Part shown: piece by piece, positions 1 to 64,000 of the stretch
How the letters are laid out: each line of letters begins with the position of its first letter
Position numbering within the stretch: position 1 is the stretch's first letter
Assembly (NCBI GenBank): GCA_000697665.1
Contig: KL197732.1
Coordinates: 246,316 to 310,315 of the forward strand
From: Jaapia argillacea MUCL 33604
Taxonomy: Eukaryota > Basidiomycota > Agaricomycetes > Jaapiales > Jaapiaceae
Reading direction: 5' to 3'
DNA length: 64,000 bases
Position numbers and translations under genes: made by a program
The notes under the pieces: generated by a model
Seen by the model: the letters and a program-made list of their open reading frames with translations, nothing else
What the model was told of the DNA's origin: nothing
Database searches by the model: none

Positions 1-225
1 TGGATCGGTGGCTCAGTGGCTCTCAGTGGCCTCTTTGTGGAACCGGTCGTAAAGGCACAGCTCCCCAAGCGTGATCTCGCTTTGGTGATATTTCGTATTT
101 GCACCTGGCCAAAGCCGGAATCACTGATTGCAAAGGGCGTCGGCCGTGTAAGGGTATCTAGCAGGACTTCCAGATATCTGACCAAGAGGGTATCCATTCA
201 GCTTGAGGTTGTCCTCCGAGTTCAT
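1..225 (-). CDS. possible 5' end of an unknown gene, cut by the left edge
   Basis: On the minus strand an ATG at 225 opens a frame to 125, followed by a plausible 49-nt GT-AG intron (124..76) and a second open stretch from 75 to the window edge in matching phase. The product begins MNSEDNLKLNGY. No family is recognised and about 58 residues are visible. Splice signals and frame continuity are the only support; the stretch could equally be non-coding. Confidence 0.22.
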
Positions 226-753
226 TCGTAATGGTCGTCGTCAAAAGCTGAAGTCACAGACAGCTGAGAGCCTGAACTTGGCGAGTTGGAAACGCCACCG
301 GCAAGGTCCGTACCTGACATCCATCAACGTTTTGGGATTTCTTCTGCATCTATCATAGTTGCTACCCACTGTGTCCTCTACTCTTTTAGACCTAGTCGTC
401 CGCTTGGCTAAGAACTTTGGTTAATATGACCTGGAAAGGTTGATTTACAAGCAAGGGTTTCAAACTTTACGGAGCAGCTTCTCGTACCAAGACGAGCCAC
501 TTTGCGATGATACGCTATTTGGAGCGCCATTTGCTAGGTTGTTTCTAGAGAGTCTGCTGCTAAAATTCGTGTGCTGCAGATTCGAGAACTTGAAGCTTGT
601 CATCGTGAGCCACGCCTCATCACGATCACGAGGCTGTGACGATCGTGTTGTATCGATGGCAACGGGCGCCTATCTTAACTCTGATAACTCCAAAGGTTTC
701 CCAGCTCTTGTCGTTGGTTGATCGAGGACGTCTCAACCTCCGGGATCCTGGTC
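226..753. other. intergenic, 528 bp, no gene seen
   Basis: Short open frames exist on both strands but none starts with a good ATG, shows family resemblance or splices convincingly. It probably holds the promoter and 5' UTR of the F-box gene that starts at 754. Confidence 0.4.
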
Positions 754-2708
754 ATGTCGGTCAGGGTGAAGTCATCCTGTAACTCACTCGCGAAAGGTCG
801 ACCTCGTAGACCCATTCAGCCAGTCGACACGAATCTCCAATCATACGATCGCACCGACCCTTTCACGGCATTCAATGTCCTCAGAAAGCTCCTGGCCGGT
901 CTTGTCTCACGTATCGGCGGGTGCCAATACAAGTTGACTCCCCAGGAACATAAACTCTCCATCCATCTTCTCAGCATTGTCGAACCCTTTGTTGGGCTTT
1001 CACCCTCACAGCGCACCATCACCCAACAACCTACGGAAATCCTCGATGCTATTGTCTACCATCTCGACTCGAAACGCGACCTGCTGGCATTGGGTCTCAC
1101 TTGCCGGCGCCTTCACGGTATCGTATTCCCCCGTCATTACGATTATCGAATCATCCGGTGCAAAGTTAGTTCCATCCGAGTATGGAACCACCTCGTCGTC
1201 CACAAGTCGTTGGCTCGCAATGTCAGACGATTGGAGATATTGGACGAACGCTCGTCGGGACATGAGTTCATTCCTCGAGGTATCTTGACGTCCGATACTG
1301 ACCTTGAGTCGACCGACGATGAACTCGGAATGCACGTTAAGCAAGAACGGTATCTCGTTGCGGCGTTGCTGAAGATGACAGCTCTGCAGTCATTTATCTG
1401 GTCTTGCAATCATTCGCCGATGTGTATCGACGATGTATGGCCCACTCTTATGAAGTTTCAGTCCCTCAGGGAAGTCGAAATCAACGATAATCTCGTGTTC
1501 AGTGGGAGTCGTCGGGAGGAGGGAGCGAGTGAACCCACCACCAAGGCTCGAGTACGCCCTTTCACCATTGATGTGGTAACAGCGACAACTTACTTCACAC
1601 ACAGATGCTCGATCTCAAGAACGTGAGCCTACGTGCTACAAAGCACTCGTATGGCTCCACCAAGAATCCCGATCTCATCCGTATCTTCAATCTTTTGAAT
1701 CAATGTCCTATTCTCGAGGTAGACACACCCATTGAAACAACCTCCGCCATCTCACCGATTTGTTTCCCAGTCCTTATCTGTTGGCTACGATCGCCCTAAC
1801 GGGATCGGCTACTCGAATCCTCTCGCAGATAACTTCTTCCTCTGCGGTAGATGGCCTCTTCTTCGCACACTCGTTCTTACAAACCTCAATTGCACATACA
1901 ATCAAGGCCGCGAAGTTGCATCGACGTTCTTCCTCGCTCATCCCAACCTCGAAGTACTTCACATCGATATCGGGTTTCACGTCCCCAATCCCGGAGGAGG
2001 AATCGGCAAAGGCCTGATCGAATTCGCACCAAACTCATTACCCCGCCTCCGAGAATTGAAGAGTAATATGGAAGTCATAAACGCCATCTTACAATGTCCT
2101 TGTGATCAACCACGTCCGCTCGAGACCCTCAAAGGTGTCAAGTTCAGCTCGTTGCCCGTCACGCACGGTACCCTACTCGCAAATCTGGCCAAGCATGGGG
2201 GTGAGCTGAGGAGGGTAGAGCTCGCTGGATGGAATGAGATGGATGATCTGAAGCGGATGTTTGAATGTTGGCCGAAACTGACATGGTTAGACTTGGGTAG
2301 GAGAGCGAATGTATTTGGAATGTCCAATGTGAACAAACCCAACCCAAACGTTGCCAACGTCGTAAGTTATTCCATCGCATTGCCATTTCCTCTACTAATC
2401 ATTGTTGAATCGTGTCACCAAAGGTCGAATGGGCCACACTCCTCTCGAGTCTCCCAGAATTGACCACCCTTCATGGCGTTCGCTTCTTCCATGAAGTATC
2501 CGCAGCGGGCGACCATCAGAACAATGTACACCTCGGTGTCTCCGATCGGAGTCGGATTCGCAAGAATGACGAGATTGCATCTATGCTTTCGTGGAAGTGT
2601 CCGAAATTGAGGAGGCTTGATCATTGGGAGGAAGGTTCTGGGAAGGTTATCATCCTTTTGCGAGATGGGGAGAAGGTCAAGTATGAAGTTCGTAGAGTGA
2701 AGGCGTGA
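754..2708 (+). CDS. F-box protein, long form, probably with leucine-rich C-terminus
   Basis: Four exons, 754..1551, 1605..1718, 1771..2361 and 2424..2708, all introns phase 0, give 595 residues. The F-box lies at about residues 92-131 (QPTEILDAIVYHLDSKRDLL, then TCRRLHGIVFP). The rest has leucine-rich-repeat-like stretches such as LRTLVLTNLNC and LTWLDLGRRANV, as in fungal F-box/LRR proteins. By family, F-box proteins bind Skp1 in SCF ubiquitin ligases and select substrates with the C-terminal part; the substrate here is unknown. It differs from the other nine F-box genes in this window: longer, four exons, no LELYSHIF signature and no C-terminal tryptophan module. The start at 754 is the first ATG in the open frame; an earlier exon cannot be excluded. 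Confidence 0.75.
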
Positions 2709-3198
2709 GAGGCTTTGGTCGATTGGAGCCTGGGACAATCCATGTACTATGTAGTGTAAATTTATAGCCTTGTATATCAACCTCTCCCTTGGGTTGGCAC
2801 ACAGAATCCCGGCGCTCTTCAGTGTGACCGGGCCCTCGTCGCGGCGGCACATGCCATTACCACCTTGCATCAATTTCCCCCATCTCCTCGATATTACTCC
2901 CAAGTTGAACTGTCGGATCCACGGACTAGTGCTTAGCCCAAATATATAATCTCGTTGTTCAACAGCCCCTTCACCTCCGACCGCAGAATCAGAGCTCGGC
3001 CCGCTAGGGGGGGTACGTGACGACCCTTGTGACAAGTGGATTCAACTTCAAGTTGAGCTCGCGTTTTGTTTCCGCCTTGAATGAAGCTTGAAGCTCAGGA
3101 ATCGCTCATTCTCAGTGTCACATCCAACAGACATTACTACAGGCCATATCTTGTGAAATATAATGCATCCCGAGGACTCAGGGCAAGTGAATTTCTCA
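2709..3198. other. intergenic, 490 bp
   Basis: It separates two co-directional F-box genes. Nothing structured is recognised beyond presumed terminator and promoter sequence. Confidence 0.4.
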
Positions 3199-4461
3199 AT
3201 GGACTCGTCATCTTCGACGTCAGGTCCCTCTCATTGTTTGCTAACTTGAACTTCCGGACTTCTCCAGGATTCCGCTTCAGCGTGAGGCACCTCGACCAAC
3301 ACTTCCAGTGGAATTGTACTCGCATGTCTTCGCCTTCATTTATCGAGACCCCGATTTATGCCGATTTGCTCTCGTTTCCCGCATGTTTTACCGCGAAACC
3401 ATCCCATTCCTCTATCACACCATCGATCTGAGCGTTCAATGGAATCGGATATTCTCGTTTGGTCTCGCAATCAAGTCCAATCCTGAGCTGGCGCTACATG
3501 TCCGGGTTTTGACATTGGCACTCTGGTCTGATGCGCCCACCGATCTCGAGGACCTTATCGGCGAGATTCTGTGCCGAGTCCAAAACCTCCGCACCCTTAC
3601 TATGGAACCAAGTTCTCGCGAGTTCGAGGACTTTCCTGGACTTACTCGGGGCATCCCTTTCCAACTTCATACCTTTCACAACCACTGCCTCGATCTGCCA
3701 GACACTATCTCCTTCCTCCGATCACAACCTCACATCACAGATTGGACGCATCTATTCCCACATTGCGGGCAGCGCCCCGTGTTCCTCGAGGGGCACTTAC
3801 CGAATATAACCACCATATGCGTGGAGGCAAGCGTGCTGCAAGCTTTTAACACGGCGCGACCGGTAAAGCAGATGTTCGTATGCTACGACGATGACCATCC
3901 CGAAATGCAAGATTTTACCCCCTTCGGTCTCTTTCGAGAGACCTTGGTCACCCTTTGCTGGGATAGAAGTCTGTCATCGTCCGACGTCGGAGCTCCAGAT
4001 GCCATGGCGTTACTTGTAAAACAGATGCCGCGTCTAAAGCATCTTTGCATTATTGACGTGAACAACGACCGGATCCAGGTATGTGACGACTATCATCCGC
4101 CCGGGCACCATTCAACCCGCGAAACTTTGCACAGGCAGCTGGAACAGCCCAATTGAACCCTTTCGATACTCTCTTGCACTCGCTCTCCCTTTTCAAAAAT
4201 CTGGAGACTTTCGCGTACAGCCCCCCGATCTCCGATACTACCTCGTTCTGGTGGACGGTATGCCGCGACAAAGGTTTCGAGCAAGTTGCTCGGGAGTTAT
4301 TTTCAGCGCAACCTAGGTTGCGTCGAATAACATTTCACGACCACTCTCAACCAGATGTAAAAATGGAAGATTGGGTTACGAATGGGGTGTGTTATGCAAA
4401 GGGTCCAGGGGGTGATACAGCATCCCCTTTGACCTTCGACTCGTGGAAGGAATTGTGGTGA
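3199..4461 (+). CDS. F-box protein, LELYSHIF family, subgroup A
   Basis: Three exons, 3199..3218 (20 nt), 3268..4078 and 4135..4461, give 385 residues. The short first exon is inferred: ATG at 3199, phase 2 donor GTCAGG, and an acceptor that restores the frame to reach LPVELYSHVFAFI (F-box from residue 19). The middle holds the family segments LALHVRVLTLALW and FRETLVTLCWDRSL. The last intron is phase 0 after a CIIDV strand, as in the eight paralogues. The last exon carries FAYSPPISD and SFWW and ends FDSWKELW, the ending of subgroup A (also at 23.6, 25.3 and 30.4 kb). A role as an SCF substrate receptor is inferred from the F-box. The first exon is the least certain part. Confidence 0.75.
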
Positions 4462-4868
4462 TTGCGGAGTTTCCTTTTCGTTTGGGGACCGTCCGTATTA
4501 TTAGGAAGACTTCACCAGACATGACAATTGGGTAGTGGTGTGGGATATCAACGGTGTGGAACAAAAGAGGGACCGTATTGTAATGGAAGTTCAAAAACAT
4601 GTAAACGGGGAGAGTAGAGAGTAAAGTTCCGTGGGGACGGGAATAATCAGGAAAGAGTGACATCTACACAGAATGGAGGATGGCCGTACTAATGCGGCGA
4701 TTCGACGTTGACCTTGGCTACCTGTCGCCGCTGAGATCAGGGACTCGGAATAGTGACGATGACTGGAATGGGTGTATGGGGTTTTCCCTGAGCGTGTCTT
4801 GGGACTAAGTTGTAAAGCACTCCCCTACTAGTCCCACCGACTGCAACCATCCCATATCCGCGCCACTG
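4462..4868. other. intergenic, 407 bp, between convergent genes
   Basis: This lies between the 3' ends of two F-box genes in opposite orientation. No coding signal or repeat is seen; it presumably holds both polyadenylation regions. Confidence 0.4.
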
Positions 4869-6105
4869 TCACCAATCCTCCCAACCAAATTTCAGCACAG
4901 CAGGATTCTCCTGGATGTTGTTCATATCATCCTTGGAGAACGCTATCGCAGGAAAAACGGAGATGTAATCCACGCATATTGGAGTAGTTGGAAATTTTAT
5001 TTCGCGGAGATATGGATTAGAGGAAAAGATCTCGCGAGCAACCTGTGTAGCCCCTCTAGACAGCACCGCCCACCAGAAAGAACTGATATCCCAGGAAGCC
5101 GGGCTGTATTCGAACGTATGCAGCTTCTTGAAAAGGGACAGCGAGCTGAGAAAACGTATGAAGGTTGCATCGACGGATTGGTTCTCTGCCTGATTGAATG
5201 AAGGCCTCGTTAAGGTTGACACTATCGGGAGGCTGAGAAGGACATACCAACTCGATACGCCCATCTAGGATGGAAAGCCGTCCAAGATGAGGTAATTTCT
5301 CTCCAATGAATCCCATCAGAGCAGGGCAGTCGACGTCTCCGTTGCAATTCTCTCGATCCAAGATCAGCGATACCAATGTCTCACCAAAGAGACTGAGGTT
5401 CGTCAGCATCGAAGTCCCAAATTCGATCTCTCCTTCAAAATAATGAAGAAAAAGTTCCCTCAAAGGCCGAGGTCCCTGGAAGGCAAATAAGATCTCCACG
5501 TCCGCTTCCATGCTTGTCAGGTTAGGCAGAAATGACTTCGGAAACCTGGTCTCGCCAGACATGAAGAAAGGACGGCGGTGTGTGAAGCGTTGGATCGTGG
5601 GCTGACGGTGTAAGAAGTCGATTACGTCCAGGATATTCAACGATATGTTGTGGAAGGTGTGAAGTCGGAACGAACAATCACGAAGAACCATCGCGTGACC
5701 CTCAGACCAGTGATCGCCGACCATGGTAGCTAAAGCGCGAAGGTTGTTAACTGCGGAGAGAATCTTTCGGCATGCGGTGAACATGAAAGCCTGGGATGTA
5801 GGTCGACCACGACCATCAACTGCCGGTGCAGCTTCGAACCAGAATGCGATGGTGAGTTCCTCGACGAATGTCCCTAGGATCCTATTCGTCTCCATTGTCC
5901 ATGCAAACGATATGACTTGTTCCTCGTCCAGCGTAAGATTTACGCGGTGGTAGAGTTTCGGGACGGCTTCTTGGTAGAAGGAACGGGAGGATAGGCAGAT
6001 TTGGCACAGGTCTTGGTTGTCGGATACGAAGGAGAAGATGTGGGAGTACAGTTCCAACGGCAACATCAGAAACGCATTGGGATGGGTTTGAGGCTGGAGT
6101 GCCAT
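4869..6105 (-). CDS. F-box protein, LELYSHIF family, subgroup B
   Basis: Two exons, 6105..5248 and 5189..4869, with a 58-nt phase-0 intron, give 392 residues. The F-box begins at residue 15 (LPLELYSHIFSFVSDNQDLC) and is followed by FYQEAVPKLYHRVNLT. The C-terminal exon has FEYSPASWD, SSFWW and a final LKFGWEDW. The ATG at 6105 is chosen because the F-box follows at once; the frame stays open upstream to 6228, so a longer N-terminus is possible. This member lies in inverted orientation to the F-box gene at 3.2 kb, suggesting movement within the family by inverted as well as direct duplication. Function beyond Skp1 binding is unknown. Confidence 0.78.
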
Positions 6106-6497
6106 GGGCTGAATCTGGAGGGTTCGCAATGAAGGATTGGCCAACAGAAGTGCAGTATTAGTCGAAGTACGAGCCTTTCGACAGTAATCAGGATGCTTGG
6201 TACTGTTGACACGAGTCAGGAATAACAAACATCAGAAAGCGTAGTTTTCCTCACCAGCTTCAGAAGCAATAACAGGTGAAAGCATAAGAGGTCGGTGGTG
6301 AGATCGAGGAGAGGATGATGTTGGGTTCGTCGCCGAGTCGCAAGCGCGCGGGGCTAACGTTGGTAGTACTGGTGGCAAAGAGCAAACCAACGTTCCATCC
6401 CACAGCTGGTTACGAGCTTTTGGTCAACGTTTATAATGCCACGGTCGTCACGTATACATATTCTACAAGGCGATTCAAAGATATCGATGACCTATGT
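6106..6497. other. intergenic, 392 bp
   Basis: This is upstream of the minus-strand F-box gene and downstream of the minus-strand dehydrogenase gene. No feature recognised. Confidence 0.4.
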
Positions 6498-7671
6498 TCA
6501 AACCTGAATGACCCCCTTCTCCAATGCAATCTCCGCATTGATGATACTACTCGTTGCAGCCCCCAAAGCCACATTGTTTACCAGTAAAACAAACTTGATA
6601 TCCAACACCGGACACTCCCTCACCCTCCCAACGTTCACGCCAGCTCCTCCCTGGAAATCCCTATCCAACCTCGGCTGTGGGCGATCGACCTCCAAAACAT
6701 CATGGACCACTATCGCTCGCTCAGGGGCAGAGGGACAAACGACCTTGGCCGATTCCTCCGGAATACCAGGAGGGGTGAAAGAAGCGAGGGCTTGACGAAC
6801 TTCTTCAGGAGAGGGCGGAGGTCGTTGAGCGAAACGGACCGAGACGATTTCGGTGTGTCCTTCGATGACGGGTACTCGATTGCAGCTCGCAGACACACGA
6901 AGTGGAGTGTTGGAATGTAAGTCAAAAGACTTCCCATCCTCGGTTAACCCGCCGAGAATTTTCAGAGTCTCGTACTCCATTTTCTCTTCCTCGCCGCCGA
7001 TATACGGAACGACGTTATCGAAAATGTCCAAGCTGGGGACACCAGGGTACCCTGCTCCAGAAATAGCCTGGAGAGTGGTGACCAAGATAGATTCTAAGGG
7101 CCCAAAGGCATGCTCAAGGGCTGCGAGTGGTACGACAAGCCCTGTGGTAGAGCAGTTGGCGTTGGTGACGATGAAACCTTTTTGTAGGCTGTGAAGGGAG
7201 CGTTGGTGAGGAATGATGGAAAGGTGGGAAGAGTTGACCAGCGGGACGATAAGGGGTACGACAGGATCGCGACGGTGGTTCTTCGCGTTGGAGAATACAG
7301 CGAATTCGGCCGCTCTGAACGCAAGTTCTGAGATCAGAATGGGGTTAGACGGATGGGCCAGGGGGGAGAGGGAGAAAGCGCGAACCAATATCTCCAGCGA
7401 CATCTGCATCAAGGCCGGAAAAGATCACGACGCAATCGGCGAACTCTTCTGGTTTACACTCTTTCACGACGATATCCCGGACAGACGATGGGATGGGAGA
7501 TGTCTGCTTCCATCTCACGGCTCTGTGGTATGGTTGACCGGCTGAGCGGGGTGATGCTCCCAGACCAGTGGTATGAAAGAACGGGTGGGCAGCCAGCAGT
7601 AGGATAAAGCGCTGTCCGACTGTGCCAGTGGCGCCCAGCACTCCTACGTTCACTTGCTTTGGTTGCGACAT
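6498..7671 (-). CDS. HOM2: aspartate-semialdehyde dehydrogenase
   Basis: Two exons, 7671..7386 and 7327..6498, with a 58-nt phase-1 intron, give 371 residues, close to the usual fungal length. It reduces beta-aspartyl phosphate to aspartate semialdehyde with NADPH, the shared step towards threonine, methionine and (in bacteria and plants) lysine; the enzyme is cytosolic. The N-terminal nucleotide-binding loop is VGVLGATGTVGQRF (from about residue 9). The catalytic cysteine lies in NANCSTTG (about C154) and the acid-base histidine in IEGHTE (about H253). The start ATG is directly before the Rossmann strand, as in orthologues. Two F-box genes and the tRNA ligase surround it; no functional link to them is apparent. 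Confidence 0.93.
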
Positions 7672-8156
7672 TCCGATCTGAATTGGGGGGTCAAAAACAC
7701 AGTATTGCTCGAGTGTATATAGCCGTACTCACCGAACTTAGCTTAATCACAGGGAATTCAGAGTAGAGTCGGTTTGCGTCAAGTTTGCGTGATCGCTGCA
7801 CGAGTATTCGCGACACTGGAACAGCCTAGCAAGCGTCCGGAACAAGCCACCGCGAGTTCAGGGAGGAGGGCGGGCAACTAGTCGAGGGAAACAAAAAAAC
7901 TCGTCGGAAATAATCCGAATCCATGATCAGATGGATAAGTAGCCTTTATGAAGGTAAAGTCAAGGAATTTTTCCGACGAATGAGTCAATGACTAGGACTA
8001 AGGACAAGGTCCACCAGATGGTCTGTGGTCGCTGAGGTCCATGGACTGGGTCCACGGACGATACTGTATCTGACTCTGAGGACGTGGGGTGGAAAGCAGA
8101 GGGGGGATACTACTATTGGTACATGGATATTGGGTATGATACATTGTGAATGTCCC
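7672..8156. other. intergenic, 485 bp; promoter of the dehydrogenase gene
   Basis: The stretch just upstream of the minus-strand start at 7671 contains a GTGAGT donor-like site, so an intron in the 5' UTR is possible. Otherwise nothing is recognised. Confidence 0.35.
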
Positions 8157-10872
8157 TTACGAGAAAAGTCCTTTAAGCCTCCCCTTCACCTCCAAGCCCT
8201 CCAGCTCCACAGATCCCACTTTCTCTCCCTTCCGCCATTTCTCCACCAACTCTTTGGCTTCGACCGGTTTGATGTCCTTGTTCTTCGTTCCAACCGTGAT
8301 GTGTAACCTATCCCTCACCTCATGAGGTAGCTTCGAAATAAACTCTTGGGCTTCCTGACCCTTTGCATCCCCCTCAGAATCGACAGCCAAATCCTCGACC
8401 GTGACAGCCATAACACGATCGTTCCAGACGACGTGACCTAGCTTTGCTTTGAACAAGGGCCCGGTCGGAAGTTTGTGGATCCCCATACACCGCTCCCACA
8501 GATCCACCTCTTCTCGATGGTTGTTGAAGTGGGCGATCGTAACGTGGGGTCGTTTGGCCACCCGGTTCTCAGCCTTGATACCCTTGAAGAAGTCTTGACC
8601 CTCCTTCGGCACATTTGTCGGACCCATAGCCTTGGAGAGAACATCCTCCAAGTCCACTTCAGGAAGAAGCCCAAAGTATCGAGGAAGGGCCGCCTTCTCC
8701 GTCTGCTTCTCGTTCTTCTTCGTCTTGGGCTCGTATCCAGCAGCAGCATCCAGCGCCTCCTGGATCTTCTCTTCCGAGGGTCTCTCAACCCCAAGCACTT
8801 TCACACATACACCGATAACTCTCTTGAGTGCCTGCTCAAAGTTATCCTCGATGTTCATCTCTACAGAGACATCGACTTCGTCGTCGGAAAGTTCCTCCGC
8901 CTCGCTCAGGAACTTCCAGATGACTTCCTCGTGGGTTTTTGCAAGGGTATCAGCACGAAGGGTTTGGTGTTTGTCACCGCGTGCGAGGACGCGATCACCG
9001 CAAATACGATGTACCATCGCTGGTGGGATGTCGAACGTCCAGCTCAGGGCCAGGAGCCGAACAGGTGGGGAAATCTTTTCGATAGCGTCGCGGAGGGCTT
9101 GACGGTGAAGGCGTAGGTGATTGTTTCTTGTAGTGATTAGTCAGATGGATGGTATACCATAGGGAATCGAAACTCACTTGTCTGCGATTACAACGTCGTG
9201 ATTATCCAGTAGCTTGACGACATTTTTGACGAACGCGGGACCCGGTTTCTTGGCATGAACATCGTCGCTCTGAGTGTGACCGAACCCAAAGAGATGAACG
9301 AGGGCAACGGCAAGTGTTGTTTTACCTGAAGAAAACGATCAGAAATCGCGAGGAAAATGAGGCCAAGTGGAATTTAGATAACATACCGACACCTGGGACT
9401 GCAACGGGAACAATGATAGTCTTCCCAAACTGCTTCTCCCCATCAACTTGTACCGGATCGTTCAAATCCCCAGCAGCCTCAACCGCAGCCGATACCTCAA
9501 TGCCCTTCTTCGTCTTCATCCACTCCAAGAACCGCTCCCTGGTCGCGATGATCCCATGCCCGTTCGTATAGCCATCAAACTGTGCTCTATCCCTCTTGAT
9601 CTCCTCAACAACCCACTTGACATACAACTTCGTCTCCAGCCTCTTCATCCTATGCTTCGATAACTGGCCCACGCCCTTACCGCTTAACACCTGCTTGGTC
9701 AGTTCCCTCCAGTCGCGATACATCATGTAGGGTTCGTCGAATTTCACTTTGAAGAAGAACGAGGAACCGGGTTCATACGGTGAGGCAGAAACATTGTTAG
9801 TGTTGCCTTTGGTTGGAGGTTCGGTAACATGCGTGCGCACGACGAAACCTTCGATCGCTTCCCCACCCCAAGAACCAGTCTCTGCGACTTCTTCGGTGAA
9901 CTTTTTGACTTCGGGTATCGACTTGAGTTCGGTGGAGGGTGTCTCTATGAAACCCCATTCCCGGGCAAAGGCATTGACCTGGTCGGGAGGCATTGTACGG
10001 AAATGTTTGGAGCAGGCGTTGAGGCCGTGCAAATGGAGACCTGTTTTATCCGGCGGGTATGCGAGGACATGCTCTTCAAAGCCGTCATCGCAAAGCTGGC
10101 GGTCGTGAATAATGAGTGGTGGATTGAGGAAAAGTGGAGCGCAATGCTTACTTCGGCTATGGCTGTCCAGTTTTCCTCCCATAGGACACCTGCAAGGTCG
10201 GCTTCCGTCTTCCCCAACTTCTCGAATTGTTGCTGGAGCCACCATTCACCTCGCTGAGCGTGGCTCTGAGGCGAGTTACCGACTTGACCGAGTGAGTGCT
10301 TTGAGGTGATGACCAGCTTGGTCGAAGTTAGGGCAGCGATGAAGATGATGCACCCATTCGACTTCATTGTGAGGGTATACGGAGGGGCCGTGTGTGCTTC
10401 TAAAGATTCCCACTAGACATAATTTAGGTCAGGCGCGTAAGAAACAAGACTAGCATGACATCAAGGTCGGGTGACAATAGATTCAACACGATCTTTGGTT
10501 TGCCTCACTGCCCACGAACACAGACAACCAAGAAGACGGCAACAGTGAATGGCTTTGGGAATCTCGATCGAACTTTGGACTCACCGTGGTCCAAGGCACC
10601 TCCCCGATATTGAAGAACTTGTCATAGCCTCTCACCACAATACGATACTTCCCGTTCTCTAGCTCTCGAGTGAACAAGCCACGAGCGAGTGTGGGGAACG
10701 GTGATGGGATATCGTAGTATTTGAACTCGTTCATCTTCCAACTCCTAAGCGTGATCTCTGGATCAGCGGGAGCTGCATACTCGGAGGACTTGATCAATTT
10801 GGGAGCCTTGCTTGAGATCCGGTGAAGATCTGCAATGAGCTGCGAGTCCTCCTCTGAGAAATTGGGTGCCAT
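8157..10872 (-). CDS. TRL1: trifunctional fungal tRNA ligase (ligase, kinase, cyclic phosphodiesterase)
   Basis: Five exons, 10872..10585, 10412..10152, 10095..9387, 9325..9178 and 9126..8157, give 791 residues, the usual length. Trl1 seals tRNA halves after intron removal and joins the HAC1-type mRNA in the unfolded protein response. All three domains are visible. The N-terminal adenylyltransferase has the nucleotidyl lysine in KSNGCI (about K113). The middle polynucleotide kinase has the P-loop VAVPGVGKTT, split by an intron in its glycine codon (about 416-423). The C-terminal 2H phosphodiesterase has two H-x-T motifs, PHVTIAHF (about H663) and LHITVG (about H744). It is transcribed away from the HicA-like gene across a shared 488-bp gap. 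Confidence 0.93.
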
Positions 10873-11360
10873 TTTGGAATGTCGAGATCGGTAGACTGGA
10901 TAGACGGGGTCTCGATGAGGGGTAAAGATTGACGGGCGAATGCCCGCGAACCTCAAATAGCGAGATATTTTGAAGGGGAGTCAGAGGGAGTCAGTATGTA
11001 AACGAGTCGTTCAGGTCGCGTCCAACGTCAATCTCTCCGGCTCCGGTCGAAGTCAAAATGACAGATAATAGATGGCAGAGTGAGTATGACCAGAAATATG
11101 TTGACCAGAATCTGTGCGGTCGTAGATTGGTTGTGGTCCAAGAAGCAGGTATTGGAGTGAAATCGGTTGGGTTGCAACGCGCAGGTTGACCTTAAACCAC
11201 CATCTACAACCGTCTACCGCAAACCATTGCGTGTTCCTTTTCGACTTGAAATATTGCTTGATCTTTGCCTACGCCTCGGATTGGTATTATATTCCCGTTC
11301 AACGCGTCCTGTCAACCTCAGGCCGCTCCCTAATACAGATTGCGAACGACCTTCGCCCGC
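10873..11360. promoter_or_regulatory. divergent promoter region between TRL1 and the HicA-like gene
   Basis: 488 bp between two ATGs facing away from each other. A TATTATAT stretch at 11285..11292, about 70 nt before the plus-strand ATG, is a possible TATA-like element. No other motif is asserted. Confidence 0.4.
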
Positions 11361-13908
11361 ATGCCTGACAGCGAGACGGGATACCAATTGAAAGCATGGG
11401 AGGAGTACTCTATCAAAGAAGTCCTGTATGACCCGATCCCCATCACTGATCAGGATATGGTTGACATCGAGCTGTTCGACGAGTGGTGAGCTTATGCTTG
11501 TTGACCTTTTCAGCGTGACTCCGTTTAACGGTGCCTGTAGGCTACAACGGCGAGTAGGAAAAACTAAGGCAAGATGGCTCTTCCGCCAACAACGCCAGCT
11601 GGTCTCTGGGTTGACCCTCGTGGGTTTGTCGATTGTTTCAACATCATATCTCCCGCTCAAGTAGAGGTATTAGGACGATGCTGCTGAAAAGGCACTGTTT
11701 CCCGAATTCGATAAGTATCTGGCCCAATTCTCTTCAGAGGTAATCGCATCCGTTCATTTCAGGTTCTCCTCGCCGTTGACCCCACCACAGATCGGCTTTC
11801 ACTGGGAAACTAAACCGAAACCGAAGATTCAACGGAAACCAGGAGAACCTTCTATCGAGTTCGTTGCCAGAGCTGCTGGTGTGTTGGGTCCTCTTTCAGA
11901 CTTGAATCGCCAGCCGTCTTGACGTCAGTCCTTAAGCTCTGGTCGAGGTAGGCGAAGCGGCTCGCCCCGAGCTGGATATTTTCGAAGCGAGCCGAATCGC
12001 GCTTTCGCAGTTAGATGCTACCACTGACGAAATTCACGCCTTCAGAAACGACCCCGATTACTTCATCGCCACCATTGAATCCCGACTCGCATTATCTGCG
12101 GAGGTGAGTCCTTACCGAGAATTTTGTGCGATCAGAAGTAAGACTGCCCACAGAGAATTCCAGACTCAAAAGGTCAGAGCCGCGAAAATTTTCCGTCGAG
12201 ATTTTTAGTCCGTGAAGTCCTCCAAACAATCTTCGAACTTCACGCCTGTTATGCGACATGGTCGTTCATGGCGGGGAACTTAGGGAACTTGTTTCTACTT
12301 GGATTTGTGATTGACAGTCCACACAGACTTGACACAGTGGAAGGTGAGACACGTCCACCTAACTCTCATGCTTAATCCTTCGAACTTATCGTGTCGATTT
12401 TATAGGTCTTCTTGATATCCTCGAAGAGTTCAAGGACTGCGACGTACTCTTCATCTTTGAAACGCTTCAGGCCGCGACAAAGTTCTGGGGCCATATCCTC
12501 GACAAGAAATTGCAAACCCAGTTAGCAGCATCTCCGCTATGTTCCACGAAAGTTACCAGGGTGGAAACAAAACAAATTCTGGTTCGCTGTGCTTCTCCCC
12601 CGCTCCAGTCGCCTCGAGCAAGGCTGATAGACTTCTAGGAACAAAACTGGGGCTATCCCCAGTACCGATTAGAGAAGACCTTGTCGCCAACCATAAACAC
12701 AACCGAGCTGGAACGCAAAGTACTCGCCTTCGTGGTGGACGACGGCATCGACGAGATCCTTGCCATGTATGGGGCCGTAACATCCGCAACCCAGACGGAG
12801 AAGAAACAGCTTGATCAAGTCCTGTTTGACTCCCTTGGAGACCATGCGATGGTCCACGAGTTACGTGCTGCTCTGTTCGATAGTACACTTGGGCAAACAC
12901 TCGCTAGGATGGACCTCAAACGAGAACATGAAGAGAATTGGATCTTCGATTGGACTATGCTTATGAAGAGTTGGTACAATGAAACTTGCAGGTTGTCTAG
13001 GGCCACTCGATCCACCAAGTATCTTCCATCCTTGGAACATGTCCGTGACCCGGCGAACTTCAAGGCGATGTGGGAATACATCGATAATGGTTTAGCTGGC
13101 TATGGGTGGCGGTCTAAAGACCCCTACGTTCGGAATTTGTTCGGGCTGTTCATTCCTAAAGATACGACGCCACCACCGCCTACCCGACAGCCCGAGCCAC
13201 AGATACAACAACGGCCCCCGTCCCAAAGTCCCTCTGACCCTGTGGTCCCTACTCCCTCGTTGCTGGAGGTCATCGATACGCAATCCCGTGCCATGTCGGG
13301 TCATGCATACATGTCAAGTGTTGACGAGGAGTCAAGAACGAAGGGGAAATCACGCCCTACTTCCATACACACGCCAACTCAAGGCCGCGGACCTCTCGAC
13401 GTAAACAACGTGGAAGAGGAAAACGCTCAGAAACGCAACGTATTCCAACTCGGCCGGAAGATTGTCAAGGTCTTTCGTCGCTTCTTGGAAGATGACAACG
13501 TCGAGGATCCAAACCTGAAGAAAGGTCAACTGAGATGGAACGATTTTGAGAAGGTCTGTCATTCCAAGTCAATCAATATCTCAGTTTTGCTCTGACGCCA
13601 TATCTTTGAATTAGGCTATGACGAAGATTGGCTTTCGCGTCAAGCAAACGTGCGGGTCGAGCGTTAGGTTTGACCCACCAGTAGATTTGAAAGACTCGCC
13701 CTCAATTACCTTTCATAAGTGCGTTTTGGTCTCATTACCTGTCGACACCGTATACTGAATGCTTCCTCTCAGACCCCATCCTGACCCAGTGTTAACTCCG
13801 GGACTCATCCGTCGGATTGGCTATCGTCTTCACCGACGATTCGGATGGAAGGCTGGAGACTTTGTCATCGTCGACAAGACTTTCCAAGCTCCTGGGGATA
13901 ACGAATGA
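11361..13908 (+). CDS. unrecognised 681-residue fungal protein with HicA-like C-terminal block
   Basis: Ten exons: 11361..11485, 11541..11619, 11674..11739, 11791..11878, 11937..12103, 12154..12343, 12406..12581, 12639..13553, 13615..13718 and 13773..13908. All phases agree and sum to 2046 nt. The N-terminal 300 residues are helical-looking and charged with no known family. A proline-rich linker follows (about residues 455-480). The C-terminal 80 residues contain IGFRVKQTCGSSVRFDPP, ITFHKPHPDP and IGYRLHRRFGW. I know this block from the ends of many uncharacterised fungal proteins; its order (small basic sheet, G-S-S, then F-H-x-P-H-P) resembles the double-stranded-RNA-binding-like fold of HicA/YcfA proteins, which is inference. 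It is an intact host gene; function unknown. Confidence 0.72.
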
Positions 13909-14579
13909 TATCCTTTCACGTTAGCAAACGTCAAACGGTACCAACCAGTCTTTCGATAGACTTTCATCCGACTCGTGCTTCGTGGAGGAGCTTGACGAAT
14001 ATATATGCTGTACTAACGCAACTTCACAATCGACTACTGCCACCCATGGCTCTGATTCAGAAAGCGAGCAACATTAGACACCCAAGTTCCACCCTCTGGG
14101 ACTGCCAAAGCTCACCTCAGTTATTCGGCTTTGAACTTTGCGTGTATCGCCGTATTATAATTATGTTGGAGTCAACGATATCATAATCAGTTCAAGTTGT
14201 GAGTAAAAATATAGTGTTGCAATTGAACGAATTGGCGGCGACTTGCCAAATTGATCGTCTGAGACTAGCTTGTCGCTGTTGAGTCGCTTACTGTTCCACA
14301 CCCACCACCACCTGCAAAACCTACACCACACTCGCCGTCTATCTGTATCACTCGGGGTCTCAAGAAAGACAGAACTAAAGTACTGCTTAATATAGTAGCA
14401 CCCCAGACGAGCCACCAATTTCCCTCAGGCTGAGTCGAAGGTAGTACAAGCTTGGAGAACGAGTGAGTTACCATGACAACATGCAATCAGAGCTCATTAT
14501 TGTTTCCCAGTTCAGAGCCCTTCACCTTTTTCTCCGGGCTACGTCGGAATTGCATTGTTAAGACTTTGATCTGTGCACG
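13909..14579. other. intergenic, 671 bp
   Basis: No gene or repeat recognised. It must contain the 3' end of the HicA-like gene and the promoter of the first member of the tandem F-box array. Confidence 0.4.
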
Positions 14580-15863
14580 ATGATTCGCCCTCCGACTCCA
14601 GAGGACTACGACCCCTCTTCTGCGATCCCGTTGCCACCAGAGCTCTACTCGCATATTTTTTCCCTCATTCCCTGCAAACGACAACTCCATCGACTGTGCC
14701 TAGCGTCAAGTTCCTTCTATCATGAAGCAGTTCCCTTTTTATACCACACCGTTGATCTCGCTACTAGCAAGACCCGCACCATCTCCTTTGGTTCCACTAT
14801 CACGAGCAATCCGAAGCTGGGTTTGCACGTTCGAAACCTGACTATACGATGCTGGTCTCATCCGTCATACGAATGTGTACGAGACGCCTTTGAGGCTCTC
14901 TACCGCCAAATTCTCCTTACGGTCGATAACCTTCAGGTTCTCACCATTGCGGAGACTCACATCAGATTCAAGGACTTCAATGCCCTCGTCCGTCATTGTA
15001 GATTTACCTTGGATGCCTTTCACAACATGTCTCTGGGACTCGACGCTATCGACGAGTTTCTTCTTTGCCAACCGAGAATACGACATTGGACCCATCTCTC
15101 CCAGTGTCAATGTACGATTGGTAGCGCCGATCTCACACTCCACAGCCAAGTTCTGCCCAACCTGACAATCATGGAGACTGACCTTCAGTTGGTCAACAGC
15201 TTTGATGCTCCGCATCCCGTACGGGAGATGTATCTTCGCTACGGAATCAGAGACAATCTTTTCGAGAGGCCAGCTTTAGTGAAGCTCAAGCTTTTCACTG
15301 AAACCTTGGTGACGTTGAAGTTGGACAGGAACTGCATAGTGTTGGATGGGCATGGGTTAGCGGATTTTAGTGGCTTGGATATACTACAGCATGTCGCTGA
15401 GTCGGTGCCAGGCCTCAGGAATTTATGGATCCAGGATTCGCATTTTTGGAAGGTACTCTTGTGCAACACCCTAACCGCTTTTTATGTTGATCATATATAC
15501 CTTCTGAAGGTCGCTCTGGACGGCGAGCTCGACTCTCCTGATACAAATGCAGCCCTGATTCTTCTTTCAAAATATCTCGCTCGTTTTGCCAAGCTAGAGA
15601 CGTTCGCATACAGTCCACATCCCTCAGATTCAACCTCGTTTTGGTGGTCGATATGCGAGGACAAAGGTCCCGACTATGTTGCCCAGGTCCTTTTTTCGCC
15701 GAACTCTCCTTCGCTACGAACACTGCTCTTTCCCGTCGAACCGGTTCCCGTTTCCTCCTATTCTGCCGTCCTTGCAGTCCGGTACCTAAGGAGTCCAATT
15801 GGCGATCATCGAAAGCATTCCTCTGCGCTGTTCAATTTTGGTCCACAGGGAGAGCAGTGGTGA
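14580..15863 (+). CDS. F-box protein, LELYSHIF family, subgroup B, tandem copy 1
   Basis: Two exons, 14580..15452 and 15510..15863, give 408 residues. The 57-nt intron has no stop and is a multiple of three, so an unspliced form of 427 residues would also read through; splicing is preferred because the neighbour at 16.1 kb has a stop-bearing intron at the same position. The F-box starts at residue 18 (LPPELYSHIFSLIPCKRQLH). The last exon shows FAYSPHPSDS, TSFWW and VAQVLFSPNSPSLRTLLFP. It is closest to the next gene, with both exon junctions falling after a DS.FWK motif, so the two look like a recent tandem duplication. Confidence 0.82.
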   Translation: MIRPPTPEDYDPSSAIPLPPELYSHIFSLIPCKRQLHRLCLASSSFYHEAVPFLYHTVDLATSKTRTISFGSTITSNPKLGLHVRNLTIRCWSHPSYECVRDAFEALYRQILLTVDNLQVLTIAETHIRFKDFNALVRHCRFTLDAFHNMSLGLDAIDEFLLCQPRIRHWTHLSQCQCTIGSADLTLHSQVLPNLTIMETDLQLVNSFDAPHPVREMYLRYGIRDNLFERPALVKLKLFTETLVTLKLDRNCIVLDGHGLADFSGLDILQHVAESVPGLRNLWIQDSHFWKVLLCNTLTAFYVDHIYLLKVALDGELDSPDTNAALILLSKYLARFAKLETFAYSPHPSDSTSFWWSICEDKGPDYVAQVLFSPNSPSLRTLLFPVEPVPVSSYSAVLAVRYLRSPIGDHRKHSSALFNFGPQGEQW

Positions 15864-16132
15864 GGGGACGAGCCTTGCTGTTGGGGAGTAGAGGGGTCCA
15901 GAAGACTGGGGGTGCAGCGACGTGTGATCGTAACGGCGTGACAGTCCTGTGCATATCATCGTGATCATCTCGATTCCTCAGTACGACCACATTTCCGCGC
16001 AGGCGAGCCTCTTTTGTCGTTAGCATTGGGCGACCCCTTCAGACCAAGTCAGTAATATATCAGGGTTGGTATTGAAATTGACCTTCTAATCCGTCTGGTA
16101 AAGTCGCTTGCACAAGGCTCGGTTTCTTCACG

Positions 16133-17384
16133 ATGTCAGGACATCCTTCTTCCACAATCCTCTTACCATCAGAACTCTACTCGCACATATTTTCTCTCAT
16201 ACCGTCCACGCAAGAACTCCGTAGCTTGTCTCAAACTTCCAGCATCTTCTATCGCGAGGCGCTTCCCTTTCTATACCATACCGTTGATCTCACCACCACC
16301 ATCGCCCGCATAACTGCCTTCAGTTCCGCTCTCGCGAGTAACCCGACGTTGGGTTTGCACGTCCGCGATCTGACCATCAAGTGCTGGTATGACCCCTCAG
16401 ACGGAGATGTCCGAATTGACTGTGAGGTTCTTTACCACACAATCCTCCTTGCGACCGATAACCTCCGGAGCCTCACCATTTTGGACACCGATCTCGAATT
16501 CCATGACTTCGAGGGTATGGTCAGCGATTGCCGTTTTCGCCTAGATGCTTTTCACAACTTGGGGGAGGACCTAGGAGTCGTATACAGTTTCCTCATTCAC
16601 CAACCGACAATAACGCATTGGAGCCAGTGCCGTCCTACCAGGCCGCGCGTCGCAATTATTCACCTAATACACGATCAGATGTTGCCCAACTTGACAATCC
16701 TGAACGCCGACATCAATCTGCCCCTCGTCATCAACAAGCGAAACACAGTGGAGGAGTTATCTCTCCATTATCAGTGGGCCAGGGGACGCCAGACGTTTGA
16801 AATGTACGCCATGGGAAGGTTGAATGTTTTCGGTGAGAAGTTGACGACGCTGAGGTTAGACAGATCGGCTTGGTTTGGTGAAGCCAGTGGTTTCCAACTA
16901 CTGGAGCTCGTAGCAGGGAATGTCCCAGGTCTCAAGAATCTTTGGATTGAGGATTCACAGTTTTGGAAGGTATTTTTTTGTGATTATACCAAAGCCCGGA
17001 TACATATCTGATTATATTTGTATGTTCAAGGTCGCTTCCAACAAGGAGCTCGTTTCCGAAGATCCCTCCGAAGCACTATCCCTCCTTTCAACCTCTCTTG
17101 CTCAGATTTCCCAGCTGGAGACGTTCGTCTACAGCCCAGTTCCATCAGATATTGATTCCTTTTGGTGGATCATCTGCTCCAACAAGGGTCCAGACAATGT
17201 TGCCCGAGCATTATTTTCCCCGAAATCTCCGTGTCTGCAAACACTCGTGTTCCCCCTCGAAGCCCTAAGCAGCGACACCCCTCTTTCTGGGATCCCTGCC
17301 GTTCGCTATTCGAGGAGCGCCATAGGTGATCATCAGAAGGATTCTTCCGTCGTGCTGGAGTTTGGCCAACGGTGGGCGCTTTAG
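16133..17384 (+). CDS. F-box protein, LELYSHIF family, subgroup B, tandem copy 2
   Basis: Two exons, 16133..16969 and 17031..17384, with a 61-nt phase-0 intron, give 396 residues. The F-box starts at residue 11 (LPSELYSHIFSLIPSTQELR) followed by FYREALPFLYHTVDLTTT. The second exon has FVYSPVPSDIDSFWW and VARALFSPKSPCLQTLVFP. Unlike most paralogues it ends FGQRWAL. It sits 270 bp downstream of the previous F-box gene in the same orientation. Confidence 0.82.
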
Positions 17385-17755
17385 TGAAGCTTGGACGTCA
17401 GGAGGAACAGTTGGTTCATTCTCTGTGAGATGGCCCGTCTCGTTCTATGTCTTGTACTTATATTGTAAATCCAAACATTGTTTGGGGTAGCACAGCGGTA
17501 TGCAGCTCTCGTGGATACGTGTCTTGTTTTGTTATTATATACGATGGCTTACCAGCCCAGCCCGTGGGCGGCATTTCCCGAGGAGGTTGAATTTCTTGAG
17601 GATCGACGGAAATGACAGCAACCGTACCACCATCTGAGTTGGTTTTACCCATCACCGTCCAGCAAGCCATTAGTAAGGTCAAGTTCAACTCGAGTCCCTT
17701 TCGACTACTCACTGGATGAATCCATTTTCGTAGAACCTAACGCGTATCCACTGGC
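17385..17755. other. intergenic, 371 bp, inside the F-box array
   Basis: No coding signal or shared repeat with neighbouring gaps was noticed. Confidence 0.4.
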
Positions 17756-18969
17756 ATGGCACTCGTTCCAAAGGAAGCCTATCGGAATCCGAAACCCAGT
17801 CATCCAGTCACATCGGGCTTACCACCAGAATTACACTCGCACATATTTTCCTTCGTCTCCGACAGACATGATCTACATCAGCTTTGCCTAACATCTCACG
17901 CCTTCTATCACGAGGCAATCCCACTTTTATACCACTCCGTCGACCTTACAGTCGGCCTGCGAAACGGTCTCGACTTGATTCAACTCACCCTCACTAGAAA
18001 TCCCAAGTTGGGACTCCATGTGAGAGAGCTCACACTCTCGCTTTACGGACCCGGCGGCCCTGCCTTTAATATGGCGTTGACCCAGATGCTTTCGGTTTTG
18101 GACGAGCTTCGTGTCCTCACCATTGCAGACACCCTTAGAGAGCCCATGGCCTTCGAAAAGCTTGTCGGTGCATCCCGTTTTCGCCTGGACGCCTTTCACA
18201 ATAAGTGCTTGGGGTTTGATGAGATACGCAACTTTCTGAAACTCCAGCCGACCATCCGCCGTCTGACTCACTGTGTCCAAATCTCTCCCCTCGATTTGGG
18301 ACCCATATCTGTGTGTCAAATGTTACCCAATTTGACAATTCTCGATGCCGATGTGGAGTTACTGGGTTACTTTGAGGAACCTCACCCTATGAAGGAGATC
18401 TACCTCCATTACATTGACAGAGGGTCGGGCTGGGAGAATTCGACGCTCGCAAACCTCAAGTTCTTCCGCGAAACACTACTCACTCTGTCCTTGGATCGAG
18501 AGTATTGCGCAACGGATGTCATTTCGTCCGGTGTCATCGATTTCATCGCGGAGCAAGTCCCGAACCTCAATACACTCTCAATTCTAGATGGATACCCGTC
18601 GATTGTAAGTCATTTCGATTCTTCCTATGGTTTTAACTCCCATGAATCGCTTACTTGCAGGCACGCAACCCCGATGCAGCTTTCGACGTTCTCCTGAACG
18701 GACTATCTCGTTTCAAAATGTTGCGAACCTTCGAGTACAGCCCGACGCGTGCAGAGACCGAATCATTTTGGTGGAAGATCTGCAGCCGAGGTCCGAAACA
18801 GGTTGCCGCGAAGTTATTTTCCTCGAACCCTACACTCCGCGTCGTCACATTCCCAAACACCCTAGCTGAACCAGGCATGGAAGGTTCCATCATTTCAGCC
18901 ATACGTTACTCCAAAAGCCCGTGGGGTGACATCGAGGAGGCTGCAGCTGGGCTAAAGTTCTATTGGTGA
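17756..18969 (+). CDS. F-box protein, LELYSHIF family, subgroup B, tandem copy 3
   Basis: Two exons, 17756..18604 and 18661..18969, with a 56-nt phase-0 intron, give 385 residues. The F-box begins at residue 22 (LPPELHSHIFSFVSDRHDLH), with His replacing the usual Tyr. The middle has LGLHVRELTLSLYG and FRETLLTLSLDREY. The C-terminal exon has FEYSPTRAET and SFWWKICSRGPKQV and ends GLKFYW. Role as an SCF adaptor is inferred only. Confidence 0.82.
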
Positions 18970-19471
18970 TAATGGTGCAAGAGTCCGCTTGGCAGAGACG
19001 GCTAACGTTCACCCTGACGCTCAGGGGCATGGCTACCACATACCAGCTTGTACAATATCGTGATCTGGGCACTATCTACGAGTTATACTGCATGTACTCA
19101 TTGGAACTTCCAAGTCGAGTTGAGCGCAGCCGGCCCGGGTCGTGGGGCCTCTCGGTCATGGCCACTGCAATGTGCGACAAGTTGGAGCCTCTTTCCACAA
19201 CCTTCCACAGGACGCTGACTCGTTCCTCCCTGGGCCATCGAGTTAGACTGCAGTATCATCAGCCCATCTCAGTGCATCCCAGCTCAGATTACAGGGAGAG
19301 GCAGACTCCTGTTGCTCGCCAGTTCTTACCGTGCCTCTGGCGCTTAACACGACTGACTCGGAACTGGATACTTCGCTGTGGTTTCGCAAGAGTAGGTTTG
19401 TACGTGAGACTGACCATGAAGAATCGCGCTGAATTTCAGCCCAGGAACTTTGATCAATTCTAGCAGCACAA
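18970..19471. other. intergenic, 502 bp, inside the F-box array
   Basis: Open frames here lack family resemblance and good starts. Nothing else is recognised. Confidence 0.4.
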
Positions 19472-20711
19472 ATGGCAGGTTCACCACACGATGTCGATCT
19501 GGCGAAACTTCTGCCATTGGAATTGTACTGTCACATATTTTCTTTCGTCTCCCTCAAGAGAGACCTGTGCCAACTCAGCTTAACTTCTCGTATGTTCAAT
19601 CACGAAACCATCCCGCTTATCTATCGATCCGTCGACCTGACCATCAGTCCAAAACAACTCTCCTTGTTCGCCGACACGCTGGCCATGAATCAGGATGCTA
19701 GGTTGATGTCGATCGTCAGAGAGCTGGCAATTAAGTGGTGGGCCCGACGTCGCCGGTCGCTCGGACCCGCTAATACAACCATAACAGTCTTTTGGGAGAC
19801 ATGTGGACGGATCCTCCCCCTCCTTCATAACCTTCGCGTGTTGGCCTTTAATCCCGGAAATTCCTCTAACTGGGAATTTGGAGAAGTCTTCAGTGACTGT
19901 TCTTTCAAACTTGAGGCTCTTCACACCCAGTCGCTGGATCTCAAGGATGTTCATTCCTTCCTTCATCACCACCCTACCATACGCCATTGGACCCACCAAT
20001 CCCCATTTTTGGTCCGCGAAACCAGCCTCAGGCTTCATGAACTGATTCTACCCAATCTGAGAAGCTTGGAGGCAGATGTTGAGATTCTAGCCGCCATCGA
20101 GGGTTCGCGGCCCTTGGAGCAGATTTGCCTCCATTACTTCGACGGTGACCTCAACCTCGATAATTCCGTCCTCAGGAACCTCGGACTATTTCGCGAGACA
20201 CTAGTCGCCTTGACTTTGGATCGAGAGTTTTCTGAAGCCGACATTGATTGTCAAGACGTCATAAAATTCATCGCCGAACAGGCGCCAGCCCTCGAGCGAC
20301 TCTCTATCCTCGATAATGTCAAGCCCTCGGTGAGTTGTCAGGGGATTTCTCTGTGATCGTTATTGATGACAATATTCACCCATCCAGGCAGCCAGACAAC
20401 CCACCGATACCGCCGTTAATCGCTTCGTAACCTCTCTTGCGGTTCTGAAAAGGCTGCAGGAGTTCCAGTACAGTCCTGCACGTTGGGACACCGATTCCTG
20501 GTGGTGGAGGGCTTGTGCTGAAGGGACTTTACGGGTTGTTGTGACCTTTTTTGACTGGAACCTATCGCTGCGTGTTGTCACTTTCCCTACCAATGGGTTC
20601 CAGGTCGAGGCTTACTCGGATAGCATTCCTGCCGTGTCTTACTCCAAAGCGCCTGGAGGTGATATCAAGCAGACCCCTGTTATATTAAATTTCCGTGGTG
20701 ATCACTGGTGA
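19472..20711 (+). CDS. F-box protein, LELYSHIF family, subgroup B, tandem copy 4, diverged C-terminus
   Basis: Two exons, 19472..20329 and 20388..20711, with a 58-nt phase-0 intron, give 393 residues. The F-box begins at residue 14 (LPLELYCHIFSFVSLKRDLC). The second exon has no ATG and is easily overlooked. It keeps FQYSPARWD, a WWW version of the tryptophan motif, SLRVVTFP and a final FRGDHW, but the segment that reads GP..VA..LFS in the paralogues has become GTLRVVVTFFDW. This is the most diverged C-terminal module of the family here. Confidence 0.8.
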
Positions 20712-20973
20712 CGATAACGCGGTTGAGTGGAGAAACTTAAGCTCATTTGAGGGGAATCGGGAGATGGTCCTTCGCTGGTGTCCGGGGGGACGCGGCCCGG
20801 GTAGGGGGGAGGCTCAAGTTGCTTGCGCTGTGTTCATCAAGTCTTTCCTATCTACATACTGTATCTCATACTTTCTGTGTCCCTACATCTTGTGCAACAA
20901 TTTCTTCATATTCTGGCCCCCCTCCAACATCTAAAGCCAAAGGTTTATATCACCATAAACTTGTGTTGCCGCC

Positions 20974-23391
20974 ATGGACGACGAGACGGCTGAGATTGAG
21001 CTGGTAAGTATCCACTTCGGACATTCGAGGGCCACCTGCTCATCGGCTCTCGAAAGTTGGAGCAAAATCTGAACAAAACGCGTCAAATATCCCAGCGCAT
21101 GACATGTGAGTCAAATTGCGAGGCTCGTCTGATAAGTCAGGCTTATGTTGCAGTTTCCAGCTATCTTGACTAGCTTTGACAGCCGTCTGGTGAAGTTGGA
21201 AAAGTCTATCTTACCACTATACAACTCTACCCAGTTGCTGACGAAGCGGGCGGATAGTGAGTTGGAATAATTGGTGTTTTGGTTTGCGGTGGTTGATTGG
21301 TCGAGGTAGACATCGAAAGTGCGTTGCAGAAGATCGACGAAGTAGCGAGTAGCCAAGAGGGTATCGCAGCTGAGGAGGCTCTTATTCTTCGTGGGTGCGT
21401 TGTTTCTCAAGATTCCTGATCTGGCAGAACGTCAGCCTGTCCTTTGATCCTTACAACTGACTACTGTGCTTCCTAGACCACAATCCACCGAGCTCCATAT
21501 CTACAAGGAAGCTCTAGAGCGTCTGAATGCGAGCATCGCATTCAAGTCATCTGAGGCCGACACCCTTGACACGGTAAGTCCTGACCCTCTTTTTTTGCCA
21601 ATTGGCCCTCAAACCGTGCTTTAGGCTCGTCTCGTAGAAACAGGCGCCAAGAAGCTCACCCAACTTTACACCAAACTCGTGGCCGAAGGATCTTCAGGCA
21701 CACCCCCAACAACTTCGTCATATCAAACACTACCCTTCCCAGCCGATCTCTTGGCAACGTTACGACCACTCGTAGCCTTCCTCCGAACTCTACCATTACC
21801 TTCGACACACCCATCTCACCCCGCCGCGCCTGCAATCTTGTCCACCCTGAAAGAAGCGCAGAAGGGTTTTGCGGATATGAGAGGTAATTGGGCGAAGAAG
21901 TGTTTGGAGAGTCAAGGGAGGTGGACTGTGGAACGGGCGGAAATTTTGGATGGTGTCGCTGCTGGTAGAGAGTTTGGCACTTGGGTGGATGTCTTACTGA
22001 CCGTTGCCGAGGTATGTTTTGACGATGTTCCCCCACCGCCCTACAACCCTGACATCTCGCTTTTGCAGGACGAATATGCCCTCCTTAGCGAACTCGCTCC
22101 TCTACCGTCCCTGGTCCCATCAACCTACACAACTCTTCTAACTCCCCTGGCGGGAACCTTCAGTTCAACCCTATCTTCCTTAACCTCTCTCATCAAACGA
22201 TCTCTTCATAAATACACTTTCCTTGCTTTATCAACTTACGCCTCCCTCATCGCTTGTCAAGCACGTTGGGACGATGTGTTAACGCGAAAAGCTGATAGGA
22301 AAGAGAACGAACTTAAAGATGGGCTCCACTCTTTACGAGGAGTTTGCCTGAGAAGCTTCCCAGAGTTTATCGCTGATATCAGAGCGGCTGGGATCAGTAC
22401 ACCCAGAGCGGGGGCGTTGGACACGAATACGAATCTCGCGGATATCTCTACTTCGGTGGGTGTTATTGCAGCTTGCCAGCAATTCAGTTGGCTAATGCGG
22501 TGTCTCGTAGGCTGTCCAGTATCTCGAGAGCATCCCGGAAGTCAAGGATGCTGTTGGATCTGCGCTGCTCACCCTTGGCGATGGGAACTGGCGGATGGGA
22601 GATGGGATACAGGTTAAGAAAGGGGGAAAGCTCAGCGAAGGGGATGAGCCGATTATCATCGAACACTTTACATGCAAGTCCCTCTCTCTTCTCTTATACC
22701 TTCAGCTCGTATTCAATTGTCCGGTCTTAGATGACATCGTGAACGCGACGATCAAGACACTGATCGTTATCTCCCGGAACCAGAAAGCACCCGTCTTCGG
22801 GTCGATATTCCTCCTCAACAACATCGCGTACCTCCGTAAGCTCCTTCTAATCGAACCTCGCAAACCGGACGTCGTCACTCTCTTCTCCAAACCCACGATG
22901 GAAGCTCTAAACTCCAACTTCCGTACCGCCAAAGCTGGTTACTTCGATGCCAACTTCTCACCTTTGATGCAAGCTTTGATGGAAGATAAAGAGAAGGGAG
23001 GAGGAAAGAGCGTGACGAAAGAGAAGTTTACCAAGTTCTTTGATTTGTTCGAAGAGGTTACGGAGAGACATAGGATGGTTAAGGTGCTTGAAGATGATAA
23101 GCTTGGGAGGGAGACTGTTGTGGAGGAGGTCGTGAAGTTGGTTGTCCCCAGTTTGAGACAGTTTACGCAGAAGAATAGGGAGAAGGAGTTTAGCAAGAGT
23201 GAGTGTTTCTTACCGAACATGTGACCGGCAAACTGACTTTACACGAACTACGCGTAGACCCCCAGAAGTGTGCGTTAATTCTCTATCTCTATCTTCTCTC
23301 ACCGTCAGCTTATTTTTTTCCCTTCTTCGACCCAGATATCAAGATGTCCCCAGACGAAGTGGAGGCGCAGATAAGGAGCTTCTACAAGTAA
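20974..23391 (+). CDS. EXO70: exocyst complex component Exo70
   Basis: Eleven exons: 20974..21003, 21057..21105, 21161..21256, 21310..21394, 21477..21573, 21625..22011, 22069..22455, 22511..22673, 22731..23198, 23258..23269 and 23336..23391, giving 609 residues, the usual size. Exo70 tethers secretory vesicles at the plasma membrane and binds PI(4,5)P2 through its C-terminus. Family features are LTKRADNIESALQKIDEV near the N-terminus, SIFLLNNIAYLRKLLL in the middle and an end reading NPQKYIKMSPDEVEAQIRSF. Oddities: exon 10 is only 12 nt, and the intron 22674..22730 uses a GC donor (GCAAGT); because it is 57 nt without a stop, an unspliced form would stay in frame. Confidence 0.92.
22674..22730 (+). 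other. candidate GC-AG intron in EXO70
   Basis: The exon ends ACAT and the intron begins GCAAGT, a standard GC-donor consensus, ending CTTAG. Removing it joins EHFT to YDIVNAT; keeping it inserts 19 residues without a stop. Confidence 0.6.
23258..23269 (+). other. 12-nt micro-exon of EXO70
   Basis: Bounded by a CGTAG acceptor and a GTGCGT donor, it supplies most of NPQKY. Together with flanking exons it restores the NP.KYIK block characteristic of the Exo70 C-terminus; without it the frame is lost. Confidence 0.8.
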
Positions 23392-23566
23392 CGACGTGCA
23401 TTCTTTGGAACTTTTGCAAGGAGCTCCGCCCTTTCCTGCGTTGTCGTCGATGCAGGAAGCTAGATCTTTGCTAGATATGTAATACCTCGCTATCGACAGG
23501 GTTGTCAACCGTGCTTAGAGCACATTGTCCTGCTCCTTTCCAATCGAACAAAGCGATTATCCACGA

Positions 23567-24752
23567 TCACCACAACTCTCTCCAAGAATCAAATCTCAAT
23601 GGCAAATGTCTCTCTTTTCTAATCTTCCCCTCCGGACTCTTTGAGTAGCACTTCGCGGACGCCACCCAATCGTTGCGATGGGCCGTACATGAGGGGCGGG
23701 TTCGGAAAGCTACAAGGCGCAAGGTAGCTTGGGCCGAGAAAAATGCTCGAGCAATGTGATCAGATCCTTCGGCAGGATAAACCATCCACCAAGGTGAAGT
23801 AAAATCCCTCATAGGAGGGCTATATGCAAAAGTCTCCAGATGTTTGAAGCGGGAGAGGGCGACCAGCAGGTCATCTAGTGGATGGTGTAGACCAACTCGG
23901 TCAGGCTGCAGGGAGTTCGGGTTCAACTAATGTAGAAGTAGATATCGACTACTACACACGACACACCTCGAGATGGTCCTCGTCCACGTCGATAAGGCAA
24001 AAATGTTTGAGATTTGGGACTGCTTCGGCAACCAACGATATCGCAGCGGCACCGCCAACTCCACTCAAGGACAAACTTCTGTCCCAGGAAAAAGTGACCA
24101 AGGTCTCTCGGAAGAGTCTGATAGGGATCGAATCATCAAAATCGTGGCTTTCAAGGCCGGCGTAAGAAACGTGCATCTGCTTCACCGGGCGCGGTGTGGT
24201 GAATAGTGGGAGTATAGTCGCGTTTACACAGATGGTAGTCAGATTGGGCAAGCGGGTTTCGAGGAAGGTGACGCCACTATCATATGGGACAGTATGTGTC
24301 CAATCTCTGATGCAAGGTTGTGAATCGAGAAACCGAAAGGTAGGTGGAAGGCCAAAGGCGGAGTTGTGAAAGGCACGAAGTTGGAATTGACAATCGCGAG
24401 TAAGCACCGCAAAATCCGCGAAACCTAGATAGCTTGGTTCGATGGTAAGAACACGCAGGTTATGGAGCGATGAGAGAATCTCCTGGAAAAGATTCTCGAG
24501 CGGGGATGGGGAAAGATATCTAGGCAAGAGATACAAAGTTAAAATGCGGACATGCAGCGCCAGATCATGATTGGACTTGATCGTGGGGCAAAATGAGTGC
24601 ATGTGGTGTTGTCGAAGGGTGAGATCGACGGTGTGATAGAGGAAGGGTGTGGACTCCCGGTGAAATGTTCGCGAAACCAGAGAAATTCGACACAGATCTC
24701 GGTTGTCACGCACAAAGGCGAAGATATGCGCGTACAATTCAAGAGGCAACAT
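23567..24752 (-). CDS. F-box protein, LELYSHIF family, subgroup A
   Basis: Two exons, 24752..23967 and 23926..23567, give 381 residues. The phase-0 intron is only 40 nt, the shortest in the window. The chosen ATG puts the F-box at the very N-terminus (MLPLELYAHIFAFVRDNRDL). The frame stays open upstream to an acceptor-like site near 24814, so a longer form with a separate first exon, as in the 3.2-kb gene, is possible, though no upstream ATG was found. The middle has LALHVRILTLYL and FRETLVTFSWDRSLS; the last exon has FAYSPPMRD, SPWW and ends FDSWRELW. Confidence 0.75.
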
Positions 24753-25316
24753 CGTCCTCTCGGATGTCTCGCCGCTACCAGTGGGGTATACCAAAGGAAA
24801 CGACGCTTGAGCCTAAGCGCTACTCATCAGACTTCAAGTAACGGAGACTTGGAGACCAACAACCCACCGTTTCGTCGAGGTACGCTGTGAACGGGCTTCG
24901 TTATATTCTACTGAGCTGATGCGTTTCCCCTTTACAAATGGAGACCGTTATCTTGTCTGTCTTGGTAGATATTGGTGATTGAACTGTGCGACAGCAAAGT
25001 TCATGTTGGGAACGGGTGTGAGTCGTCACGCACGTCACACGTCCCAAATTCTCTCAAAATCTGTCATCACCCCCTACTAGCCGGCTACTGCGATGATTGA
25101 GACCTGCGTCAAGTTGCACAACTAGACTTCGTAGCATATGCGTGCTAAAGTGCACACCAATGCGTACCAGTTTAGGAAGAAAGCTTGGGAGAAACAATTG
25201 AGAAGGAGTTTGGTGAGAAAGGCTCCCCAACCTCCTAGACAATAAAGTCATCGTGAAGTCCCACAATCGCAATCTCTAATTTAAAATCAATCTTATCGTA
25301 CGAGTACCAACCATGG
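24753..25316. other. intergenic, 564 bp, between two minus-strand F-box genes
   Basis: May include a 5' UTR intron of the gene ending at 24752. No repeat or other gene recognised. Confidence 0.4.
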
Positions 25317-26527
25317 TCACCAAAGCTCCCTCCAAGAATCAAACATCAGAGGGTTCTCCGCTCGTATTTCCCCCCCTAGGCTCCGGGAATAACAGCAACC
25401 GTAACTGAAGCAGGAGTTACAGCGGTGGAGTTCCTCATTACTGTCTTGCACAGCATGAGTGCGGAAAGCGACGAGATTCAACGTTGGTTGGGCGGAAAAC
25501 AATGCTTCGGCCATTTCATAGACACCTTTGGCGGAACTCGAGGTCCACCGAAATGCCTGGGCTATCTGAGCGCGGGGTGCGTACGCGAAGGTCTCCAGAT
25601 TTTTGATCAAGGAGAGGGAGTGAAGGAGAACATCGAAAGGAGGACACTGCGGGAAGCACTACTTAGATCGATGCACGGTAATTGATGATCCTACCCATTA
25701 CGCACCTCAGTAACATCGTCAGGAACATCGATGACACAGAGGTGCTTGAGATGCGGAACTTGTTCTGCAATCGATGAAATCGCGGCGGGACCTCCCACGC
25801 TGCCCCAGGACAAACTTCTGTCCCAAGAAAGGGTGGCTAATGTGTCGCGAAACGGTCCGAGAGGGATTGAGTCCTCGAGCCCCGGGTCGGCATACGAAAA
25901 CGGGTCGTAGCAAACATACAATTGTTTCACGGGGCGCGGTGTGGTAAAACATCGGAGTAGGGATGCCTCAACGCACATGGTCGTCAAATTGGGGAGGGAG
26001 TTTTCGAGGAGAGTGAGATCACGATTTGCGGCAAGATGCGTCCAGTTCGTGATGTTGGATTGTGATTTGAGAAACGGAAGATAGTCTGTCAGATGGACAT
26101 ATTTGTTGTGAAGGGTATGGAGTTGAGATCGACAGTTCCTGGTGATTCTTGTGAAGTCTTTGAAATCGTGAAGCAGTGAATCGATGGTGAGGACACGAAG
26201 GTTATGGAGAGATGTGAAAATCTCTTCAGCGAGGTCTATCGTGGATCCTTCGGAAAGATAGCCGGGTATTAAAGTCAATTCGCGAACGTGGAGCGCCAAC
26301 TCGGGGTTGGTTCTGATGATGAGACGCAACCGCTTGATTTGTCTATCTGAGTAGTCGAGGTGGATGGTGTGATAGACGAAGGGGACGGCTGCGTGGTAAA
26401 ACGCTCGGGAAACCAGACAAAGTCGGCGCAAGTATGTGTGACTATCGACGAAGGTAAAGATGTGCGAATACAACTCCACAGGTAGCGGAGGTGGTCGAGA
26501 TGTCTCGTTCATGGGGTAGTCTGACAT
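25317..26527 (-). CDS. F-box protein, LELYSHIF family, subgroup A
   Basis: Two exons, 26527..25706 and 25646..25317, with a 59-nt phase-0 intron, give 383 residues. The F-box begins at residue 15 (LPVELYSHIFTFVDSHTYLR). The intron acceptor GCAG was chosen because it joins VTE to CPPFDVLLHSLSLIKN, matching NPFDTLLHSLSLFKN in the 3.2-kb paralogue. The last exon keeps FAYAPRAQ and ends FDSWRELW, but the tryptophan motif has become FRWTS. It is a close relative of the neighbouring gene at 23.6 kb, in the same orientation. Confidence 0.8.
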
Positions 26528-26911
26528 CTCCGAGACACCGAATAGCCTATAGTGATACGATTATGGTCGGCACGCACATAGTATGGAAAATGTACTCACA
26601 CTAGTCATGGAATTGTCAATGGGGGTATGTGGTGGAGAGCCAACATGCGCCGAGGATGCCAGTACTAGTGGTTGGCGGCGATGAGTAGATATCTCGTCAC
26701 ATCAGTTGTCACTCGATTGGTAGGTAACTGAGTACCCGCAGATAAGGCTGGATGAAGACGTCTCCCATATTACCACCATGTCGAACTCCCGGTTCAAATA
26801 TCTTTATCGTCCCTCGTCTGCAGTGGTATCTGGACGATGTGCAGCAGACAACAGACATATACATACAACAGCGACAAGAATTCCCCCAAAAAATCCAATA
26901 CCGTACTCCCC
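26528..26911. other. intergenic, 384 bp
   Basis: This is upstream of the F-box gene at 26527 and downstream of the VIT/VWA gene, both on the minus strand. Nothing recognised. Confidence 0.4.
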
Positions 26912-29900
26912 TCACACAACAATATTCTCAGCCCTATTCAAAAGTATCCCAAAATCGATTGCCATACCCCCCGAACCCACATACCCATTCACAAATCCCA
27001 TGGCCTTCTCCAACAACCCACCCAATAACTCTGGCTGACCCGTCAAATGTTTCTTCAAATAAGCAACAGCCAATGCAGTAGCCCACAACGTCTCGTCGAC
27101 ATGAGGGAAGTCATTTTGACCTTGAGAACCAACGATATGACGAAGTGAGTCGATAAGTGGGAATGACCCGTCGAATGCTTGTAGACGGACGAGGCTGACT
27201 ACTTCTGTTGGGACGGGTGGAGGATCTTGAGAGTGCCGATGTCGGTTAGTGCGAGTTGATGGTTGAGGTCGAATATCGAAGGATGGAGAGGGACTTCGTT
27301 GTCGTGAGCCATCTATGGGCGAGGTTGGTTCGGAACGAAGTCTACGTCTCCGAGGTGTGGGTGTGGGTGGTGCCGACCATTCAGAGGAATGGCTTTCCAG
27401 AGAGCTCATCGTCGAAACAGTGTCGGCACTGTCATACCCATCTTCCTCTTCTCCCTCTTCCTCCTCCTCGCCGAATTCGGCTTCTTCTTCTTCATGAGCA
27501 GAAGCGGCCGACGAAGCAGACCACGCTCCAGGTAACCTCGCACTCCTTCTTGATGATCGTTGGTCAAGACCAGTCTCATCCCCACTGTACCCAAATATCC
27601 ACCCAGCTAGATAGGCCAACCCAAACCTGATATACTCTGGCAACGACGAGTTCGCGCTCTCTTCCGCATTCCTCGACCGAGCGCCAGCACCACCAGCCCT
27701 CCTCCTCCCACTAGACGACGAGTTCGACTGTCGATCAAACACACCCCGATCCACATCTTCCTCCTCGGGATCAACAGCCACAAAGCTCGTATACCGACTC
27801 GCCAACTGATACCTCTCTCCAAGTCTCACAATTGCAGCTTTCGTCAACTCATCTCTCTCCCTGGCAACCTGTGGATCGACGTTCAAAAACCCAGGAACGC
27901 CAACAACACCTTGTTTGTCTTCTTCCAACTCCGTGATAAGCCTCCGAGCCGCAAGAGTGTGGATGAGAGGTAAAGGCGATCGAGAAATTGGTTTGACCAT
28001 TGTAACTGGTACGACCATTTCGACTTGTTGATCTCCCTCACCGTCTAGTTTCCCGCGAAGGGTGACTTCTTTGGGAACATCTTCATGGGGGTTGGCGACG
28101 ATAGCGAAAACGGTGAACCGAATGCCAGGGTATATCGACGTGATGCTAGAAGGGGATTGATGAACGACCGGAATCCGAGATCTCGTCCTGGATCTACTCG
28201 TGCCCGAACCACGACGAGAAGTGCTGGGCACCTGCAAACTCGGACTCCTCGGGCTCGACACATCTTCCTCCTCCCTTACACCCCAATCAATAGTCACATC
28301 CTTGATCGAGGTTACTCTCCCCGCGTGGACCAATTTCGCACACTTCCCAAGGATACTCTCAGTCGTGACAGCCAAAAGGCAGGTACCGTTCCCTGCACGC
28401 GCTATACCTTCACACATTGCACTAGAGACTTGTTCGCCAATGCCTAGAGTGAATACACGAAGGGGTGTTGATGTGGAAGAGGAGGCAACGTGTTGGGAGA
28501 CGGTAGATATTGTATTGTCGATATCTGTTGTCTGATGAAGAGCAATGGGCTGGTAAGCAATGTGATAAAGGTAATGGAGTGAAAAACAGACCTGTCCATC
28601 TGTGAGGACGAAAGCCACTGTTGGCATTGATGTATTGCGAGAACCCAGAGCCTGATCTAAGGCCGCGCGAATCTCGGTCCCACCATAATTGGCTTCCATG
28701 CTATCAGCATACGCCGTCTATTCGACAAAAAAGTAGCAATGTGAGTGAATAAACCAAACTCCACAAAAAAAGTCGCAACGACGACTAACAGCTCGATTCA
28801 GCGTATCCTCTCCATAACCCACACTACTCTCCCAGAGCGAATCGGTCTGACTTCCAAAACTGAAAATGTTGAAGATCGTCCCTCGAGTCGGGAGCATTCT
28901 CAACAACATAACCAGAGTACCTTTGGCAGTATCAATCCGCCTGCCTCCCATACTCCCACTCCTGTCCACAAGGAAGATGTATTCTTGGGCGGGTAAAGGT
29001 GGAAGCTCGAATTTGGGTACGACAGTCAACTGGAGGGCAATCGTTTCCCTTCCATTGCCACCATTATTACTCCCTCTTGGATGTCGAGCACGTTCAGCGA
29101 AACACCTCGGAGTGTCTAATCCTTCAGCCTGCACGACCAAGACAAAATCCCTCTCCAAAAACAGAGTTGATCGGAATTTGGCAGTGGTACGACGGAAAGA
29201 GGAACGTCCGTAATGGGTTCGGTAAGGGATAAGGAGGATGGTATGTGTTGGGGATGTTACGCTTTGGATGTGGCCGGAAGTTTGGATGTCGAGAGTTATT
29301 CGGATTCGGGTGGCGGAGGAGGCGGTACTTGCGTTCTCCATTGCTGGGGGGACGTCTCCGTAACGCTCACCCACGCACATGGGCAACTGGAAACGGACTT
29401 GGTCTGGGAATTCGTCGTCCATGAGGTCCATGACGTACTAGGTGGGATTTAGAAACACAGAAGGAGGAATGGAGAAGGAGGGGCTTACAGCTAGCTTGGT
29501 AACGACGGTTTGGTGAGCACGGATTTTGCCCAGAGATATGGTGAATACTGTCATCAAATGGTGAGATCCATGTTCCAAGTGGTATCACAACACTCACCGT
29601 CATCCGAGACCCATTCGACAATAGCAGCATCCCTCCCGGCCCTCACGGCATTCTCGAAATCTTGGGTTGCTTCCTCTTTGGCCTTGCAAACCCCGACTAT
29701 CTTCCTTCCCGAGGAGGTCTCCATTTCGAATGCGCAAACGGCTGCACGAGACGGTACGGGGAAGACATACTTGGCTCGGCCTGTGCTTGAATCCGAGAGA
29801 TTGCTAAACGTTTGAGTGAGTGTCACTCGAGCTGATGCTGAACATCTATTCCATGAATTCCGCTTCCACTTATCAAACGAGAGAGAAGGAAACTCACAGT

Positions 29901-30003
29901 CAACGATTTGGACCTTTACGTCTACTTCTTCGAGTGGTAGGTGTACGAGGCCCTGTGTCTGATCTTGCGGGCGGTGGACGATACCTGCGAACTGTTGCTC
30001 CAT
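26912..30003 (-). CDS. VIT and von Willebrand factor A domain protein
   Basis: Six exons: 30003..29898, 29831..29598, 29547..29489, 29437..28790, 28717..28592 and 28531..26912, giving 930 residues (junctions near 28.6-28.7 kb could be off by one base). An N-terminal VIT domain includes SRVTLTQTFSN, AKYVFPVP and VGVCKAKEEA. A VWA domain follows with a complete metal-ion site: DRSGSM (about residue 291), GGTEI and LTDGQ. After this come basic and acidic low-complexity stretches (27.4-27.7 kb) and a C-terminal block with LQAFDGSF and LWATALAVAYLKKHL, seen in fungal and animal VIT/VWA proteins. Such proteins resemble inter-alpha-trypsin inhibitor heavy chains and the PARP4 region; the fungal role is unknown. 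No signal peptide is seen, so it is probably intracellular. Confidence 0.86.
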
Positions 30004-30433
30004 GACGCTTTAGAGCAGACAACAAAAGTCTTGGTGCAATCTGTGTCGTCCAGCATTGTGGGCAATTCTGGGCAGGACCGGGGGCGTGTCAATCATTGGT
30101 CGGGCACGAGGCAACCGGAAACGCCATGTGCAAGGAAAACATTGAAAAATTGACATAGCAACATCCCAACAATTAGAGACTTTCATTGAGTCACCCAGAC
30201 TCCAGTTCTCTCTTCGTTCCCTCCTCAATCGCTGACTTGCTCGTATCTCCTATCACTACTAAGGCTCAATTTGTCAATGAGGGATAGGTACACAGTTCTT
30301 CCAGCTCAATCTTACTGTATCTCCAGCAAGAACATTCGTGCGTTTCTCACTTTCGCGACTCCCTCGGCGCTAATTTCGATACTTACGTGGCTTCGAGCAA
30401 ACTCCACTGACCATATCTCAATTTACAGAACTT
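30004..30433. promoter_or_regulatory. divergent promoter region, VIT/VWA gene and F-box gene
   Basis: 430 bp between divergent starts. A GTGCGT donor-like site and a TTTACAG acceptor-like site just before 30434 suggest a 5' UTR intron of the F-box gene. Confidence 0.35.
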
Positions 30434-31623
30434 ATGGACAAGACACCTCCGCAACAGCTTTTACCTGTGGAGTTGTACTCGCACATCTTCGCCTTTGTTG
30501 AGGATGACCAGGATTTATGCCGACTTTCCCTCGTTTCCCGATTGTTTTATCAAGAATCTACTCCACCCCTCTATCACACCGTCGATCTCTCCATTCGAGA
30601 GAACCGAATATACTACTTCGGGCCCACCATCAGAGATAACCCTGGATTAGCTCTCCACGTCCGCGTAATGACATTAACGCTTTGGTATTTTTCGATGTCC
30701 GTACTTGAAGATCTCGTCGGTGACATCCTCGCAGCAACCCATAACCTCCGTGTCCTCACCATCGACTCGAGTCCCCGTGACTTCAAGGACTTTGCCGGAA
30801 TTACTCGGAATTGTCAATTCCGGCTATATACCTTTCATAACCATGCCATCGATCTCACAGACCACCTTCGGTTCCTGGAAGCACAACCCAACATCACAAA
30901 CTGGACTCTTACTGTGCCCCATCAGGATCGCAGTGTTCACCTCCTCGATACCCACCTCCCCAATGTGGTCACCATGTCGGTAGATGCGACGGTGCTCCGA
31001 GCTTTCACTACACCACGTCCGGTGAAACAACTCTCGATTTTTTATGATTACGATTATTCAGACGAGGGCCCAGAACTCGAACACTCGATTCCTCTGGAAG
31101 TCTTCCGCGAGACCTTGGTCACCTTTTCCTGGGATAGAACCTTGTCATATAGTGATGTGGGCGGCCCTGTAGCCATAGCTTCGATTGCGGACCAAGCTCC
31201 ATATCTCAAACATCTCTTCCTCATCGATTTGCCCGGTGATAGCGATGAGGTACGTGAACTAGGCATGTCATTGTTTGTTATTCTAACCACGAGTTCTCGT
31301 AGCCCGTTGATCATCAGTCATTCCATGTTCTACTACGCCCGCTCTCGCTCTTTAAAGACCTGGAGACTTTTGCATACGCTCCCGCAAAAGATGATACGGA
31401 TTCCTTTTGGTGGAATGTATGTTCACTCGAAGGTCCTCCCAAAGTTGCTGAAGCACTGTTCGCCGCTCAGCCAACCTTGCACCTCGTAACCTTCCAAACG
31501 TGCGACTCCGAAAACCTAGATTCGACTCTACATGAAGTCTGCTATTCAAGGAGTCCAGATGGTGAAGTAAGGGAGGAGCCGGCATCCACGTTGACGTTCG
31601 ATTCTTGGAGAGAGCTTTGGTGA
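30434..31623 (+). CDS. F-box protein, LELYSHIF family, subgroup A
   Basis: Two exons, 30434..31249 and 31303..31623, with a 53-nt phase-0 intron, give 378 residues. The F-box begins at residue 10 (LPVELYSHIFAFVEDDQDLC). The middle has LALHVRVMTLTLW and FRETLVTFSWDRTLS. The second exon, which has no ATG, reads FAYAPAKDDTDSFWW and ends FDSWRELW. It shares its upstream region with the divergent VIT/VWA gene. Confidence 0.82.
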
Positions 31624-32213
31624 TCTTTACGGATATTTATGAGACGGGGTTCGAATGGGAGAGCAAGATCCAAGGGGGCTTGGCAAATCTCAGCAGGGGA
31701 TCTGGGCGGGGAGTGCGGGTTGAGTTGCTTTGCGCTGGCGAGCGTTTCCTTTGGGGAGCTTGGACATTACGTCTCGTACGTTTTTCTGTTCTTCCGTCTC
31801 TGTTCTCCAACGTATGTTACGACCAAACACGTCCTCTAAGCCGTATCGCGATACCCTTATTTCTCGGCGTTTCAATTTTGAACCGACTTGCATCCCAAAA
31901 CGGAACTACTTCAACCCTTCCTCCATCGGCATTATCGACCGTTCCTCTGACCTCAGGCTTAGGACGGCAGAAGGACAAGATGTACGTGATACCCTTCCTG
32001 CCGCACGAAGATAAAACGACTAAAGGAAGGGGGCCGAACGTAATGCCGGAAAACACTAGGAAATACCCCATGACCCAACTTGGGACACCGGTACACCAAT
32101 GCTAAAGTCAGCCTGGCTTGGGAAGAGCAACCCTGCTGCACTTGTAGCTATTTATGTCGGCCATCACCTGAATGCACCCGCCAGCGAAGATTGCCCATTT
32201 CACTCTCCCTGCG
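31624..32213. other. intergenic, 590 bp
   Basis: Open frames on both strands are short and lack family resemblance. An ATG at 32172 is in frame with the transporter and could lengthen it by 14 residues. Confidence 0.4.
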
Positions 32214-33998
32214 ATGTCCCAACATACCCGAGTTGTATCTGAGACCGATACCGTTGTCGGCTCGGAGATTCTGACAACTACGGACGCGGAAAAAAAATGT
32301 GCTGATATCGTCACAGGCATATCAGAGAGCAGGTTAGATGACCATATCGACGAATGTCCCGATGGAGGGAAAAGAGCGTGGTTAGTTATACTAGGATCCT
32401 ATCTCGCACTTTTTGCGACCTTTGGGGTCGTTAATGCCTACGTGAGCCGACATTCCATCCTTGCTAACTAGCCCACGAGCTGACTATGCAACCTCTGAAA
32501 GGGTGTTTTCCAATCCTACTATCAAACTGATCTCTTAACGTCCGCCTCCGCCTCCACCATTTCCTTGATCGGCTCTATCCAGCTATTCCTCCTGTACGGC
32601 TTGGGACCTGTCATCGGAAGAGTTTTCGATGCGTACGGATGCAACGTCTGTCTACCCCCATAGATCCACAACGACGTTTGCTCATGAGAACTAGATCTTA
32701 CTCCCCGTCGGGACCTTCATAACGGTTCTATCATTGATGTTGTTATCCCTTTGCCAACATAACCAAACCTATCAATTCTTCCTCTGTCACGGTGTCCTTT
32801 TTGGATTAGGAAACGCACTTGTGTAAGCCGACTTCCAAATACTTTTCGTTCCAACCCACGAGTGACTCCTTGCAATCTTCGTTACAGGTTCTCTCCCGCT
32901 CTGGCAATCATCGCCCATTGGTTCAGTCGTAGGCGAGCCTTCGCGATAGGGATAGTCGCTTCGGGAAGCTCACTCGGAGGCATCATCTTTCCATTAATCC
33001 TCCAACGACTCATTCCCGCCATCGGCTTCGGATGGGCAGTCAGAGTAATAGCCTTCCTAACGCTGATCTGTCTGACCGTCTCTTGTATGACTATGCGATC
33101 GCGTTTGCCCCTACGCAAACGCGTCTCCCTTAGGGATGCCGTTGATTTTGGAGGTTTCCGACATTTGAGTTACTGTCTCGCAGGAATTGGCGCTTTCCTG
33201 TTCGTCCAGCCCCATTGTTCATTTCGTCTATCTCGTCGACTGACTCTCCTCATGGAGAAATTTCTACGCCTTGTTCATCCCGTATTTCTATATCGAGATT
33301 TATGCCGACTATCAGGGTGTACCAGCCAATCTATCCAACTACATGCTTGTCCTACTCAATGCAATGGGAATTCCGGCTCGCATCTTACCTGGACTCCTCG
33401 CTGATCGCTTCGGCCCGTGCGTTTTCTTTGAATGTCTCAACAATCTCAGCAATGAATAACCTTTGATCTAGTCTGAGAATCCTCGTACCCTCTACGTTCT
33501 TGTCAGGACTTATGGTACTATGCTTGTGGCTCCCATCACGTGGTGCCATTCCAATCACCCTGTTCAGCGCTCTCTATGGGCTCTTCTCAGGTAGGGAGGC
33601 AATGGCTCAATATTCTTCACGACCGATTGGCTCTGTCGGTTCTGATCCCCGTACTTTAGGAGCTTCGGTATCTCTGCTACCAGCCTATATTGCTACCATT
33701 AGCCCGGTCGAAAAGTATGGAGCCAGACTTGGTTCGTCTCCGTCTACTAGTTCTCTATCTTGATGAGATCTCATGGCCACCGACGATTTATGAAGGTTCG
33801 ATATGGATGATTGTTGCTGTAGCAACTCTTGCAGGAACTCCAACCGCCGGTACTTTTGTCAAAACACTGGACAAGGACCACTTTATGCACTTGATAGCCT
33901 TCACCGGGGTTCTCATCACACTGGCTGGTTCAGCATTTGGTATAGCCCTTTATCACGACTGGAGGAGGAAGGAGACCAAGAGCGAGATGGGTAAATGA
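32214..33998 (+). CDS. MFS transporter, monocarboxylate-permease type
   Basis: Eight exons: 32214..32441, 32502..32645, 32695..32822, 32888..33199, 33258..33416, 33472..33590, 33660..33731 and 33796..33998, giving 454 residues. About 12 membrane segments are expected. The family's first segment is visible (WLVILGSYLALFATFGVVNA, then GVFQSYYQ), as are HWFSRRRAFAIGIVASGSS after segment 4, the LPGLLADRFGP loop and a final WRRKETKSEMGK tail in the cytosol. Monocarboxylate porters move pyruvate, lactate or related acids across the plasma or organelle membrane; the substrate cannot be told from sequence. The hydrophilic N-terminus of about 55 residues before the first segment is usual in fungal members. 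Confidence 0.88.
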
Positions 33999-34110
33999 GT
34001 GGGTGAGCTAGTGATGGGGACCATCCAGTCCTCGATTCAAGCAGGACGTTTCCGTCAACAATCCTGTATATCATTCTCTGTGATTACTTCAGGCTAGAAC
34101 TACACTCGTC

Positions 34111-36953
34111 TCAATTTCCACTGTGCCCAGTTTTACTCCAATACTTCTCGCCATAATCTAACAAAATCTCCTGCCCTCGAGAAATCCTTTTCGCTACCCT
34201 CGCTTTCAGATTCCGATGTAAGGATATAAGGAAGACTGTAACCTCACTTGCAAATATTCCGATGCGGTGCTCTCCATTCACATATAGAACTGCATCTCAA
34301 AATGAAAAATGGTAGATGAGAGTGGAAAGGGGAGACACACTTCTGGCTTCTGAACTAGCTCCTTTACCACTCTTATGATTGATGTATTGTGTGGTATTGC
34401 CTGTCCTGGCAGCATCAATGATAAATGCTTCATCCAGGTCAAAAAGATAGTTGAGACCGCGATGTTCTTGGAGTTCGCTGATATCGAAGGTTATGAAAGG
34501 AAGCAAGTCAAGACAGAAGATCAGAGGACAAACTTGACGTGGTCAGTATAGCCCTGCCAGAGCTTAAAGGATGAAGTTCAATCTCGGAGATAGTCGCTCA
34601 ATACTTCACGGTTACTCACAACATCGCCAACATACTCTGATATAAAAACCGCCAGTTAGCGAACATGGTGATGGCCAGACGGATAAGGAAATCACCGCCA
34701 ATAAAATCGCCATGATGTATCGTCTTGCATGCAAATAGTCCGAGGCCATACATCCCAGTCTTGACTTCGACATTCTTGTATAGCATCAACAGCAGGGAAC
34801 CGACAAGATTCAAGAGGGACTTACAGACATGAGACCTCGTTGAATATTCACATTTTTACACCGACCCTCCGGATCTTGTGTAGAAGGATTAGACACGAGG
34901 GTATATGAGATCATCAGCGTTGAAACAAACCTCTGGTCAACGAGTGTCCCAACCCAGAAGACATTAGGATGCGGGATACAGAGGCAGAAAGTAGGATATT
35001 ACCTAGCTCCACACGGAGAACAGACATCAGGATCACACTCTCTTCCAACCTTCCTACAACGACACTTGAGGAGCTCCGAACAATTACCTTTCTTGCATTT
35101 ACACCCCCTCCAACGACGTTGACCTGTATTGGCGGCAGTTCTCAATTCAAGGACTTGGTTGTTGGATTAAAAACCCACAATTTAGTCCACAACGACAATT
35201 CCGTTCGCAGTGAAGGTTGGCACCGAAACAACTACATATATCTGTGCCACATGGGCCTTCATGATCGCATGGGGGTTTACTAGCACACCAGACAAGATGA
35301 GTGGGGAGCAGAAAAAAGAGGGAGGAGGTGACTGACGGTGCGAACTTGTTCCAACTGTCAACGATATCATCAACTACAAGCACAATGAGACAAAGTTTTG
35401 CAAGTGCACTGAGGAAGAATGGACGCACCAAATTCCAGCTCCTCTTCTGGAAAAGCTTGTTGGTGCTCATTTTCCGGATCGACAATACTATCGTTGGTTA
35501 TAATCTCGCCTCGTTTAACAAAGACCTACGCATATCGCGTCGGGATGCACTTAGCAGCTCCATCGCCAAACGAGCATCCGAAAATTACCTCACGACAAGG
35601 CTTCTGGCACAACACGGCCAGATCACAAGAGATGAGGTCTGGTGTTACTTTCAACACCGATTGTAGATCGTCCATTTCCTCTTGGTCCCAGTAGAACATA
35701 TCCTAAGAACGAGATGCAAACTGAGGTCAATCGGGAGTGTTGGATCGAAAATGATAGGAAAGGGGAAATGATCTTACTTTGAATCTGTCGATATCCGTAA
35801 CCCGAAAGCAGCTGTCTCCGCATGGGTCCCCATCGCTTAGCCGCATCCGATCGTTGGAGAGAGCAGGTTTGATGGGACTGAGTGGGGTGTAGGGGAACGC
35901 TAAGATGAGGTCAACTATGTATGCGAGTGAGAGATTCCAAGGTTGAGCGTACTATGGGTCGGACAATATGGTTGTAAACAATTCAGACTTGGACAAAAGT
36001 GAACAAGCGATTTGTTAATGCGCCCTATGAGATCATCCTCCGAGGGACTAGCCCCGTGACCACTTAGAGGGTCTTGGAGGGAAGAGAGTGAGGAGCCCGG
36101 CCAATAAAGTGTGTCCCTTCGGGAAAACTCAGGTTGAGACACTTTGGAGAACGAACGAACGACGAGGGGATACTACCTTTGGGCAGTTTGCCACACTAGT
36201 CCCGAGTCCGCATCACTTCTAGTTGGTGTCAGAACATCCTGAGCATCGATTTCCTCGAAAGAGAGGGCATAAGCTTCCCCGAAATGGAGTCGACGAAGAG
36301 CCTCAATTTCGATTACTTCCACTGGTTTTTTGACAGATGAGAAAGAGGTATAACTGGGATTTCGGTGGGGACTTACGATCCGGATCGATCATGTCGTCTA
36401 TCCAATCCCACCGAGTGAATTGATCCTCGCGATTGGCATATCCGGCGTTGTCAAAGGTAGGATCATCAGCGAAAGGAAGGAAAGCGAGGTGTTTGGAGTC
36501 GTCGGGTTCGCCTTCCCGCCAATGGATATTTCGATTTGCGGGAGTACAAGCGTCGTATCGACGGTGTGAGGGGAAGGTTTTAACCTTGACACCTTGGGAG
36601 ACTATCTCAGAGCGAATTGGGGAACCGTTGTCCAAGTCAATGAATAGCAGGACGTCTTGATCTTCGGAGGCTTCAAGGTCCATCTCCTCAAAAAGTTGGT
36701 CAACTTCTTCCTCCTCCTCATCCTCCAGTTCACCGTAATCCTCTTCTTCAACATTCGAAGGCGCCTCTCGAACGAGCGATTCGATCAACTGCGCACACCC
36801 CTCCGGCTCCCAAGAATAAAACTCCTCCCATACCTCACGGTGAACCGCGATCACGAGGCTCTTGAGGTCGACTTCATCGTCCCTTCGACCTCGGGAAGGG
36901 TTATGTAGTCCATCGTAAGGTTCGGAACGGTCAACAAACGCGATATCATCCAT
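34111..36953 (-). CDS. E(z)/EZH2-like SET histone methyltransferase, copy 1 (diverged SET)
   Basis: Sixteen exons: 36953..36377, 36321..36177, 36116..35953, 35914..35778, 35702..35589, 35525..35429, 35373..35337, 35279..35179, 35123..35003, 34930..34825, 34774..34696, 34636..34620, 34553..34534, 34477..34341, 34295..34248 and 34202..34111, giving 663 residues in unbroken phase. An acidic N-terminus leads to FLPFADDPTFD; a SANT-like segment has YWDQEEMDDLQSVL and CDLAVLCQKPC. The cysteine-rich CXC domain (CDHEGPC, CERNCRC, RRWRGCKCKKGNC, ECDPDVC) precedes SET (GMYGLGLFA, NYLFDLDEAFI, VNGEHRIGIFA, LLDYG). E(z) proteins methylate histone H3 lysine 27 in PRC2. The usual R-F/Y-x-N-H-S reads QYINHK here, and the following P-N-C is missing. 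The 17- and 20-nt exons are the least certain part. Confidence 0.8.
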
Positions 36954-37212
36954 CGAGTCAAGAATAAAGGTTCCATTTTGAACTTTAGATCAAACGGTTT
37001 AGCGTACAACGATGCTTGCCACGATGAGTGAAAGAAGGATACCACCACCAACTACGGGACCGTCCATGGACTCTGTCGCGGACCATGGACCATGAGACTC
37101 CCGTCCAACTTAGGCATCTCCAGTCTGCCCGCTTGCTCATACCTCCACCTACATTATCCTCCAATTCTATCAGTCAATCCCTAGTTCTCCAGGCCCCGGA
37201 TATTCTGGAACG
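36954..37212. promoter_or_regulatory. divergent promoter region, EZH2-like copy 1 and ATG18
   Basis: Only 259 bp separate the two start codons, so core promoters must be back to back. No specific element is asserted. Confidence 0.4.
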
Positions 37213-38907
37213 ATGTTACCACAAGGGGAGCGTACAAACTCCAAGCTCTTATTCGCGAATTTCAACCAAGATTTCACGTAAGGCTCCACCGTCCTCACGC
37301 CTTGAATGAAATGGCTAATGGTTCCAGTGTGGTATAGATGTATATCGGTAGGGACGAAGAGAGGTTATAGTATCACTAATTGTGATCCATTTGGGAGAGT
37401 GTATACCATGAGTGAGTCTTTGATCTCGTTTGAAGGCGTGAGGGGGGTGGCTAATGGTTGGTAGATGATGGTGCAAGAGGAATCGTGGAGATGCTGTTTT
37501 GTACTTCGTTAATCGCGCTCGTGGGTGCTGCAGATCAACCTTCTTCTAGTCCTCGGAAGTTGCAGATTGTGAATACCAAAGTACGACCAGATCTTTTGTG
37601 CGTTTACTCTAGCCTGGTCGTTGCTGACTGCGGCTTTGAAGCGGCAATCCATGATCTGTGAACTCCTCTTCCCTTCATCCATCCTCGCAGTCAAGCTCAA
37701 CCGAAAAACCCTCGTCATCGTCCTCGAGTCTGAAATCTATATCTATGATATCTCCAACATGCGACTTTTACATGTCATCGAAACGACTCCAAATCCAGAA
37801 GGTTCGTACCTAGTTGACGCTACACTCTACGTGACCCTTGCCCACCATCCTCATCACGTCGCACAACAGCCATCTGTGCACTATCCCCATCGGCAGATAC
37901 TTCATTCCTAGCCTATCCCTCCCCAGTCCCCTCCCCAACCTCCCCACTCTCAAACCAAACAGCCTCCCTCCAACCAACCTCTTCCTCCTCAATCCAACAA
38001 TCAGGCGACGTCCTCCTCTTCAACACTCGTTCCCTAACAGTAGCAAACGTCATCCAAGCACACAAATCACCCATCTCCTTCCTCTCTATAAACTCCACCG
38101 GAACCTTATTAGCAACCGCTTCCGAAAAAGGCACAGTGATAAGAGTGTGGAGTATCCCCGGAGCAGAAAAGTTGTATCAGTTTAGGAGGGGGACGAGAGA
38201 GGCTAGGATTTATTCGATTAACTTTAATAGCGTGTCGAGTTTGTTGGCGGTTAGTTCTGCGCATGAGACGGTTCATATTTTCAAGTTGGGAGCGCAGAAG
38301 GGAGGGGGAGGGGGGAGTGGGAAGGGTCCGGTTAGTCCTTCTGGATCGGTGAATAGTGGGGATGGAGGACAGGTTATGGATGGTGGATATGAGGCGTATA
38401 TTGATGATAAGAAGAAGGGTGGGGTTTCGTGAGTTTTTCGTCTGCGTTGGTTATCTTCGTCGTCGTTGACGTGTTGGATAGATCGAGTTTGAGACGGAGA
38501 TCTATGCAGGTTACGAAAACGATCTCGTCTTCAATGGGCGGTTACCTCCCGAACACCTTGACAGAGATGTGGGAACCTTCAAGAGATTTCGCGTTTCTGC
38601 GATTACCGACTAGTGGCGCTCGGTGTATCGTAGCCCTGAGCGGGTGAGTAGCCATCACCATTCAAAGGCTTTGACAGTGAGCTTATGAGGGGCTGGGGTG
38701 TAGGACTATGCCACAGGTTATGGTTATTTCGTCTGAAGGATACTTTTACTCGTATAATATCGATTTGGAGAATGGGGGAGAGTGTTCGTTGCTGAAACAG
38801 TATAGGTTTGGACCTCTTCCTTCTCCCTCTCTCCATTGAAGACCCGTTCTCACTCAACTATGTCATACAGCTTGTTAGATTCAGGAGAGGAATCTTCAAA
38901 CGATTGA
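37213..38907 (+). CDS. ATG18: autophagy PROPPIN, Atg18-like WD40 protein
   Basis: Eight exons: 37213..37277, 37338..37411, 37465..37580, 37642..37801, 37870..38428, 38482..38643, 38704..38805 and 38871..38907, giving 424 residues. PROPPINs are seven-bladed propellers that bind PI3P and PI(3,5)P2 on autophagosomal and vacuolar membranes. Blade segments visible are [12 protein letters not shown] near the start, [39 protein letters not shown] and the lipid-binding FRRG in [10 protein letters not shown] (about residue 243), followed by the typical [16 protein letters not shown] glycine- and serine-rich loop with KKG repeats follows blade 6. A serine- and proline-rich insert also lies before [10 protein letters not shown]. 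Confidence 0.92.
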
Positions 38908-39394
38908 TCCCTCCCTCCCAGATTTTACCCCGACTGCATACGTAGTTCTCTTGGCGCATCTCATTGCCTCCTGTCTTGTCTTCGTATCTCTACTTCTGGA
39001 TATCGAGCACATGTACCTACCTACCCCATCAACGTTTAGCGAGAATGAAATGATGAACCGGTGCGCATGAAATTGAGTAAGTAAATGTTGGGGCCCGCGG
39101 GTGGATGGAGACCGGCTATACAGCATATGGGAACCGGAGTCGTCGGGAATTTCCCCACACGTCGTCCTGCCTCATGACATAGCTCAAACACCTGATTTGG
39201 GCGTCTCGGGTCTCCCCTCTCCTCTCCTTCTCTCCTCCTCCCTCCTCCCTCCAGCTCACTCTATTTCTGTTTATACCCCCTGTACCCGCCACGCAAACAA
39301 ACAAGGGTACTACAATCCCGCAGTCCTCTACATCTCACTCCGAAACCCAACAGCGCTGTCTACCTATCCTATCGTATCCCATCGTCAAAATCCA
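38908..39394. promoter_or_regulatory. intergenic, 487 bp, with a pyrimidine-rich tract
   Basis: A long C/T-rich run at about 39212..39256 lies 140-180 nt before the ATG at 39395, a common feature of fungal promoters. A GTG-started reading frame covers part of this stretch but no ATG does. Confidence 0.4.
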
Positions 39395-40864
39395 ATGGAC
39401 AGCTTTTCGTTATTGGATGGTATCCAAGCAGCCTTCTCATCCTGTCTTCCCTGCCTCCGTCCCCCCTCCCCTCCCTCTCCCTCTCCAACTTCAACCAACC
39501 GACGTCAAACCAATAACAATAGCAACACTGAGATAGAAGGTCATACAGACCTCGAACGTCTCCTCGCTTCTTCCGATACAGAAGTCGATTCTATCTCTTT
39601 ACATTCTAATTTCGGCGACCGTGATAGGAGGAAGGGGAGAACAGGGAGGAAGAAAGGGAGGGGGAAGGGGAAGGGTATGAAAGTGTTTGGGTGGGAGGTG
39701 TTTGGGAGGCAGGCTATTCGGTTACCTGATTCCGATTCTGAGGAGGAGGATGGGAGGGGTAAGAGGAAAACGAAGGGCAGGGGGTTGGGGCAGAGTGGGA
39801 GTGGGCCTATCACACCTTCTACTTCTACCACTCTGGATTCGGACGCTGCGCCTTTGGACCCCTCGACACTATCCGCTTCTGAGCTCAACGCCCTCTTCCT
39901 CTCCCACCGCGCCCAAGCTGAAGAGGAAGAAGCGAGGAGGAAGGAAGAGAAGGAAGAGAGGCGGAGGAGGAGGAGGGAGAGGAAGGAGATTAAGAAAATG
40001 GCTGTTGCGTTTGCGCTGGAACACGACGAAGGCGAATTTGAGGGGTTCCCTGGTTCTGGGTCTTTACACCACTCTTCTTCCTCTCATCCTGGGGGAACGA
40101 GTACGAATGGACGATCGCCGTTCAGCTCGGCGCAGAGTGGGACTGCGCGGTCTGATTCGAGAGATTCTGGGTCTTCGTTGGGTGGTCGGCCGGTCATAGT
40201 CGAATCGCAAGAGGACGTACAAGCCGATTTAGAATCTGAAGCTGCGGATTTAGGAGGGGGTGTTTATAGTAAGAGGAGGAGGGGTGGGACCGAAAGAGGA
40301 AGTGAAGGAGGATCGGATTCACGTTCTAGGACTTCAGCTTCATTCTCAAACCCAGATGCTTACGCCCCTCAATCTCAAACACTCCCTCCAAACACGCTCC
40401 CTCCCCCATACAAGAAAAAGAAGAAATCGTCGAGACATTCTACATCTTCGACTTCACAGTCGCTTTCGTTACCTTCGCCTGATCATTCTTCGTTTGGGGT
40501 TTCGAACCCTGGGGTTGTGGAGCCTTCTGGTCCTGGGTTGAGTCCAGGGTTTGGTTTACCGAGTACAGGTTTCGGCACGCCCGCTAGAGACTTTGGTACG
40601 CCCAGTACCGACTTTGGTTTACCGAGCACACGCTTTGGTACGCCCGGTACCGACTTTGGTTTACCGAGTACTGGCTTCGCTACTCCAAGTACCGACTTTG
40701 GGTTCCCCAGTCCTGGATTCACCACCCCGAGTCCAGGAGATGGATTGGGAGTGAACACGGGAGGGTTGGGTGTAGGAGGGGGATTCCCTAGTGCGGGGTT
40801 GAGTGGGATTAGGAGGAAGAATAGTGATAGAGGTGTTTTCCTTGCTAGGACTGGGGAGGATTGA
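39395..40864 (+). CDS. low-complexity 489-residue protein with C-terminal 7-residue repeats
   Basis: A single exon with the first in-frame ATG at 39395. Family not recognised. The N-terminus MDSFSLLDGIQAAFSSCLPCL carries a Cys-x-x-Cys pair that could be palmitoylated. Then come a Lys/Arg/Gly-rich basic segment (about residues 74-95), a charged helix rich in E, R and K (about 165-205, likely coiled coil), serine-rich linkers, a KKKKK stretch (about 345) and nine 7-residue repeats of the type (G/D)FG.PST (residues 385-447). The length of open frame argues it is a real gene; a membrane-anchored scaffold is only a guess. Confidence 0.7.
   Translation: MDSFSLLDGIQAAFSSCLPCLRPPSPPSPSPTSTNRRQTNNNSNTEIEGHTDLERLLASSDTEVDSISLHSNFGDRDRRKGRTGRKKGRGKGKGMKVFGWEVFGRQAIRLPDSDSEEEDGRGKRKTKGRGLGQSGSGPITPSTSTTLDSDAAPLDPSTLSASELNALFLSHRAQAEEEEARRKEEKEERRRRRRERKEIKKMAVAFALEHDEGEFEGFPGSGSLHHSSSSHPGGTSTNGRSPFSSAQSGTARSDSRDSGSSLGGRPVIVESQEDVQADLESEAADLGGGVYSKRRRGGTERGSEGGSDSRSRTSASFSNPDAYAPQSQTLPPNTLPPPYKKKKKSSRHSTSSTSQSLSLPSPDHSSFGVSNPGVVEPSGPGLSPGFGLPSTGFGTPARDFGTPSTDFGLPSTRFGTPGTDFGLPSTGFATPSTDFGFPSPGFTTPSPGDGLGVNTGGLGVGGGFPSAGLSGIRRKNSDRGVFLARTGED
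40547..40735 (+). repeat. nine tandem 21-nt coding repeats
   Basis: Consensus product GFG(L/T)PST, with D, R or G at position 1, F at position 2, P at position 5 and S or G at position 6. The units drift at the ends. They lie in frame at the C-terminus of the 489-residue protein. Confidence 0.85.
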
Positions 40865-41169
40865 TGGTGTTTGTAAGGGGTCGGGGGGTTGGAAGGAGGA
40901 TGGGTTGGTGGATGTCAATTATATGCGCACGTCTTTTCATAATCGTAGAAAGTGTTCACTTGGTTTGTTGTAGTGTTTCTGTTGGGGAAGGAATGTCTGT
41001 GTTGTTGGGCCACCGAATCGACATGCATAGTCGGCTGATCCAACTGGGTGAGGATTATTGACCCCCGATGGTCAAGACATAGTCGTACATATACACACAA
41101 CCGAAAGCTCTACATCTATCGTAGGGATTGAATGTCCTTTTCGTCCCAACAAGTTCAACGAGTTCAGGT
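40865..41169. other. intergenic, 305 bp, between convergent genes
   Basis: No coding signal recognised; presumed 3' UTRs of the repeat protein and NF-YB. Confidence 0.4.
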
Positions 41170-41837
41170 TCAGGCCCCATCAGCTTGCCCATCAGCATCC
41201 CCCGCCCTCGCCGAAGTCGACGAATTCTGGTGCTACACAACACGCCATGATCAGCCCCGCCCACGCAACACAAACTTATACGCAACGAACAACTCACCTG
41301 TCGTAACTTCGCCAAATGAATCTTGAGCGTCTGCGCATAATTCTCGAAACCAAGCGTAACCATAGCATACAGTATATCCTCCCCTCCTATCGTCTTGCGC
41401 TTCTCGAGTGCGCATTTTTCGGCGGCTTCGGAGGTGATGAAGGAGATGAATTCTGAGACGCATTCTTGGAGACATTCTTTTGCTTCTTTTGCGATTTTTG
41501 CTGTTGGGGGGACTGAGGATTTCATTATGCGGGCTACGTTTGCGATCTGGGGGGGTGGGTTAGCATCGTGGCCATCGTGCAACGGTCATGGAGTGAATAA
41601 GGCGGGGTACTAGGAAGGGGAGCACAAGGAGGGGAGGAGGATGGGCGGCATCGATCCGATTGGCCTTTGTTGGACAGCAAATGAGATGGAACGCACGGGA
41701 AGGTAACGATCCTGTTCCCGATATTCTCCAACTTCCTGCTCTGTGATTGGTGCTGGCGACGGAGGCTCGGGCACGCTTGCAGGTACTTCCCCTGTTCCGT
41801 CAACTTGAGGCGCTATCATAGGTCCAAAATCTGCCAT
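41170..41837 (-). CDS. HAP3: CCAAT-binding factor subunit NF-YB / Hap3
   Basis: Three exons, 41837..41697, 41546..41298 and 41232..41170, give 150 residues. The histone-fold core spans about residues 46-132: [52 protein letters not shown] and [16 protein letters not shown]. With NF-YC it forms an H2A/H2B-like dimer, and with NF-YA it binds CCAAT boxes in the nucleus. The first exon is a proline-rich tail; the last, 20 residues, is a short Ser/Ala/Gly/Asp tail. The intron between exons 1 and 2 is 150 nt, long for this window. Confidence 0.95.
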
Positions 41838-42290
41838 CGTGGTGAATGCGAGGTGTCGGATTGGGTGAGTGGGTGAACGTCGCCGTTGCGAGTGGGAGGC
41901 GCTTGTTGAGGATACGTTGTGCACCTCTGAGTATTCAGCGTTCCTGGATTCAGCTGGGCTGCTCTTTGATAATTCACTCCGAGTTACTGATTCTTGTCGC
42001 ACGGTCTCTACATTGTAATTGTTATGGAGGAACTAACGAACTACTCGAAATCTAAGTACTGCGCCGTTTTGTCTGGGGTTGTACCTATGCACTGGGTCGC
42101 CGATGATATCGCATAAATCGATAACTATACACACCGGTCTGACAACACCGATCCCCAACGTTAACGAATCCACTCGATAAACGCTCTACCCTCCAACCCT
42201 ACAAAAGCCAGCGATATCGAACTCACCACTCCCAAAGCACACACCACCACCAATCCCATCACCACCAATCCCATCACCCTCCTCACCACA
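41838..42290. promoter_or_regulatory. divergent promoter region, NF-YB and cupin gene
   Basis: 453 bp. A CCAAT pentamer on the minus strand (ATTGG at 41860..41864) lies 23 nt before the NF-YB ATG; it may be chance or 5' UTR. Near the cupin ATG, two copies of a 15-nt unit CACCACCAATCCCAT occur at about 42245..42276. Confidence 0.4.
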
Positions 42291-42947
42291 ATGTCAACCT
42301 CATCCAACGATCCAACCCCACCACCCCCGCCACCCCCCTACCTAATCTCCACATCCTCCCTCCTCACCACCACCACCACCACCTCCCCCTCCCTAACCCC
42401 CCGTGCCCACCGCTTCAACCCCTCCGCCCATCGCTCCCAATCCAACATCTCAGATTCCACCTCCCTAACCAAATCAATCGTCCACTTATGTCGGTTACCA
42501 CCCAACAGCGAGAGCACGGCGATGCATTGGCATACGTGTGATGATGAGTGGGTTTATGTCGTTGAAGCTGGGGAAGGGGCTAGGGTTGTTGTTGTTGAGC
42601 TTGATGAGGTGGCTCAGGTGGAAGAGGGGGAGGAGGGGGTGAAGGGCAAGGAGGCAAAGGGAGAGGCAAAGGGAGAGGGAGAGGGAGGGAAAGGAGAGAT
42701 CAAAACTAAAGAAATCCCGATTCACAAAGGCGACTTCCTAGGATTCCCAGCCGGAGCACGTATAGGCCGTCTCCTCAAATCAGGCCCAACCGAAGTAGTA
42801 TACTTGATGGGAGGTTCGAGAGAATCATTCGACGTTTGTCATTATCCTTTGTTGGGTAGGAGGTTGGTGATTGATAGGACTGCGGGTGGGAGTGGTTGGA
42901 AAGGTTGGTCGGTTTTGGATGGGGATGTCGTTGAGTGGAATAAGTAG
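42291..42947 (+). CDS. cupin-domain protein
   Basis: A single exon of 218 residues. After a Pro/Thr-rich N-terminus the cupin barrel begins at VHLCRLPPNS. Motif 1 appears as AMHWHTCDDEWVYVVEAGEG, with metal-ligand type His, His and Glu. An insert of about 40 residues rich in E, K and G (42610..42705) interrupts the barrel. Motif 2 is GDFLGFPAGARIGRLLKS, which lacks the usual metal-binding His. A tail with FDVCHYPLLGRRLVIDR follows, as seen in fungal and bacterial small cupins annotated as sugar-phosphate or dioxygenase-like. Activity cannot be assigned. Confidence 0.85.
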   Translation: MSTSSNDPTPPPPPPPYLISTSSLLTTTTTTSPSLTPRAHRFNPSAHRSQSNISDSTSLTKSIVHLCRLPPNSESTAMHWHTCDDEWVYVVEAGEGARVVVVELDEVAQVEEGEEGVKGKEAKGEAKGEGEGGKGEIKTKEIPIHKGDFLGFPAGARIGRLLKSGPTEVVYLMGGSRESFDVCHYPLLGRRLVIDRTAGGSGWKGWSVLDGDVVEWNK

Positions 42948-42999
42948 GTGGGTGAGGTGTATGTATGATGATGTGTTTAATGAATGTGTACAATATCCT

Positions 43000-43191
43000 C
43001 GAAATGATTTATCAAACCACCACCCCCTGATATCACCTATCAAAGAACTTTGGCCCATAATCCAAACTCAACTCAACTCCTTTAGCGATGTTCCTACCTA
43101 CCACCCCAAATCAGTCCCCATTCGTTGCGTTGTGAAAGGGAGAGGGAGAGGGAAGGAAAGCGAAAGGACTCACAAGCGTATATCCCGATCT
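43000..43191 (-). repeat. distal copy of a 192-bp tandem duplication of the EZH2-like copy 2 3' end
   Basis: Plus-strand 43000..43191 repeats 43192..43376. On the minus strand it has the end of the penultimate exon (RIGIYA region, donor GTGAGT at 43173), an intron, and a 65-nt terminal exon at 43097..43033 with acceptor and stop. Compared with the used terminal exon (43309..43245) there are five base changes, all at synonymous third positions. Intron and 3' UTR parts are more diverged. Confidence 0.85.
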
Positions 43192-43376
43192 CGAAATGAT
43201 TTATCAAATCACCACCCCTCAACCTCGTCCCACACCCCCTGACATCACCTATCAAAGAACTTCGGTCCATAATCCAAGCTCAACTCAACTCCCTTAGCAA
43301 TGTTCCTACCTACCCCAACCATCAGGAGGGTGAGGGAAAGGAAAGCGAAACCACCCACAAGCATATATCCCGATCC
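43192..43376 (-). repeat. proximal copy of the 192-bp tandem duplication
   Basis: This unit holds the terminal exon used in the gene model (43309..43245), the preceding 49-nt intron and the end of the penultimate exon (donor GTGGGT at 43358). Confidence 0.85.
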
Positions 43377-45932
43377 TTTGTTCTCCATTTACCAATTTCA
43401 CTGGGGGGTCGGTCAGTCCATAACGCGTGTGACAGCAAGGGGAAGGAAAGGAAGGAGAAAGAGCGAACGAAGGCAGAAGGAACGAAACGAAACGAACGAA
43501 AGAAGGAAAGAAAACCCACTCTGAGCCCTACAATTAGCCTTCTTCGAATGATTGATATACCTCATCTCATTCCCCGCCAACGAACTATCAACACTAACAC
43601 CTTCATTCAACCCAAACAAATACGTCCTTCCCCTATGTCTCGCCACATCACTAAAAAATACACACACCTTCTTCAGCTTCCTTCCTTTCACCAACGAAGA
43701 AGGGGGGAGGGGGGAGGGGGAAGGGGGAGAAAAGCTTACTCGCGAGAATCGACTGTAGGTTCGTATATCAGTTCACCTATATATTCTATCCCCTCGTTCG
43801 TCAGTTATGAAGGGAAGGAAGGAAGGAAGGGGGACAGAGGCGCAAGGGGGACAGAGGGGAACACACCAGAGATGTAATCCCCGATTTTGGCAGGTTCGTC
43901 TAGGAATAATCCCATACCATACCCCATCCCGCTCTTCTTCGCCAAAGTACGTTTTGAGAGACCGCGTTGGATATGGGCGTTTTGGCATGGGTGGGTTTGG
44001 TCTGTGGGGTGGGTGTTAGGGTTAGAGGGGAATGGGGAAGAGGAGGGGAGGGGGGCTTGCCTCTGTTGGTTTGGTTGTAGGGAAGGAGTTGGTTTGGTTG
44101 AAAGATGGAGGGAAAGGGGAGAGGCGGACCTTGCATTACAACTCAGACATATTTCCGGATCACATTCCCTCCCCGCCCTCCTACAAACACACGAATCGGA
44201 ACCACAAACCGCAGTTCTCCTCCCATTATGACAATCACATCCTTTCCATCTGTTCTTACCTACACAACCCCGTCAGTCGTCCTCGAAATAGAATATGGGA
44301 GAGAGAGGGAGAGACGGACAGGTGGTGGGACATTGACAATTCCTTTGACACCGGGTGTTGTTAAATGCACAATGACAATGTTCGAGTGAGTGACCTGTGG
44401 AGGTGAGGTAGAATTGGTCGCAGGGACCTGAATGTCTACAGGGTTCTTTCCTGTCCAACCGCAGTCAGCTCGAAATGAAATCGAGTTGGGTGGGGTCGAC
44501 AAATGGGTGGAATCGAGGGAGGGGTCGGGGGACGTACGGAGGAGGAGGCAATCGATTCCGATCAGGTTTTAACTCTTTCTTCGGGGGTGCGTTACTGAAA
44601 TATCTGGATGCCAAGTCTGTTTCGACTGGCCGTTCGATTTCTTGCATGATTCGTAGTTTTTCTGTTGATACCTGCATCACATTATATGGTAAGTAGGATG
44701 CGAGTGAGAGTGGGATTGGGGGCGGAGGTACCTGGTAACATGGTTTGAGACATAATATCGCTAGGTCGCAGGGAGGTACGTCCCCACATAGTTGGAGTAT
44801 CGTGCGCAGTTCGTTGGATTCTTCTGCCGTCCACGATTCCGCCTCGTTCTCTTTTTCGCGGAGAAGTTGGAAGCAGTGGGGACCACAAGGAGCCTTCTGT
44901 GTCGGTTCGTCGGCGTTATCGAATGGAGGTAGTTTTGGTGGGGGCATAGGGTTCATCTCGACTACCAACGTGTTCAAGAGAGGGGTTGGGAGGAGAGAGG
45001 GAGAAGGGGCCTACTATGGACGTAACAATATGGGTCGATACAGTTTAGGTTCGGACAGAAATTCCGGAGTGATTTCGTCACGCGGTCATACAAGTCCTCA
45101 GCTTTAGGAGGACCGAAAGCTGAAAGTGGTAAATTTGAATTGAGGGTGAGTTGAGGCCATGCGGGCCAGTCACTTTATCGAGTTGGGGTTAGTAGGGTGA
45201 GCTTAGTGATGGGTGGTGAGGGCTTACCGCAGTTTACTCATGTGGAGGAGTCCTGGGGAGTTGATAGTTGGGAAGAGGGAGATGGGGAGTGTACCTGTTG
45301 ATTCGATTTGTTCGAGGGAGAGGTTGTAAGTGGTGTGAAGGCGGTGGATTGTTTCCATTACGATGACTTGCACTTTACAACAAAACTAGAGTTACTACAG
45401 CGAAGGGAAGGGACAGTAGGGAGGGCGTACGATCAGGATCGGGTAAATCTTGCCACGAGAGGTATTTGTACGCAGTTTGGTGGTCGATGAAGTCGAAGGA
45501 TGGGTCGTCCGCAAAGGGAAGGAAAGGCATGTTGTCCGGGTCGTCGCCGACGTGGATATTGCGGGAGAGGGGAGCTGAACCTTCGTATGCGTCGTGGGAT
45601 TGGAATACAGGGAGTTCGATGGTATAGGTGGGGATGTGAGTGGTTATGGAGTCGGCTTCGGGGTAATCAATGAATTGGAGTGTCTCGGGGTGCGAGTCTA
45701 GAGACCATTCGGAGAAGGCGGAGAGTACTTCGTTGTCGAGATCGAGGGGTGGAGGGGTCGTGGTACCCTCTGTGTGCTTCGCGGGGTTGCGAAGTAGGGA
45801 GTTGATCGCGGTTCGCGAGGCTGGTTGCTCCCATGCATAAAATTCCTCCCAAACTTGTCGGAGAACGGCTTGAATCAGTTCTGAACATTCATTTGTACCA
45901 TATTTTCTGTCCAGTCTTGATGAACCTTCCAT
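43245..45932 (-). CDS. E(z)/EZH2-like SET histone methyltransferase, copy 2
   Basis: Thirteen exons: 45932..45431, 45372..45295, 45252..45228, 45172..45015, 44961..44732, 44671..44538, 44450..44320, 44259..44130, 44060..43867, 43785..43740, 43650..43520, 43400..43359 and 43309..43245, giving 621 residues in consistent phase. The N-terminus has VWEEFYAWEQ and FLPFADDPSFD; the SANT-like segment SWTAEESNELRTILQL and CDLAILCLKPC; the CXC domain CRHSGPC, CHCAFNNTRCQRNC, KNRWKGCDC and ECDPEIC; SET has GYGMGLFLDEP, EYIGELIY, TYLFGLNEG, MRYINHSKKANC, VNGEQRIGIYA and LSLDYG. It is the probable H3K27 methyltransferase of PRC2. Upstream in-frame ATGs reach 46037. The introns near the 3' end carry GGAA-rich microsatellites. 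Confidence 0.87.
43401..43519. repeat. purine-rich GGAA/CGAA microsatellite within an intron
   Basis: The plus strand shows runs of GGAAGGAAAG and GAACGAAACG at about 43438..43512, inside the intron between the last SET exons of EZH2-like copy 2. A second GGAA run lies at about 43809..43830 in another intron of the same gene. Confidence 0.7.
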
Positions 45933-46306
45933 ACCGACGGCGACAAAGGTCAGTCCGAGTCCGTAAGTATGATCAGCCGGCAGGAGGACACGCGCAAATG
46001 AGGCGGCAAACACGGCCAAAGAACGCGTCGCGCCCATGTCACGGTCTGATGATTGCGCATTCCCTGAGCCAAGAATCTGCTAAACCAAGTATAACTCGCA
46101 GTTCAACTTGTTCCCATACCCCCAACTTTCCCTTTGCAAAATCATTGCTTGTTGAGACCTGAACGCGAAATTGTGAGTTGCGTTGCCTCAAATCTCGTGT
46201 GAAGCTCGTGGCGGGAATGATTCATCACTCATTTGAATCCCTTCAGCGCCAATCAGTCTCACCGTTACGTGCCAGAAATTTATCCCTTTACGGCAGCGCG
46301 TCTACA
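45933..46306. promoter_or_regulatory. divergent promoter region, EZH2-like copy 2 and RecQ helicase, with CCAAT box
   Basis: 374 bp between divergent starts. CCAATCA at 46249..46255, 52 nt upstream of the RecQ ATG, matches the NF-Y/Hap complex site. It is near enough to the start codon that it might lie in the 5' UTR. Confidence 0.4.
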
Positions 46307-49626
<3,320 letters not shown>

Positions 49627-49774
49627 AATAAGATAAGTACACTATGACAACTGTAGTCGACCGGGACGGACAATTGTACAACAACATATTTTATGGACAT
49701 TCGTGTTGGATACAGTCGAATAAGGATACTGATACAGTGTGTATTTATTTATCATCACAACCATAGTTCATGTC

Positions 49775-52700
49775 CTACATCCTGACGGTAGTTTGAGATG
49801 TATCCTGTCCTTGGGGGCGTTTCAGTGCGGAGCGAGGAAGCGGTTTGGGAATAAGACGGTGTTGCATGTCAATGCGTAAGCCAGCTTCGTTCTGCCATCC
49901 TTCACCGACCTCGGGGTAACCCTCAAGGTCGTCGGGATATTCTTCTCTGGCTTCGGGCAATCGAAACTTGCCACCATTGGTCCATAATTGATCACTGCGA
50001 ACAAGATAAATTAGTAACAACTTCGAGAAACACAACGAAGAGCGGAAGGTCACCCTCGACGATTGAACCATCCTTTCCTCCTCTGACTGGGAAGAATCGG
50101 TGAAGGGCAAATCAGGTTCTCACACCATCGGACCGTCCTTCCAGTATTCCCATCGCCAGTGGTATTCACTCTCCGTAACGTATGGTCCGTGGTGTCGACA
50201 CGAGGAGGTTTAGTATCAGAGTGTCTTCGAATCGGTGTGATAACGGTGCCATACTCGATGTGAGATGATTCGTTATCGACTGGCGCCGGAACAGCAGACT
50301 GGTAGACGGGAACGGGCTCGGCTTGGTCACGCGTGGGTCTTGAACCAGCTGCGAGGGCGGAAGTAGCGGATGGAGTAGTTTCGAGGCCGGGAGGGCCATA
50401 GCGATATGCTCGTTGCGAACCAGATTGACCACGAGAGCCAACGGAACTCTCGCTATCAGAGTTCACCACACCGGGTGGTTGCGCGAACGAACGATAATCC
50501 AATCGGGTTTCAACATTAGGCGGCGCTGATGGAGTGGAGAATGATTCTGAAGTTAGAGTAGAGGTCGGGTTCCCTGCAACTTGGTTCCTCGCCTCAGCGC
50601 CTGGAGCTCGAGGCTGGGAGTTTCCGCGGGTATCAAAACGAGTTTCGGTTTGGGGAGGAGGGTATGTGGAAGCTTGGTCTCTCCTCGTTCGCGGAACGGT
50701 GTTGTCGGAAGCCACGACGGCGCTGGGATATCCATTGGCACGGTACTCCGATCGATATTCATGAGTGGGTGGTGGTTGGTGTGAAGATGGTGGCTCGGAC
50801 GAACGCATATCCTCCCTTCTCGAGCGACTATCAGTCGTGGTCACCCTACCACCACTTCCCTGAACCACCTCCCGATAATCTGCTCGGCTTTCAACGTTCG
50901 ACGGAGCCGCAGAGTACGCACCCACAACTTCGGGAGAATGATGCGACACACTCCCCGCTCTCCTTCTCGAACTGGGCATATCAACAACCACATCTTGAGA
51001 GTTAGATGCCGCGACCTCCCTCCTCGAACGCGTATCGGAGTTCACTATTCCCACATCCCGATAATCCAAACGAGAATCAGGATAAGCGGTTGCTGGTGCT
51101 TGGGAAACACTTCCATTTCTTCTCCTCTCGGTGAGGTCGATAGTGGTAGGCGTGGGGATTGGTATATGCGCTTGATATCGGGTGGTACCAGCAGCATTAA
51201 CGCGGTCGCGGACTTCGGTCTCCGGGGTGGACGAAATCGTAACAGGAGGGACCAAGCCCGGTTGACTTCCACCATCCTTCCTCGAGCGTGTCCCACCGAC
51301 ATCAGAGTTCACCACCCCACCACTCAACCCCATCTCAGCATACACAACTTCATTGGAATGATGAGAAACCGATCCCGTTCTCCTCCTCGAACTTGGCATC
51401 TCAACGATAACTTCCTGAGTCGTAGACGTATGTGATGGATAGCGAGTGTTGGAAGCAGCGTTTCTATCTCGGGCGTCATTATTTGGGGTAATGGTGGTGG
51501 TGGAAGGCGCTGGAATGGGAATTGGAATTGGGACGTGCTGTATAGAGAAGCTTCCAGCCTCCCTCCTCACTCGTGTCCCACCAACACCATTATCAGAGTT
51601 CACCACCCCACCAGTCATCGGCACCTCCCGCTGATAATCTGACCGACTCTCAGAATAGGTAGCCACTCTTCGAGTCCCTGACACGTCATTGCTGTCCTGG
51701 GATGAGGGTAGGGTGGTAGGTGCTGGAGGGGGCACGTGAGGTGCATAACGGGGATTAGCGGTGTTACGATCTCGGATATCGGTCTCCGGAGTCGTCAAGA
51801 TCGGGGGTGCTTGGATGGGATCCCTCCTCGAACTTCTCCCTCCACCAACTCCGCCAACACTGTTATCAGAGATGGCCATCCCAACACCCTGTGCCACCTC
51901 ACGGTAATCAGTTCGACTCTCAGAGTAGGATGTAGGAGGTGGTGCGTGTGATGGATAACGCCGGTCTCGGAGATCGGTATCCGGGCTGGAAGTTAGGACT
52001 GGTGCTATGATGGGTTGGACGGGTTCCCTCCTCGAAGATCGTGTATCAGAGTTCACCACGCCTCCACTTGTGTTGGCAACTTGATTTAGTTCCCGGAGGT
52101 ACTCGATCCGACTTTCACCGTAGGTTGCTATGACTTCGGTGGGATGAAGTTGGGGCTGGGAGATACTCGTTGTTCGTCGCCTCGAACCTGGGTTTGTTGG
52201 GAGATCAGATGAAGGTGCGGTTGTGGGAGGGGATACGTAACGGGTGTTGGGGGCGCTGTTGGTGGTGGTGCGTTGGGGTTGAGCGTCGTTGGGGGTGGGT
52301 TCGGGTGGTCGGGATGTTGTGGACCTCGCGGAGCGTCCTCGTTTGAGGGTGTTTCGTTCCCTCTCCCTTTCTCTCTCTCGCTCTGACGACGCTGCTCTCG
52401 TCTCCGTATTCCGATGATCCAAATCAGTGACGACCTGGGTAGAGGGTTGGATGTGTGTTTGTTCATAGGGTTGCGCTTCTTGTGGTTGGTCTCGGGGATG
52501 AGTGGGGTGAGGACGGGAGGAGTTCCTTGAATGACCAAAAGACGGAGTGCGCGTGCGATGACGATGAGATATCGAACCCGAACCTGCCGAGTCTGTAGAT
52601 GAAGTAGCAGTGGAAACTGAGTCTGAAAGACTTGGGGCGGCAAGGACCGGACTGCCTTGAAAAGCTTTGGTAGTATCGAACGAAAATATAGAAGTAGTCT

Positions 52701-53263
52701 CGAAATGAGAATTAGGATTCTTATCGAAAGATTCGAAATGACCACTTGTCATTCGAGAATAATGAAAGTCGGCGATGGAACCACTCTCGCAAGCCATTGA
52801 ATCGACGCTGGATGTTGTGCGGATTTTGGTAGAGAGGAGAAGGTGGTGGTCGTATATAGCGTTAGGATTAGGATTAGGATTGACGACGTTTTCCGGAAAA
52901 GTGGTTGGTTGGGTGTAGGTGTACGAGGGGTGGGTTTGGGGGAGGTCGATCGGAGTGGGATCGGTGGTATGTGAGGGGGCGAAGGCGTAAGTGCGATCAG
53001 TTTCCGTGGTAGGGCGGGAGGAGATGGAGGTCGATAACGCGCGACCGTAGTCGAAGTCTGTCCTTGCGGACTCCGTACGAGGACGGGTTAGGACATTCGA
53101 AGTGTGCGAGGGGGCTGTTTGTTGGGTTTTTTGAAGCTAGAATGCCGAAGAATTCGTTACGTCAAACGACTAGCACAAAGACGGCCACACTCACCTTGCC
53201 CGAACGACCTTTCGAAGATGTTCTCGTCGTGGAATTAGTGCCCAAGCCCAGCGCGGACAACAT
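49775..53263 (-). CDS. serine/arginine-rich repeat protein of unknown function
   Basis: Three exons, 53263..53195, 53136..50054 and 49994..49775, give 1123 residues. The start MLSALGLGTNSTTRTSSKGR was chosen because the frame runs open from the exon 2 acceptor into the long frame, far upstream of the ATG at 52797. No known domain is seen. A Ser/Thr/Pro-rich N-terminal third has an ERERERERER run (about 52365..52385). Residues about 355-935 hold eight or nine degenerate repeats of 50-75 residues with the pattern ESR.DYREV then GVVNSD then SRRR, separated by Pro-rich linkers. The last 75 residues are acidic and conserved-looking (WTNGGKFRLPEAREEYPDD). Probably disordered; phosphorylation or cytoskeletal scaffolding would be guesses. 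Confidence 0.75.
50400..52140 (-). repeat. degenerate coding repeats, eight to nine units
   Basis: Units share an ESR-x-DYRE box, a (V)VNSD(N/T) box and an SRR(R/E) box. Spacing varies from about 50 to 75 codons, so they are old or under weak length constraint. Boundaries are approximate. Confidence 0.65.
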
Positions 53264-53983
53264 CGCAGGAGCGAGGAGTGGAGAGAAAGTACGTTGAAAA
53301 AAAGGGGCTAAAGGAAATTCATGGGATGCCAGAGGGTGAGAGGGTAATATGTCACGCAACATGAGGGATCCATGCACGACCCACTCCATTCACGCCTCCT
53401 CAATGAGTCTTGAAAACTCAAAGAAACTCTCGTGATCGGGAAGCTCAGGAAGCCATGCATGATCGAGAGGGTGGTTCTCTGATGCTCCGCGAGTCCGCAC
53501 AGTTTTATGACAGAGCATAAGTACTTATGGCAGTTGTCTGAGCAAAAAAAGCGCTGAGTGGGTTGGATTTGTGGAGGCTAGGACGCCCGCAACACGAGGT
53601 GGACTTGCCTGGAGGAATAACTCTGGAATGAAATGAAGTCGCTGGCTAGGGAGCCTGCGCCAAAGCTTGACTTCGCCTGCACTCGCTGCTGGTGCTGGCA
53701 TCGTGTACCCCGGGACCCTGCGAGTCGCGACGGATCACCGAACAAAGTTTCGGAGATGACATGAGGATAGTCGCAAGGCCTGGCAGTCACACTTTGGTCA
53801 CCAAGGTCACCAATTCACCTTGCTGTGACATCAAGTTCTTCTCCCCGCCATTTCGCTCTTGCTGTTTCCCTACCACGTCTCTGTTCCCGTGGAAGAGTTC
53901 TCGTATTTTTACTGGGAATTAGTGCACTGCGAAAGGGGGATACTGAATGCTAGGCTGAAATTAGCTTGCCATTGCCGTCAAAT
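53264..53983. promoter_or_regulatory. divergent promoter region, 720 bp, repeat protein and CFT1
   Basis: The largest gap in the window. Open frames present lack family resemblance. Nothing specific recognised. Confidence 0.4.
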
Positions 53984-56900
53984 ATGATGCAGGCTTTGCA
54001 CCAGGAACTCATACCTGCCAGCGGTATCGAGTATGCAACCAGTCTCAATCTAACACCCTCCACAATCACAGACCACGCTGTGCCAGCCCAGCCGAACAAC
54101 GCAGCACGCCACGAACTCACACCGCGCGTTCTCTGCAACGTCGTTGTCGCGCGTTCCAACCTTCTTCGCATATTTGAAGTCCGGGAGGAACCAGCTCCTA
54201 TTCTGGAAGGGGTCGAAGATGAGCGGGAAAAGAGGGGCAGAATGAGGAGAGGGACTGAGGCTGTGGAGGGCGAGATGGAGATGGACCAACAGGGAGAGGG
54301 TTTCGTCAATATGGGCGCTGTAAAGGTGACTTTGATAACCTTACCTTCACACCCAAAATGTCATTGCCACACAAACTCCTACCCACCCAAAAAAATCAAT
54401 TGATTTTCTCTCATTTGGTTGGATTTTTGAGTAGCAAGTGGACAATGACTGTCCTCTGAACCGAACGCTGACGAGCATTTTTCGTTATCCTCTTGTTCTA
54501 TCCAGTCTACCGGCCAGAACGATGCCAACCCGCAGCCCCCAACGATCACTCGTTTCTACTTTGTTCGCGAACACCGTTTGCATGGAATAGTGACAGGGTT
54601 GGATAGTGTCAAAATCATGGCCTCCCTCGATGACAAGTTGGATCGTCTCCTCGTCTCCTTCAAAGAAGCAAAGGTCCGCTCCCCTCTCCCTCCCCTCGGG
54701 CTTATCTTAGCCTCAAACTGATACACAATATCTTTAAGGTTGCGCTGTTGGAATGGTCAGATGCAGTGCACGACTTGATCACAGTTTCGATACACACATA
54801 CGAGCGTGCTCCTCAACTGGTACGTAACTCCCTCTTCGCTCCTATCCACTCAATTTCGCTCAACCCTTGCCCCCGCCCCTCACAGTTATCTTTGGATTCG
54901 TCTTTATTCCGCTCCGAACTCCGAGTCGACCCTTCATCGCGTTGCGCTGCGCTCTCCCTCCCAAATGACGCCATAGCTATCTTACCCTTTTACCAATCTC
55001 AAGCCGAACTGGATGTTATGGATCAGGACCAGGAACCAATTCAGGCCAGGTACGCTCCAAATCCAATCTCACTTACGCTTCGCGCTATATCTTATCAGTT
55101 TCTCACAATGCGCTTTCTATCTATTGTTAGGGACGTGCCTTATTCTCCAAGTTACATCCTTGACTTGAACGCGGACGTCGATGAACGGATACACAACCTA
55201 ATCGATTTCGTCTTTTTACCGGGGTTCAACAACCCAACCATAGCCCTCATCTGTCAACCTCAACAAACATGGACAGGGTACGTCTCTCTCACACATCCCC
55301 CTATCTACCCTACCTCAATGTCCCCCCTAGTCGGTTGAAAGAATACAAAGACACAGTCCGCCTATTCATCTTCACCCTCGACCTCATAACCCGTACCTAC
55401 CCAGTAATAACCATAGTCGACAACCTCCCATACGACTCCATCTCCCTCCTCCCCTGCGCCACATCCTTCGGCGGAGTCTTGGTCATAGCAGGAAACGCTG
55501 TACTTTACGTTGACCAAGCAGCGCGGAGGGTGGTGTTGCCAGTCAACGGATGGGCAGCACGGGTTAGCGAACTCCCCACTCTCCCTATCCCCACTTCCGC
55601 ACTGGAAGGAGGAGAAGAAAAGAGGAATTTAGAATTGGAAGGTTCTCGATCTGTTTTCGTCGATGACCGAACGGTATTCATCATCCTCCGAGATGGAACT
55701 GTTTACCCAATCGAGATTATCGTCGACGGAAAGACTGTATCGAAGTTGACTATGTCGAAAGCTTTGGCACAGACGACTATACCATCTGTTATCAAACGTA
55801 TACACGAGGAGCTTTTGCTTATTGGGAGTACGGCTGGTCCTTCGGTGTTGATGAAAGCTGCTAGGGTTGAAGAAGTTGTGGTTGGTGATGTTGATGATGA
55901 GCCTAGTGCTCCTGCTACTGTTGTTGACCAGAAGGATGCGATGGATTTGGATGATGACGATGATGGTACGTGTGCTCTCTCTTTCGTAAACAAGATTTGG
56001 TGTTTATATTTTTCATATTTGGTAGATATCTATGGCGCTGCGCCTGATGCTGCCCCTGCGTTGAACGGACATGCCAATGGTGTGGTGGATAGTATCAAGA
56101 CGAGATCTGTTATACACCTTTCGCTTTGTGACACCATACCGGGCCACGGTCCAATCTCTGACATCACTTTCAGCATGGCGAAGAACGGTGTATGCTGCTT
56201 CTACTTTTCTTATAACCCATCGAGCTGACTGTCTCTGGATTCCAGGATCGGTTTGTACCAGAACTAGTAGCAGCAACCGGAGTGGGGTCATTAGGCGGTT
56301 TCACTCTATTCCAAGTACGCTCAAATTTTTCTGTTATGTCGCACAATAATAACGACCTGGTGCTATTTTAGCGTGATCTCCCAACCCGGGTAAAGAGGAA
56401 ATTACATGCTATTGGTGGAGCAAGGGGTATGTGGGCACTCCCCGTCCGACAAGCAGTCAAAGTCAACGGGATATCCTACGAACGTCCTTCAAATCCCTTC
56501 CAATCTGAAAACGACACGGTCATCGTCAGTACTGATGCCAACCCATCTCCTGGTCTTTCCCGGGTACGTCAACTCTCCTTGCCTCTTCACGGGAGTTAGA
56601 CTTATGGTTGGCGATTTGAAGATTGCAAATAGGTCGACAAAGGCGGATATCACGATTACTACTAGGATACCTGGGACTACTATTGGAGCTGCGCCGTTTT
56701 TCCAACGGACGGCTATTCTTCATGTTATGACGAACTCCATTCGGGTACTCGAACCCGGTCCGTCTACCATTCCTTACATCTCGATTGGACTTCTTCACTC
56801 ACTTGCGATCGATCTCCAGATGGGTCCGAAAGGCAGATAATCAAAGATCTAGAGAATCAGATGACCCGCCCAAAGATTCGGCACTGCAGCATCAGCGACC

Positions 56901-59700
56901 CTTTCGTCCTGGTGATCAGAGAAGACGACACGCTTGGGCTTTTCATCGGTGAAACCGAGAGGGGCAAGATCAGACGTAAAGATATGTCACCTATGGGTGA
57001 AAAGGTACTTGCGCCCTATGCATGTTTTGGTGTTGTGAACCTCGTGATCTCATTTGGACCGTCTAGAATTCTAGGTACATCTCTGGATGTTTCTTTGCTG
57101 ATACTACTGGTGTTTTCAACCTTGGACCCGGAGGCAAATCGGGTTCGGCGAACGGAACTGCCACAACCACACTACAAGGTGCTGTCAATGCTGGTGGGCG
57201 GAGTCAATGGCTCGTATTGGTTCGGCCCCAAGGTGTCATGGAGGTATGTTACTTAGAGTTCTCAACACTATGACACCCTCTCACATTCACTAGATATGGA
57301 CTTTGCCGAAACTGACTCTGGCGTTTTCCACTACATTATTATCGACACTTCAACCTGTTCTGACAGATTCCTGTGACCCACCAACTCCATCACCTCCTCC
57401 GGAATCACCTCGCAAACCTCAAGAATTGGACATTGAGCAGATCTTGCTCGCACCCCTTGGACAGTCGTCACCACGGCCTCATCTCGTCGTAAGTGTTCTT
57501 CTCAGACAATGCTTGAGGTGGTATTGATCTACGGCAACAGGTGTTCCTACGCTGCGGTCTGCTTGGGATATATGAGACCCTCCGATGTGACGGGTCCAGC
57601 GACGCCGTAGGCAATACCAGGCCTTCACAACTCTTAGTCCGGTTCGTGAAAACGGTGTCCAAAGTCTTTGACCTCCAAAACCTAGAGGAAGCGGAGAAGA
57701 CGGTATTGGCAGAACAGAAGAAGATATCTCGACTGTTGATTCCATTTACTACATCACCCACGCCAGGCACCACTTTCTCAGGTGTTTTCTTCACTGGTGA
57801 TCGGCCATGTTGGATTCTGGCGTCAGACAAGAGCGGAGCGCGAATACATCCATCTGGGCATTCGGTCGTCCATGCATTTACTGCGTGTTCGGTGTGGGAG
57901 TCGAAAGGCGATTTTTTGTTGTATTCCGACGAGGTCGGTCACGCTTGCCATTGGCCCGATTCTTTTCTCTCACCTTGTTGCACAGGGACCCTGTCTATTG
58001 GAGTGGATGCCCGATCTGCAACTCGGAAGCCAACTTCCGACTAGATTCGTACCACGCTCCCGGCCGTACTCAAATCTCGCCTATGATTTCTCGACGTCAT
58101 TACTAGTTGCCACATCTTCCTTGCGGGCTACGTTTGCAGCTTTTGATGAAGATGGAAACCTGCTTTGGGAGCCAGACGGTTCGTCCATACCATTTGTGAT
58201 GTCTCTATTCTTGATTCCGAATCCCACTCCATCAGCGCCCAACGTCTCATATCCAACATGTGACTGTTCTACGCTGGAGCTGATCTCTCCCGATACATGG
58301 GTGGTCATGGATGGGTAAGACTACTTTTCCGCACCATTCCGTATCTAACCCCTTGATAGTTACGAGTTTGCTCAAAACGAGTTCGTAAATGCATTGGAAT
58401 GCGTGACGCTGGAGACATCGAGCACAGAGTCTGGGAGTAAAGACTTTATTGCCATTGGGACTACCATTGACCGGGGAGAGGACTTGGCTGTCAAGGGTGC
58501 TGTACGTGTAGACTATGGCTGTGTTGAGCGTAATATTGACCTGTTCTTATCTCAGACATACATCTTTGAGATTGTTGAAGTGGTTGCCGATCCAGACTCG
58601 GACCTGAAGCGTTGGTATCAGTTGCGACTTCGCTGCAGAGATGACGCGAAGGGACCAGTCACAGCTCTATGTGGCTTGAATGGATACCTCGTTTCGTCTA
58701 TGGGTCAAAAGGTGATGTGGTCTCTGTTCAAAGACGACCCCCTTCTAAGCCCCACACCAGATTTTCGTTCGAGCCTTTGACCTCGACGAGAGGCTGGTCG
58801 GAGTGGCTTTCCTTGATGTTGGGATTTATGTAACGACCCTCCGAACGCTCAAGAATCTCTTGATCATTGGTGATGCAGTAAAGAGTATCTCCTTTGTTGC
58901 CTTTCAGGTACCCAGTTTCATTTCCAGCTTTACTGGGGAGACCTCTCATCCCGTTCATCGTATAGGAGGATCCATATAAACTCGTTGTGCTTGGCAAGGA
59001 TATGCACACCGTCTGCGTGACTTCTGCAGATTTTTTCTTCGCAGACGGTCGCATGTCCATCGCCGTTGGCGATGAGGATGGTGTGTCGCGACTCTATGAT
59101 TACGATCCCCACGGTATGCAATTTTTATTTGGCATGGGATATATACTGATCCCGTAACATCTAGATCCCGAATCACACAACGGGCAACTGCTCCTGTGCC
59201 GAACCGAATTCCACGGACAGGTCGAGTCAAGAGCCTCAGTCACGATTGCACATCGACCACTGAGCGATGGTGCTATTCCACAATCGAAGCTGGTTTATGG
59301 TGTGTCAGATCAAATATGTGGTCGATTGTAACTAAAGGATGATACAGGCTCTGCTGACGGATCGCTGACGGCCCTCGTACCTGTTGAAGAAGTTGTCGAG
59401 AAACGCCTGCAATTACTGCACGGCCAACTCACTCGAAACGTCCAACATACGGCTGGCTTAAACCCTAGGGCACACAGGTTGGCCGTGGCACCTGACCTTT
59501 TCATCTTGGTCTGACATCTCTGTAGGATCGTCCGCAACGATTTTGTTTCGAAGCCTCTCACAAAGGGTATTCTCGATGGCAATTTACTTGCTACGTTTGA
59601 GGACCTTCCGATCACCAGGCAAGAAGAAATGACTCGTCAGATTGGAATGGAACGGGGTGTGTTGTTGAGGGATTGGGTTCACCTTACCGAAGCGTGGTGA
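53984..59700 (+). CDS. CFT1: cleavage and polyadenylation factor subunit Cft1 / CPSF160
   Basis: Twenty-two exons: 53984..54325, 54506..54673, 54739..54819, 54886..55049, 55131..55277, 55331..55965, 56026..56189, 56246..56314, 56372..56563, 56622..56757, 56820..57004, 57067..57243, 57294..57488, 57541..57933, 57986..58314, 58360..58501, 58556..58711, 58761..58907, 58966..59113, 59165..59299, 59348..59477 and 59526..59700, giving 1469 residues. Cft1 is the triple-propeller scaffold of the polyadenylation machinery in the nucleus. Family segments: HQELIPASGIEYA at the start, IPGTTIGAAPFFQRTAI, YISGCFFADTTGVFNLG, AVKGATYIFEIVEV, LVVLGKDMHTVCV, SIAVGDEDGVSRLYDYDP and an end reading DWVHLTEAW. An acidic loop (EDEREKRGRMRRG region) lies in exon 1. 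Intron 1 is 180 nt, unusually long here. Confidence 0.93.
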
Positions 59701-59820
59701 TTTGGTTTGCATGTATCTTATTTGTTTGCTTGTACCTACTGCCTCATTTCTGTGTCTCGCATGGCGTTATCTGAACAGAAGACCCACAGTTGCATTATTT
59801 ACAGGACCACCAACCCCAGA

Positions 59821-62800
59821 TTACAAACGTAAGATCAGCTGCTTTATGCTCGACATCCAAAGCCCAATGTCATCGGAGACGGAGCCTTTCGTTAAGAGGT
59901 CTGTATGGATAGCCAGGGCAGCTTGTCGGTCGCGGGCTGCCATGGCTGTGGAGTGGAAGAAGTCAGGACTCGAAAGGGCGAAAAGATTTCACGGCTAACC
60001 TTGTGTCAATTCAACGAGTTGATCAACGACAGAGGGTGACAACGTCTCGCAGTTGAGAGCATCAAAAAGGACATTGATCCTTCTCTCGAAATCAGGCATT
60101 CGTATTTGAGGCTGGAGAATAGTCAGTGGGATTATGGAATCTGCGACGAAGCGGGGCGTACAGGGGCTATTTGCTTGAACCTGCCTAATTGCTCCGATAT
60201 CACGTTATAGATTGGCAGCGAAGCGGGTGGAATATGGCTACGATCGCCGGGAGCTACACCAGAGTTTAAGTCGGGTTGATCTCCAAGAAAAGAGAACACA
60301 ACTCACGATACTTTGGGGCTGGAGGTCCCTTTTTAGCCGGAGGTGGTGGGGGACGAGACCCACCGGAGCTTGGAAGAGTACTGATTCCTTGAGGAGGGGC
60401 AACATGTTGGGGACGTTGTTGCAGTGGGGGTTGTCCGGCTCCCATACTAGAGGGCGGAGGTGCATACGGCCCCGGTGCCTGCTGTGGTGGTGGAGTGCCT
60501 CGCATATATGAACTTGCGGGACCTGGGCCGTGACCTGGTGGCATGTGAGAAGGAGGAGCTTGTGTAGCTGGATGTTGACTTGGACTTGGCTGTACATGAC
60601 CACGGGCATGGGGAGGGGGGGCAAACTGCGCCGGTGGGGGTCCTCTGGGAGGTCCTTGCGGTAATCCTGGTGGAGGTGACACCATTTGTTGCGGAGGCAG
60701 ATTGTGAGGGACCATGCTTTGGGGATGAGCGGGAGGAGCAGAAGGCGTTCTCCCCGGAGGGGGATAGGGACCTGACATACCCGATGGATGAGGACCACGC
60801 TGAGGGGGAGGGCCGGGAGGGCCGGGAGGCTGACGCAGTTGAGCACTTCCTGCCCGAGGAGGGGGCGGGAGAGACGACTGTGGGGAAACATAGGGGGAAC
60901 CAGGCGGTGGCATCGGAGATGGTAGGGCATTCGGGAACGGAGATACGATTGGTTGAGGTTTATTGAGATTCAATGGATTGGGTGTACGACGTTCAGTGGC
61001 GACAACAGGAGCGTCGTTCCAACCTCCATTAGCAATCCCTGAGCGTTTGGGAGGAGGAGGAAGGTTCGTTGGTGGTGCTGCTGGAGAGGAGAGATTACTT
61101 GCCGGGCGAGGGGGAGGAGGTAGCGATACGCCAGTAGGTTGCTGGGGGCTGTAGGAAGCCGTCTGCTGAGGTGCATATGTAGCAGGCTGTTGTGGCGCAT
61201 AGCCGGTAGGGGCATAAGGGGCATAGGGAGCCGGAGGGGGTTGTTGATAGGCGGGTTGTGCAGGCGGACCACGAGGGGCGGCCGATGGTGCCGTAGGTGC
61301 ATAAGGTTGATATGGAGCGGTTACGTTACCAGGAACAGAGGGTGGCACGGGAGGCAGACCCTGCGCGGACCATTGGTTGTATGGGTAGGTAGGCGCAGAT
61401 GTAGGTGCCGATAGGGCGGGTGCCTGGGGGGCGACACCAATGGGTGACGACGCGACGACGGGCGAGGTGACATTCGCGCTAACCAACAGACGATCACGAC
61501 CGCCACTGATATCAAATGGCGAACCTCCAGAAGCCGAGTACTCCAGAGGGGTGAGTTTCAAGAACTTGACAGCCTCTTGGACGCGGCCTTGACCGGCGAG
61601 GAGATCAGCGTATTCGAAGTACCTGTCGTAGAGCGCAGCCAACCTGAAGGTCCTTCCATCCGGATCCGCTGTTGACATTCCTTGCGAAGAAAGGTCAGAG
61701 TCCACGTAGTTAGCCGCCTTTCTGAAGACGGTGACTTTTTCGATGAACGATTGTAGGGCGTGAGCGTGTGCCGTATACCTGGAGCCTTTCATCTGTTCTT
61801 CATCGTCGACGAGCTTATCCTCTTCCTCCGCCAACTCTTCGATCCAAATGTTCACCAACCTCTCCAACCGTCCTGCGGCGAGGTATGTCAAGGTCGCATT
61901 CCTCCTGAACTCCCTGGCCTTGTCAGATGCATCCTCCGCTCCGGATCCACCAGAATTAGCAGCCGCTGCTGCCAAATGTGACTGGAACTCCAACCTTTGC
62001 CCAAGCTGTTCCGTCAAGCTCCCAAACTCTTCCGCGCTCGCAAATGTGCACAATACTACAAAGATCTCCTGCCACTCCCTCAAATCAGCGTTCTGGGCGA
62101 TATCTGAGAGGTCGTTCGTCACGATGGATTGGAAGAGTCGGAGGTAAGGCAGCGCGGTCGTTCGGCGTTCGAAGTAGGCCTTTTGTGTACGTTGAAGAAG
62201 TTCGGGACCTCCACGCACAGCCAACAAGATGGCATCTGCGAACCTGTCCGATGACAAACACAGCGAGACGGCAGACTCGAAGTCTCCGAGAACTAAAGCC
62301 TTCGTAACAAGCCTATCCGTCTCGTCTTCGTCTTTCGGATATATCCTGAATGTGTTACTCTTCAAGGATTCCGATGCAACAGAACTGGGACCGGAACCGA
62401 TGGTCGCGGCTACGGAAGAATCCAAGGCGTAGTTCATGTGCGGGACGACCATCTGATCGTGTGGCTGGACGAGGCCCATACTGCTGAAGAAATCAGCGGC
62501 AGCGTCTGTATGTGGCGTTCCAATCCCTCCAATAGCACCATTATCGTCACCGAACAGGCTAGGGGCGGTCGTGGTCACCGACTCGGCGTCGGCAGGCTGG
62601 GTCAAACTTGTAGTGTCGGAGTTAGCACTGGCGCTAGCACTAGCGGCGCTGATTTCAGAAGGGGTGGCCTCAACGGTGCTGCTCCCAGCTTCACCATCTT
62701 CGTCATCAGAGGGTTCGGGCTCGGCGAATGATACGACGGATTGTTGCTTATTATCGGAACCAGTCACGATGAGGTCCTCGACTGGTGATTTGGGCGGTTC

Positions 62801-64000
62801 CGTCAAGTTCTCCTCTGCTCTCTCCTTGTCCTCCGCCTCCACTTTCAGTTTGTTAATCGCTTCGGCCACACGAGCTGCGACTTCGGCTTTAGAGAACCCA
62901 AGGAGAGTGACTAACTCATCCCTCGAATCCGCCCTGAACAAACTCAATAGCGCCTTCCATCCCGCCCCACTGTCCGCGCCTTCCCCATCAGCAACGGCAT
63001 GGCTAGACATCTCCTGTGCAAACGCATTCAAGGTGTCTCCTTCAATCGCCTCTTTGAGCTTCTGCATCCTCCGGACAACGCCTCCCTCCGTCTCCAGAGT
63101 TCTCAAATGGACCACACTACTCTGATTCTTGCCATGTCCCCCAGGCAAGTTACAAACACTGACCAACTTCCCGCCATACCCAAACCCAGCGCTTATCGGC
63201 CTCCTCAACCACTTGGGAGCCTGCTTCAAGGTGAGACTGGCTCTTTGGTTGTCGAGACGGTTGATACGTGACAGCGAGGTAGACGCAAGGTCGAAGATAT
63301 CTGCACCGTCTGCGGAGGGTGCAGTAGCTGGGACGGGGGTAGGAGTAGGAGGTAAATCCGATGGTTCGTTCGTAGACTGGACGGAGTGGATGCCGATGGT
63401 ACCGTCGAAGAAGGCTGCAGCGAAGAGGTCGGGATTACGGGGGCACCATTGGACTTCGAAAGCCCAATTGTCGGCTATCGGGAGCTGAACGACGATAAGC
63501 GACGAGTGACCTTGTCAGTTGGGAAACTACGTACCTCGCCGACGATTTCAGACGTCTGAGGGTTCCAACATAATGCCCTGTTATCCTTACCGCAGGACAG
63601 TAGGAGGTCGGGGTCCTCTTTGCACCACGACAGCGAGAGGACACCCTTCTCGTGTCCAGTGAGGATCTAAAGATGTCGCGAGGTCAAAAACAAAACCAAA
63701 AGAGAACCCAAGGGAGAAACTACCTTCTCTGGAGCACGAGCATTCCGCAGATCCCAGACCATCACGACTGGTGACGAATCATCTTCTGAACAAGTAACGA
63801 GTCTCGTAGCCTATCCAACCTCCATTAGAGATCACTCGGAGAACGAATGAAGGGCGCGCACATTATCTGGTTGCCAAGCTACGTCACTCATACCTCTCCT
63901 TCCTCCACTTCCACCAAAGGCTCCAGCGCCTCCACCACCACCGGCGAGCGTCCCTGCTCCACCACCATAAGCCAAGGCAACTACTTCCCTCTTTCCTCGG
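59821..64000 (-). CDS. SEC31: COPII coat outer-shell protein Sec31 (5' end beyond the window)
   Basis: Seven exons visible: >64000..63862, 63810..63724, 63666..63535, 63484..60307, 60253..60162, 60111..60000 and 59945..59821, about 1287 residues. Sec31 with Sec13 forms the outer cage of ER-to-Golgi vesicles. The WD40 part shows [54 protein letters not shown] and [20 protein letters not shown]. The helical ACE1 segment shows [21 protein letters not shown] long Pro/Gln-rich linker follows (about 60.3-61.4 kb), then a conserved helical C-terminus ending [20 protein letters not shown]. It converges on CFT1, with 120 bp between the stop codons. Confidence 0.94.

Follow-up and report, generated by a model that had tools for sequence, protein, structure and literature searches.

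A linked pair of diverged E(z)/KMT6-type methyltransferase genes in Jaapia argillacea, one with a non-GT donor at an intron within its SET region

The fungal KMT6 chain 5bjs_B, which we take to be the Chaetomium thermophilum EZH2 chain, shares its CXC-SET architecture and CXC cysteines with the two Jaapia argillacea genes described here, A and B. It is about 38% identical to A and to B in CXC-SET, and like B it carries the SET Asn-His pair without the NHSxxxNC form. In mammals, EZH1 and EZH2 are described in the accessible text of one source as alternative PRC2 subunits (PMC7846606). That system likewise has two E(z) paralogs per genome, whereas A and B are 39% identical, lie 6 kb apart and are known here from sequence alone. 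For fungi, the accessible text of a review gives single KMT6 and EED homologues in all species examined (PMC7348808), and that of a survey covering 229 species of fungi records the gain of an extra E(z) copy in Agaricomycetes, together with a duplication in Armillaria gallica (PMC9692433). Another study, as far as its accessible text goes, assigns basidiomycetes and Euglena to E(z) clade I and ascomycetes, Cryptococcus, ciliates and C. elegans to clade II; apart from 19 stramenopiles, each species is confined to a single one of its five clades, and the separation between clades I and II is less clear (PMC9018016). In that text, clades I and II have CXC and SET only, as do A and B by domain scan.

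The Agaricomycetes and Armillaria gallica copies resemble the present case in being an additional E(z), a comparison made by description only, with orthology and linkage not stated in the accessible text of the survey (PMC9692433). The A/B pair probably falls within what that text describes. On the same text, an extra E(z) in Agaricomycetes is already published, and A and B add another case of a type already described.

Both genes were found in the window, the whole stretch of 64,000 nucleotides analysed (C24:246316-310315), which belongs to an assembly of 43.7 Mb and 95 contigs. We drew up the exon models manually from open frames and then checked them by script. Gene A (43245-45932, minus strand) encodes an E(z)/KMT6-type methyltransferase of 633 amino acids in 12 exons (45932-45431, 45366-45228, 45172-45015, 44961-44732, 44671-44538, 44450-44320, 44259-44130, 44060-43867, 43785-43740, 43650-43520, 43400-43359 and 43309-43245); its frame is open throughout, its 11 introns are all GT-AG and it ends at a normal stop. 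Gene B (34111-36953, minus strand) encodes a second methyltransferase of this type in 15 exons (36953-36377, 36321-36177, 36116-35953, 35914-35778, 35702-35589, 35525-35429, 35373-35337, 35279-35179, 35123-35003, 34930-34825, 34774-34696, 34636-34582, 34477-34341, 34289-34248 and 34193-34111), giving 664 amino acids if all 14 introns are removed. Thirteen of these introns are GT-AG, and intron 12 (34478-34581, minus strand) has TT, not GT, at its 5' end. The preliminary description had placed both genes on the minus strand about 6.3 kb apart; the strand and the outer ends (34111 and 45932) agreed exactly, and the coding-region gap (36954-43244) measures 6291 bases. It had also called both genes intact, which held for A, as this gene reads through, but had to be qualified for B, in which SET is truncated if intron 12 is not spliced from its TT donor.

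The last exon of gene A is repeated 212 bases downstream on the minus strand (43033-43097; first copy 43245-43309). The two copies encode the same 21 residues, and 5/5 differences between them are synonymous third-position transitions; the chance that five changes would all be silent under random transitions is ~0.007. Possibly both copies are kept, perhaps as alternative last exons, or the assembly has joined two alleles.

The space between A and B holds a histone-fold protein (CBF/NF-Y match of 83.1 bits in a Pfam scan), a long low-complexity open frame and two further open frames, so that A and B are not directly adjacent. One intergenic frame is, we assume, an Atg18-type WD40 look-alike, and a further one is presumably cupin-like, judging by appearance. 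Elsewhere in the window, LxxELYxHIF or a closely related motif occurs in eight open frames on both strands (at 6063, 14631, 16163, 17819, 19511, 24749, 26485 and 30461). An F-box-like match (PF12937) was obtained in 2/2 of these frames that were scanned, at 29.4 bits (cut-off 24.3) and, below the cut-off, at 19.3 bits; the eight frames probably reflect an expansion of an F-box-like family in this region. Additionally, a T4-type RNA ligase domain (PF09511, 124.9 bits) lies at 9328-10245 on the minus strand.

A Pfam scan revealed a complete SET domain in gene A (PF00856, 69 bits, profile positions 1-105 of 105) and a CXC domain in each gene (PF18264, cut-off 23.3 bits), at 25.5 bits in A and 26.7 bits in B. 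In a CXC profile search of the assembly, the matches lay at 44132-44242 in A (C24:290447-290557) and at 35005-35106 in B (C24:281320-281421), both on the minus strand, as is the FLPFADDP motif at 45501-45524 in A and 36459-36482 in B. When all introns were removed from the CXC-SET part of B, it scored 65.7 bits for SET and 28.3 bits for CXC. This SET score, which covers profile positions 1-105, is conditional on the removal of intron 12 via the TT donor, and it becomes 15.4 bits (cut-off 22.4) if the frame ends at residue 578. N-terminal to CXC, where EZH2 has a Cys-rich segment and a SANT-type region, A aligns with EZH2 from residue 258 and B with chain 5bjs_B from residue 325; a Pfam search for SANT at E up to 1 gave a match neither in A nor in B up to residue 578. 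FLPFADDP, CXC and SET follow one another in the same order in both genes, as first proposed, but the SANT-like region included in that proposal is indicated solely by the EZH2 alignment.

Intron 12 of B has the same position and phase as intron 9 of A, where the donor is GTAAGC. Using a donor score derived from the 24 GT introns that A and B have in total, we obtained -3.53 for the TT donor, compared with -0.67 for the lowest GT donor. The donor is weak at the next four positions as well, and its +5 position is off-consensus (G in 19/24 GT donors). If the intron is retained, B stops after residue 578, inside SET and ahead of most of that domain. We searched for splicing alternatives with the start of exon 12 and the downstream frame held fixed, allowing single introns of at least 30 nt and double introns of at least 35 nt each. 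Single-intron joins that kept the frame open numbered 43 (donors GT, GC, AT, GA or TT), five of them being GT-AG. The whole homologous segment was preserved by 0/5 single-intron and 0/29 two-intron frame-open GT-AG joins. The join from a GTATGT donor (score 2.42) loses the EYVG segment; those from GTAACC (-0.52) or GTGAAG (-5.85) to TCCAAG drop part of SET, and those from the same two donors to GTCAAG swap part of SET for intron-derived residues. The join from the GTAACC donor at 34615 to TCCAAG stays in frame with a net loss of 15 residues, and SET still scores 56.8 bits. As assembled here, the last part of B would be joinable only via a non-GT donor, or via a GT donor at the cost of part of SET.

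We compared the two genes by codon position. Over 604 codons, positions 1, 2 and 3 are alike in A and B at 54%, 60% and 33%, and beyond intron 12 of B the corresponding values are 62%, 60% and 42% (79 codons). The agreement beyond intron 12 indicates that the last part of B has also been long constrained, and by this measure the coding sequence of B, before as well as after intron 12, has been under long purifying selection. Otherwise the junctions and reading frame of B are unbroken throughout its 664 codons in 15 exons. Its third-position GC falls from 47% before intron 12 to 37% after it, and its SET segment is 35.7% identical to the animal EZH2 chain, compared with 42.5% for A.

Taken as a reading of these sequences, to which we assign a probability of roughly 0.8, A would be the most likely working H3K27 methyltransferase and B a functional second E(z), now or until very recently. 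In A, SET, aided by the CXC zinc cluster, would transfer methyl groups from SAM to H3K27, the substrate and the complex being those expected for the family. B would have served as a second E(z), with purifying selection acting on it, and likewise on the part that follows intron 12, through most of its past.

It is possible, though on balance improbable, that B was recently inactivated, so that it yields a SET-truncated protein and leaves A as effectively the sole working E(z). The TT donor with its stop after residue 578 when unspliced, the loss of some of the SET segment in every GT-AG join tried and the fall in third-position GC beyond intron 12 all point in this direction, against which the remainder of the gene is unbroken and the codons past intron 12 look as constrained as the others. 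Because the rest of B is unbroken and constrained, such an inactivation, if real, would be recent. We consider it rather unlikely that B is an ordinary intact gene in which the TT arose through faulty assembly or sequencing. Such an error would explain the sole anomaly in an otherwise well-formed gene, but with +5 off-consensus too, a wrong first letter alone would be insufficient; an indel error might account for it. Far more speculatively, intron 12 might act as a switch, its retention giving a 578-residue E(z) and its removal a second catalytic subunit, which would make B a dosage- or stage-controlled PRC2 subunit. It is just as doubtful that the 578-residue form, with its N-terminal region, CXC and an incomplete SET, could compete with A for partners.

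Returning to a functional second E(z) as the preferred reading of B, we assessed family membership by PDB sequence searches, in which the best 60 of 105 matches were listed for each gene. The first 19 listed were E(z) chains for A and for B (1e-33 to 5.6e-29). The best match of A was EZH2 (1e-33), and among the matches listed the next family was ASH1L (4.3e-20); the best match of B was 5bjs_B (3.9e-33), and the best non-E(z) chain among those listed, labelled H3K36-specific methyltransferase, reached 4.2e-15. Together with the CXC and SET domains of each gene, this ranking bore out the initial description of both as EZH2-like. Moreover, 16 cysteines between the start of CXC and the C.N..QRG block are invariant in A, B, 5bjs_B and the animal chain 4w2r_A, and the SET Asn-His pair and the C-terminal Tyr are the same in 4/4 of these aligned sequences. 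SET domains are common to several families, yet the E(z)-type CXC in both genes and the position of E(z) chains far ahead of every other SET family listed make it highly implausible that A or B belongs to one of those, such as ASH1, SET2 or SUV39, and this assignment was rejected on the PDB ranking. By these characters, A and B are both of the E(z)/KMT6 type.

At the NHSxxxNC position, gene A has NHSKKANC and gene B has NHKSGKGASS instead. We did not accept that B is catalytically dead for want of this motif, as the fungal EZH2 chain 5bjs_B departs from it there too.

We then considered the age of the pair. The full-length amino acid identity of 39% rises to 43.6% in CXC-SET, compared with 44.2% between 5bjs_B and 4w2r_A over the same segment, and fourfold degenerate sites are alike at 19/90, about chance level, and so are saturated. 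Ten of the 11 introns of A have a counterpart in B in the identical alignment column and phase, and the remaining one is displaced by two columns; with a tolerance of 6 columns, 11/11 match. Random intron placement under that tolerance (at most 6 columns, same phase) gave a mean of 0.92 matches and a maximum of 6 in 20,000 trials. B has three introns without a counterpart in A. Four shared introns had been named as examples beforehand, after PDPD (phase 1), after PYC..[VT]H (phase 1), in the CXC cysteine (phase 1) and before C.N..IQRG (phase 2), and each was recovered; the statement that the duplication is not recent was likewise upheld by the low identity and the fourfold sites. Location on the same contig with about 6 kb between would suit a duplication artefact of the assembly or a pair of alleles at a single locus, but the 39% identity, the saturated fourfold sites, the three B-specific introns and the other open frames in between represent too great a divergence, and we rejected this as practically excluded. 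Low identity and saturation instead indicate an old paralog pair.

A likelihood quartet on CXC-SET, comprising four sequences (A, B and the two reference chains, with no other basidiomycete E(z)), grouped A with B (AU 0.982; alternatives ~0.018 each). With two reference sequences only, the quartet says little on the timing of the duplication. Branch lengths were ~1.72 substitutions per site between A and B and ~1.85 between 5bjs_B and the animal chain, and the closeness of these distances leaves the age of the duplication unfixed.

Next, we analyzed the number of E(z) copies in the assembly. The CXC profile search of the 43.7 Mb found two places only, genes A and B, and the prokaryote controls were silent. 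When the first 578 residues of B were used as the query, there were 15 matches in the genome, of which B accounted for 11 and A for 4, with none elsewhere. A genome SET scan listed 16 places, none of them within A or B; that it overlooked both genes indicates that intron-split domains can escape exon-by-exon searches. A third, intron-split E(z) copy in the assembly is unlikely. No fungal E(z) relatives were found in the genome_contigs or viral_contigs collections; the single genome_contigs match covered 27 residues in a Nitrospirae MAG. Among other searches of the genome, the only 18S rRNA match found, obtained with a 100-base query (C94:16500-17126), ends at the contig edge, and neither a 5.8S search, with 39 of 1321 candidates scored, nor one for an 18S-ITS junction pattern yielded anything. 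PF17667, which we take to be a fungal kinase family expanded in Agaricomycetes, had 66 matches in the genome, with 4/14 prokaryote controls also positive; this hints at membership of that class without establishing it.

Partners of PRC2 were sought in the same genome. A profile search for the SUZ12-type VEFS-box gave 0 matches, a weak negative as the controls were silent as well. No EED was identifiable with the human query, whose 101 matches (E up to 10) fell mostly over one repeat region; four regions were inspected, and this negative is also weak. The four regions (L027-L030) presumably encode Utp13, coatomer alpha and Tup1-like proteins, judging by their looks. One of them (L029, C9:720500-726500) contains a pair of WD40 Tup1-like open frames that closely resemble each other, differ in their low-complexity stretches and are separated by ~3.1 kb. 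According to the accessible text of two sources, fungi may lack SUZ12 or have a strongly diverged form of it (PMC8788455, PMC10638273), so that these partner-search negatives carry little weight.

The meaning of the pair depends on gene B. A division of labour between nuclei, life stages or loci, suggested by the preliminary description, is so far a hypothesis. If B is dead or dying, the locus would be a case of ordinary paralog loss. If both genes work, this linked pair, diverged about as far as fungal and animal EZH2 chains, would offer a system for the division of PRC2 tasks between paralogs outside animals and plants.
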